Positions 1 through 64,000 of a stretch of DNA of 64,000 nucleotides are shown in pieces (the first letter of the stretch is position 1; every line of letters starts with the position of its first letter). The translations under genes were made by a program, and so were the position numbers. Source of the stretch: Odontesthes bonariensis (Eukaryota > Chordata > Actinopteri > Atheriniformes > Atherinopsidae); contig NC_134515.1 of assembly GCF_027942865.1 (NCBI RefSeq), positions 20,606,227-20,670,226 of the forward strand. The letters run 5' to 3'. The notes beneath the pieces are model-generated. The model saw only the letters and a program-made list of their open reading frames with translations, searched no databases and was not told where the DNA came from.

Positions 1-2162
1 TCCTCATTCACCGTTGTCAATAAAACCCCTTTGTTCTTTCTTTCTGAAAAGTAACTAAATGAAATTCAGAACTAAAGAAGAGAATGATAAGTAAAGAAAA
101 TAAATTTACATTGAGGACATTTTCATTGAGTATGACCAAATAAATCAGGCAAGGTAAAGACCCCCATTCACAATTCTTTATAATCACATTAACTGTTCCA
201 TTCATCCATTCAAATTCAGATTTTCTTGTGTGCCTTTATCACCATATAACCCATTATGAATAAGCTCATTCAAATATTTAAAAAAAAAAGACAGGCCTGT
301 CGCTAAATATGCTGCAACTAGTGGCTAACAGGCGCCAAATGATCATCACATAACCCCCACCTGCCACATTACCTCGCTACTCATCCCTCTTTTCTCATTT
401 CCTCCCTTCCCTTCCTTCCCGTATACCCCACCCTTCCCATCTACTTAATACAGATGCACAAGCCATTAGCCTTATTCGTTCCATTTTCTATACATCCTTC
501 AGCACACCAATTGCAATACCTCAGTGATGTAAAACAAGCTCACATGTGCACATGTGGGTGTGTGAATGAATCAAAGTGTCTGCCTTTTTGTCTATCTTCC
601 TCTGCATGTGTGAGTGCATGCGTGGGTCTTCCTCGACGAGTGTGTCACATTGATGAGACAGGCGCAGAGAAGCAAAACCTCTAGTTGAGGGACTTGGTTA
701 TCTCTCGTTGTTTAACACTCTGGACATCCCAAGTTTAACAACGCACAGGGTTGTCCTCTGCCTCCTCAACCCCCCATCATTTCTGTATTTCAAGAATTGT
801 CATCAATTGCTGTCTTTCTGTGAGCTGATGTGTCTTCCAGCCAGTAAAACTCAAAACACATAAAAAAACAGGAGAAGCAATACTATACGGACCACGCGTC
901 ATATTAACATAGAAATATCTTATAACAAGGACCACAATAAATAAAACAAATCAAGGCATACTTCTGGTATTTGAAAAAGATAGTTTATGATCATGAACTG
1001 TGAGTGTCAGCTTAACCACTTGACAAAGTATAAAATGTACTTTATGTCCATAATAATGCATTCACAATCAGTGTATAGTTTGCACTCAATTTTTCAGGTA
1101 GTCATGGATCCTGTTCTTTCCATCCTGTGTTCACAGAGTGGATTTACTGTCCATTTGTGTACTTTACTTTCTCTCTTAGCAAGCTAAGATGTTATCAGGT
1201 CTCCAAGTGGTAGGAGCACTATTCAATCGGGCAGGCTGTTTTCTGTTACGATTTGCATAAAGCGGTTAATGCTAAACCAAAGTGAAAACAAGCAATACAC
1301 TGTTCGCTCACATTCCACCTCAGTATTAGGGAATTTGTGATTTAAAAATTACCTAAACTGGCACCAGCCAAACCTAAAAATGACTATGAAACACATTAAG
1401 GTGCATGCACAGCATGCTTGCCCCCTAACGAATGTCCATTTGGCCTTGAATGAATTTCTGTAATACAGGAGCCGAGTACAGACAAAGACGCAGGCATACA
1501 TGGCTGTTTTACTGTGTAAAGGCCAAGGTAATTAATTAGAGGCAGCTAGCTTTAATAAAGGGCCAATGTCGAGGTGGTTATGCCACACTGAAGCCCAAGC
1601 TGAGTGTTGACAGTTATTGGGGCACTGGGAGCTGGTATAGCAGTCCAGTAGGGGGGGTGAGGGGTGTAATTTAAGGCTAATAGGTGCTGTACGTCAACTC
1701 TTATACCTCCCTGATGAGGGATTATGGTTAGTCGAAAGTGAGTGACCACATACAAGGCAGGTCTGTGTGGTGCACAGATGCACTCGGGCAAAGAGACGCG
1801 TCAATGCTCTTGAAAGCATGCATACTAACAGGTTAAGTGTGTGTTACAAGCACACAGCGACTTGTTTGTTTCTGCACTCGTCTCTCTGGCTCCACAGTCT
1901 AATCACTTTAATAAATGGCTGATGTCAACATACTATATATCCTCTCCCTCATTTTGTATTTAAGTTCTAACCATACACACACAGACACACACTTACATAC
2001 ACAAACATGCAGCTTGCTGTCTGTGCAGGCTCTCTAACTGACCTGAGCAATCTGGCCTAACATCAAAGAAGCTGCCATTTTAGGGTGTGATGAGTGCCAG
2101 TCCTCAGTATTAGCCCTCACATTCAGCACGTAGCAGCCACATATGTTTAGCATGGTCCAGAG

Positions 2163-2256
<94 letters not shown>

Positions 2257-5200
2257 CTGTGGGCTACCACAAGTGGCTGAAGCCTTTCTACGATGACAGG
2301 CAAACAGTTCCATAAACACATTAAGCTACTTTTAAGCAAAGTAAAGGCAAACCGGTAAAAAGAGACGTCGGAATGAATGAGCAGATTGAAAGCACTGTGT
2401 GAAATGGAGTGAGAGAGGCAGACAAGACAGGGAGAAACTGGGGAGTGTCTCACTGCTTTCCTTGAGTATATTTGCCTTAGCGTCTCTAAACAGTACGGAA
2501 CAGATTCGTCACTATATTTCAAGAGAGCACTCATGTGAAGTAGTACACACTCAGAGACACTGTGTAGTTCATTATATGCCTATTTACAAAATTATACAAG
2601 GTCTCCAGCCTTGAAAGGAAAAGTACTGTGAGGGAAGAGGGTAGCGATCAGATTTGGATGTAACCAACCGCATCACAACGCCTTAAACTTTGAGAAGAGT
2701 GATTCCCATTGGGCTTAGCAGATGGCATGTGTTCTCACTTTCACCCACTCCCTGTTGCCTTTTTGTGTGTTAGTAGAACTGAAGAAAAGTCAATCGAGGG
2801 ATGAGGCAAGTGTAAATGGGGTGGACAAGTGAAAAGAAGAAGTGAAAGAAGTAGAGTGTGACAGAACAGAAGAGAAGGAAAAAACGGGAAGAGAGTCCAC
2901 ACCATGGAACAAGCTTACTAGACGGAGCTGGTGAGAAAGAGGAGAAAAAGTTGAAAGAACATCAAACCATATCTCAGAAATAAAAGCGTTGGGGAAAGTG
3001 AGAGGAGGTGAAACAGGACGGGTGACGAAGGATCTCAGTATGTAAGCCAGAGGAGCAAAGGAAGCCTGTAAGACAGAGGGGGGATATCCTGCCTCACTGC
3101 TCCTGCTAGGTTTTCTTATATCCGCTAATATGCTAACGCATGGGGTCCACAGGACACAATGAAGAATACCATACACACACGCATACACAAGGGAATGCCT
3201 ACACAAACACACACACACTTGCACGGACACAATGACACAGTCATTAATGTCCTGTTTACACACAAAACACTGAGATGGCAAACTGATTGATCCACACATT
3301 ACGTGGTTTCCTACTTTGAGTTCAGATTGAATGTCTGAATAACAGCCTCAGTTTTACCACAGCGACACCTCTGTAGGGTTGTAACCGAGTGCTGATGATG
3401 CACAGCATCACTCACTGGCTTGAGCATTTCAGCAATTCAACTCCTGATGACAATAGTGCGCCTGCATCAGTCATACCAACTCCTGACTGCGGAGAAACAG
3501 ATATTAATCCGGCAAAAACACCATTCTTCTCGGGGCGGATGTCACACACTCATCATGAATCATGTAGCAGCTGAGAGCAGAGGAAACACCAGCTGCCATT
3601 CTGAGAACATTAAAGTACGTAAAGGGAAAGAACTTGTATGCCGCGCGTCTTTTTAAAGAGGTATTTGTAGACGCTCCCTCGCTAGAGGCCTCTAGTGTTA
3701 ACATTCTCAGCACACTTCCCAGGAGTATCCCACAATGCTCTGCTGCAGATGACGGTTGCCTAGATACAGAGTGGTGTGCATGCATGCAGCAATGGATCAT
3801 CAGCGTGTTTATTCTAAGTGTGTATTTGGTTCAAGTAAAATGCAGACAAATTCAGTATGGGGAAAAAAATCTATATATATATGTCTTAGACTGACAGTGC
3901 CTGCTTATATCCTGGAATGTTAGTGTGCTTGTTCATGGGTTATTAATTTGACTGATAGACTTCATTCCTGTGTGCGTGGGTGTGTGTGTTGTCCCAAATA
4001 AAGAGGTTACACACATGAATGACTTAATTGGACTCCCTTGGTTTAGAGTCAACCCACAGGTCAAGAAGGATCTTGAGTATGTAATCATTCACCCATTCCT
4101 AGATTCACCCCTCTCCCTCCATTCTTCCCTCCTTCATCACTTACTTTGTAATGCAGCTGTGTGTATATTGTCCTATATTGAAGGGAAATGTCCCTGAGGG
4201 AGAAGAATGGAAAAAAGAGGAGGAGATAGAAGAGGTGGCAGAACTGTTTAAGTGCATAGCAGGACGAGTACCTTCACCTTGTTCATTTTTTGCATGTTCA
4301 CTCATGTGTATTTGCATTTCGTGCTTTTCTCCTCACGAGCAATGAAATACACACTTAAGAGTTACTGTAACATCTTTATGAAATTTGCCACTTAATCCGA
4401 ATCCAGGTTGTGATTGGGTCAAGTACAGAGTAGGGCCTGACATTAAACCATGAACAGTGATTACCGCTTCACTCCTGGTGATGAGCGAGGGCATCATTTG
4501 GTCCATTCCTATGTATGATCATCTTCCTAAAGCTACTAAAGCACTCACCACTGTCCAGTGCCAGCTCAGCATATGTCTCCCCTGATTAGATTGGCCAAAG
4601 AGGATTATGCACTGTCTAAGAGTAGATGCAGTTGGGTTTATCAAAATGCTATTTACTAGACTGTTCAGGGGCATTAAAGGGATGGCAGGCATGACATTTA
4701 TAAACTGCAAGCTGATTTTGTACCTTCATGACTAAAATATCCCTGGTCTGAACGTGACTTTATGCAACATTGGCCTTCATAAGGTCAGCAAGAAAAACAA
4801 TCAAACTGTATTGCTGATTATATTGCTTTCTCTAATGTGTGTTTAAAATAGAAGTAAATATAAACTCATTCTGGGTCCAATGACACGCGGCTCAAAATTA
4901 CAAAATTGTATACAAATGATATTACTGATTTAAGCAGATTATTGCACTGCTATTCAACAGAACAGACTCTATGACTAGAAAAGTACAAACGCTGCACCTT
5001 CAGTAAACCTTTCGTGTCTATATCATTTCTATATAAAGAAATACACATATAACCCAAAAATAAGAATACTGGGTCCATTATACTATTCACTGATCTCAAT
5101 GATTGGCTTGCCTAAAGAAACATGTGATGAAAACTCTGCTCCAAACAACTTTGAGAGTTTCAAAGGATCACAAGTATTTCAAAATAATGCGAGTAACCTG

Positions 5201-6235
5201 GGTACTCTTTTTCCTTTTTTGTTTTGGAACATGCACTTGTCACTGAATTTGTGTGGATATGGAGAGGTGTGTGGTGTTTCACATTCTTCATATCCATGAA
5301 AGAATATTCAGAACAAATCATGAGCTACACTAAGTCTGTGGGTGTGTGTTTGTGTGCGCGTGTGTGTGAGAAAGAGAGAGCGATAGCTGAGAGACTTTGA
5401 GAGTGCCTGTGGGGAATTGAAGGCCATACCCTTGTTGGAAGATGAAAAATGATACCCAGTCCACGTCATTTTTATCTTTCAAACACCATCTGTGTACTGT
5501 CATACACGTGCCCATCAGCACACATACACACACACGCTCAAATACAAACGCATGCTCAAATACATCTCTCTGGAGAGTGGCAAGGTCAGGAGGTCTGGAG
5601 TCTAATTGAAAGACCACATGGTGCCACAATCACATTAAATGTTCAGGTCTTCATTAAGGTCTAAGATAGAAGACACAAGAGCTGATTATGTTACCTCTGA
5701 TTGAATATATGTGAAAGCAAGAAAATGGAAAACATCATGTTTCAGGAAAATGACTCATATAAGAGTCACAAAAGGACAAGCATTAAAATAAAAAATAACA
5801 TAATTACATCAAAATTGTGCGTCTTTAAAGGGAGCCAACAGATTAAAAGTACACATGTGCAAGGGAAATTGTGCAAAAAAATGCAATCCATCCACTCACT
5901 GACCTCATTGCTCTTTTCTTTTCATCTTAAACTCCTTTCTCTCATCCGTCCCTACAAACTTTGCCTTCCACCCAATTTCCCTCCCTTCCTCTGCTCCCTA
6001 AATTACAGTGATTACAGTGTCAGCCCACCCTCCATGTAAATGCAGCTTCAGAGGAATCTAAAAGACACTTTAGTTCTGATTCTAACGCCTGCTAGGGACC
6101 AATTACAAGGCCACAATGATAGCTCTAAGACACCTAGAGTCCCTTAAAGACTGGGGCTGGTCCACCACCAGTTCCCATCCCCCACTTTTACAACCAGCTG
6201 GTTAAAACCTCGGAAATGGCTTTGAAAATGTTTTA
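1..6235. other. Non-coding stretch, no gene recognised
   Basis: I see no open frame with recognisable protein content or splice-bounded exons on either strand here. It holds AT-rich sequence, short pyrimidine tracts (about 380-450), short CA/TG runs (about 3170-3220 and 5335-5370) and one long TG microsatellite. Long open frames such as the one at 2034-2534 on the minus strand arise from the microsatellite or have no family resemblance. If the minus-strand gene at 9-16 kb continues leftward, this could be intron or 3' flank, but I could not place further exons. Confidence 0.6.
2165..2257. repeat. (TG)n microsatellite
   Basis: This is a nearly pure TG dinucleotide run of more than 90 bp, with one T insertion/substitution near its right end. 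It creates spurious Thr-His or Val-Cys open frames on both strands. Confidence 0.97.
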
Positions 6236-6597
6236 GGTGCTGTTTACACATACCCGGGTATTTTGATAAACGAAGACCTTTCCCTTCGTTTGTGCCTTTC
6301 GTTTATACACAAACGGAGTTTTTTCCTCCGAAAACGAGGCATAAAAAATGTGATTTTGAAAATTACAGTCATACAATGTATTGACCAACAAAGACGCATT
6401 AGGGCTCGGGGCTCATTGTTCTAACACTGCCACCGTCAGGCTTGGCGTAATTTAACATCTCTTGATAGCGTATTTATGCTGAGCAATGTAGACGTGTTTT
6501 TTTTTAAAAACGGGGCTGTGTGCACCTAGTTATTTTTGCAAACGAAGGTTAGAAAATATGCGTTTATCAAAATACCCGGGTATGTGTAAACAGCACC
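6236..6597. mobile_element. TIR miniature transposon (MITE), TTA-flanked
   Basis: The two ends are inverted copies of each other. The left end starts GGTGCTGTTTACACATACCC and the right end is its complement. The inverted match extends about 35 bp, through the CCCGGG palindrome to ATAAACG. The element is bordered on both sides by TTA (6233-6235 and 6598-6600), the usual target duplication of PIF/Harbinger elements. It is about 362 bp and has no open frame, so it is non-autonomous. The superfamily is inferred only from the 3-bp duplication. Confidence 0.8.
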
Positions 6598-7892
6598 TTA
6601 ATTGCCAACAGCTCCATTCTGGTGTCTAGTTGTAGACAGGCAGAAGTAGCAGCACATCAAACTTTAACATCATAGCAAAGTTGTTCAGTATGTTAAACAA
6701 AATGAATAACAGTAGTTATAACATCAGGTGTCTGAATATGGTAGGTTTTCTATGTGCAGTTGTTACAAGCATTATGAGTAAGGACCAAATTTTGACTGGC
6801 TATGGTTGTGATAGACATTCTTGAAAGTACTCATTACAATTTTTCAACATCCAGGGGGGTTGCTCTAATCTATTCTTAACTGTTCATTCGGCCTGTCTGA
6901 TTCTCTGTTTTCATTATCATCATTAAACCATCCCTGGTCTGAAACTATTAACTTTATTTGGCTGAAATTCAATAATGGAAGTAAATAAAAGCCTTAAAGC
7001 AGGGCTCAGTAATACGGGGTTTGTTTACCATGCAATACACACCCCAAAGCTGTAGGGGGAGCTCCGTAGGAAATAGGCGACAGTCTAGCCAGACTGTCGT
7101 AAACCCACTAGAGGCAATTTACGGTTTATTTTTCAAGACACTGGCAGAGAGTTGGAGAAGACGACGGAGGTTCGCGATGTCTTCAAAGGTATGCAGTAAA
7201 AGTAATTATCAAAGCAGTGTAAAAGCAAAGAATGAATTGTAAACCATATGTGCATGTTTGTCTTGTACTATATCATTGTATGCGAAACGATGCAGATGCA
7301 CATGAGCCCTTTACGACCTGCCGTGAAGCAGTAGTTCTCGGCTCTCGTGTGTCGCGAGACTTCCAGAGCTAAACAAAGCACGCCGCGCCACGGGCAAAGT
7401 TGCAAGCGCTGTTTCGGGCTAGGGCCACCAGATGGAGATGGAAATGTCACCGTTTTCATCGGAACGGGTCAGCCAAGCAAACTGATGATTGCCAAGCAAT
7501 TTTATGACCATGAAAAAGTTGCATAGCATGTCTTTAACTTGGCTAAATGTATCACACTAAGCTGAAGTACGGCTATGAAAGGGTAGTAAACTGGACAAAA
7601 TGATCATTTGACTTTTGTGCTAACAACAAGCTGCTGTTTTTTTTAGTGAGAGGACACTAAAGAGAAGTTCTTTTTTTTGTTTCTGGATTCGTTTTTAATT
7701 TAAATCGGCTTTTGCATCTATACAACTAGAAAGATCTAAAAGTAAGAAAAGGACTCCGATTGGTTCGTTATTGCTTTTGAATTTTCACTTTTCAAATAAC
7801 TACAAAACAAGTTAAACCAAAATGCTGGAATGAATCAACCGAGTCAAGGGGCCGTGACTTGTTCTGTCAAAGAAGAACAGCAAGAGAGACAT
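6598..7892. other. Non-coding, possible eroded repeat
   Basis: No gene recognised. The segment from about 6993 (TTAAAG...) to about 7534 (...CTTTAA) has a GC-richer interior than its surroundings and matching TTAAAG/CTTTAA ends, suggesting another decayed TTAA-flanked element. The inverted match is only about 6 bp, so this is weak. Confidence 0.3.
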
Positions 7893-7896
7893 TTAA

Positions 7897-8579
7897 GGGA
7901 TAGTTCGCCTCTTTTGTCATGAAGCTGTATGACATCCCATATGAGCAATATCATTTATGAACATTGACTTACCCCCCGCTGCGTCCTGTGAGCAGAGTTC
8001 CGGCCTCGTTTTGGCGTTGACGAAGGTAGTCCGGCTAGTTTGCCAGGGTCCCAAAAATAAAGCGTCTTGCTTCTCAAAACAATATGCGTTCAAAAGAGTA
8101 ATACATTTGCAACACAAAATCCTCCCTCTAGAAAAAGTCAGACCTCACATAGCTTGGCGCTATTTTTGCCTCCCTTCATATCAATACGTACAGCCACCTG
8201 CCGATAGCTGCACCTGTTACGGTGTTTGCTCCTCGGAAGCAGGGGACTGCTCGATCTGCACTTCGGTCTGCACAGTTTACACAGCCCGTAGTGATACGAA
8301 GGAAGAGAGAAAGAGCGCCAAGCGATGTGAGGTCTGACTTTTTCTGGAGGGAGGATTTTGTGTTGCAAATGTATTACTCTTTTGAACGCATATTGTTTTG
8401 AGAAGCAAGACGCTTTATTTTCGGGACCCTAGCAAACTAGCCGGACTACCTTCGTCAAAGCCAAAACGAGGCTGGAACTCGGCTCACAGGACGCAGCGGG
8501 GGGTATGTCAATGTTCATAAATGATATTGCTAATATGGGATGTCATACAGCTTCATGTCAAAAGAGGCGAACTATCCCT
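7897..8579. mobile_element. Long foldback (hairpin) MITE, TTAA-flanked
   Basis: Two arms of about 260 bp (about 7897-8160 and 8315-8579) are inverted copies at high identity. The outer ends read GGGATAGTTCGCC and its complement. The inner part of the loop is also partly inverted (8175-8195 against 8275-8300), so the element could fold almost end to end. It is flanked by TTAA on both sides (7893-7896 and 8580-8583), as for Kolobok- or piggyBac-type insertions. The open frames on either strand (for example 7957-8337 and 8138-8368) are by-products of the duplicated arms. There is no transposase. Confidence 0.88.
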
Positions 8580-9060
8580 TTAATAGAAAAAAACATGGGG
8601 GAAGGAAGGAAGGGTTCAGTCTCCTCGACAGCTCTCGGATGAAGCTGATACTAATGTGCACATAACAGTGTCTGACAGCTAGCTGAGAAGTGGCCTACTT
8701 CATCAAACCATTACTGACCCACATCATCACTGCCATTTTCCTCATCTTAACATCCCGAGCCACTTTCTTTTTAACCATTTCTTTATCGTGGAGACACCAT
8801 ATTCAGCAAAGCCTCTGGTGGAGACACACACCCACACAAAAATTAGACCTAACTTCAGACACGGCTCCTGAGGCCTGATGAGTAGCAGCATGACAGACAT
8901 AAATTAAGACAAAGAATGGTTGTCCCCTAGTCTTCAGTGAGTCTATTCAGGTTCCACAACGACACCCAAGGGTCAGCCGCTGGCATGCGCTGCCTGACGC
9001 CATTTATGACTCTGTTGCAATAAAAACGTCTGGCTGCCAGAAAACGGGCATCATCTGTAC

Positions 9061-10828
9061 CTGCCACGAGGGCTCTTGACCTCTTGGCGCCCTGCTACTG
9101 CTAAAGTGGATGGGACTAGATTAAGTTTTGCTCAACTGAAGAGGCATTGTGGAGAAAAAGTGAAATTATTTTTTTTATTCTGCAGTGAGATGAGATGCAT
9201 GTTACCTGGTGTCAGGTCATCGCAGCAGACTTCTATGGATCCAGAAGAGCAGTCACTCAGTTCGTCCACTGAAAAATCACTCTCATGTATCTGCAGCCTG
9301 TAATGAACACAAGCACCAAACTTCTGTTACTACACATGCAAGTCTCTTCAGTATTGTTGATTACAATCAAATGTTGAAGTTACTGTGTATATAAGAGGAA
9401 AAGGGACTAGCTAAAAATAAATCCATTGTAGCAACTCACTGGGAGAATATGTAATTCCACTATTATAAAAGGAAACCCAGGAACCTTTCTTTGTAAGTAT
9501 TGCGGATTAGTTATTACATTTTATGTTTTGACTTATTTAATCTCTGTTATTGGATTCGTGTATCTTAAACACCATAGTCACTCAACAGCACAAAAACCAA
9601 TACAGTTACACTGACTTCTCAACTTAAAAATAGATCCTTTTTTTTTCTCCTTATATCCCAAATCATGAGACTGTGTCTGAGAGAGAACAACAATATACTG
9701 AGTCACCCCAGAGGCTGTCAAGGAAGCACTTTAACTATCAGCTCTGCTCCAGAAAACTCCAATGTGTGTTTATGCCCGCACACAAATGCGTCTCTGGGAG
9801 AGATACAAAGGACTCAAATTAGATTGAAAGACTGAACAGGCCTCTGGGGCTGGTCTTAAGTATCTCGGGTAGGAGCTACTGTGCGTATTTGTGAATAAAG
9901 AAATCAAAATAAAGAGTGAAGAGAAAAAAATGATCACACACATGAGAAAAGTGATGATAAATTGTTATTGAAGTTACCTATGGCTGAAGGGAGCCACAGT
10001 AGCCATGTTGACTCTGGGTATGTGCGGCTCTGCAGCCTCCTTGTGTACATTGTGATCTTGACGACTCACAGTGGACATCGCTGCCATGGAGAATGTAAAA
10101 AGTGGCAGGGGCAGAGGATCAGGAGAAGAGGCTGGACTGCTGTCCTCAGGAGTCCCCATCTCCTCATCTGATTGGCTTGTGGAGTCACTGTGACCTCTGA
10201 TGGCATGCTTGTAGCTTGACTGAACGACGTTACCATTGTTCATTATAGTGGAATGAGGTAGGTGGTTTACTGGAGGCTCTCCCCCACTTGCTCGTATGCC
10301 ATCACTGGCTTCTTGGGCTGCAGTGTTGGAGTTGTCTCCTCGCCTGAAATGGAGAGGTGGACGCAGGTTGCTGGCTTGGTTTTTATTGGTGAAGGTGTTT
10401 CTGTTACGATTGCCATCATGTGGAAACTGTGAGGGGATGTGAGTGGGGGCTGGTTTTCCCAGGTCCAGTGTGTCTTTGGAGTGCGGTGGTGGTACTCGGC
10501 GCTCAGTCAGTGGGCTGCTATAGGCAGAGCGTGATACCAGAGGAACAGGGAGAGCACCTGTCCGCTGGAAAAGATGACCTTTCAGGCCGGTGTCTCTCAA
10601 GTGGTCCCTGGAGGAAGGCCCAGGGATGCTGGAGTTTCTTGGACAAAGTAAAGGGGAGTGTGTGGGTGTGTGTGTGGGTGTTTGCTTAGGGGTGTGACTC
10701 AAGGGCTTGCGAAGGTCGTTAGCCGGGCGGCGGGGGTCTGTCTTTGGAGAGGAGGGCGGCAGGCTTCGGGGGATTCCTGATGAGGAAGTCCCACGAGAGG
10801 CTGACTTCACATTGACTCCCCCGCTCAT
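9061..10828 (-). CDS. Unrecognised Ser/Pro-rich protein, 5' coding exons (nav1 position by synteny)
   Basis: Three minus-strand exons keep one frame. Exon 10834-9978 has a pyrimidine-rich acceptor and a GTAAC donor, with a Met at 10828-10826 in good Kozak context that is the likely start. Exon 9297-9206 has an ACAG acceptor and GTAACA donor. A weaker third exon is 9100-9061, with a GTACAG donor. The first exon gives about 283 residues rich in Ser, Pro, Arg and Asn, with low-complexity His/Thr/Pro stretches and no predicted folded domain. The second gives an acidic, conserved-looking segment, DFSVDELSDCSSGSIEVCCD. Phases 2 and 1 match across these junctions. The gene lies opposite csrp1 as NAV1 does in human 1q32.1, but I could not match the protein to NAV1, so I do not name it. 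The remaining exons should lie leftward. The third exon is tentative. Confidence 0.6.
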
Positions 10829-10834
10829 TCTGAC

Positions 10835-12964
10835 CTTCAAGAAGAGATATGAGGAGAGATACATGAAAAAAGAAAAAAACACGAGGTAAATACTCCTCTA
10901 CCAGAGCATTACCGCATGGACCATTAGTCATAAAGCCCTCCCAGAAATGTTTGGTTATCCATTAAGAGGTTAATTACACAATGTTACACAAAGTTCTACT
11001 AGAGAATAATCTGATCAGACGAACAAGAATTCGTTGTCCCTGACTCAGAGCTAAGGTATGTGAGACAGGAGTGAGACACACGGCATCTGGGAAATCAAAA
11101 TTGGACAGCTGGAAATTCAAAAACACCAAAACAAATTCACACAGAGGCTCACTGTAAAGTATACAAGCAGCTTTTATACAGTTATGTTCTAAAAATAAAA
11201 ACAGTTTCATCCACCTATTGAATAGAACCAAATACACAGCGACACGTCCCCCCATCCCACTGCACTCTCAAATGTTGAAGCTTCAGAGGATCGGTGGGAT
11301 TGTTGTCACCTGATTTGCTTTGACCGTTTTTGTTCAGCTCCACGAATGACAAAAACCTTCCAAACAACTATCTTGAAATTATTAGTGCCTTCCAATGAAA
11401 ACCAGATCAAGTGAAACATTTGATGTTTTATAATGAAATACTCGTGCTTCCGTACATTAGGGCGGGAGGTTGTGGTGTTGGAAGAAAGGCAGCATCACAG
11501 GGAGGGGGAAAGGGCAGAAAAAAGATCACATGAAACAGGAAGGATGACATCTGGGTAAAAGCAGACTGATCTTCTTTACCCTCCTTTACAAAATCTCATC
11601 TGACAGTTTTCTGGGAAATCTAATTCATTAATCTCAACATGTGAGCTCTACATCAATATATGCCCATGGCATTTTAGGATCGGAGTTGATTTAAAAGATT
11701 TACAATTAAGCATCAACATTTTATATAAGAAATTGTGACTGAGTATATGATTATGTAGATTTTTTAAAAATCAGATAAAAGAGAGTTTTGTTTTTTCATC
11801 CAATCAGTCCAAGATTTTAATATCTAGCACGGCAATGATTCCAAACAAACTGTATGATCCCAACAAAGTCCTGCCCCACATAAAAAGAAAGAATTGAGTC
11901 AGTAAAACACCGATTTGACCCATCTGGTTTATGCACTGTTTATGTGGTTAACTGATCAATAAAAGCTATTTATGCTACCCCACTTGCTCTGTCTTCTATG
12001 TAAGACAATCTGCTGTCAAAAGACTCTTTGACAAGCTGTCTTTATTAGTGCAGAGATACATAAAATGAATCCATGAAGTCACAAGGGTGAAATGTATTTC
12101 ATTTGACTGTGCATCTAATTGCGGTATGTGCACAGTGTCACATGGATCACACAAACTCACATTTCTCCAGCGGCAACTCAAACCAAACCCTAAAAGAGGT
12201 TTTTTACTGTAGTGTAAGGAGAACGTCTTTCCACATACTTGTAATATCAGGCATGTTGAAAATTTGGGTATTTTGGACAAGTGCTCCATCATTGTTGACT
12301 GGTGCTGATGAGAGCAGCAGCGAAGCAGCAGAGGGTAAACAGAGACAGATGTGATCATCCATCCTTCTTTCCCCTCATTCCAATAAACCCCCCGTCTCTG
12401 TTTCTCTCTGTCTCTTTCCCTCTCCAGGGAGGTCCAGACACTCATAAGCATCAGAATTTCTCTCTGTCACATAGAAGTTCTGCAAGGATTTCCAGGAGCA
12501 CAGGTGCGGCCTGGCCCTGTGTCTATCTGTATGGAAATTGGCCTGTCCCTGGGGAAAGGCTCGGGTCATACTGTTACAACAGCAGCCCAAGTAAGAACAT
12601 ACAGAGGCTCAGTTGCTGATGGAAATGTCCGCGTTTAAGTGAGATAGAAATCAGAGAGTGAAAAAAAGAAGAAGAAAATATATTTATGCTGACTCAAACA
12701 CGGTCAAATTTAGTTGCGATTCCTTCACAGTTGCTAGAAAATTTTTACTAATGTTTTCAGGCTCCATAAGATCACTGTGTGTCATCCCATTACGTAAGCA
12801 GGTTTATAATAGTTTAACTGTTGGCTTATTGACCAATTTCACTGTACGTCTAATTGCGCGCGATCCGTCTTGCAACTCAATTTAGATTAAATGTACGGTA
12901 GCACTTTAAACTTTTTGAAATGAACCTTAAATTGACCTTAAACATCACCAGATTTCCACACAAA
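10835..12964. other. Intron of the minus-strand gene (inferred)
   Basis: This lies between the large coding exon and a putative upstream first exon of the minus-strand gene. I see no minus-strand exon here. A plus-strand stretch at 12428-12590 has exon-like borders; it is described among the findings. Confidence 0.4.
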
Positions 12965-13905
12965 TCTTGAGAGTAGACAAAGAGAACCCAACATTTATTT
13001 ACAGAGAAAAAATTATCCAATTATACATTTTGGCAGATCTGCCTTTGTTGCAAAGTTTCTGTTGTAACCCTCCTGTGGAGCAAGAAGTACGGCTAAAATG
13101 TTTCCAGTATGAGTTCTGTAAACCAGCATGGACGGATTCCAGTTTTTTCTTCTCTACAGAATAGTTGTTGGTGGGTTACCTCACATGAACTGCTGTTTCC
13201 ATTGAATTAACTTCAGGACTTTTTTGTCCATTCCAAAACATTAAGATTATTTTTCATTCACCAGTCTTTGAAAGAGCAGCTTGCAAGATCACGTGGTTTG
13301 ACCCACCTTTTTCTCGTTTAGAATTTGGTGGTTTTATTCAGAATTCATCAATCTTTTAAGGATTGCAAGCCGTCATGGCGAAAACAAGCCAAAACAATGA
13401 TACCACCACTACCGTGTTTCACAGATGGGAATAAGTTCTGATTCAAGAATGCAGTGTTCTCATTTCTGTAAACACAACAGTTCTCATTTAAATCAATTTT
13501 GTCTTCATATGTCTACCTGTCCACGTGATCATTAGAAAACTGCAGTCAGGCAGTAGCGCTCTTTTTTAACACCAATTGTTTTCTAACTCATTGCCCAAAT
13601 GATTACCACAAAACGAGAAAGGTCAATTTACCCTGGGTTCCTTTGTGACCTCGTGCACTAATACACACCCTTGGAGTAATCACTTTGGATTGATCCCTTC
13701 TGCAGAAGATAACAATGGTCTTAAATTTCCTCAATGTGTACACAATCTGCCAGACTGTGGTTTGATCACATCCAAACTCTTCATACATACACACTGTAAA
13801 TGGTTTTGGGACCGTTTCCAGTCTGAGCATCAACAAGTCTTTTCTGAGCTTCTCACATATCACGTTTGTTTGTGCAGAAAAGTACACACAAATGTGTGAA
13901 GATCT
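12965..13905 (-). pseudogene. Decayed Tc1/mariner transposase
   Basis: Read on the minus strand, 13887-13603 encodes a degenerate form of the N-terminal paired-like helix-turn-helix of fish Tc1 transposases. It contains a recognisable WQIVYTLRKFKTIV core, preceded by a KDLL...ETVPKPF block and followed by a KVITPR block. Downstream on the minus strand (about 13430-13100), nucleotide blocks resembling the catalytic part and the tail of such elements can be followed: the segment around the CACGTG-containing motif, the region matching 'tggaatgg', and the AAAGAGAACCCA end near 12975. Frameshifts and stops interrupt it throughout, and no intact TIR pair was found. It is an old, inactive copy sitting in a presumed intron. 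Confidence 0.75.
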
Positions 13906-16379
13906 AACCTCACATGTTTGGTGATGGATGGATGAATATATAAATAGACTAATAAGTTCTAATTCTTCTTGAAAAACTGATGATGTTTAAGGAGATATTT
14001 TTAGTTGAAGTTTTAGAAGGGCAGTAATAAAGATTTGTGAAAAAAAAAACTTTCAGTGTCCTTCAAAGCATTTTCTTTGTGGTTGGTGCTTTGTGCAGGT
14101 AAAAAGATGAGGACGGCACTTGAGGCAGTTCATTTTCATTCAATGATTATGGACTAATGGATTAATCAGTCCATCACACATCAAAAAATTGTTTAAAATT
14201 ACAGTTTTGAACTTCTTGGCCGATGACATATTTAAAATCTATACACTGAAAGACATTTCTAACTATATTGCTTTAGGTTTTAGATCGTATGAGACAAGCT
14301 GGCTTACAAAAAACCTATTTACATACAAACAATATTTATGTTCTTTTGTTTAAATCTGATGTAAAAAATTATGGGGACAATCATAATGTGCAGCATTGTA
14401 GTGCCCTCAGTCATTCTGCCAAGATGGTGCTGACATCTGCTGGATATAAAGTGTCACTGCACCATCATGCTTCTTATTTCACCCCACTTCTGTTCTTTTA
14501 AAATTAAGTTTGAACTAAAATAACCATAAGGTAAATGCCCTGAGCTGATAAAAGCATATTTCACCTTCGCCGTGAAACACGGCAGTATCGGGTGTGTACT
14601 TAAGGAGAGAAAGACAAGGACAGCATGACAGCCAGCACTGAACGTTGGCTTTTAACTTGATAATAACATTACACTGTTTTAGCTCCTCTGTCCCATGACA
14701 GGCTCCGGCTGAACTGAGTTATTGTACGTCTGATCAAAGAGACATGTATACCCTCTACCAAAAACACACATGCTCACCCTTGTGATGAACACCCTCTGAG
14801 TCATCACAAAATCAATACATGAGGTGGTAACACAGGCCTCTATGTCTGTGAACTGAGGGATGTTTGCCTGTGTATTTCTCAGTCTGAACACTCTACAATT
14901 AAAGAATGTAATTACCTCCACATAACAGCAACTGAGACAATAGCACTAATGTGCTGTAATCAATCATAGTAAAATCCAGTGGTGACACCCACTGGTGCCA
15001 AAGTATTGAACTGTACCTAAAGGGTTCCTGAATAGAAAGTTTTCAAAGAATAAAGTCCTCACACTCTAAAAATAACAATATCTGGAGTTTATAAACCATA
15101 TATGATGAAATGAGCGAGCTCTGCAGTCTCACATGTGAGAATCTTACTTGTCAATGGGGAGACCGGTTCTTCAGTGTGCCGTAGAGGCCGATCAGGCAGA
15201 GCCGGCAGGAGCGAGGTCACACTTCTGCGACGTCCCAGAAACAATGGGCTGTTTTTTCCTGGATCACAGTTGCATCCTCACCGCCGTTCTCCCATTGGTT
15301 CACAACTCCTCACCATTCCCCGAGACAGGAAGCTGGGACAAACAGGAATGACAAATTCAGCCAATCAGATGCCCCCATATGGAGGTGACTCATTTTCAAA
15401 GTCGCTTCTGTTGGTGAAATCGGTGTTCTCATCTTCTGGCAGAAAAACGTCATTTCACACACATGTAAATGTCTTTTGGAACAATGAGCCATGGTCTGTT
15501 CATGTTATTATGAGTCAGTGACCCAAATGGAAATTTATTTGGTATAAAATGCCCCACAAATGACACATATTCTGTCATCTTCAAAAAAAACATGAGACAA
15601 CATGACATATAAGTCATCTAAAGCCTTGTATTTCCAGAGTAAAATGCACTGGATTTCGGCACAGTGTGGTTTCAATGTCCTGCAATGAGTTTTAAAAGCA
15701 TTTCAGTTACAGAGTTTAACCACTGAACTCGACCGAATTTATAAACATAACAAAAGACTGGTGTTAAAAGGTTTACTATTTAGAGTAGTACAACCAGATG
15801 AAGAGGTCACCCGCCGAGGCTTGAGTCTTTCATGAGTGTGAATCATCACTACCTATTGTAGGAAGACGTTGTATGTTTGATGCGCACGTTGGCTCCACAT
15901 GAACTTATTATAGAAGCTAGGATTGTGGTACAAACACACACACACACACACCACAAACTAAACAAGACAGAGTACAACCAGACTGCCAACAATATAAATA
16001 TCCCCATCTGTAAACAAACAAATTCACCTCTATTCTTTTCCGCATCATCCGACACTTTCAACTGGTTTAACTTATGCCACAGAAAACCTACTATGCATGC
16101 TGAACTGAGTCACATAACCCCTATAACGCTGACTCAGATGGATCATGTCACCCCTGGTTATAAAATACCACAAGCCCCCTGTTTTCATTCCAGTTAAGAT
16201 CCGTCTTTCCTTCTGTTAACGCCTTTTCTTACTGCAACCATCCCTCTGGTACACTCCTTTGAGACAGCTTTTAATTATGAGTGAAAACAAGGAAACCTAC
16301 ACAAGACTGAAATAAACAATAAAAAAAGATCAGAAATGTGAAAAATTAACTCGTTTGGTGAACACAAGGCTTCACTTAC
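13906..16379. other. Presumed intron; one candidate small exon
   Basis: No confident gene. A 77-nt minus-strand segment, 15224-15148, has an AG acceptor and a CAA|GTAAGA donor and is open in one frame. It is reported as a candidate exon in the findings. A short CA run lies at 15935-15951. Confidence 0.4.
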
Positions 16380-16684
16380 CCTCTCCAAGCAGATGTGCAG
16401 AAAGCAGCAAGTGAGTTTGCCTCCAATTTGTATGCTGCCGAGTGCATGCCTCAATCCCTGCCTTCCCCTCTGTCGACTTTTCAGGACTGGCCTGCCTACA
16501 TGTGTATATGTATGTCCGTCATCTCGCCCCTCTATCACGTCATGCCGCTCTGCTGCTGCCGCAGTACGCCTGCAGCCATATCCCCGCCTCTCTCTTCCTT
16601 TTTTTCCTCCCCTCATCACAATCTCTATCTCTGAGTAATGGACCTGTTGGCTGGGCTCCCTCCCACTCTCTGGTGAAATATAAG
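16380..16684 (-). promoter_or_regulatory. Putative promoter and first (non-coding) exon of the minus-strand gene
   Basis: On the minus strand a strong 5' splice site (GAGAGG|GTAAGTG) ends an exon at 16380. About 300 bp upstream is a TATA-like CTTATATTT (16684-16676), which would place the start of transcription near 16650. The intervening sequence is purine-rich and contains repeated GCAGCAGC motifs, as is common in 5' UTRs. Splicing from here to the coding exon at 10834 would put the MSGG start codon 6 nt into that exon. The assignment is inferred from spacing and splice consensus only. Confidence 0.4.
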
Positions 16685-19139
16685 CCCAGCTAGCAAAGAC
16701 AGGCTGGTCCATTAGCCGGATGAGTGTGGTCTGTGTGTCTGTGAGTGTGCAGCCTTGGCTACCTCAGTAGTGTGAGTAGCACATGGTAATTAAAACGGTT
16801 GTAGCTGTAAATGTGAAAAAGCCTGAACCCATCATCTGGCTTTCAAGATCTAATTGGTGGGCAGGAAAAGCAGGATGGAAATAGACCCCCAAAAACCCCT
16901 CATTCTGCTCATGTTACATCTGCTTATTCCAAGTGCACACACACACACACGCTTATCATCACACACTGGCATTAAATTAAATTCAGATTTATTCATATAT
17001 CACTTTATATATCATTAATTAAATTCAATGTTATCCTGTTAAATCAAATTGATATCAATCAAAATGAGTCCAATTCACAAAATTGGAATTGATAAAATGT
17101 TGCTCGAGCTGAGGAAACCGGTGAATCGCATAAATTCTTCTCCTTGATTTCAATCCCCCTGTGAGAGCACACACGAGGCGACACTGGAGGGGCATCTGTC
17201 GTCTATACGTGTGTCTGTACCCGTGCGCACGAATGAAGGAAACAAGCATCGAGAAGGAGGAACAGCCCATCCATCACTCCTCTAATGTGACCCACTCTTC
17301 TAATGAAAGGGGGAGGCAAAATGAGAAATAAGGGAGATTCAAAAGACACGCTGGAAACAGAAGGAAGGGGCATGAGCAGAGTAACCGCTCTGCTGACGTC
17401 TCTCTACCCGCTTATAAATGAAAAGAAAGAATACAATTGTGAATCCAAGATATAACTCTGAACTCGACTCCTGTCCTCATAAACCAAGGAATGTAAAGAA
17501 TTAATCATGCCTCAGTCCTGCGGAAATATCTGATCTAGTTTACCCAGAGAAAAGCATTTAGTCTTGTGAGACACACTGCGACATCAAGTATCTTAGACAC
17601 AAACAGTTCTTTATTAATGTAACCACCAAACAAAAAAACACTTTTTTTTTCATGTTTTCTGTTTTGACAATTGTGCAACATGACCCTTTTGTGTTTTCAG
17701 TTTTTTTGTGGGATCTAGTTATTTTGTCATTTCCCTTGTGCGTTTATTTTTCTACTCTGCGCGTCTTCTCTGCCAGGCCAAATCTGTGTCTTTCTCTGTG
17801 TCTCTCTCCGCTCATATTTCTGCTGCGCTGGCTTACAGTTTGGCACACTGCTCTTAGGGACAGCACTGCATATTTAATGATGCCTGCGATACACAGCAGG
17901 ATCAAATCCCTTAAATATCCCTCTAATGATGCCCAATTCAGAATACACATCCGGCAGCTTCAGTTACAATCGAAAATGTGATTTCTGAGAATCACAACTT
18001 GTTGGAGTTGTGCCATCATTAAGTTCGTTGCAGACTTGCAGTAAAGTCCGCCCTGAGAGCTCTCTGGCAGATCACATATTGATCAGGCTTTGACTTGGCC
18101 TGCATGTCACATAATGGACAACATGTGCGGCGAAACTGAATTATGGAAAAAAAAACAAAAAAACTACTCAACCAACCATGATGCATTAGAATATAAAACG
18201 TTGCCTATAATGCACATCACCACCCCCCCAACATGCCAGCTGTACACATAACCTCTTGTCTCTTTTTCCCCATACTATATGCTGGTCATACTGTACAAAA
18301 TGACTTAGTTGCTCACCTCCAAATCTTCACATCAACATCAGGGACGCTCCTGTTTTTCTCAGTTTCTCAACGCATGATTAAAAAGTGTGAAACTCCTGCA
18401 ACACTCCAAAGGCACCCACAAGCAAAAACACACTCTCACATGATCTGTTGCTTTGTCTCAGAGCTCATGAAAACGGGAAGTGACTTGTAGCACAGGATTA
18501 TGGGTAGCAGTGTGCAGTGAGTGTGTGTTTATGTGCGTGTGTTTAGGGGAGGGGGGGTTTAATGTCATAGCTAATCTTCAGATGTCCCCCAAGGCAGACC
18601 CCCCCCCAAGAGACAGACCCTGACAGACGCTGTTTTGACAATGGGACACTTGTGTCACTGTCACCCTGAGGGGCATATGGAAGGGTGGAGGGGGGGCAAC
18701 TCCAACATGGTGACTGTCTGGAAAATTAGGCCTCAGATGTGAAGCTTGGCTGAGATCAGCACAGTCTTGTTAAAGCAAGAACACACGAAGGCAAACAGGA
18801 ACAGCAGGTAATTTGAGTTAAGAGGAAGTCCCTAGTTCTCTTTATAATGGTAAACAATATTACCACAGTGATCTGTCAGTTATCTGTACCCTGAGTTTTT
18901 CTCTACAGTTCACAGTCTGTGACAGCACTCTTACCACTAGATGGGGCCAGCATGCCTCATCTTAAACAGCAGCGTACCATTTGACAATGAAAAAGCTGGA
19001 AATCACACAGCCATAAGGCAAATTAACGGTACTAAGATGACCCTGACCTGCTTATGTTACGGTAATCTATTTGGTAAATGATGTGAATATTGTAACATTA
19101 AACCACATTATGATGTATTTTATCAGGACGTGTAAAAAA
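16685..19139. other. Intergenic, no gene recognised
   Basis: This is upstream of the putative minus-strand first exon and left of the LINE insertion. It contains pyrimidine-rich stretches, a short CA run (16938-16952), C/G homopolymers near 18548, 18600 and 18690, and no recognisable protein frame. Confidence 0.5.
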
Positions 19140-19149
19140 AAATTAAAAT

Positions 19150-21494
19150 CCATCCATCCATCCATCCATCCATCCATTATCTTCCGCTGGTCCGGGGGTC
19201 GGGTCGCGGGGGCAGCAGCTTAAGCAGAGAAACCCAGACGTCCCTGTCCCCGGCCACTTCCTCCAGCTCTTCTGGGGGGACCCCGAGGCATTCCCAGGCC
19301 AGCCGAGAGACATGGTCTCTCCAATGTGTCCTGGGTCTTCCCCGGGGCCCCCATCCAGTGGGACGGGCCTGGAACACCTCACCGGGGAGGCATCCAGGAG
19401 GCATTCTCACCAGATGCCCGAGCCACCTCAACTGACTCCTCTCGGTGCGGAGGAGCAGCGGTTCTACTCCGAGCCCCTCCCGGATGACCGAGCTTCTCAC
19501 CCTATCTCTAAGGGAGAGCCCAGACACCCTGCGGAGGAAACTCATTTCGGCCACTTGTATTCGCGATCTCGTTCTTTCGGTCACTACACTGTAAACCCGG
19601 AATTTGTTTTCAATTAAACGTTTTAGTGTTCATTACTTATTCTATTATGTTTTGTAAAAATCTATGTAATAACTAAATCAAATTAGTTCTTTGGATTAGA
19701 AATGTGAAAATATACACTGCAATGATCATGTTAAGCAGAGATTACATATAAAGTTACGTTCTGTGAGGGAGGGGCGGAGCCTATTTGAAGTTCAACTGAG
19801 AGTCAAGACCTGTCCTGTGTGAGAGCGTGACCAGCTCGATTTTTGGAGAAAACTGAATTGTGTATTTAAAAATAAACTGTGGATGTTTTAAAGTAGTTTT
19901 AACGACACTAAGTAGACAGAAGAGTGTGTAAAGCAATTATTAAGATCGGTCTGGTTGCTAAACGTTTGCTAAAGGTTAGCTTAGGACTGCACCAGTCTTA
20001 ATTCATTATTGCTGCAGTGAATTATTTGTGTTAATTTTTATTTGTTAATTTCAATGTTTTCTGAAATAAAATAACTTGAACAATTTAAAAGTATTTTTTA
20101 ATTTCTTCCTTCCCATACAAATTTCTTTTTAAACAATATATTGTGGCGTGCTTTGGGTGTGTTGCCGCATTGCATTATGGGTGCTCTCTGTTCCCCGTTT
20201 ATGTGCTGTATTTAGTGCTGTGGTAGAGTTTGTATGTGTTTTATGTTTATGTTCTGTACGCAGTCACGGTGTAGTACAAGGTTTTTGTTCGTGTTGCATT
20301 TTAACTAAATCTGCACCATGACTGAAAGTGGTGAGATAGAAAGTTACAACCACTTGTTCGAATACATGTGGGTTGGTTGAAATTCACTATTTTTCCTGTG
20401 AATTGTCTGTCAAGATAAAAGTGCTTACTGCAGGAGGAAGTCTGGACTAAGCCTTTTCTTGCCTCCACCTCTACAATTACTAGAATGGTATATACAAACT
20501 CTAAATCAAAACAGTATAAGTCATTAATTAAAATTTGAAGACAATACATTACTTATATCAACAAATGATGTTAAGAAATGCTTTTATATATATTTATGTG
20601 CATTTGACCTAAAATGGTTGGCTAGACCTCAGAAAAGAGATAAGTTATGTGAACTAATGGTTTTGAGTAAAGGTTACTAATGTAAACTTGAATATGTCTA
20701 AGTTATCTATGCCAATACAACTTAAAAGGTTTAGTTTCATGTTTTGTAAAAACTTAAACGGGATAAGGCAACGGGTTTCCACGCGATTTTCTAGTAAACT
20801 CAACTAGTTCGGGTTAAGAGTGTACCCACAGCTCGTGACCATAGGTGAGGGTAGGAACATAGATTGACCGGTAAATCGAGAGCTTCGCCTTCTGGCTCAG
20901 CTCCTTTTTCACCACGACGGGCCGGTGCAGAGCCCGCATCACTGCAGACACCGCACCGATCCGCCTGTCAATCTCCTGCTCCATTCGTCCCCCACTCGTG
21001 AACAAGACCCTGAGATACTTGAACTCCTCCACTTGGGGATGGATCTCATTCCCGACCCGGAGAGAGCATTCCACCCTTTTCCGGCCGAGGACCATGGTCT
21101 CAGATTTGGAGGTGCTGATTCTCATCCCAGCCGCTTCACTCTCGGCTGCGAACCGCTCCAGTGAGAGCTGAAGGTCACGGCCCGACGACGCCAACAGAAC
21201 CACATCGTCCGCAAAAAGCAGAGACCCGATTCTGAGGTCGCCAAACCGGACCACCTCAACGCCCTGGCTGCGCCTAGAAATTCTGTCCATAAAAATTATG
21301 AACAGAATCGGTGACAAAGGGCAGCCCTGACGGAGTCCAACCCTCACAGGAAACATGTCCGACTTACTGCCGGCAATACGGACCAAACTCTGACACCGGT
21401 CATACAGAGACCAAACAGCCCATATCAAGGGGTCCGGCACTCCATACTCCCGGAGCACCCCCCACAAGAGTCCCCGAGGGACACGGTCGAACGT
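19150..21494 (-). mobile_element. 5'-truncated RTE/Rex-type LINE, split by a later insertion
   Basis: On the minus strand, 21467-20825 encodes the reverse-transcriptase C-terminal half. It shows GLRQGCPLSPILF, the catalytic FADDVVLL, and YGHELWV motifs. The same ORF resumes at 19584-19177 with RSQLRWLGHLVRMP and a GRPRTHWRDHVSRL block, near the end of the protein. The 3' end is a (GGAT)n tail at 19150-19180. The insertion is bounded by a 10-bp duplication, AAATTAAAAT (19140-19149 and 21495-21504). The 5' part of the element is missing. The reading frame is interrupted by the 1.24-kb element described next; otherwise it is well preserved, so this copy is fairly young. The RTE/Rex label is from memory of fish LINEs, not from a search. 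Confidence 0.85.
19587..20822. mobile_element. TIR DNA element inserted at TA within the LINE
   Basis: The ends are imperfect inverted repeats: CACTGTAAACCCGGAA at the left, and the complement of CACTCTTAACCCGAAC at the right. TA flanks both sides (19585-19586 and 20823-20824). Removing the element and one TA leaves the LINE reading frame continuous, which fixes its borders. It is about 1.24 kb, AT-rich, with no transposase-like frame, so it is non-autonomous. A TA duplication points to the Tc1/mariner superfamily or a relative. Confidence 0.8.
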
Positions 21495-21504
21495 AAATTA
21501 AAAT

Positions 21505-23899
21505 ATCAACATTTATTCATGTAATGATCCAAAGTTTTGTCATTTGAACGCCAGCACCATCACAGTTTGAATGGTAAAAAGATTCCAAGACTCTCAGAGA
21601 AAAATATTGATTTTTGAAATTTAAGTTGGTCAGAATCTCTTTATTGACACAAAACATAAATAAATTGCTTAGATAATATTTTATAAAATTTGTTTTTAAC
21701 ACACAAATTTAATCAGAAACCTGTAATCTAACAGCTGCCGCCTGGCTGATTCATCTTCCAAGCACTAGCAAATAAAGCAGTGCTTGAGAGTTTGTGAACT
21801 CTGTCGAATTTTCTATATTTCTTCAGAAATCTGACCAAAAACATCATCGGATTTCCATTCAGTTCCTAAATGTAGAATTCATTCATCATTTATTTACTGA
21901 GACTATATCTTTTGATTATATTCCTATTTACAGGAGCGTACGGCTTATATAAAATGCTTTGTTTTTTTTCATAAAAAGTCTGTTTTGTCTCAATTCTGTA
22001 AATGCTTAACGGCGAACTATATTGGTTCACTGTGAGCCTGTATTTGTTAAGAACTGCAGATCATTCTGGAAATGACCTCTGCTAATTGCCGTTTTTAGCA
22101 GTTTATTGCTGTTTATTTGCTGTGGATCAAATGTTGCAATTAAAAGTTCATCGCCTGTGTGTTGTTTGTAATAAATAATGATCAATCATGTAATTACTTC
22201 TTTTAATCTGGAGAGCAGAATAGTAACAAAATGAATTAAAAAATGTTTATTTTCTGGTCTGGGTATTAAAAAGAAAAGTCTAAAAATCTTAACACTCAAT
22301 CTATAATTGAGTAATTCTTCTTACAGCCATTATTTAATTATTTTATTTCTATTTTTTTTAATGTTGTGACACAGCACGACTACCCTGACCTCGACCTCAA
22401 TCTGTGACACTGAAAACGGTGCTAAATTTAACTGAGGTCAACACACACGCACACATCTGTCATGTGATGACCTGACTTATGAAGCTGAAATCAATCTACT
22501 GTATTCTACGCACCCTGCAGGAGTCCAACTTTGTTTCATTGCCTTTTATTCCAGCTTGATGGAGAAGATGAAACGGAGGAATTTGGCTCCATCAATCAGC
22601 TGTGCCTGTCAAACAATCTGCCAGCTCCAAATGCCACAAACAGGAAATGGCTATCTGAAAAAACTGCTCTTGCATGCTGTAATGTCAGAGGGGTTCTACT
22701 TTGGCTTTGCAATGGGAGACTCAGTGGAAGCACACCGCTTGGTAAAAATGCTTGTGGTTGGTTAATATGTTATTAATAATAACAATAGTCTGTAAATCAT
22801 TTTCTTCCCATTTTTCTATTTTCAAACAACCATTTTTTACATATTTTCCTGTTTCATTTTGTCTAAGTTTTACCGTACATATCCTTTACTGCAGTTATGC
22901 ACATATTTCTATCCACATTGTTTCATAATGCTATTATTTTTTTAATCACATTAAAAAGACTGAATGATTGAATTTCAGCTGTACATCGAAACTAACTGTT
23001 AAAAATGTGTTACTACTGTAAAGTGAGCATACATTTAGAACAGTCAAAAGATTCACGATTTGTTTGTACTGGCATTCAATACTCCAAACGGCCACACGAT
23101 GGGAGCAGAGGTGTATCATGGAAGAGTTGAACTGATCATCCTCCCTGCTTTCTCCATGCATTAGAAAGTTCCTCCGGTTTATTTCTATTAATTCCTTCTC
23201 ATCCATTAAGCATATCTGAGCGACCTTTAACAGCTTGTGTCTAAATGTCAGTCAATTTTATGGCAATAAAGCTGGAATTGCTTTGAAATTGCATCTTGTT
23301 GTGTAAGAGGGGGGAAAAAAGCCAACTTCTCATTCGGTGATTCAAATTAATTGAATATCAAAGGTTAACCTCTGACCAGACTGAATGTTAAGACGAAGCA
23401 AACAATCAAATAAACATAATCTGAAATCTGCACATCAGCAGTGAGCTGGACAGCCGTGTCTGCTCACTTTAACCTACTCCCTCTGCCGCTTACAGCAATC
23501 TGAAGGATATCACAGTTTATTCTTAATTCAAAGAAAAAAAACTCTTCATAGGTATAGAATATATTATCTCTGAAGTGAAAGACAATGCACAACTTTTCAA
23601 TTCAAGTTCGCTGCTTATTCACCCCCATGACCCCACCCCTCTTCACTCACTGTGTCTCTCTCACTTGTTGAGTCAGTCAGAAAATGCCTTCTTCCTCAAC
23701 AGGCAATAAGTTTGCACATTGAAGCCGCAACAACAGAGGCTCCTCCCTTTCAGCACATCTGGAGCTGCGCAAGAGCAAAGAGGCACATACCAACACTCTG
23801 CTCATTTCTGGTACTGGAACAATTAGTATTAAGTGATTCAACTTGTAGGACCTTTGTTTCCCTCCAACAGTTGCACTATCCTTCTATCTAACTTTGGTT
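21505..23899. other. Intergenic, upstream of csrp1
   Basis: No protein-coding feature recognised. The sequence is AT-rich, and open frames such as 22531-22776 have no family resemblance or splice support. The right end presumably holds the csrp1 promoter, but I did not identify a clear TATA box. Confidence 0.5.
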
Positions 23900-24006
23900 T
23901 GCTGGTTTCCTGAACACACCCTGGTGCTGCACTGAAGCTGCTCCAGTCTGAGAGCCAAACTTCACCCTGTCCACAATCGCTGAACGACAGCAACTACAAA
24001 CTGCAG
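23900..24006 (+). other. csrp1: csrp1 5' non-coding exon (3' border defined)
   Basis: A strong 5' splice site, CTGCAG|GTAAGTTA, lies at 24006/24007, about 3.4 kb before the first coding exon. This matches the usual CSRP1 structure of one untranslated first exon followed by a long intron. The 5' limit is a guess. No upstream ATG-led frame of interest continues through it. Confidence 0.5.
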
Positions 24007-26099
24007 GTAAGTTAATATTTCAGCTTCCTGCTTCTCTCTGTTTATGCTAGTCTGCTGATGCATGATGGGAATGGAAGTCACATCACCAGAATGCCAATTT
24101 CTCAGATCTTTAGAAGCAAACTCATCTTACAGTGGACTGTTAAATAGCAATGTACATCAGACTACGAAACAGCTCAAAATGACTTAGTTTAAGTCTCTGC
24201 TGTGATCATTCAGAAGTCCCATGTAGTCACCTCCGGTTCATTAAAAAACTTCCTGATTTGTAGGAGTTTACACTCCTCACCTCCCTCGCTTGGCTTTGTC
24301 AAATCTTTCTTCTACAACCGTCTGTGCTCCCACATGTCTAAACTTGCGGAGCCACAGCAATCAACATGGACCAGTATTACTCTTCAAGAAGATTCTACGA
24401 ATAATGTAACACTCAGTGAGATTATTTATGTATAGCATCCACATTTTACTACTATAGTATTAACGCCTCAGTGAGATAAACTGTCATTTCAGCAGAATTC
24501 GTCAGTGCAAATATCTTCCAGATTCTTCACCTTATTTGCATACTTGGTCCTGAAGCTGTGAACTCGAGTCGTCATCAGTTCATGTCCAAGCTTTCAGCCT
24601 CTTCTTTTTTGTTCCTCGCTGATTGTCTGGCTTCCAAAATTGCTTTAAAAAGGCAAATAGGCTTCAGGCTTACCCACTGAAGTCAGTTTTTCCAAGCTGG
24701 GCTGGTGGAAAGCTTGAAAACGAAATTTTTGTGACACTGCCCGGTGCCAAAAACATTCCTGACATATCTGCCTTTACTGGCAATCATTGCGGTTCCATGA
24801 CTGTAAGTGACGCAAATTACAGTCCTTTACATGACAGCAATCCCATAAATGCTGGCTGGTGTCTGTGTGGCGGTGAATTAAGACCTTTTACTTTCCATGT
24901 TTCACATCCTGAATTCTTCTCAGTTCAAACTTCTGTGGCTAAGCCGATCGTGAGTTGCTGTTTCAATCTCAAAATGCGTTACTAAAAATTAGAGTCCGCA
25001 GCAAGAGACTCTAGAGATTAAAGCAAAGATCAATAATAAAACTGCCTTTTTTTTTTCTTTTTTTTTTACCTTCCCCTCAAAGCACTTTTTAAAAGTGTGA
25101 AAATAATACCATTCAAAACAATGTAATAGAATAATAGCCTGAGAAATTGACACGTTAAGGTCTTGCATTGCATTTTAGAAATACTTCAACGAATGCCAAA
25201 TGACTTCTTTCTCACAGACAATTATTTCCATTCCTGTCTGGCCTTTACTTACACCCACAACGTTTGAGTCACTGCCAACTCTAGTGGAACAGCCACATGT
25301 AGACACTAACCACTACTACTTCATTTTTAGCTGTGATTTAACACCACACTATGAGCTTATTTCTTATTAACAGCTGTTAATTTGGAGGTCTTGTGTTTTC
25401 ATTTCAAACAGAGACAGTTTATCGGCGAGTGTGTCAAAAAGACCACATGCTGTAATGACTTGCTGTAGAAAACAGGAACTGTGTCCAGGGGTGATAGGAA
25501 ATGGGCTAACACTCGCATACTCCGTCCTGAGAGCTCTGCTCTCTGCACCGACAAGAGCAATAAAGCTGGCCTCGGTGCAGTGGCTGCCTCTTACTGGGCT
25601 TTGGTCAAGCCAAAAAAAACAAAATATACACCTCAGAGGAACATAAAGTTCAGTAAAGGGATGAAAAGTGAGAAAGACAGGAGGGAGGAGGAGGTGAGAG
25701 CCACGAACAGGGAGGTGGGAGGGTTTACGGAGGTGGGAGGGTTTACGGGAGGGTCAGGAATGTGGAAGTGGATACGCGAGACTGGACAGGGAGGGTCGTG
25801 CTGGGAAACACTTTGGGCAGAGACAGGCAGGTTGCCAGGGTCTTTCACGTCCCAACAGCTTTAAAACTCCTCACAAAGCCACACTTTCAAATTATTTCCA
25901 CACTGATGGAATCCAGTTTTCCAAGAGAGCAACTTTCATCTTCATCTTGCCCTTTAACATAAGAAGGAATGATATCATTTTCTCAGTGCTGGCTTGCTGA
26001 ACCTTCACAGAAGCCACAGTGAACTGGCAGGAAGGAAATTACAGCCTTGATGAAGCCAGAATTACAGACGACCAAATCTGGATATTTAAGTCAGTTTCT

Positions 26100-27170
26100 T
26101 ACATAAACACTCTGTAACTATTTTTGCGTGATGGTGTCTGATGACATTATCCACTGTGTCTCCCCAAGGCTGCATCCTCTCCCCTCTCCTCTATATTCTG
26201 TACACCGACGATTGCCGCAGTCGGCAATGAGAATAGATGCATTTTAAAATTTGCTGACAATTCTGTAATAAGTCTCTTACATGATGATGAATATGCCCAT
26301 GGTCCTGTGGTCAATGAATTTGTACTGGTTCGACATGCTTTTCTCCAATTAAATGTACAGAAAACTAAGGACATGTGCATTGATTTTGGACAAAAGCCCC
26401 ATAACACCAATCAAAAAAACAGTAATCAAAAGGCCAGACAGTAGACATCGTCGAAAATTACAAATATCTTGGGACTATTCTGGATAATAAGTTAAATTTC
26501 AACTGCCATTCAGAGAACCTGCAAAAAAAAAGGGCCAGCAACGACCGTCTTGTCTGAGAAAACTACAAGTTTCAGATTGATAAGTCCCTGATGATCTTAT
26601 TCTATAGATCACATGTTGAATCTGTGCTGACTCTTTCTCGCCTCTGCTGGTTTGGCAACCTCAACACGAGGTCAAAAAAATGCACTGAGCAGAGTGATAA
26701 AGACAAGTAATACGATTCTGGGAGTTGAATAGTGCACACTTACGGATCTGTTCAAGAGACAGATAATCAGGAAGGCTTAAGCCATTCCATCTGACAACTC
26801 CCATCCTTTACATTCTGGCCCCCGGCTCAGACTTCCTCGTATAAAAAGTAACAGGAACAAGCACTCCTTCGTCCCTCCAGCCATTTCCCTTTTGAATTCA
26901 GGACAGGGTAGGAGGAGTTGTACCTGATTGGTTGATATTGTTTTTTGTTTCATGTCTCCATGTGGTGTTATTGATGTTGGCAGAAATTGATGATTGATGG
27001 CATTTCTCTACTCTGTATGGACTGCTACTGATGTTGTTTCAGCACACTGTATTATCCCTCCCTCTCAGACTTTTAATCGTATGTCTTTTATTTTTTATGT
27101 CTTTTTTACTTGCTGCAACACTAATTGCCCGTACAAGGACACAAATGAAGCTGAATCTGAATCTAAAGGA
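26100..27170 (+). pseudogene. Decayed L2/CR1-like LINE, RT 3' half
   Basis: Plus-strand translation, with several frameshifts and stops, shows reverse-transcriptase remains. They include a GCILSPLLYILYTDD-like catalytic block around 26165-26210, an FADNS block near 26250, and YKYLGTILDNKLNF at about 26460-26500. A Cys/Leu-rich C-terminal segment (SVLTLSRLCWFGNL) follows near 26620. Beyond 26900 lies a non-coding 3' region ending in GAAGCTGAATCTGAATCT near 27165, typical of such LINE tails. It lies in csrp1 intron 1. It is inactive. The clade call is by resemblance only. Confidence 0.75.
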
Positions 27171-27427
27171 ATTTATCAGTCCACTTGTCCATCTATTTTT
27201 CTCTACTTCAATGAAAATGATCATCATGAATCAAAAGCCTTTCAGCTTTTCAAGAAATCCTTCTCTTTGAAATGTAGTTGACAACTGAATGTGGTTAAAT
27301 CTTTACAGATTTTCATTCATGGACAGTTAAGATCTGGACAAAATAAAAAGTTGACTAAAGTCATAGACATCAGACTAGTTACAGTGTGTGTTTATATCTG
27401 AGCTCATCTTGTATGCGTTGCTAAAGG

Positions 27428-30400
27428 ATGCCTTTAGGAGGAGGAAACAAGTGCGGCCGCTGTTCGAAGACGGTTTACTTTGCCGAGGAGGTTCTCTGTG
27501 ACGGGCGGAGCTTCCACAGGTCCTGCTTCCTGTGCAGTGAGTAAACTATTTGATGTTTCCTGTGATAGTCCTTTTGGCTGAGTCACTGAAATTATGAAAA
27601 TTGCTATCATGGTCACAAACATGCTAAACAAGCCTTATATGGAGAGCACATAAAATATTTCCTCTACAATTCCTAATCTAATAAAACTAACGTTCCTTTA
27701 GAGCCATTTAAGCTTATTTCTATGTACGGTTAAAAGAATTTATTACTGCTGACGAGCATTTGTTGGCAAGGGCAAAAGAGCAGCAAAGCTGAAGACAGCA
27801 GTTTTTTTTTCCTGTTTTGTGCCTCAAAGGTACAAATATTTGATTCCTAGTTCCATCTTCTTACTTCTGAGGTACGCTTGTCTTTTAAAAGAGAATGAAC
27901 AAATGAAGGGGCGATCCCACTGGCTTTTGGCATTGCACTCTTTTGAACTTCAGATTTTTAAAAGCAAACTGATTGGTTAGGAACAATTTAGCAGGCATAC
28001 ATCTCCAGTGACGAACAAAATCCAGTGTGCCGTAATGAGACAAAAAAAAAAAGAAAAAGTGTGGGTACATGGAGTTCTGAGAGGACATATTTGTGTTCCT
28101 GCTTTGTAATCAAACATTCCTGCGCTGGAATTTTGATGAGAACATGTTTCTTCAATAGAACTGTGCCATAAAAGGAAACATTTTGAAGCCTATCTAAACA
28201 CATGGATGAGTTCAACAACATTAACACAAAATATGCAAAGCAATAATATGTGTGTGTGCGTGTGTGTGTGCAAACGCAATGTGTTTGTGCAGTGGTGTGT
28301 GGGAAGAACTTGGACAGCACAACTGTTGCCGTTCATATGGATGAAATCTACTGCAAGGCATGCTATGGCAAGAAACATGGACCGAAAGGCTACGGTTATG
28401 GCCAGGGAGCGGGGACCCTGAGCATGGATAAAGGAGAGTCCCTGGGTATTACGCATGAAACGTCAGTAACCCACAACCACGCATATTTCTTAATGTCTTT
28501 TCGACCTTCCGTTCAAATGTGTGACCTCTTTCCCTATCAGACCCGCTCCACATCGTCCGACCACCAACTCAAACCCCTCCAAGCTGGCTCAGAAGTTTGG
28601 AGGGTCAGACAAGTGTCCCCGCTGTGGCAAGGCTGTCTACGCTGCTGAGAAGGTGATCGGAGCTGGGAATGTAAGAAAACCTCACATGTATACGCATGTT
28701 CATGTCAAAAACTGCCCTTCAAAAAAATAAATAAATAAAATCAACCGTCCGTGTACTCACAGGCCTGGCATAAGACTGGATGCTTCACCTGTGCCACGTG
28801 TGGGAAGAGCCTTGAGTCGACCACACTAGCTGACAAGGATGGAGAAATCTACTGCAAAGGTACCACTTCTCTGTGGAAACACAGAGATTATTCAGCACAA
28901 GCACAAAACACTGGTACGAAATATATGTAGCAGTCAGGCTTAATGTTGGACTAAGTAAATACAAACACTATTTATGAAGCAATTTTATGACTAATGTTGT
29001 GGGAATATAACACTGTAGATGGGAAAGCTTTTCAATTATATAAGATATATTTTCTTAATTTGGTTGGTTTGAGAATAGCTAACATTTGCAAGGTCAAGCT
29101 CATCTTAGAGCTGTCCAACAGCACTTTTGAGTCCAGACCTGTTTCAAATGTTAATGCCTTACCGCCAAAAAGCTTGGCAGGCTTATTCCATGCTTATTCT
29201 TTCCGGCCCAAGGCAGCTGCACGGGTCTGAAAGGCAGATGACAAAAGTGATGCATCTTAATGGTGCGCTTCATGACTGAAAAGGCTAGACTGCACAAATC
29301 AAACTTTGGGGGGAAATGACTGGATATCAGTCTAACAGTGCTTAGAAAAAGTCTACATCCTGGTTAAAAAGGTAAAGTTTTTTTTATGCAAAAAGTAAAA
29401 GTTTCATGCGCAGCAAGAAGGTCCCCGATTCTCTCTGAGAACTCTCCGGCTTTCACCCACAGTCCAAAACCAAGCATGTTACTTTGATCGGTAATTCTAA
29501 ATTAACCGTAGGTTAACAGGCCTATTTTTCAGTGTCTATGAAGAATTGATAGATGAAAAGAAAATCAGCCTTTCAGGACTCCCTGATACAGCCCAATAAG
29601 AGCCCAGATAAGAACCCCAGTCATAAAATCATCATTGCAAATATTTATAATTTTTTTTGAGCTACTTGACTAATTTGAATTTCCCCCATTGGGGGATGAA
29701 TAAAGTATTTTTCTATTCTATTCTATAAATCCTCACGTTTCCCTCAGTATGTCTGATCAGGATCTTTTCTGCAAAGACGCCTGAGCGCTGTGAAATAAAT
29801 AAAAAAAAACATAATTTAAAAAAAGTTGGGGGCGTTCACACTAATGCCACCAGCAAGGTGTTTTTTTTAGTCACCACCCTGTGAGTGTCACAATGACTTG
29901 TAATAAACACAATATTTCAGCAGAGGGCCCACTAACACTAACAAATAGCTTTGAGTATACACCCATAAAAGGCAAAAATAGCATTTTAGGGTTAATAGGG
30001 TTCCTTCATTGTGAATATTAGGAGGCTAAAGCTCAGAGGTTGAGGCTGTTGCAGAAGGTCAGCAGTTAAATTCCCAACCCAAGTGTCCTCAGGCAAGACA
30101 CTGAGCCCCACTGCCCCATATGTGTTCACCACTGCATTCTATATGTCTGTATCATAGAAATAAGAGCTAAATTACTGAAATGTTTTACTCATATTATTAT
30201 TATTATCATTATTATTATTATTTACTTATACATAACTATTATTCATTGTGCCATTTTACTCTAAGAGTGCATCTATTTGTGTGCCTCTATACAAAAACGG
30301 CCTTGCTATGGGTGGATTTAACTGAATTCAAATACATGTTTAATGTTTAAATGTTTTTTAATCTGAAGCACGCAGTTTTATTTTTGTGAAACTTATTTTG

Positions 30401-30945
30401 ATCATGGTGCAAATTGTATAACTAACATCTACAGCATCATTGGACAGTATCTATAAACTCTTTGAGCAGATGTATCAACACGTGGCCTGCACGTACACAG
30501 GCTAGTTAGCGTAGTTTGTGTTGGTTCAGCGTTAATAACCTATCCTCCAATGCGTTGACGTCAAAGGAAAGGCCTGTCTACATTTGCATGTTTGTTCGCT
30601 CAAAAAACAGGACCTTGCTCAATGAATCGTTCACATATTATTCCCTGTATGAATTATAAGAAGAAATCTACTTCATTATTTTACAGTCATCCTGGAGCAT
30701 AAACTCAAGGCCTGCTCCTGACACTACAGACCCCCCTTCCAAAGGAAAGCTAAAAAAAATGGTCAAAATGGGGCTAACCAAGGCTTAGTTAGCAAATCAG
30801 TCAGTCAGTGATATGGCATTGACGGTAAAGCGTGGAGCTCGATGACATATTACCTTTGTTTTCAACAGGGTGCTATGGCAAACACTTTGGCCCCAAAGGA
30901 TTTGGGTACGGACTTGGAGCCGGGGCGTTGGCGCACACCCAGTAG
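27428..30945 (+). CDS. csrp1: Cysteine and glycine-rich protein 1 (CRP1), two LIM domains
   Basis: Five coding exons, 27428-27536, 28293-28461, 28541-28670, 28763-28859 and 30869-30945, give 193 residues, the length of mammalian CSRP1. LIM1 uses C9, C12, H30, C33, C36, C39, C57 and C60. It is followed by the glycine-rich [12 protein letters not shown] repeat (about residues 64-75) with its adjacent basic KK. LIM2 uses C118, C121, H139, C143, C146, C149, C167 and C170, followed by [12 protein letters not shown] and a short tail. CRPs are adaptors that bind alpha-actinin and zyxin on actin bundles and act with SRF in smooth-muscle and cardiac programmes. LIM2 has H-X3-C instead of the usual H-X2-C because of one extra Gly (residue 142). 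The start Met is the first in the exon and precedes the family N-terminus. The gene lies upstream of phlda3, as in mammals. Confidence 0.96.
29459..29515. repeat. Fragment of a common fish dispersed repeat
   Basis: The stretch from CAGTCCAAAACCAAGCATG to TTAACCGTAGGTTAAC is a degraded version of the block also found at 59205-59260 (AAACATGCACGTTTAG...TTGACCCTAGGAGTG). It lies in the last csrp1 intron. Confidence 0.55.
29655..29730 (+). repeat. LINE 3'-end fragment with (TTCTA)n tail
   Basis: TTGAATTTCCCCCATTGGGG followed by ATGAATAAAGTA and a (TTCTA)n run is the typical 3' terminus of CR1/L2-like fish LINEs. Only the terminal 75 bp or so are present, as expected for heavy 5' truncation. Confidence 0.75.
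30030..30140. repeat. Dispersed repeat fragment
   Basis: The string around CCTCAGGCAAGACACTGAGC, followed by CCCACTGCCCC, belongs to a short repeat seen throughout fish genomes. It is recognised from memory, and its class is not determined. Confidence 0.5.
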
Positions 30946-31291
30946 AAACCACAGTGCCAGGTCTCCAGATGACTGTACTTCTCTCTCCATTCTGCAGAGG
31001 GCATGTTGCTACAGTTACCCGGACACACATATCCTTCACACAAACCTGTATCCTGTACAGTCGGCAAGAAAACACGCCAGAAAAATAATGTCATAGACCA
31101 CGAATGCTGATAAACGTATTGCTGATGCATAAAACTACTCGTACTCCACTCTTGACTTAAATAAATTTCAACATTGACATTATTCTGAAGTTGTTGCTTT
31201 GTTCTGCAAATGTAATCATGGTATCTCAAGATAATACACTATATGTAATACAGTAAATATCTCTTGTTTATAGCATGACTTGATGATAATG

Positions 31292-31297
31292 AATAAA
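31292..31297 (+). terminator. csrp1: csrp1 poly(A) signal
   Basis: AATAAA lies 347 bp downstream of the csrp1 stop codon and is followed within 30 nt by an A-rich then GT-rich stretch. An earlier AATAAA near 31159 is an alternative. Confidence 0.6.
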
Positions 31298-32165
31298 ATG
31301 TGAAAAAAAAATGTTTTTCAGTGTCATTTATTCAGTGAATAGGGAAGGGAAGTAGCTCGGTTGGTTGAGCGAGTTTAAAGACATGACATGTGTACATGCC
31401 ATTCCTCCCATAATATTGCAGTGACACACCTCCCACTGCCGTTATCACATGAGATGGCTTCGGCATGGTGTAGAATTGGGGGAACAACCTTCACTCCAGC
31501 CACAAAGTTTAACTGTCAGAAAGAATTAACCACGAGCTTCAACTTTATCTCTTAAAAGTTCAAGAAGCAAAAGCGTGAGCAAACTGTGTAAGATTTGAAG
31601 TTTATCACGAGCAGGCTAAGTATTTTTGACACATTTGTTTATGGGAATGAGCGGGATTATGAAATATGTAAAATGATATATCAGTCCTTCCTTGCACCCA
31701 TTTTCTGCTCAACAAAAACATTTTCTCCTGTAGGCTGCTTTGTTTCTCTCTCACAAACGTCCAACGCTGCAACACTTGAACTCTTTGTCCAAACTTTAAG
31801 CCTCCCACTCGCATTCCAGCTTTCAAAGAGACAAGAATAAGCAACATGTCCTAAAAAAAAATTGTGGTTTTAAGTTTTAAATTTGATCAACTATCTTTCG
31901 CTGCTTCACATTCACATCAGGAGTTTCGGTGTTTCAGGTATTTTCACGAAAGGTGCGCTGCGACCAGTAAAAGGTGCGTTACTGATGACGCGTCAACCCA
32001 ACGCAGACTGTAGTCTGTCTCTCTCTCTCACGCACACACAGGCAGAGATACTAACACACACGAGGCATACTCAGGCAAGGAATTCCATATGCAGCCCGGA
32101 TCTCCTCTGTCGTCACAGCAGAGGAGGCGGGCTGCTTCTTGAAGAAAGAAGGTCCACAGAGGAGC
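31298..32165. other. csrp1-phlda3 intergenic region
   Basis: No gene recognised. A tRNA A-box-like string (TAGCTCGGTTGGTTGAGC, near 31352) has no partner B box. A C/T-CA-rich tract at 32015-32060 precedes the phlda3 promoter region. Confidence 0.5.
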
Positions 32166-32185
32166 CGGGCATGTCCAAACATATC
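32166..32185 (+). promoter_or_regulatory. phlda3: Candidate p53 response element upstream of phlda3
   Basis: GGGCATGTCC followed directly by AAACATATCC gives two RRRCWWGYYY half-sites with no spacer. The first matches 10 of 10 and the second 9 of 10 (A for the core G). It lies 221 bp before the phlda3 start codon. PHLDA3 is a known direct p53 target in mammals, so the position fits the biology. Binding is inferred. Confidence 0.6.
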
Positions 32186-32405
32186 CAGCCAGACCAGCCT
32201 TCCAACCTGTATGGTGTGCTGTCATAACCAATAGGTTGGACTTGCAATCTGTCTATATTTTTCAAAAGGTTGTTTTCATAAATGTCTTAGCTCGAATAGG
32301 ACACGATACATAGCTACAAAGGCGTACTTAATGGATTCATCACTGCTGAAGACAACTGTCTTTTTGGTTTGAGACTCATTCTGAGGACCGCGGCTCAGCC
32401 TGGCC

Positions 32406-32834
32406 ATGTCTTTCCCAATCAAAGTGATGAGGGACGGGGTGCTGGAGAAGCGCAGCAGCGGGCTTCTCCAGCTGTGGAAGAAGAAGCGCTGTACGCTCAC
32501 TGAGGAGGGGCTGCGCTTGCACAACTGCAAAGGCGGCGTCGGCGGCGGTGATGCTCCAGGTTCGGCGTGGAGCTCCAAAGCCAAGGAGCTCCGCTTCGAG
32601 CGCATGGCCACAGTGGACTGCGTGGAGTACAAACGAGGGCTGGTGTACTTCACTGTGGTCATGGCTACAGGCATGGAGATCGACTTTCGATGCTCGCAGG
32701 ACGGCACGGCGTGGAACGCAGAGATTGCCTTGGCGCTGGTGCGCTATAAGAACCTGCAGGCCGTGCAGACTGGGAGGAACCGGCACCTGTCCACGACACA
32801 TCTGGGCAGCGCCGGGGAGGATGAGGAGCTCTGA
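32406..32834 (+). CDS. phlda3: Pleckstrin homology-like domain family A member 3
   Basis: A single uninterrupted coding exon of 142 codons. The protein is almost entirely one PH domain (about residues 7-115). It starts with VMRDGVLEKRS, then the basic strand WKKKRCTL, and ends with the helix containing WNAEIALALVRYKNLQAV. In mammals PHLDA3 binds phosphoinositides at the plasma membrane, competes with Akt and blocks its activation. It is a p53-induced growth suppressor. Mammalian PHLDA3 is about 127 residues. The extra length here is a Gly/Ala/Ser-rich loop after HNCKGG (about residues 41-55) and an acidic tail. The Met chosen is the first in frame and begins the family consensus MSFPIKVMRDG. 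It sits between csrp1 and tnni1 as in human. GC content is higher than in the flanks, consistent with a CpG-rich promoter/coding island. Confidence 0.96.
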   Translation: MSFPIKVMRDGVLEKRSSGLLQLWKKKRCTLTEEGLRLHNCKGGVGGGDAPGSAWSSKAKELRFERMATVDCVEYKRGLVYFTVVMATGMEIDFRCSQDGTAWNAEIALALVRYKNLQAVQTGRNRHLSTTHLGSAGEDEEL

Positions 32835-34419
32835 CTCGAAGGTCAGTTTTCTGAGAGGTCTTTAACTCGCTGTCTTCTTCAAATGTCAACTTAAATTTGG
32901 TTTGTGACAGTGAGGCACCACACCCACTCCTGGTTTAAAAGCTTTATTTCACTTTGTTCCTACAAGACTCTATCAGTGAAACTGTCAGTTGACCAAATGA
33001 ATCAGCACAACACCTATAGAGCACGAGCTTTAACGAATTATCTTTAATGACTGCCTTTTCAAAAAACTTTAATCCAGAATGTCTTCCATCAAATGAAAGT
33101 GGCCACACACTGCAGCAGATGACACATCAGTTAATCTCCTCTCTGGGTGAAATGGTGCTATCACTGGAAAAAGCTGGTGCAGTGACTAACTAAAAACATC
33201 CAATCATTTGGGGATGAGATGACACATGTGTGGGAATCACTGGAGTTAAACCTATGCCGAAAGTAAATCACAAGTACCACTTCAATGTTAAGTGTTCCAC
33301 TGAATTACAGTCATGCCAGTGTTTCCTTACAGTCTGCCTTCACTGCACCTCAGTCCTCTCAGGACACAAACCCCTCTCACTCGAGGACATAATTACGATG
33401 CAATATGAGCCTCCAAAATAACATCTGCCTGCCTCTCCCTCATCAGGCAGGGGATTATTTTTAAACTCTCACACACACATTCAGACAAACACACACACAG
33501 ACTCTCTTCTCTATTTAATGAAAACAGTTCAGGCATTTGGTGTTGTGAGATCTAAGAGTTTCGTGCCTTTTTTTCAGCTTTTCATCCATCCTACCACAAC
33601 AGAGTTGTTTGCTGAAACTGATGATTGAAATCTGAAATGAACCGAGTGTGAAAGTCTGAACTATGAGCTCACAGCTCAGGAATCCACAGCGATGCTTCCT
33701 TAAGAGAGCTGCAAAAGTCAAGTGCTCAAATTAACTTAGTAGCCGTGGCAACAGTGTAAAATAAGTCACTGCATTTCGTAGAACATCATCAGCTGCCTCA
33801 GTGTTGAAAATATCAATTAGCTGCTGAAAATGTAAAAATATTCTCCTCTCTCTTCAGCTTTCCTGCTCCCTGGGTGTGAGTCGGTCAGGGGAGAGATAAA
33901 GGTCATCACAACCATGGGCTTGCTTCTGTGCTGCACAGCATCATGGGATGTATGGAAAAGCCATCAGTGAATATGGATCAAAGTACTGAGAAAAAGAATC
34001 AAGGGAAATCCCTTTGCCTTCCCTGATGAACATGCTGTCTCACAAAGCATGGGATTTTGCTACGGATTACAGCTTTTTATTGTTCTGACTTCATTTCCTG
34101 AGGTCACTGCGCAGGCTCCTGCAGGAAAAGAAAGATATTTTATGGACAGAAAGTGTTGAGCTTGAATACACATACACTTTGTGCCTTGGTATTTCAAAAC
34201 TATTCTCTGCTTAAGACATTCTTTTTTAATGCTGTAACAAAGGTAATTTAGTCATGATTTCGATTAAATCCCTTGCTTTGAGAACTTCTGTTACAGACTG
34301 AACAGATCTGTGCGTCTGTCAAGTTGAATATGAAGAAGAAGTATTTTGTTAGTATTCATTGCACATTGCAGTCAGTGTATTGTCTGAAACCATGTACAGT
34401 ATTACAATTGTAAAATAAA
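32835..34419 (+). other. phlda3: phlda3 3' UTR and flank
   Basis: No coding content. A plausible poly(A) signal, AATAAATAAATA, lies at 34414 onward, giving a 3' UTR of about 1.6 kb. A shorter form cannot be excluded. It contains short CA runs near 33470-33500. Confidence 0.4.
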
Positions 34420-37400
34420 TAAATACATTTTTTTGGAGAATCTTTCACCATATTTTCTATATTTGAATATAGCTTCCTTCCATCCTGTACATTGGCACAT
34501 ATGCCTCGTGTCTGTTAGCATTAAACTCTCAGCTCCAATTCATTTTAGGTCCACACCATTAATGTCAATGCTCGTCTGTTTCCGGTTGTGCTGCAACCTT
34601 GCTGTTGTAGCCTCTGGAAAATGCACGCACCCCAGCTGCATAAACACACACACGGGCACCGTGGCGAATGCATATCTGCCAGAGTCAGGACACCTTTTGT
34701 TGTGAACTGGGTGGAGGACTAATGAGAAGCGCTGTGGGCCTGAGGCATGTGCACACAAACATCCACCCACACATGTTCACCTATAAGAGCACACCCAACA
34801 CGAGATTCAGCACGGCCGAAGCATCAGCAGACTCCTGTTACCAAGACATAGCTTACATTGTTCATTTAAGAGTGTTTTTCTGCCCGTGTGTGTCTGTTTT
34901 TCAAGAGTATAGCAGTTTGTGTTTGAGATGTGTGTGTGTGCTTGTGTACTCGTCGGGGATAAAGGGCCGGCTGTGTTGCGATGTCTCTCGTTTCTGTGGA
35001 AAACCCCAATGCAAGCCACACCGCATGAGTCAGCAAGGGACCAGAAGCAGTTCAAGGAGTGGGAAGACACCCACCGATGGATCTATTTACAATGTGTGTG
35101 CGTGTGTGTGTAGTGTGACTGCAGAGGCAGGTGTAAATACACACACAACTTCATGAATGGCAGCTGTGAAGGTGCAAATATATGTGCCATATTTGCCACA
35201 TGGCTTCAAAATTCAGTTTGTCTGTATATACTCACATTCCTGCGTGGAATGCTTTGTCTAAACATTGTAACCTCTGTCCAGGGCTTCTGCTCTTCTCAGC
35301 AGATAAAAACACATGTGGACGTGCACTTTCATTAAACCCGATCTTAGAAGCTACAGTTGAATGAACGCTTGTCAGAGCTGGACTCCAAATGTTTTCCTTA
35401 TGTTCACAGCACTTTTATTGTTAGTAGAGCAGTCATTTGATCAGTTTATCAGTGCCCATAGAAAAAAAATGGATAAGAGCTGTTGTTGACTAAGATGTTA
35501 GTCAGTGACAGACTGAAAAACTTAAAAAAGGTTATAAGAGCCATGCACACTTCTTTGGGGTTTTTGACAAGATGGAGCTGCTGTGTGAGTGTTAAACCAC
35601 TAGAGGTCTGTCTCCCCTGTTAAATGGAGAGAACCTCTGTGTTCACCCATACTTGTATTACCATCATGTCTCATATGGGTGTAGCCTGGGAATTCCCATG
35701 CTGCTTTGCGCGTGATTTCATTCACCATCTCATCGAGATGTGGACACGTCAGCCAGGCTAATATGGGTGTGTAAAATAATGTAAATGTAAGGCTACATTT
35801 TTAGCCAGGTTTTGATATTTCAATTAAATACAACTTCGGTTCCTTTCAGGCTTTTATAGAAACACCTTGTTAGAGATTAGTTATGTGGTTCCAATAGTTT
35901 TGTCCTCTCCTAAAAAAAGTAAATGCTGTCTCACTTAAAAAAACTCAGACAGGTCTAAACCAACGCCGGAAAGAAAGGAGGATCTTTGGCCACTCTACAG
36001 CCAACAAGTCTTAAGAACATTGTACTTTGGTAATATAAATCAATGATACAAATCTAAAAATTGTTACTTACATTTGCATCTTTTTAGATACAACGAAGGG
36101 AGGAGACGGGGCCCACTTTGAAGGCAGATGGAAGAACTTTACATTTTTTTTGATAAAAACTCATAAAGAACACATGATTTAACTTTAAAGGTGTCTCAGA
36201 AAAAAATGATTGCACAATAATAACTACAGTTATTATTCATATTATCATACACAGTGATGTAGTGCAGGATATGTACAGGTTTATGGAGTGTACCCACTTA
36301 TTTTTCAGTCTTCATAGAGTGTACCTACTTCTAAATCCCCTCTTATTATGACCACCATGTGCAATACTGTGTGGCAAATCAGTTTTATTTATAAAGTCAT
36401 GACCTGACTGTCTCTGCTTTTCACTGGCTAATACTAGTAGCCTTTATTTGAAGGGGTTGGTTACATTCATGCATGGGATTTAGAGCATTTATTTTGTACT
36501 GATCCTGACTCTCTAACGTCATCCCTAACATCAGAAGGCATGTGACAATATGCAAAGATTTGTGGCCCTTTTTATGATCAACTAAATATGGCAAAGTACT
36601 CTTACATGTCACTGTTTATAACACCAAGTGGGTATGTTTTGCTGAATAGGTTGTTCAAATAAAAATCTCCAGAGGTTAAGAGCATTCCCACTTCTCCAGG
36701 GACCACTGCACATACATATTGTTAATTCATTTAGAAAACTGTGTAGAAGCTTGTGTAGAAGTGAGAATGAAACCCCAGTGTTAGTGTCCCCCTCTAGCTC
36801 AGAGTGCAGGGGATCCGAGAGGCAAAGGGAGGACAAAGAAGATGATGACCCAGGTAGCAGCAAAAAATTCAGTGGCTGCCATCCACCCTCCACTACCGCC
36901 TCTAGCACCGACACTAACAGTGAAACAGAGAAGGTAGAAATAGAGTCGGCCTCTCCTCTACCTCTGTGCCAAGGGAGAGAAAAAGAGAGGAGGATGAAGA
37001 TGATGCGAGAAGCAGCAAACGTTTGAGATTTTTTACAGAAGTTGCTACCATAAACATCATTTTGCTGCCATACATTATAGAGGCAGTACCTGTTCCCACA
37101 CTGGATAATAAGACTGGCCTGCTCAGCTTCTAATATAATACTTGAGTATGATTCCAGTTTAGCTTTTTCTTCTGTAGAGAATGGAAATATAAACGATCTG
37201 TTAAAATCTTGTTTGATTTGATTTATCATGTATCCATGATTCTTTAAATAAAAGTAATCCACATTCTTAATTACATTCAAGATATTTTGTCCTTTCCATA
37301 TCCAAATGAATTGAATATTATGTCCTTAATTGTGCAATCTAATGGGTGTTCATATATACATATACATATATAGATAATGTCTGCATTATTTTTTGTAGTT

Positions 37401-37787
37401 TTCTCTCATTTATATACTTGAAATGAGGGTCATGATACTGCGGTCCTAAAACCATAGCCTCTCCGAGGCAGCAGAAACCCTTAACTCATTTGACAAAGAA
37501 CAAACTACTTGTATTATGTATTAAAACCAAAATGGTTAGGGTATTGAAAATGACATGGTTGTTATGATTATGCATGAATATGTATGTAATAAATACCATT
37601 TAATTAAATCCAATTAATATTTAACACATGAGCTCTTTCCTGGTTCATTATTTGAGCTGCTATCATTCTCCCATGATGTGCAAGGCTAAAACTCCAGGTT
37701 CAAACTGCTTGCCCCTAGTTTTGCTACATAAATCTGTGACAGACAAATGGTCAGAGCAAGATTATGCAGTTGGAGAGATGGGCATGA
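34420..37787. other. phlda3-tnni1 intergenic region
   Basis: No gene confirmed. It holds short CA/TG runs (34630-34660, 34925-34945 and 35093-35112), the 79-bp transposon at 35682, and a coding-like stretch at 36751-37110 that is discussed in the findings. The minus-strand open frame 37280-36609 is judged to be a shadow of that stretch. Confidence 0.5.
35682..35760. mobile_element. 79-bp micro-transposon with 9-bp target duplication
   Basis: It starts TAGCCTGG and ends CCAGGCTA (8-bp perfect TIR). It is flanked on both sides by ATATGGGTG (35673-35681 and 35761-35769). The first about 46 bp and last about 36 bp match the ends of the larger element at 51040-53233 with only three differences, so this is an internal-deletion derivative. 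It contains the palindromes GGGAATTCCC and CATCTCATCGAGATG near each end. The 9-bp duplication suggests Mutator-like or Merlin-like transposition. Confidence 0.88.
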
Positions 37788-37920
37788 CTAAGAATAGCCT
37801 CCACTAAGACAGACAATGGGTGGTGCAGTTAAATAGAGGGACACTAATTCGTAGGGTATCATCACTGATTGTCCATTCTGCCTCTGTCGTGGTCGCTCCT
37901 CCGTCTCCCTCTCAGACCTG
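37788..37920 (+). promoter_or_regulatory. tnni1: Putative tnni1 promoter and non-coding exon 1
   Basis: A strong donor (CAGACCTG|GTAAGG) at 37920/37921 would splice to the acceptor at 39783, 18 nt before the tnni1 ATG. A TATA-like TTAAATA at 37829-37835 predicts transcription from about 37860. A near-match to the MEF2 site (CTAAGAATAG, one mismatch) is at 37788-37797. MEF2 control of slow troponin I genes is well known. The exon and promoter calls here rest on spacing and consensus. Confidence 0.5.
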
Positions 37921-39801
37921 GTAAGGTACCGTCATGTTGCAGTCTGCAAAGATTTTTAGGTATAACATTAAGCGTGCAACTTTAAATTTGAAGACAATTA
38001 CAGTGCATGCATTGACCTGGTGCCATTGTTTTTTGAAACATCTGGTTCTGTCATCATTGTACATTGCAATCGTGATTTGTGGGTAGTGTTGGTTCCACTT
38101 TTGAAGTGAAAATATATTCTGTTAAGTACATGTCAAGTATATTTGTTATGAAACTAATTTCCTATCACAAAAGTCTGCAAGGGGCAAATTTTGATTAATT
38201 TGAACAAGGGGTTTTAATTTGAATCTGAAGCTGCTCTGTTCAATTGTGAGGTACTTTCCAAAGCGCCTTACACTGTTTTTTGTTTGTTTTTTCCTTTTGC
38301 ATTGCCAAGTTGGCAGCACTATAGTCGCTCATAAGCACTCGTGAGTTACTGATGGTAAATACCCTGATCCAGCCTGTGCACCCCAGAGCGCAGATACCCT
38401 CCACAGCTGTCTATCAGTTATCCACAGTCTATTTGGGGTGACAGGCCACTCTAAATTCCTCTCTCAGAGATAATCCTGGGGAGAAGGATGGAGATGAGGG
38501 ATTTAAGAAGTGGATGAGGGGTGGCTTTCATTCTGGAATTTTCCAAATCTGCTGGAACGGCTTGTTACAACATTGTAGGAGGTGTTGTGTAGCGTCATTC
38601 ACAACGTGAACCGAAAGGGAGTAGAACATAAACAGAGAGGGTGAGATAAGGTGAGACATAGGGAGGGTAGGCTGCAAATCTTTGATTGATAAAGGGCAGA
38701 AGTGCATTGGACTGAGGGAGAAGAGGGCCAAGATAAGGTGAAGATTGTAGTGAAAACAAGAGTATGTAGACAAGCTGACGAGACAAATGAGGCCACTTGT
38801 TTATTGTGTTCCAGTTTTAATTAAATTTATAAAAAATGTATAAATATAAGACATTCCTAACAGAAACCCGCTACTTTTGGTATTTTTTCCTTTTTTTTGG
38901 TTCACAAAAAATTTTTTGTCCTGTTAACCACAGGATGCAAACCAGCAGTGCAGTCAAAAAGCTTGTTTTACCTTAAAACTGGACATAAAGATGGATTAAA
39001 GATTGATTCACTGGTTACCAAAGTTGTTTTCCAGGAGAATAAACTCTGATACCCCTGTTGTGACACCCAATAATTTCCAACATATGGTATATCATTAAAC
39101 ATCGATTGCTCCTCTGACAAATCAAATTTAGCTTACTTTGTCCATTTATCTTTATTGTATTATATTATTGTATAATATTATTATATTCATAATTTAAACA
39201 GTTTACTCATGTTTTGGCTTTCACAACAATATATTTCTATTCATTTGTCTAACCATTTTGAACTATGAACATTTCTTATATATAAAGAAGTGATCATTTG
39301 TTTTTGGTTTTATCCGATTATCTTTAATGCATTCAAGTCAGCATGCTTTTACTTATTTGAGCTTTCTGCCTTGTTATCTATTCTTGCTCCACATATGGTG
39401 TTCAGGTATTACAAATCATGTTTTTTTTAAGATTTTTCCACAAATTCTCCCCCAGCAGCATCTCTTTTGATTTCAGGATTTTACTTCAACATATCAAACA
39501 AAGTTTCTTTCTAAAGAGGCTTTTTAATCGTCGTACTGTGTATGATATAAATGTTGCTTGTCATTCATGAAGTAACATAAAGTATGATTTTACTGTCTGT
39601 TGTCACTAGAGAATTAACCAGCAAGTGGACCTTAGCCGGCACGTGTCCAGCCTGTTTGAATGCTTTTGTCTCTGCTCCACATTAAAGTATCAGGAGTGCA
39701 GACAGATGATCTGGTCCTACAAAAGCTGAAAGACAAACACTGCCAACTGAGTGTGTTTCTAATCTTTCCTGTCTCCCCTCCAGGGAAATCTCATCAGCAG
39801 G

Positions 39802-41880
39802 ATGCCTGAGCAAGTGTGAGTGATTAGGCTTTGTGTTTCTATTATAGATCATTTACTCACCCAGAGCCATATTTACAAAGCAAATACTGTTTGAGCTTCT
39901 CTTGTCTTTACTGTCTTTTAAATTAGTTTTATTTTTCCTTTACAGGCAAGAGGTAAGAACATTTCACCGCTGTGTTCAAAGCCTGTCTTGTTGCAACACA
40001 TTTCCAGAGAAATAATGCAGAATATGTTGCTGAGATGCAAGAACTACTCAGATCCCATTTGTTTGGATTACTGATAATGTTCCATCCAAACAGAGAAAAC
40101 CAAAGATCTCAGCCTCAAGGAAGCTGATGCTCAAGGTAAATATGATTACTGACCTGGTTCTCCCACCAGTCTATCATGCAATACACTGTATACGCACAAG
40201 TAGAGAGTAATGATGAGCAAAAAGCGTAACTTTAAACGTTCAGCATCCAGAGCAATACCTGGATGTTTCCCCTTGCTTGTGAGGTAAACATATAGTCTTA
40301 ATGAGATTTGCCACTATTTGAGAACAGTTTATCGTTTCAGAGTCTGATGGTGGCGAAAGCTAAGGAGCAATTGGAGCAGGAGGTCCTTGTCAAAGAGGAG
40401 GAGAAACAGAAATACCTGTCAGAGAAAGCTCCTCCTCTAAACTCCAGCAGCCTGAGTCTTACTCAGATACAGGTGACTTGTCCTAAAATCCCCTGAATTC
40501 TCCTTTTCACTTCTCAATAATGCAAAGGAAAGCCCAGGAAAACTGCTCAAGAAACCACATCGTCTATTTTACAAGTAACACATTGTTATCTATTTACACT
40601 TCACTTCCTTCATCTCCTCATTAAAACACAATCAATCTCTAAATACATGCATGTTTTTAAAGCAATCCAGGCTCCCCCTCGTGGCAATTTTGAAGCTTCT
40701 CTGAAAATCGACTATTCTAGGGATTCTGAATATTCTCTCATACAATATCTGTAGTTTCAGTTTTTGCTCTGTGTGTTAATGTACAGGACCTCTGCAGAGA
40801 ACTTCATGCTAAGATAGATGTAGTTGATGAGGAGCGATATGATATTGAAGCCAAAGTCATGCTCAACACACGCGAGGTAGGTACACCTTGCTTTTCCAGC
40901 CGACGTTTTCAATGTTAGAACTTATTAAAATTACATCTCACATGGAATAGGTTAGGGATGCAGCCTCACAAAAAACTCCTGCAGCTCAAACAGAAAATAT
41001 CTCTCAATTGCCTGTCCCTGGATCAGATTAAAGACCTGAGCATCAAGGTGTTGGACCTCAGGGGGAAATTCAAGAGGCCTAACCTTCGACGCGTTCGCGT
41101 GTCTGCAGACGCCATCCTTCGCTCACTGCTGGGCTCCAAGCATAAAGTCTCCATGGACCTTCGAGCCAATCTCAAGTCTGTCAAGAAAGATGACACTGAA
41201 AAGGTCTGTGCAAATGGGAAAAAAGAGAAAAGGCAGACCTGCAAATAATGTACACACAAAAAGCAACCAAACCAGCTCAAGGTGTTCATATATCAGCTCT
41301 TTATAATGCCATGGAACTCCTGAAAACTGTTTTTATGTGTGTGTGAAAGGTGTGTTCAAGATAGCGAGTAATAGGCCAACGCTGGGTGGTGACTGTGTGT
41401 GAGAGGGGGTGCGGTACACGATACAATGATCTCATTGTGCACTGGAGTAGCCTTTGTGACCAGCTTTGCTCACTGGTCAGTGTGTGTATGTGTGTGCACA
41501 TGAGCAGATAAGTCAGTTCTGGAGTGTATCTGCCTTTTAGTTTGCACGGATGTGTGTGTCTCCATGTGCATTTCATGAGGAAACCAGTTATTCTGGTACG
41601 GTTATACAGTTTTCTCTCAGGAGATTCCCGCTTGAGAGCGTGGGTCTCAAAGGCTTAACAGAACAATGAGATTTTCTGAATGCACTCCTCTTTTGCAGGA
41701 TCAACAAAAACTGTTGGATGTCTTTCATGCAGTCTCTTATACCGTCCAACTATTTTCTGCTTTATCCATTTGCAGAAAAGGCCAGTAGAGGACAGTGACT
41801 GGAGGAAGAATGTGGAGGCTATGTCAGGGATGGAGGGACGGAAGAAAATGTTTGATGCTGCTAAAGGTTCAGCTCAGTGA
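39802..41880 (+). CDS. tnni1: Troponin I, slow skeletal type
   Basis: Seven coding exons, 39802-39815, 39946-39952, 40094-40135, 40341-40472, 40787-40876, 41027-41203 and 41776-41880, give 188 residues; human TNNI1 has 187. The N-terminus lacks the long cardiac extension, so this is a skeletal-type TnI. Residues 7-40 form the first TnC/TnT-contact helix ([20 protein letters not shown]). Residues 65-95 ([20 protein letters not shown]...) form the TnT-binding coiled coil. The inhibitory peptide is at about 107-120 ([14 protein letters not shown]), with Asn for the second Pro found in mammals. The switch region follows ([15 protein letters not shown]), and the C-terminal mobile domain ends [21 protein letters not shown]. 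Troponin I holds actomyosin off until Ca2+-troponin C captures the switch segment. The neighbouring lad1 and tnnt2 match mammalian order. Confidence 0.97.
39946..39952 (+). other. tnni1: 7-nt coding micro-exon of tnni1
   Basis: TTTCCTTTACAG|GCAAGAG|GTAAGAAC gives a 7-nt exon with a good acceptor and donor. It is required for frame: 14 nt from the first coding exon plus 7 nt make seven codons before the conserved RKPKI exon. Skipping it would shift the frame. Very short second coding exons occur in vertebrate troponin I genes. Confidence 0.85.
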
Positions 41881-42180
41881 AGCCCGATGGTCGGCCAGTG
41901 TCATATGAGGGGCATCCCTCCTTCAAACTGTTCTCCCACAGTTCCTGGCACCAGATGTATTTCTGTTTAATTCTGTAATGCTTCTACATGATCCTGCCAT
42001 GATATCCTCTCTCTTGGATGATTTTCTATCCAGTAGTTTGTATTTTAATTCACTTTGCCTGGCGTGTTGGAAGTTTTTATAATGTTCTCATCCATGATAT
42101 TGTATCTCAACCTCACATAAACGGGCTTGTATATATTTTTTTTTTCATAGAAAAATCAAACATCAGTAGAATTGTATCCG

Positions 42181-42186
42181 AATAAA
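42181..42186 (+). terminator. tnni1: tnni1 poly(A) signal
   Basis: AATAAA lies about 300 bp past the tnni1 stop codon, after a T-rich segment. It is the first canonical signal downstream. Confidence 0.6.
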
Positions 42187-44213
42187 CCACACCTAGTGAT
42201 ATGATAGCTCATGATCACAGCAAATTAAACTGCATGGATTTGTTAACTGCAACAAAATGATGTACATTTGCTCAGCTGGACTTGATAAAAACTTACTCAG
42301 CAATTAAAAAACACAAGCAATGTATTTTTATGTGTAACATTTGCCACATGTACTTCAAAAGACAATATTCTGCTTGAAACTATCATCTCAATTAAGTCAG
42401 TTTATTTGAGATATTTTCTCTTCCTCAGATTTGAATTCTACACCCATGCTAATATTTTTCAAATATATGATTTAAACTTTCTTCCACATTCACTTCAAGG
42501 CTCTTTATGGAAAATGTATGGCACATTTTATGAAATATTAACTCACTGAAAGACAAAACACTTAGAAATATGAGTGTGGACATATCATAACAGATACTCT
42601 GGTTGGTATGGACAATCTCAATCTTGAAAAACCATAAATGCAACTTGCAACAAAAATAAAAAGCCCAGGATTTATATGCTCATTATTAAACCTTTAAATA
42701 TAAGTATAGCAAACTGAACAGGAGGTAAATTACATAGTATGAATACAACTAACACACCAGAGATCATGAACAGTCAGCAGGCAGCTTGTTCCACAGCGCA
42801 GCACCACAGAAACACCAGACTTGAATCTAGCTCCGAATACAGCTAAAGCACATACACTATAAGTCTACTGATCTGATGGACCTAAATGGGTTATATTAAT
42901 ACTAAGTTCAAATCACTCGTATTTCTACCATAACTGGTTTACAAAGTTGTGTGTAACCTGCATGTGTATTGTTGCAAAGGGGAAGGTAACACCCACCCAC
43001 ATAACTCAGAACAGCTGTTCTGCATTAGCAGTACTAAAAATGTCACAATGCAGATACGAGCTAAAAATGAATGAATTAAAGCTTATATGTGTTGCAGTCT
43101 CATGTGTTTTCTTACATTTGTCTTTCTTTTTTGATAGTGGATCGTGCACTCAAAGTTTGGAAATAGTCTTACTGAGAATCAGACTCTGAAGCAGGTGATT
43201 AAAACAGCGCAGAACATCTACTCAGTGTGATCACAACAATGTTCACCATACCGAGTCAATACAGAAGAACAAAGAAGGTTTTTGTGAGACTGGATTGCAG
43301 AAATAACTGAAAACTCAAGAAAATCTACCAAACCCTCCCAAACTGACCCGCTGAGTTTGTTCACAGACTCAAACATACATAACATCAATCCATCCCCATG
43401 CACTTCATGCTTTAATGATCTCACCCACTCCCACACGCTGAAATGTTGACTTCTGGGGTTTGGGCTGATTTTGATTACAGGCTGCATCCCATGTCTCATC
43501 ACATAGCTCCAACATCACAGCTGCTGTAAAGCACGCTATTGCTGCCTTTATTTGCAGACTGGTATTTAGTGTTACTGCTCTGATCAATGTGTTTTTGCAA
43601 TAATGCTGTTACCCTGCGTAAAAAAAAAAAAAAAAACACGCAGAGAGAGAACATAAACTCAGACAGAGCTGCATGTCAAGTTGTGCATTCCTGCTGATAT
43701 GTTTATACACCAGACGTTTAGGAGAGTGTTCTCAGCATAGCACTAAAAAAAGATTCTTGTTAGCTGCCTGTTTTGCATGCCCATAAAACACAAAGCTCTC
43801 CCTCCACATTTAACTGCCTTATCGAGCAGGAAGGAAAAAGTCATCTGCTGATAAATAAATTTCTCAGGGGGAAATTTCCGTTTTCGAGTTTAAGTGATTA
43901 GACATTTCCTGAAAAAAACAAAACAACACTAACTGACACATTTCACAAACACAAACACACAAAAGTCAGCTGTCAGTTTTTCGAATGATACTGCTCTGGT
44001 GCAGGGGGTTCCAGTGAGTGACATGCAAAGTAGTCCATGAGATAGCATGATAGCATTTTACTGACACAGGCATATGAGAGAAGCATTCTCATGTTTGAAC
44101 ATGCACAAATGAAAGACCTCGGTTATCAGTTATTATGTTGGCCTGTTTATATTGGCCTTATACTGTGCACCGAAAATTGTAGGTGTGGTCTATAAAGCCA
44201 GATGAGATCTATG

Positions 44214-44290
<77 letters not shown>

Positions 44291-45004
44291 GGACTGGGCC
44301 TGGGTCAGAGTCCGCCACAATACAGCGAAAGGTGTGGCCACACACAGTGGAGCAAACAGTCTGACTTACACTGGAAAGAGAATCACCGCTAAGTACAACA
44401 AAAAATAAATTAGAAACACATTAGAAATTCATTACACACAAGTACACACACTCCAATTTACAGGTCTTCTTGACCAGGATGTTTTAATCTCTTGTGTTTG
44501 TTTCTATTGTGCCCTTTTAAAAGTCTTATTTAAAAGTGTGACATTAGAAATATGTGCATTTTATCTCATTTTATTATTTATTTTTTGGGTATTATTATAT
44601 CAATAGGGTTTAGTGATCATTTCTTGTTGTTCTTGGTTTTTTAGAATAAGATTGAGAATATGAATAAGAAAGCTTTATAATTACAGCATATTGTGTTACT
44701 TAATAGAACCCAAATAAACTTAGCTCATTTGTATTATGTCTAGGAGCATGACAAAGGCATCCTATTTGCTATGCTTCCACCATAGAAGGAGAAGTTCTCT
44801 CTACCTCTCTCCCCACCCTGTCTTTGTCAGGTGGGAAGCTCACCTTTGTGGTCATGTGACTACTCTATGAGCTGCACCGGGGTAAAGGTGGAGTGTTTTG
44901 TGCCGCACAGACTGTAATTTGACTGTTGCCGTCAGAGTGCCAGTCAGTTGACTTTTTCCTGTCGCCGGTGTGTGAAGGGGACACGTTTGATTTTTTTTCC
45001 CAAC
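42187..45004. other. tnni1-lad1 intergenic region
   Basis: No gene recognised. It contains an A homopolymer (43620-43636), the TG microsatellite at 44219-44287, and an exon-like orphan at 43138-43194 (see findings). The last 100 bp are the lad1 promoter and 5' UTR. I see no clear TATA box there. Confidence 0.5.
44219..44287. repeat. (TG)n microsatellite
   Basis: A pure TG run of about 69 bp in the tnni1-lad1 intergenic region. Confidence 0.97.
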
Positions 45005-48000
45005 ATGTCTATTAGTCGGAAAAACTGGTCGGCTTTGTCCAGGTAAGATTAATGCTGGCTCTTACTTTTCTAAAGAAAAGACCCGGGACACCTCCGTCTC
45101 AGAGCACCACCTGCAGCTGCTGCTTTCTGACAGCAGATGTTATCGTAGATTTGTCTGTCTTTACTCTTGCAGCCAAGCACCCTATCTTCAACAAGAGATA
45201 CAACAGATTTTGGGGCTTACTCTTTTCTCACCTATTGTGTTTTATTTGATATTATAAGAGGCACTTCTCACCTTTACAGGTTAAAGCCATGAGGAAGGTT
45301 GATACCGTTGTGCTGTTCTTGCTCTTGTTCTCGTTTCTCTTAGACAGTCTGCAGCAGTACACTTATGAACACAGCTGTTTTTTTTTTATAATTTCCTTAG
45401 GGCAATACATCAACTGTGACCGAACAAGTACAGCAGGTTCCATGTAACGGTTATTTCAAGTGCAATCTCTTCATGAAAAAGCACATAAATAAATAGATAA
45501 AGCATTGGATTCATTTATATAGGCCTGTACACTGTTTTACACTTACTCAGTATTACACTAATTTCTTTTATGTTCGTTTTGACTCAGACTAGCGCGTCAG
45601 TGGACGGTGGAGGATGACGAGGAGGTGGAGAGAGAGAAAAGGAGGAGGGTGAAGACCAGCAGCACTGCAGATCCAGATGCTGATTCCAGCCCCACTTCTA
45701 AAAACACATCAACCAGTGATGGCACTTCAGGGACAGACTTCTCCAATGAGACAGCCCAAGGCCTCAGCAGGTTGTTATTACAATTTAGTTAAATAAAATC
45801 CATTGATAACAAAACTTGATTTTTTGATTGAACACAGCTTTGTTTCATATGTGTGCTCTACTGTTTTTACAACCAACGCCCCTTCTTCTAACCCATTCTC
45901 TCTCATTATGTTTGTTTCTGGCATAAGATTGCCTGCAGCTGGATTTCAGGCACACAAAGACAGTATTCTTACCATTTTGCCCCATCGGAGTGTGTCATGT
46001 GTATACTTTTCAAACACATGAAAACACCTGATACTGTACGGCATGAAAAGATGTCAAAAACACCAGCACCTGAGTACCTAGAGCAGAAGCAGTCTTCAAA
46101 GAGAGAGCTGAACTGTAGAGCCTTTTATTGGAGAAACCTGAGCAGGACAAAAGGCTGACAGACTCTCTGGAGACTATCCATCATATCTATCAGACGTAAA
46201 CGTGCGTGCATGTGATGTCTTTTTTGTCAGTGTGGAGCAAGTGCAGCTGGATTTTGTGGAGATGCTGCGAACTCGTGACGAAAAGCGAAGAATGAGACAT
46301 GTGGAGACGCTTAGACAACAGAAGGAGGAGGAGGATAATGCAGGGGCCAGCAAAGGAGGAGATGCCAGGGTGGTGCTACTCGGGGAATTGGATGAGGTGA
46401 AGAGTAGTGCGCATAAACCGCAAGCATCCCTAAAAACATCCACCTCTAGTCCCAGCAGCAGCAACACCAGGACTAACGTGGCACAAAGACAAGTAAGCTG
46501 GAGTTATTCTTTACAACTCAGAAGAGGGGAAGAATTTTTAATCATAAAAATGTGTAATTTTAATATTTGTGGGATTGAGCCTTGCATTTACAATATAATG
46601 AACTGCATGTGTTTGGCGACATTCCAGCGCAAAATCACACACAGTTAGTGACGCATGTTTTGTTTGCCTTGAGTTTGCCTTTCTTGTTAGCTCTTATGCA
46701 CGTATAAAAAGATCAATATTTGCTGACAATAAAGAATAAATGCAACTGGACAGAAAAAAAAGTTTCTGTTTAGTGACCACTATTCTTTTTAGTACAGTTA
46801 ACTGTACTGTTGCCTATACCGCCATCCTCTCACGGACCTTGTATATTTGCTCCAAAGCAGCTAATGGAAACATGCCTTATGCGTACTTTACATTAGTGGC
46901 AGTTCAACTGGAATTTTCATATGACATCCATTCTCTACAACCGTGTTTGCCATTCTCCAATAAAGTAAATCCTGTGCAACGAAATGCAGAAGTAGTTGTA
47001 ATAAACCATCATCAAAAACTTAGTGACATAGTGACAACTTAGTGACAACGGTGACATCCCTGCCACTGTGACTAAAAATGACAAGGTGAACTTTTTACTG
47101 ACAAGATGGGATGCTGGACAAAGGTTCAGTTACACACAACCTATTAATGCCTTACTAAGTCATAACACAGTGCCACCGCTGGTGTGGTTAACTCTTACCC
47201 CACGCAGAGGGAACCCAGTGTTAATCATTGTCTAAATTCTGCGACAACTAAGACTCAACACAGCTCTTTCGGGTCAACTGAGCCCAAGTGTCAGCATACT
47301 ACCATGTGTTGTGGTATGCTTCTCCTTTCCGTGTGCATTTTGTTCATTCTGAACATGACTGAGAATGAGCTAATTTAATTGCATTTGACCCAACTCTATA
47401 CTGTTTGTAGTGTGTAAACCTTGTCCACTGGCATCACCCAGACTTTGGCCCTCCTGGGCTAATTCTGGGGCTTCATACATATTGTATCTGGACTGAGCTA
47501 TATACTCTGGTCTACCCTGATCCATTTTGGCTGCCTGGTGTTTCTTACTCGTAGAAAAAGATTTTAAGAGAGTGGATGCCGCTTACTCACATATGTGTTA
47601 TCTACAAACAACTTTAGCCTTTTTCTTTCGATACAAGCATGAAAAAATTATTTATGCAGTAAATTTCCCTGCCATTTTGTAGGACTTGTGCTTTTCCTGT
47701 GAATTGAGTGACCATGCAAATAATCTGTACAACATAGATAAGGAGTGCTGCTTAAGGTCATATTTTGAACTTTATCTGTTATGGCACATGCAGGGCGCTT
47801 CAATTCAGTATATCTGCAAATAAGGCTATAACCACACTGTGTTATGCAATGCAAGGTGTGTCTCAGATGCCTCTCTACAAAAGTTTGCATTCTGTGTGGT
47901 CATGTTGATTTCCTCCCATTTGATTCTTCATCTTTTTTTCTTTTGTTAGCATGAAAATGGAGAGTCGTCAAGAAGAGACCCCGACCCTGATCCCAAACCA

Positions 48001-48864
48001 GCATCCAGTTCGGCTCGCAAGTTTGTCAGGTTAACAACAGCGTTGCACTGTTCCATTGTTTTATTTGTAGTTTAGCCATTAATTGTCAGTGAGGTTTGAA
48101 AATGGGTTGGGCGTTATATTCAGAAGGTCATGGTTATTAATTACACAGGGGGAAATAAATGTAAAGTAAAATGGCGCCAACGCAACTTTATTATAGTAGT
48201 TTGATTTAACCCTGTGAAGACAAGTGCTGACGCAAATGTTTATAAAATAGATTTTTGCTCTATTAGGTCATTTATTATAGTGATCTCAGGCAAACAGACT
48301 TATGTTTTATATGCGAAATGAATAACTAAGGAAAAACACTGAAGCAGTGATACGGGTTTTCCCTTTGGACACAAACAGGTTTTCCACTGCATCATTTTAT
48401 TGTTCTGGTGCTCGAAAGATTGCTGTGACCATTGTCTCTCTCATAGAACTTGTGTGTGTCTCACTTTAGTTCACACAAAGGTAAGACAAAACCTGAGTAT
48501 TTTTAACTTAACTGTCTGTGTGGGTGCCTGACATTCTGAAGAATGAAAAGGATGTTCAAAACAGAGATTACACACCAGCCAACTTTAATAACCATATGCT
48601 GGAATATAATGGAGGCTGTCTCACTGGTTTCTTTCTCTTGACTTTCAGCTGATCTTCGAGTTCACTAATGTTTTCTTGTGTTGCAGTTCTGTGTCCATCT
48701 CCCTCGACAAGACTCCACCTGCCAGCGGACTCAAAACTCCCATGAGCCCTTGCTCTCCAACGGCTCCCGTGTCACCTCGCGAACACTGGCCCTCACCCTG
48801 CCAGAGTCCCTCACCTCGGGGAGCACAAAGCCCTGTTCAAAACGGACACACACAGGAGGTTGTT

Positions 48865-48915
<51 letters not shown>

Positions 48916-51900
48916 AATATACAGTCAGATGACACAATTTACAACTTTAGCACAGCTTCATGTTTTGCTTGTCAAATAGACTGCTAAGTGCTTGCTAACT
49001 GCTGATGCCGCAGCTTATCAAACCAGGAAAAGAAACAGCATCCTCTGGTGTCTAAAGGCTAAAAGTCACCACCTTTGTGCCAATAAAAACAAAGCAAACA
49101 AAGCACTTGCTCATCAGACTCATCAGTCTGAACGGAAAGAAAATATGTTCATTGGAGCTCACCCAAAGTCAGATTTTTGAAAAGCTGGTTCTTATCCTAT
49201 GTAGCAGGAAATTTACCTAAACTTTATCTCAGACCAGTTTGAATGGCGCCTCCACCAACGGGAACTTTGAGCAGGCGGCCAAACCTGCCTTCATCAGACA
49301 GAGCTCAAGGACTATCTCCTTCAGGGTAAACACGCACACAGATGCATCCACACATTCTCCTGGCTAAATGCCAGCAATGCCTTTTCTCATTTGACTGTAA
49401 AATTATGATTTGATATCACATCAGCTGTCAGACTATCAGCTCAGGATAATTTGCTTTGGGCTCATGTTGATAGCTGAAGCAATATTTATCGGCTTTTATT
49501 GCGGACTGACAGCCTGCTTTATGAACACCCAAACCCATCACATCAGGGGAGACGTTTGTGCAGGTCTTTAGCTGCTGACATTGAGACATCTGTAAGGACT
49601 GCGGGACTGACAAACACTCATATAGGCTTGTTCATCCACAGATGATGAGAAAGAAAGAAGAGGAGAGCCCACCGCTGCAGAGGAGGTAAAGAAGCATCCT
49701 TGTCTGCAATTTGAGGTGCTCGTATCTGCTTCTCTGTGTTTGATTGCCGACTGGTTTATTCTGTCGTAGTGCAAGTGTGAGGATGGCCTCCAAGAAGTTT
49801 GAATCTAACACAGTAAGATGACCGTTTTCATTTTCTTTCACTTCATTTAAAACAAGTTACCGATGCTTGCTGTCAATTTGTTGCCCAGCACTTTTTACAA
49901 CAAGCTTGTACGGAGTGTTTATAGGCTCTGTAGCTTAAATTCTGCCTGGTTTTTTGATTAGGACCAAAATGAGGATGAGGAGAAAACGTCATCTTTCCAG
50001 AGAAAGTGAGTTTGTACAGTCAACTTTTAAATTCACATATGTTTTATTATGTCTTTAGATGTTCAAGTGATTGTAGTTTTAGTCAACACAAAAAGTTACA
50101 ACTGGAGAAGTACATGCATGCATTCTGTCTTGTAGCACCAAGCAGAGAATTTCATCCAGATCCATCCAGGAGAAGATGGAGAGACTGGCTCAGGCAGCAC
50201 AGGTTAGACTCCATGCAAAACTTCCTATTATCCCAGAGTTATTTTCTTATTAATTGGGCTAATTTTGTATCTCTTTTTAGATTGTAGTCATTCTGTCATT
50301 GTTATGGAGTATTTGAGATCCGTTTGTGGATTTGAGTCTCTTAGAAGTTGTTTGTGTCCTAAGTTTCCTTCTGTTTGGTTTAAATTTTTCTGATTGTTTT
50401 ATCTGTGTTTTCCATTTCTTCTTTGTTGCTTTGAGATCTTATATAATACTGTGCAAGTCTTAAGGCAGGACATCACTTTCAGATGCTGTTCATCCACTGG
50501 AGATGTTTTTTTAAGGCTTTGCACATCATGCCAAGATATGTCAACTTTTCTGCTGATAGCTCTTCAGGAATCACTGTCAAGCTGTGTCAACTGTGGCATT
50601 TTTCATATAGGCAACTAAAAAAAGTTGAAAAAGTTGTGCGTCTTCATGACAGGATGCTTGTAACAGGTGCCAAAAGATTAAATCTAAAATGTGTTTTTTG
50701 TTTTTCTGTTATATGTTGACTGGTTCATCACTTGAGTTCAATATCTTTTTTGGGTTTGAGTGATTCATTGGTCAGTGTCAAGCAGCTTGACAAACAAAAA
50801 CCAATACACTAAAAATGGTCAGAACTGAACTGAAAATGAGTCACAAACCAGTCGAAGTTCAAAGAGAAACTTTGAAAAATCTTTAGAAAGCACGGAGAAC
50901 TATTGCTCAAAACCAAGTATGGCTCCTTTGAAGCAAAAAGAAATGAGGGGTGGCTCAAGGTTTTTGCACAGTATTTTTGCACAGTACTTTTTGTCATCAT
51001 TTTGTGTCTTTTTGTTTTGGTTCAGTCATGGGTCTGAACTAGCCTGGGAATTCCCATGCTGCTTTGCGCGCGATTTCATTCACACTGCAAAGGCAGCCTG
51101 GAAACCACCGCCCTTATTTTTGCCTGAGTTAGGGAACCAATCACAGAACGGGGGGGGGGGTGGCAGCAAGATGATGATGAAGCTTGTAGAGTGTTAATCC
51201 AACATGGCAGCGGACACAAAGTTACCGTTCGATGCAGCCTTAAGCCTGGTTTATAGTCGGTAACGCAAGACGCAAAGCAAGACGCAAGAAGAAACGCAAG
51301 CCCTTGCGCGGTTGCAAGCCCCCCATTGCGAGCTTGCGTGTGTCACCTCAATTTTCTAAACTTCACGCAAGAAAAGACGCAAGCCTACTACTTGAAAACG
51401 ACATACTCATCGATCAGACAGCATGCAGAGCGTTTACACACAGTGCACTTCACTCCTGCCCGAGCCGAAATCAGCCAGCCTGAAAAGCTGATTTCGCTTA
51501 AGCTATAAACTCTGTAAATATATAACTTTAGCAACATTTGAAACATTTTCAGGCGAGAAAGTAGTCGTTTAGACCCCCAAGGTGTTGAAAATCTGACAAA
51601 ATACCGGCTATTTACAAGAAGAAGAAGCATGAATCACTCGAAGAGGTCCTGGCGGTGAATTTCCTTTCATCATAGTAGGCTTGTCATTGAAAAAACCCGC
51701 TACTCAACCTACTCTCCTGGCAGTGAATCGCCATGCAGCACACGCAAGCGCCGGCAAAGCTAAATGAAGTATAAACGTCTCGAGCCATTAACATACGCGC
51801 AAGAAGAAAGCGCAAGGGCAGTTAAAAGAAGTATAACTCAGCCTTTAGAAAGTGTTTTAAAGGGGCACTAGGTAGCATTTTCACCTAAAATTATAGCCTT

Positions 51901-54563
51901 CAGGAGTTTAACAAAGGTTAAACAAGTCAATAGTAAGCGAATGAAGCCTGTCTCGCTCCCAACAGGGGTCTGTATGCTGAAAATCCCATATGTGACTTCG
52001 GCAGGAGCGACCCGCTTCTGAAGTGTCGTGATGCGCGAGAAGAGTCGTTTGTGTTTACGGCACTTAGCTAGGTACTGTATGCTAGTTGTAGTTGTAGGCT
52101 ATGTGTTCGCTTGCGTTGAAGAGCCAACACCAAGCGTTTCATATTCTGCCTTTCACAGACTGAATATGAAACGTTCGATGTTGGCACTTCCCATCTTTGT
52201 GAAATTTCTCCAAGCGTGATCTTGTTCATTTACCATAGTGACCTGGGTTTTAGATCGTGAAGAGACCGGTGATGACGGTGCTCTAATTCCTCCTGAGTTC
52301 GAGACGTAGCCTAGCTTCAGAAATACACGGACTGACCTGATTATAATAAGAATAGCGTTTTGATCCGAACAAGAATTGTTATCTACAAATGAAAATTGAT
52401 TAATTTGTGATTGTAATCGGAATAGTGTAGCGCTAGTCTGCGTTTATTGCAGCGTGTATGTTGGTAGTGCCTGCGCGCATCTGTCTAAGATGTAACTTTT
52501 GTAAGTGTCTGCTAATACTAAGGAATCACTCCACGAATACACCATGATGAGGGAAGAATCCCATTCAAGATCAGCAACAGTCCATCCATACATCCATTAT
52601 CTGCCGCTTGTCCGGGGATCGGGTCGCGGGAACAGCAGCCTGAGCAGAGAAACCCAGACGTCCCTGTCCCCGGCCACTTCCTCCAGCAACAGGATTATAG
52701 CATATTATCTTGAGTTCTCTCTTCAGAAAATCTCTGATTATAGTATCTTCCGTGGGCAGTCTACACTTGTGAATCAGATGACCTAACTGCACTGACTAAA
52801 TAACACAATGGCAGCATTCGCCACGATGGTTAGTTAGTGGGTGTGTACAGGTGGGCATTTTTACGACAGTGTAGAATTTCAGTTTGACCAATAGAGATCG
52901 CTATACTGCCGCTAAACTACCTTGTATCCCTTTAAGTAGCTTAGAAAGCAAGTTTACTTTTAAAAAAGAGCAACGTTTGGTGTTGAAAGATTTCATTGCC
53001 TTCTTCCTCGTCCAATTTCTGTCGCTCTACATACGTCATCTGGTATAAGTGATACAATTGGCTATGAATCGCGCGCAAAGCAGCATGGGAAGAACCAGAC
53101 GCCATTTGATAGACATTCGTAGCACCCAATAAACGGCTCTAGGCATTCGTAAACCATGCCTCAAATACGAGAAAATGCACACCTAGTTCCCAGACCACCA
53201 TCTCATCGAGATGTGGATGCGTCAGCCAGGCTAGGTCTGAACCGGGGCACCACTAAATCTCTGGGTCACTGGTCCTCTACCTTACACATTCCATAATCCT
53301 TTAGCTTACTAGCTTTACAGACAATCATATCCTTGTTCTGGTCTACATCAGCTGACGACATTACCATTGTTTTTCTCTGACTTTGGCTTCCTGAAAACCC
53401 TTTAGAAATCCGAACTGACTCGATCTCCAGACGTGACCCAGAGGACCCTGTTCCTACTGGAAGAGGTCTCTAGGAAGAGAGGCCTTTTTGAGAAAGAGCA
53501 ACCAGTACAGAACCCCACCAGTCCTGGAGTTTCCAGACAAGTAAATCTAACGGCACATTCATGATCTACTTCTTGGTTGTGTGACAGATGTTCATGCACT
53601 ACAGATTAACAAATACTTTCACCATGTTTGATTTTAACAGGAATTCAGGGGCTTCACCTCAGGAATATCAGATCGGATCAACCGCTTTCTTAATAAACCC
53701 AACCCAACTGGATCCTCACTCAGTTCTACTGTAAGGTTAACCTTTAATCTGGCTAACTGTGTAATAGCTGTCATCACATATTTAGTAAAACTGTAGCATT
53801 TGGAAGCCAGGGGGCAGTGGCACTCCATCAGCTGTGTGTCCAAGTTGAACAGGATGTAGTTTGCAGCTCCTGCTGCTTACATTTGATTGACTAAAGTCAT
53901 CATTGGGGTATTTATGTAAAAACAAGGTGGTTTATCGTTAGAGTTCAGGGGTAAGATAGTAAACTCAAGACAATCAGATTACATCAGCTATTACTTTAAG
54001 AAATACAGTTTCTACTCTACTTATGTGCTCAAAGATTTGTGATAATCTGTCCATTTTCTGTTTTTAGGACCTGAGACATGTGGACATCACTAGTAAGAGG
54101 AGTCTGTTTGAGAACAGAGGGGAGGAAAGCGTCTCAAAAGTCAGCCCTGGAAAAAACAAGTGAGCGACACTCATGTACAACGTACGGTAAGTCTACTGAC
54201 CTATATTTTCTGGTCAATGCCATGGAAACAAATAGAACAGCCCTGAAATTGAACAAATCAACAACAACATTATTTACCAGCATACTGTTATACGCACACA
54301 GGAATCTGACCTCTGCATTTTACCCTCCTGAAGCCATGAACACATTACAAGCTCTTAGCCTTTCATTCACAATAACATAACTTCTTATTGATTATATGAA
54401 ATCCATAAATATGAAGTGAATATTTCATTCCGTAATCGATTCCTGACTCTGTGTCTGTATTCACAGGAGACTGACTGACCGCTTTGCTTCTTCAAGTTTT
54501 TTTTTCTTTTTTTCTTCACTGCCACGGGACTACACGGGAGGAACAGAGATTAAAGCATGCTGA
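45005..54563 (+). CDS. lad1: Ladinin-1
   Basis: Fourteen coding exons: 45005-45042, 45588-45770, 46231-46492, 47950-48029, 48687-48858, 49233-49325, 49642-49685, 49770-49812, 49962-50005, 50136-50202, 53406-53540, 53641-53730, 54068-54159 and 54467-54563. They give 479 residues in one frame; human LAD1 has about 517. The N-terminus MSISRKNWSALSRLARQWTV and the acidic/basic EREKRRR block match LAD1. Other conserved pieces are SSRTISFR (about 269-276) and two LFE motifs (RKRGLFEKE about 367 and SKRSLFENRG about 425). The rest is Ser/Pro/Thr-rich, mostly disordered, with charged segments. LAD1 is an epithelial protein linked to basement-membrane anchoring filaments (linear IgA disease antigen) and to actin-based keratinocyte signalling. 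The final exon encodes a Phe-rich tail of low resemblance, so the exact C-terminus is the least certain part. Confidence 0.92.
48868..48913. repeat. lad1: (CA)n microsatellite next to a splice donor
   Basis: Twenty-three CA units begin 9 nt inside lad1 intron 5, just after the exon-5 donor (GAG|GTTGTT at 48858/48859). Confidence 0.97.
51243..51844. mobile_element. Nested TTA-flanked TIR element
   Basis: The ends AGCCTGGTTTATA and the complement of AGGCTGAGTTATA match at 10 of 13 positions. TTA borders both sides (51240-51242 and 51845-51847). The interior repeats GCAAGACGCAAG-like units (51264-51300, 51365-51382 and 51797-51815) in both orientations. A PIF/Harbinger-type MITE is the likeliest reading. 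There are no coding frames. Confidence 0.6.
51861..52931. mobile_element. Nested TTAA-flanked TIR element
   Basis: TTAA lies at 51857-51860 and 52932-52935. Inside these, the left end AGGGGCACTAGGTAG and the complement of the right end (AGGGATACAAGGTAG) match at 12 of 15. It carries a LINE 3' fragment and has no transposase. The TTAA borders and AGGG start resemble the foldback element at 7897-8579. Confidence 0.65.
52581..52683 (-). mobile_element. LINE 3'-end fragment (same family as 19150-21494)
   Basis: About 100 bp match 19156-19263 closely (the CATCCATTATC, GGGATCGGGTCGCGG and CCCAGACGTCCCTGTCCCC blocks). It is bordered by a 9-bp duplication, CAGCAACAG (52572-52580 and 52684-52692). 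It is a severely 5'-truncated insertion with its 3' tail (GGAT repeats on the minus strand) at the left. It inserted into the TTAA element above. Confidence 0.85.
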
Positions 54564-54916
54564 GTTTTAGCATTAGGGGACAGATGAAAGGACAATGCTG
54601 CTTATACATTTAGAAGGCTTTTGTCAAACACTTCTGCATGGCTTCTTTAAGTTGTTTTTCACATCAGAATACAAAAGGAAGATGTTTGAACACTGTTGTA
54701 GTGAGTGACAACGTAAGTAGAAAGCATCGACGTAAAGCGTGGGCACTGCAGTGATGCTTGAGTGAAACTCTTCAGATTTAACTTTTAATTACTTTTTCAT
54801 GCACTTTAAACAGGTGAAAGTCTTCAGGCTAAAGAGCCTCATGCTTATTGAATGCTGGAGTTTTTCTTGTTTGATCTTTTATCTGGAGTTGTGGGAAAGA
54901 TTCTGCCTGTCTGAAG

Positions 54917-54922
54917 AATAAA
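54917..54922 (+). terminator. lad1: lad1 poly(A) signal
   Basis: AATAAA lies about 350 bp after the lad1 stop, followed by a T-rich segment. The tnnt2 promoter region starts within about 200 bp, so the two genes are tightly spaced head-to-tail. Confidence 0.65.
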
Positions 54923-55116
54923 ATGTTTTACTGCAACAAATTTCTGCCACGGCTTTCTTTTAACTGTGTCCAGTCTCAAACGAAAGCAGCTCCTTTTGGT
55001 TATCTCAGAGGAGGGAGCTTGTAGATAAGGCCTTTGTGCCTGTGTCTTGTCAGTGATTGAGTGCCTAATAAGGGTGAAAGAATGTAGTTTTATGTGTGTG
55101 AGTCATTGCCAGTGAA

Positions 55117-55398
55117 CAACTGTGGCTTTTATCTGGATCTTTTTGGCACAGCTACCCCACAGTCATGCACACAGCAGCCTTTTTTGGGAATGGTGATACT
55201 GGTGGGTACACGGTATCTTAAAAGTTATTAATAACACAACAAGGGGGTCCTGAAACCTCTTCCTAACATCACATACAGTTCCTTTATCCTCTGACACTCA
55301 CCTCACGCTCCAGTCAGTGAAAGCAAGGAGCTGACCTCTGCTGTGCATTGAGTCTGTCTGGCAGCTCTATTTTTTCCCCTCTCCTATTGGATTCTCAG
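55117..55398 (+). promoter_or_regulatory. tnnt2: tnnt2 promoter region and non-coding exon 1
   Basis: A cluster of muscle-type sites lies upstream of a strong exon-1 donor (TTCTCAG|GTAAGG, 55398/55399). It comprises an E-box CAACTG (55117-55122), a GATA-type TTATCT (55129-55134), a perfect CArG box CCTTTTTTGG (55178-55187) and an adjacent inverted MCAT-like GGGAATG. MCAT, CArG/SRF, GATA and MEF2 sites control cardiac troponin T in birds and mammals. The exact transcription start is not visible; exon 1 probably begins within the last 70 bp or so. Confidence 0.55.
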
Positions 55399-55532
55399 GT
55401 AAGGTTATAGCGTTACATGCGTACAAACTATGAAATATTGTATGAGACACAGGGAAAGTGATCCCCGGGTCAATTTACTGAGTGTGTGTTTAATGTTCAG
55501 ATTAAGTGCTGCGCAGTTGAACGAGCTCTGGC

Positions 55533-58500
55533 ATGTCAGACAACGAGGATGTGGTGGAGGAGTATGAGGAGTAGGTTGTTTTTTTGTTTCTGCTCTTTCT
55601 GCTTAAACATACTCAGCATGTCTCTTTGCTACACCCACACTACTGGACAGTACAGGCGTGTGTACAGCCATTGTTACAACAGCTATACATTATGGTGGAG
55701 TGATGAGAGATTGACATGTATCTCTGTTTTGAGTGACAAGAGTGATAAAAGACATGTTTGTTTTTTACAGGGAGGTGGAAGGTAAGAACTCATTAATCAC
55801 CTCACACTATTGTTCCACCACTAAAAGATTTGATCTTCTGTTTAAATTACGGCCATGCTGTCAAGGAAGATGTTTTCTGTGAGTGATCCTGTAAGCTTAA
55901 TATATAACAACTACTGCACTCTATCATTAAAACAATCACAGACACCTAAAGGCATTTGGCAAAATGAATCTCTTTGGTAATGAAAATGGGAGGTTGATGT
56001 ATACATTTACCCTGTCCGTTGCCTTAACTGTCATAGCGGAGGTATAAAATCCGGCTGTACATACAGTTGGATTTAGATCTACATGATTGTATAATTACTG
56101 TGGTTATATCTCTCTTACATCTCTCACACTAATGACTTACTCTTCTTTTTGGAAAACCATCATAGCATCAGTAGCATGCATTTAAATGTAGTTGCATATA
56201 ACAGTCGGTGCTCTATATGTGTTCTTCATGTGAATATGATGGTAAATTCTGTCTTTGTGTGATACATTTCCCTGGCTGCTTGATTCAGAGGAAGAGGAGG
56301 CCGCTGAAGGTATTCACAGTTTTTGAGTTCTGATGCGAATAAATGAAGCTCAGGGTCATCAGAGAAAGGTTTTTGGTGATGTTTCTGTAGTACAGATAGA
56401 ATATTAGCAGGGCAACGGGTGGAGCAGTGCACATTTTTCCTCCTGAGTTGTTGTTTTTTAAATAACATATCCGTGCACTAACCAGTCCTGTGCTTTTGCT
56501 CAGCAGGTGTAGAGGAGGAAGAGCACGGGGAGGCTGAGGAAGGTACGCTGTGGCCTTTGTGCTGAAAATATTTCAGCAGACATGGTTGATAAACAGCAAA
56601 TATCATGCTGGTTTTTTTCACATGGAACCAAGTGGAGATCTTATCTTTTCCCTTCTACTTTCGGCAAACACTTAATTTGATACAGCTATTTCAAAACTGG
56701 GGGGAAAAGGCAGTCTTATAATTCAAGAAAGGAATACTTATTCATGCATTAAACACAGTGATTTAGGTTATCTTGAGTTTTAATGTCTCGATAACTATAC
56801 AACATAATACTTGTTGAAAGGAAAAAAATGTATAACTGATATACACAAGCTGTAGATCATTTATAAAATGTTAGCTCTATATCTTCATGTCTACTTGTGC
56901 TTTGACATTTTGCTAATTTTTTTGAGTATCAACACATTTTCTCATATGTTCATTTGAATACTTCTGTATTTTATAAAGGTAGCTGCTGCTACAGAAATAA
57001 AACTGAAATATTTGAAAATACATGTACATGTATGCGTATTTAGAGAAAAATAGATCTTGAATGTATTGTCAAAATGTTTTACTGATTTAATCTAACTAAT
57101 CCACATGTATTGATGTACAGATTTAATTCTGAGTTCATGTCAAAGGATCATTTTTAGCCCTCCAAAGATATGACTATTCCTTATCTTCTTGAGTTCAAAC
57201 TGTAAGCCCTCAAATGTATGAACAAACGTCTGCCTCCACAAAAGTGCACCATTTTTGCTGTCAGTGATTAGGATATTCCAGAAAGTGTCACCATATGATA
57301 TCATTTAACACATTGCTGCTTTGCTCTCTCCTCATAGTCGCAGACTTTTCAAACTCAACTGTCGTGCAACTTTGCTATTAAATGCATGCTTTATCACATA
57401 GCTCTGAGGATCCCCACTCAGGGTGTTATCTCACTCATACACTAAATACAAACTCAATCATCACAAGGACACACCACTTCACCAGCTCTTAAATGCTTGA
57501 AATACCAAAGAGCGGTAGCTCATTTTATAAAATGATCTCTCGCTGTCATTCTACTCTCTGTGCGCGGTGTTTGTACCAACTGTTTTTCATTTTGGGACCT
57601 AGAGTTAATCCAAAACTAAGTTTGCCTAGTTCATCTATGCATCATTGGTGGGTGCATAAAGTGCAAGCAAGCGGCTCTATTTGAGGAAAAAAGAAAAAAA
57701 AGAAACATTCAGCTTAAAAGCTGGTCTTGTTCTATTCAATTTGATCTCTTTCTTGAACTTCGGAAAAACTGCAGCTCATATGACAAGTAATAGTGAAAGT
57801 TCAAAGTTCAGGTAATGTGTTGATATAATAATAATGTGTTGAATAATACAAAGAAGAGCTGCCACTGATGAGTCATACATTTATCTCTCTACCAGCAGAG
57901 GCTGAACAAGAGGAAGACAAACCTGCTTCAGAGGAGGAGAAAAATGAAGAACAAGGTGAGAGACTTTTCAAAGTGACAATATTGCTGTCGGGCTTTTTCT
58001 GCTTGTCAGACATTTTGTCAGTGATTAACCAAAAGGACAATGTTCCCTGTTGACAACTAAATGGAGATGATTAATGCTTCTAACGGCAATCAGTAGTCAC
58101 AGACAGATGGGAATATCATCTGCTTTCTCAATTATATTTCTCTTTAATCTGTAATTGTCTGCAGATCCTGAGAGTTGATCCAGTCACGCTCTCTTAGTCA
58201 CACCAGTCACAGCAACTGGTCTAGAGTAATTTAAAGGCGTCCTCTCACTCCCACTTCTAAGGCTCCCAATCATAAGTCACAATCTCTTTTTTAGACATAT
58301 CTCTCTCTGACTCTGTCTTACAATGGGAAACAGGAGGCATGTTAGTCAGTTTCCAGTCTCAACTTATGTCACACAATTAATGGGCAGAAGGAGAGAGTGA
58401 CCTTTTTGTCAAGAAATGTAAATGCAACCTTCCTTCAGCAAAGTCAGTGTATCACCCCATAGTGATATCAAGATATCTTAATTCAGCTCAGCTGGACTTA

Positions 58501-61500
58501 TTTAATGCAATAAGCAATTCTTAGCTGGCTGGAGACAGTAAACCTGAAAAATAAGAATTTTCACTATGAGCATTGGTATACGGACAGAGAAAATGAGCTC
58601 ATCTCGGCTTGAACTTTACCCACAGTATGTGTAGTCTCAAATACAAAAGGGTTTGGTGCTGTATAGCATTTTGGAAAAAAAGATTTCACTTTTTTTTTTC
58701 TGTTTTCCCTTCCCTGAGGTGTTACATGGGTTATGTACAATGTCCAAAGAGTTGCCGAGATGCAGCTATTCTCTTTCAAAGGAGAAATGTTCCTCTCATG
58801 CAGCAACATCACTGTGAAAGATGTTGACATAATGTCTGCCTACCGGCTACCTTGACTAAACAAAATCAGAGAAATAGCAGGCTGCTCCTTAAGAGCAAGC
58901 AAGGCGTGTCACACAGGAGGTCTTAAAGAGACAAAAGACACAACAGTGCGCTGAGCCACATCCCGAGGTCCACACTCAGCAGTCCAACAACATCTCAAGG
59001 ACAAAGATGTCAAAGATTCTCTTTTGTGGGCAGTAATATACACATCCTGGACGTTGAAGACAGCTGTTTTGAGACGAAAGTAAAAGTAGCCATCCGATGG
59101 GCTCTTGCACATATGCCTGGTGTCACGTGGGAAAGTACAAAGGCAGCATGGGGGGGATTGAAGTTGGTACATGGTCACTTGCTCTCTCTTACTCCCACTG
59201 TCCCAAAACATGCACGTTTAGTTTAATTTATGATTCTAAATTGACCCTAGGAGTGAGTGTGAGTACTGTTGTCTGTTTCTGTGCGATGGACTGGTGACTT
59301 TTCCAGTGTGTGCCCCACCTTTTGCCCAATGGCAGCTGGGATAGGTTCACCCAATGAAACATGTCTGTCTTTCAGAGAAGGGAAAACAATGCTGACATCA
59401 TTATGGCATGTGTTAGCATGTCATTCAGAGGTCATAGACGCGATGCCTTATTTACCACGAGACTGCTTATTAGCAAGACTTCTCTCTCAACAACCTCTCA
59501 CAAATCACCAAAGTGTATTCATGGCATGCGACGCATGATGGAGCACCTTATTTCTGACAAAGACAGATAGGCAAACAGTATCGGCCTTATTTGCAATATC
59601 ACCTTGCTCCTCAGCTCCCCTTTAATACTTCTCACTGAGGGGTAATTGTCAGTTGTTGTTTTTTTTTTTTTTAAATGTGCAGTCAGAAACTCTCACTCTC
59701 TTTTATTTTGGTTTCAGAAGGAGAAGGAGAGGCAGAGGAGGGAGAAGGTAACACCGTTTATTCAATTTGCTGGCACAACTTGCACATTTTATGTCAATTG
59801 CTCTTGGACGCATGCAGACTTTACTTAAGTCCCGCCTGAATTACAGGCTAAAGAATTCCTCTCTCTTTATCAGCACAGAGAGACTATTGTCATAACTTGG
59901 TTGGGCTGCCTGGGACTATTCTGAAATGTTTTGGTGTGGTCTTAATGAGGGAAAGTTGTGGTTGGTTGCTCATCTCTGTCTTCTCTTTATATTTGTGTGT
60001 TCTTCCCCAACAGAGGAGGAAGCCAAACCAAAATTCAAGTAAGAAAAGCCCATGGACGGCCTCACACATCGAGTAACCGTTAATTCAGAACATCAGACAG
60101 ATAGGCAGAGGGCAGATACCATAGCATGTCCACGTAGCTATGTAATATATAATTTACCAGCAGTCAGATTGTCTAAATGCAGACACTGAAGCAGACACAG
60201 CCAACCTTGCTCTTTGTCAGAAATAAAATTTTAAAAAATACAATTAAGTCTAGAATTAAGTCTGTCTCCTCTTTTCCGAGTTTTATTTTTATTTGTTTAT
60301 TTATTGCAACTCATGCCGAAACCTCTGCATTTGCTGCCACAAAGTTTTCTCTTTGAAGTGGACTTTGATGACAATTTATCTTCCATCTGAAAAATGGTGT
60401 TAATGTGTTCATCCACTATTTTGGTGGGTGTTCTGACCTTTTTCTTTTGCCAAGCTCATCAGTGTCTTTTTTGCATTCTCTGAATGTACAAAATTGTTTA
60501 TTTGGCCTCTTGCCACAAGAGAACAAGAATTTGTTTGGTTTCCAAATGTTTTTTTGTGTGAAAGAATGGCTTTTTTCATTCACATTGAAAGCTCCTGTGA
60601 CCAAATGAAAATGGTGGAGATTTTTTTTTACAAACTTTATAAAAGGAAGATATAATGAGCACACTTGTCTATTACACAAGTTAAATTTAAGCCCCCTAAA
60701 AAACATATATCTCAAATACCGAATGTGAATACCCTTTAATCAAAGCAAAGAATCTGAACTTTAAGATTCATTCTCTTTATATACAGTAACTGCAATTTGA
60801 ACGTGAGTCAATGTCCAAATATTCCTGCTTATGTTGATAAGAAAGAAAGAAAGAAACGCGCAAAAAAAGATTATTCCCCAAATCTCTGAAACATAAATAG
60901 TTATTTTCCCCCCACTGTTACAGTATACATTTAACCACTGTAATGTACACAGTTCATTTAAAGAATTTGGGACACTGTGGAAAAAAGTGGATAAAAACAG
61001 TTTGCAATGATTTCTAAATCTCATAAACCAATGTTTTATTCAAAATAGAATTAACACTTTTTTTTTTACATGAAACTAAATGTCTCTCTTTCAGTAATTG
61101 ATATGGTGTCTATGCTTTATTTTGAATACAATTTCGGCTAATGAAATTTAGAAACCATCCCATTCTCTATATAATCACATCTTAAAACACTGTCCCAACC
61201 TCTTTGGAATTAGTGTAGTAAAAAATATCTCCTAAATAGGAAACTTTGTTTTTTTTCTCTGTTTCCATTCTAAAGTTTGATGTACAGCAGTGATGATAAC
61301 GTTAAAGCAAAGTGGATGAGTAAATACAAATATAGGGGCAACTTTCTAATAATTCACAAGACAAGACTTAGTTTAGTTTTTCTTTCCACATTTTTTCACT
61401 TATATTCTGTTCTGCTGTTTACTCATTGTTCTCCTTTTCTTATTCATCATCTTATTTCAGGCCTTTTATCATGCCAAACCTAATTCCTCCTAAAATCCCA

Positions 61501-63140
61501 GATGGGGAGAAAGTGGATTTTGATGTAAGTGACACACTGGGAATCTCTGCAGTGAGGTGCCTGCTTCTGCCTATTGCAGTGTTTTTATCATTCTGAACAT
61601 TGCCCAATTTTGTCTAGCAATAATCATAACAACCCTGATTTGACCCTGTGTAACCCTAACTGTGTCTAATCTCTCATAATTACAGACCAAAAACAAATAT
61701 AAGCACTTCTACTGATACTAACCCTGGCTCAAATCTATGTTTCTGTAGGACATACATCGTAAGAGGATGGAGAAGGACCTGATGGAACTTCAGACATTGA
61801 TTGAGGTTCACTTTGAGAGCAGAAAGAAGGAGGAAGAAGAGCTGATTAATCTCACAGATAGGATTGTGAGTGTATTATGTTGACACCCAAACAAATGCTA
61901 AACCAATTCTCACACACAACATCAAAAGATCTCTGCTTTGAGATTAATTATGATGTAATGGGCGGTTGTTCAGGAGAAGCGTCGTTCTGAGCGAGCAGAG
62001 CAGCACAGGATCCGTAGTGAACGAGAGAAAGAACGTCAAAAGCGTCTCGAGGTAGAGTCCTGATGGAGCTCCTTTAATGTCATCTCTCCATGTGGCAACA
62101 TTTAATTGCTGCCGGGTTGGTGTTTTTCTAGGAAGAGAGAACTCGTAAGGAGGATGAGGAGGCCAAGAAGAGGGCAGAAGATGATGCAAAGAAAAAGAAA
62201 ACCCTGACCAGCCTCCACTTCGGAGGCTATATGCAAAAGTTGGTGAGTGTTTTCTGATGAATTTCAATGGCAAAATGTCAACAAAGTCTTGAAATATTTT
62301 ACTTTCCACAGACAGAGAAACGGAGTGGTAAGAGGCAGACGGAGAGAGAGAAGAAGAAGAAATTCCTGAGTGAAAGACGCAAATCTCTGGACATTGAGAA
62401 CTCGAGTCAGGAAGGACTAAAGTAGGTGGAAAAATATCATACTGTTATAGAGGGCCACACCTTTTTTTTTTTATTACAGATTCACAAAATCCTTCCTCAA
62501 CATTGTAAAAACTGTAAACTTTATTGTTTAATAAAAGGAATTCTCCTGTCTGTGTTTTCAGAGCAAAAGCTAAAGAGCTGTGGGAGTGGATGTACCAGCT
62601 GGAGGCTGAGAACTTTGAACTACAATATCAGTTCACCAGGCAGAAATACGAGGTGTGTGTGTGTGCAACAGTGTACAGCTTAATCCTGGAAGTGAAACAA
62701 TCACCTTCTGAGAGTTACATTTGAATGTTTTTATTTGTTCTAGATTAATGTGCTGAGAAACCGCGTGAGCGACCATCAGAAAACGTGAGAATAACCTCTG
62801 ATTTTACTTTTTTTTTTAAATCTGGTCCCAAACATGCTCATCAAACAGATGCTCTGGCATAAAGCTGCAGTCTCATGAGCTCTGTCAGGGCTCTGCTACT
62901 TGGCTGCAGGGTGGGGGGTGGGTCAGCTATTACACCGGTCAAAGATACAAGAAAACACTGTGATATACAGAGAGAAATGCTGGTAGTCTTGTTTTTTTTT
63001 TTTTTTTTTTGTAGAATTTGTTAAATACTCTGCTTTTTCAACATCTTTTGCGGACAAACGAGCTTAACCTGACTCTTTGGCCTGATGACCTGCTTTGTTT
63101 TCACAGATCCAAGAGGACCAAGAGAGGCCTGAGGAAATAG
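55533..63140 (+). CDS. tnnt2: Troponin T, cardiac type
   Basis: Fifteen coding exons: 55533-55570, 55771-55781, 56289-56309, 56507-56542, 57899-57955, 59718-59747, 60014-60038, 61461-61524, 61749-61865, 61974-62051, 62132-62242, 62312-62421, 62562-62652, 62744-62784 and 63107-63140. They give about 287 residues; human TNNT2 has 298. Residues 1-70 are an extremely acidic Glu-rich N-terminus spread over short exons, as in alternatively spliced cardiac Tn[21 protein letters not shown] (about 77-98) opens the conserved tropomyosin-binding part. Helical basic/acidic repeats ([20 protein letters not shown]) follow, then the LHFGGYMQK linker, [13 protein letters not shown], and the TnI/TnC-binding coiled coil [15 protein letters not shown]...[10 protein letters not shown]. 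The protein ends in a short basic tail. It anchors troponin to tropomyosin. The gene is called cardiac because of the N-terminal [14 protein letters not shown] and because it lies next to lad1. Two exons have tandem CAGCAG acceptors. Confidence 0.95.
59186..59353 (+). repeat. Common fish dispersed repeat in a tnnt2 intron
   Basis: The blocks TTCTAAATTGACCCTAGGAG, GCGATGGACTGGTGACTTTT and GGCAGCTGGGATAGGTTC are the familiar segments of a repeat spread through teleost genomes. It is recognised from memory; the class is not determined. A degraded relative is at 29459. Confidence 0.7.
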
Positions 63141-64000
63141 TTACATTCATGCAAAGTGAGCAGTGTAAACGTTACCTGCCTTCTGCAGCCATCACCTCAA
63201 TCCAAGCCCTGGCTTTTGTGCTGCACCTAATTCTCTTATTCTCCCACTTCCTGGTGCCATTTGTTTCCAGTTTTCCCAACTCCATTTTATTCTGTCGTTT
63301 TCATCTTATTCCCATCTTCTGGCATGACAGTAAGTGTTTAAAGGTGTAAATAAATCTGTTAAATCTCCGGCTTTTTGCTTTATGAGCAAGCAAGTTAGTA
63401 CATCTATGTGTATTCGTTTACCTGTGCTGAAAATAAAACTGCTCTGTCAGTAAAATGACTGAACACAGAAAGCCTAAAGCGAAGTCAAGAAGAGACATCC
63501 ACTTGGTGAGATACAGGCTCGGACATGACTGCGGCTGACATGATGCTCCTTGGACTGAAGCCTAGACATCCACCCAATGGATTTACGACAACGGCCGTGT
63601 GTTCATCTGACAAAATTAATAATCATACAAAGTTTCCACTCAGTCTTCTAAATGATCCGAGGTCTTAAAAAAGAATTATTTAAAAAGCCTTGTTGAAACT
63701 GGCTGATCCAGTCGACTTCACCCGGAATAAACAGGAACCAAAACGTAAGAGAGAATCAGTCATGCAGTAACAGAAAGGTAATGAGTATGTTAGAATCACA
63801 AATAATGTGCTTAATGCCAAAATATCAAAATATGCTTTTGAAGTTATCCTGTGTGCACATTTACAGTCAGTATTTCAGACCCTCACAAGCAATTTTGACC
63901 AAAAAATGAAGCTGAGAGCTTTCCCATGTTGAGAAGTAGCTACTTTCTTAGACAGAGAAAAGCATGCACATGTCACATAAACAGTTGGAATGAGTGCATC
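63141..64000 (+). other. tnnt2: tnnt2 3' UTR and downstream flank
   Basis: No further gene recognised. AATAAA at 63432-63437 is the best poly(A) signal (about 290 bp after the stop). AATAAATC near 63349 and AATAAA near 63726 are alternatives. The window ends before any next gene. Confidence 0.5.

What the first reader, a model, noticed from the sequence alone, without database searches (positions are those of the whole stretch)
51040..53233. Three-layer transposon nest in lad1 intron 10
An outer element with TIR TAGCCTGG and GGTCTGAAC duplications contains a TTA-flanked element (51243-51844) and a TTAA-flanked element (51861-52931). The latter is itself hit by a LINE fragment (52581-52683, CAGCAACAG duplications). 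Target duplications are visible at every layer, so the order of insertion can be read directly. The outer family has 9-bp duplications, unusual for fish DNA elements, and may be undescribed.
Basis: seen in the sequence. Interest (0 to 1): 0.7.

Follow-up and report, generated by a model that had tools for sequence, protein, structure and literature searches.

The report
Jumping-DNA nest and its parent
A short jumping-DNA element in a fish genome, itself carrying two other jumping elements, belongs to a large family of shrunken copies of a much bigger transposon with a helicase gene, and an intact-looking parent was found in the same genome.

Summary
The sequence features are real. The outer element (51040-53233, TAGCCTGG...CCAGGCTA, 9-bp duplication) belongs to a ~508-bp family whose exact 28-bp left end occurs 1,215 times in the assembly (pattern read backwards: 0). 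A second, 79-bp copy lies at 35682-35760 with its own exact 9-bp duplication. Of 22 copies, 15 have an exact 9-bp duplication by script, a 16th by eye. The copies are internal deletions of a 7,873-bp parent type; one locus (C14, exact 9-bp duplication) carries two open, convergent, spliced genes: a RecQ-type helicase (597 aa) and a DUF6589 protein (936 aa). Two divergent full-length relatives also have 9-bp duplications. Helicase plus 9-10 bp is how AcademH is described; Mutator and Merlin do not fit. The insertion order was misread: 39 of 39 other scored copies carry the LINE piece at the same place, and 11 places lack it, so it preceded its host element's landing here; the two inner elements lie side by side, so their order cannot be read. 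Probably a new member of a known kind; DUF6589 as transposase is inferred.

The parts
51031..51039 (.). left 9-bp target duplication GGTCTGAAC of the outer element
51040..53233 (+). outer element: non-autonomous, internally deleted member of a RecQ/DUF6589 (AcademH-like) family; deletion breakpoints 306|7639 in parent coordinates
51040..51242 (+). left part of the outer element; includes the start of the helicase reading frame (ATG at 51204)
51240..51242 (.). left TTA duplication of inner element B
   Evidence: once in 19 of 20 family copies
51243..51844 (+). inner element B, 602 bp, family with many copies at 98-100% identity, TTA duplication (PIF/Harbinger-like by duplication only)
51385..51617 (+). 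segment of B that also occurs within another repeat
51845..51847 (.). right TTA duplication of B
51857..51860 (.). left TTAA duplication of inner element C
   Evidence: once in 20 of 20 family copies
51861..52931 (+). inner element C, 1,071 bp, TTAA duplication, termini AG...CT (Kolobok-like by duplication and termini only), member of a LINE-bearing subfamily
52572..52580 (.). left CAGCAACAG duplication of the LINE piece
52581..52683 (-). short LINE piece, inherited with the C subfamily; a longer copy with a reverse transcriptase frame lies at 19161-21497
52684..52692 (.). right CAGCAACAG duplication
52932..52935 (.). right TTAA duplication of C
53067..53091 (-). 25-bp inverted copy of the left subterminal sequence 51051-51075; the parent has the like at 12-36 and 7706-7730 (96%)
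53226..53233 (-). right terminus CCAGGCTA
53234..53242 (.). right 9-bp target duplication GGTCTGAAC
35673..35681 (.). left 9-bp duplication ATATGGGTG of the second copy
35682..35760 (+). second copy of the outer family, 79 bp, left and right parts joined at a shared CAC
35761..35769 (.). right 9-bp duplication ATATGGGTG of the second copy

Best explanation
The outer element is a non-autonomous, internally deleted copy of an AcademH-type cut-and-paste DNA transposon. The parent type carries two convergent genes: a RecQ-type helicase and a DUF6589 protein that is most likely the DDE transposase. These proteins, made by a parent elsewhere in the genome, recognise the short TAGCCTGG...CCAGGCTA ends and subterminal repeats, excise the element and join it to target DNA at positions 9 bp apart, so that gap filling leaves a 9-bp duplication. 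Repeated internal deletions of the parent (probably during repair after excision) made several short subfamilies that were amplified in trans. After one copy landed here, B (TTA) and C (TTAA, already carrying an old LINE piece) inserted into it independently. Shown: ends, duplications, family, a full-length parent locus, open reading frames, empty sites for B, C and the LINE. Inferred: that DUF6589 is the catalytic transposase, that it acts in trans, the role of the helicase, and the repair origin of the deletions.
For: Left end exact at 1,215 places, pattern read backwards 0. Exact 9-bp duplications in 15 of 22 copies by script, a 16th (L015) when its right end is placed by eye in the output; three more (L014, L017, L026) with one mismatch. 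The left part of the copies reads as a helicase N-terminus cut at differing points. One locus joins the family's left end, a RecQ-type gene, a DUF6589 gene and the right end (right 239 bp 99.6% to the family consensus) in 7,873 bp with exact duplication GCTTTATAC. Helicase: three exons, 597 aa open, DEAD and Helicase_C; nearest solved sequences of its 414-aa frame are WRN, RECQ4, RecQ, BLM. DUF6589 gene: eight exons, 936 aa open, PF20231 at 3.8e-23 in the last exon. 14 of 22 DUF6589 matches lie within 10 kb of a helicase match, each on the opposite strand (read). Two other helicase lineages, 11 of 11 copies, begin TAGCCTGG; one full element of each has an exact 9-bp duplication, GGAAAGATC and CGGTGAAGT. 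The motifs DNLDF, GGDRL and LEHLN are kept at all five loci compared. Helicase plus 9-10 bp is how AcademH is described (passage of PMC10045372).
Against: The AcademH paper itself is not held and no Academ transposase sequence was at hand, so DUF6589 = Academ transposase rests on helicase, duplication length and three conserved acids. The model of a DUF6589 relative (L060) was of no use (mean pLDDT 38.1). No RecQ match reached the family's own cut-off, being found exon by exon. The DUF6589 gene model was built by eye: a first join of five exons ran into stops, three small exons were then seen and added; their likes do occur at other loci. The parent's left 302 bp are only 85.8% like the family consensus, so this locus may be a sister rather than the source. 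Four of 22 copies have 4 or more mismatches in 9 by script (L012, L015, L019, L027); L015 is explained by a misplaced end, L027 lacks the last 21 bases, L012 and L019 are unexplained. Of three copies taken in list order, one has both ends and an exact duplication, two show no right end within 570 bp. The 20 fetched copies were best-scoring ones.
Confidence: 0.85

Rival explanations
1. The outer family is a Mutator-like (MULE) or Merlin non-autonomous element, and merely shares a helicase fragment.
For: 9-bp duplications also occur in MULEs (8-11 bp) and Merlin (8-9 bp).
Against: No MULE or Merlin domain in the seven frames of the parent that were scanned; termini are TAG, Merlin's are 5'-GG with inverted repeats of 24-462 bp, here the terminal inverted repeat is about 8 bp.
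Confidence: 0.03
2. The helicase/DUF6589 elements form a superfamily of their own, near but outside Academ.
For: DUF6589 is labelled of unknown function and the term is in 0 papers of the library; no Academ sequence could be compared; the start TAGCCTGG is kept across lineages.
Against: Helicase plus 9-10-bp duplication is what is written of AcademH.
Confidence: 0.1
3. The outer structure is a chance pairing of repeats, not one insertion.
For: Only short inverted termini; long inserts separate the ends.
Against: All 20 fetched relatives hold left and right parts within 480-538 bp, 19 of them with the right terminus; 15 of 22 copies have exact 9-bp duplications against about 5e-6 per pair by chance.
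Confidence: 0.01

Closest known systems
AcademH (Kojima 2020, Mob DNA 11:15; known here only through passages of citing papers)
   Same: Helicase-encoding DNA transposon of animals and fungi with 9- or 10-bp target duplications (passage and reference title in PMC10045372).
   Different: No sequence comparison was possible; here the second gene is DUF6589 and the family has over a thousand left ends in one fish genome, where a fungal survey calls AcademH low-copy (PMC10799480, passage).
KolobokH
   Same: DNA transposon with a RecQ helicase (passage of PMC9587614).
   Different: TTAA duplication, found only in fungi; here 9-bp duplications of varied sequence.
Mutator-like elements
   Same: 9-bp duplications are common (passages of PMC6446971).
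   Different: No MULE domain in the seven frames scanned, short terminal inverted repeat.
Merlin
   Same: 8-9-bp duplications.
   Different: Ends not 5'-GG, no Merlin domain in the frames scanned.

Membership tests
AcademH | encodes a helicase | tested here: met
   RecQ-type helicase gene, three exons, 597 aa, in the parent
AcademH | 9- or 10-bp target duplications | tested here: met
   9 bp exact in 15 of 22 family copies and in 3 of 3 full-length elements whose two ends were found, three lineages
AcademH | Academ-type DDE transposase | tested here: inconclusive
   DUF6589 gene with conserved D, D, E; no Academ reference sequence; model of a relative uninformative
KolobokH | TTAA duplication | tested here: not met
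   9-bp duplications of varied sequence
Mutator-like (MULE) | MULE transposase domain | tested here: not met
   no such match in seven frames of the parent at E up to 0.01
Merlin | 5'-GG termini | tested here: not met
   termini TAG...CTA; criterion from PMC8101967 (passage)
PIF/Harbinger (element B) | TWA target duplication | tested here: met
   TTA on both sides, once in 19 of 20 relatives of the host element; criterion from PMC4482050 (passage)
PIF/Harbinger (element B) | Harbinger transposase in a parent | not tested
   not sought
Kolobok (element C) | TTAA duplication and termini 5'-RR...YY-3' | tested here: met
   TTAA both sides, AG...CT; criterion from PMC9587614 (passage)
Kolobok (element C) | Kolobok transposase in a parent | not tested
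   not sought

The most novel reading that the evidence does not exclude
DUF6589, a Pfam family of unknown function, is the DDE transposase of a helicase-driven transposon group with 9-bp duplications and TAGCCTGG termini, and at least one intact, possibly working pair of its genes survives in a vertebrate genome next to more than a thousand of its deleted dependants. If DUF6589 proves not to be the Academ transposase, the group would be a new superfamily.
Probability: 0.5. Interest if true: 0.6.

Novelty: new member of a known kind. Interest (0 to 1): 0.45.

Why it matters
It ties a high-copy, coding-less fish repeat to a full-length parent with two open genes, which makes a helicase-assisted transposition system testable in vertebrate cells, and it suggests a role for a protein family of unknown function. 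It also corrects how such nests should be read: duplications at each layer do not by themselves date the layers, because an insert can be inherited inside the element that carries it.

Tried and rejected
Mutator and Merlin were considered and dropped on the parent's genes and termini. KolobokH was dropped on its TTAA duplication. A nuclease-type Academ (AcademX) reading of two other DUF6589 open frames (L060, L067) was suspected by eye from a neighbouring frame in L067; Pfam (none) and PDB sequences (one hit at E 1.4) gave no support, so nothing is claimed. Structure prediction of the L060 frame: mean pLDDT 38.1, unusable; no fold search was made. Related loci in viral contigs: 60 pattern matches, none confirmed. 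PHROGs with the last DUF6589 exon: no match. The term DUF6589 is in 0 papers of the library. Target preference: in the 15 exact copies A stands four bases after the duplication in 13 of 15 and T four bases before it in 10 of 15, a hint of a symmetrical target, but the sample is small; the later 18-row table has one row (C19) out of register by a base and is not used. That call also prints the C19 start off by one; the coordinates given here follow the register. The first joining of the DUF6589 exons failed and was replaced. A first script read only part of the loci and printed nothing, repeated. T2-type Kolobok motif: the paper tried has no such string.

Full report
What is in the window. A comparison with the whole window found a second, 79-bp copy of the outer element at 35682-35760, made of its left 44 and right 38 bases with CAC shared at the join, and with its own duplication ATATGGGTG. 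Two insertions at different targets with the same termini and 9-bp duplications already define a family.

The family. The assembly that holds the window (945 Mb, 187 contigs, window at C15:20606227-20670226) could be searched. The left 204 bases gave 1,646 candidates, of which 40 were scored and all 40 matched. I fetched 20 of the 21 places next in rank after the window's own; C28:3486918, which scores and measures as C28:3505970 does, was left out. All 20 hold left and right parts within 480-538 bp; 19 of 20 have the right terminus, L027 lacks the last 21 bases. The majority consensus is 508 bp. With the two window copies, 15 of 22 have an exact 9-bp duplication. Of the other seven, L015 is exact when its right end is placed at AGGCTA in the output; L014, L017 and L026 have one mismatch; L012 has four, L019 five; L027 has no right terminus. 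The exact 28-bp left end occurs at 1,215 places (603 + 612), the pattern read backwards at none. 21 copies average 98.3% (right 230 bp) and 98.5% (left 108 bp) identity to the consensus, but they are mostly the best-scoring ones. Of three further copies taken in list order, L074 has both ends and an exact duplication; L073 and L075 show no right end within 570 bp.

The parent. The left part of the copies contains a frame that in many of them reads MAADTTLPFDAALESVLSSLERKFTFKKEQRLALKDFIAKKDVF, cut at different points in different copies. I took this for a RecQ-type helicase N-terminus and searched the genome with TIGR00614: 40 matches, none over the family's cut-off since the gene is split into exons. 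Of the 30 loci returned, two that overlap (L034, L046) carry the family's left end directly in front of such a gene. Reading on, the family's right end follows: element C14:15022031-15029903, 7,873 bp, duplication GCTTTATAC exact on both sides, right 239 bp 99.6% and left 302 bp 85.8% like the family consensus. The plus strand holds a three-exon helicase gene of 597 aa without a stop with DEAD and Helicase_C domains; its 414-aa frame has WRN, RECQ4, RecQ and BLM as nearest solved sequences. The minus strand holds an eight-exon gene with GT-AG introns, 936 aa without a stop, with DUF6589 (PF20231, E 3.8e-23) in its last exon. The gene model was made by eye; a first join without three small exons ran into stops. 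No base was changed. A search with the last exon found seven places: this locus, three pieces at 94-96% (C25:26760271, C24, C6) and three at 69-71%: few parents, many dependants.

The wider group. DUF6589 has 22 matches in the assembly; 14 of 22 lie within 10 kb of a helicase match of the capped search, in each case on the opposite strand and converging (read). Helicase lineages with 44-59% identity over the N-terminal 36-46 residues also begin with TAGCCTGG, 11 of 11 copies in two lineages. For one member of each the right end was found: C19:2383777-2391919 (CCAGGCTA) with GGAAAGATC and C16:38550750-38560724 (TCAGGCTA, one change) with CGGTGAAGT, both exact 9-bp duplications. Exon by exon, the DUF6589 protein of C14 matches those at C19, C16, C25 and C1; all five loci keep DNLDF, GGDRL (followed by T, at C1 by S) and LEHLN. 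LEHxN is invariant also against the more distant frame L060.

What it is and how it works. A paper on another superfamily states that AcademH generates 9- or 10-bp duplications and AcademX 3 or 4, and relates this to the helicase and nuclease that they encode (PMC10045372, passage). The AcademH paper itself is not held. Helicase and duplication length fit; the transposase could not be compared. I therefore file the outer element as a non-autonomous AcademH member with that reservation. The most likely working: the DUF6589 protein binds the termini and subterminal repeats (a 25-bp inverted repeat near both ends is present in parent and window copy), cuts, and rejoins with a 9-bp stagger; the helicase assists strand separation or repair; deleted copies are moved in trans. 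In the 15 exact copies A stands four bases after the duplication in 13 and T four bases before it in 10, a hint of a symmetrical target. Deletion breakpoints fall into groups in parent coordinates (window, L014 and L022 306|7639; L012, L024 and L028 325|7643; L009, L016, L021, L025 and L026 about 266-268|7635-7637; others), so several independent deletions were amplified.

The nest. The 20 fetched relatives lack B and C; TTA stands once in 19 of 20 (changed in L020) and TTAA once in 20 of 20, which shows both as later insertions into this copy. B is a family of 602 bp: 2,836 candidates, 40 scored, 53 matches listed, of which 42 at 98-100% and 40 of these end to end, so it has been mobile recently. 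C: 477 candidates, 40 scored, all 40 at 98-100% over the 711 bases searched. A query across the LINE piece ran through it in 40 of 40 scored copies of 1,217 candidates (that query favours copies with the LINE). A query with the LINE left out gave 40 scored places of 456 candidates: 11 run through the junction, i.e. lack the LINE, and 29, the window included, are split there into two parts that overlap by the duplication (9 bases, in two cases 8) with a gap of about the length of the LINE piece. Thus the LINE piece inserted into an ancestor of a C subfamily, and C arrived in the outer element already carrying it. B and C are neighbours 16 bases apart, so nothing in their duplications orders them; B's slightly higher identity to its relatives suggests, without proof, that it is the younger. 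B also contains a stretch (about 51385-51617) that occurs within another repeat (L028, L014, L026).

Limits. No second species could be compared. That the host gene is lad1 and the intron its tenth was not tested; a troponin exon upstream agrees with the neighbourhood that I recall for that gene. Whether this exact family is already in Repbase or Dfam could not be checked. The search gave 13 papers for four Academ terms; one is a fish genome paper (PMC4705583, 'Academ transposon' once, seen in the listing only), none has AcademH in fish in its title. Of papers I saw passages only: PMC9587614, PMC10045372, PMC10799480, PMC6004289, PMC4482050, PMC8101967, PMC6446971, PMC10294476, PMC8290104. 'DDE', the link of Academ to a DDE transposase beyond the passage, and the repair origin of deletions are recalled general knowledge.

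Noticed in passing
G000:C14:14739600-14740804 and C7:18459687-18460892: Pairs of B elements stand head to tail with 3 and 2 bases between them, as if a B had inserted into the TTA duplication of another B.
   Followed up: no
51385-51617 (inside B): B carries a stretch that occurs within another repeat (L028, L014, L026), so B looks like a chimera that has since been amplified.
   Followed up: partly
L067 (C3:40169900-40174899) and L060 (C23:36087300-36090000): Long open frames (1,269 and 612 aa) with DUF6589 and no helicase match nearby in the capped search; a neighbouring frame in L067 looks nuclease-like by eye only, unsupported by Pfam or PDB sequence searches.
   Followed up: partly
19161-21497, minus strand: A longer LINE copy: 92% like the LINE piece inside C at its end, with a reverse transcriptase frame at 20814-21497 (PF00078, 2.1e-18).
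   Followed up: partly
52118-52190 (inside C): An imperfect inverted repeat (34-nt arms, 5 nt apart), found again in each of the 40 scored C copies.
   Followed up: no
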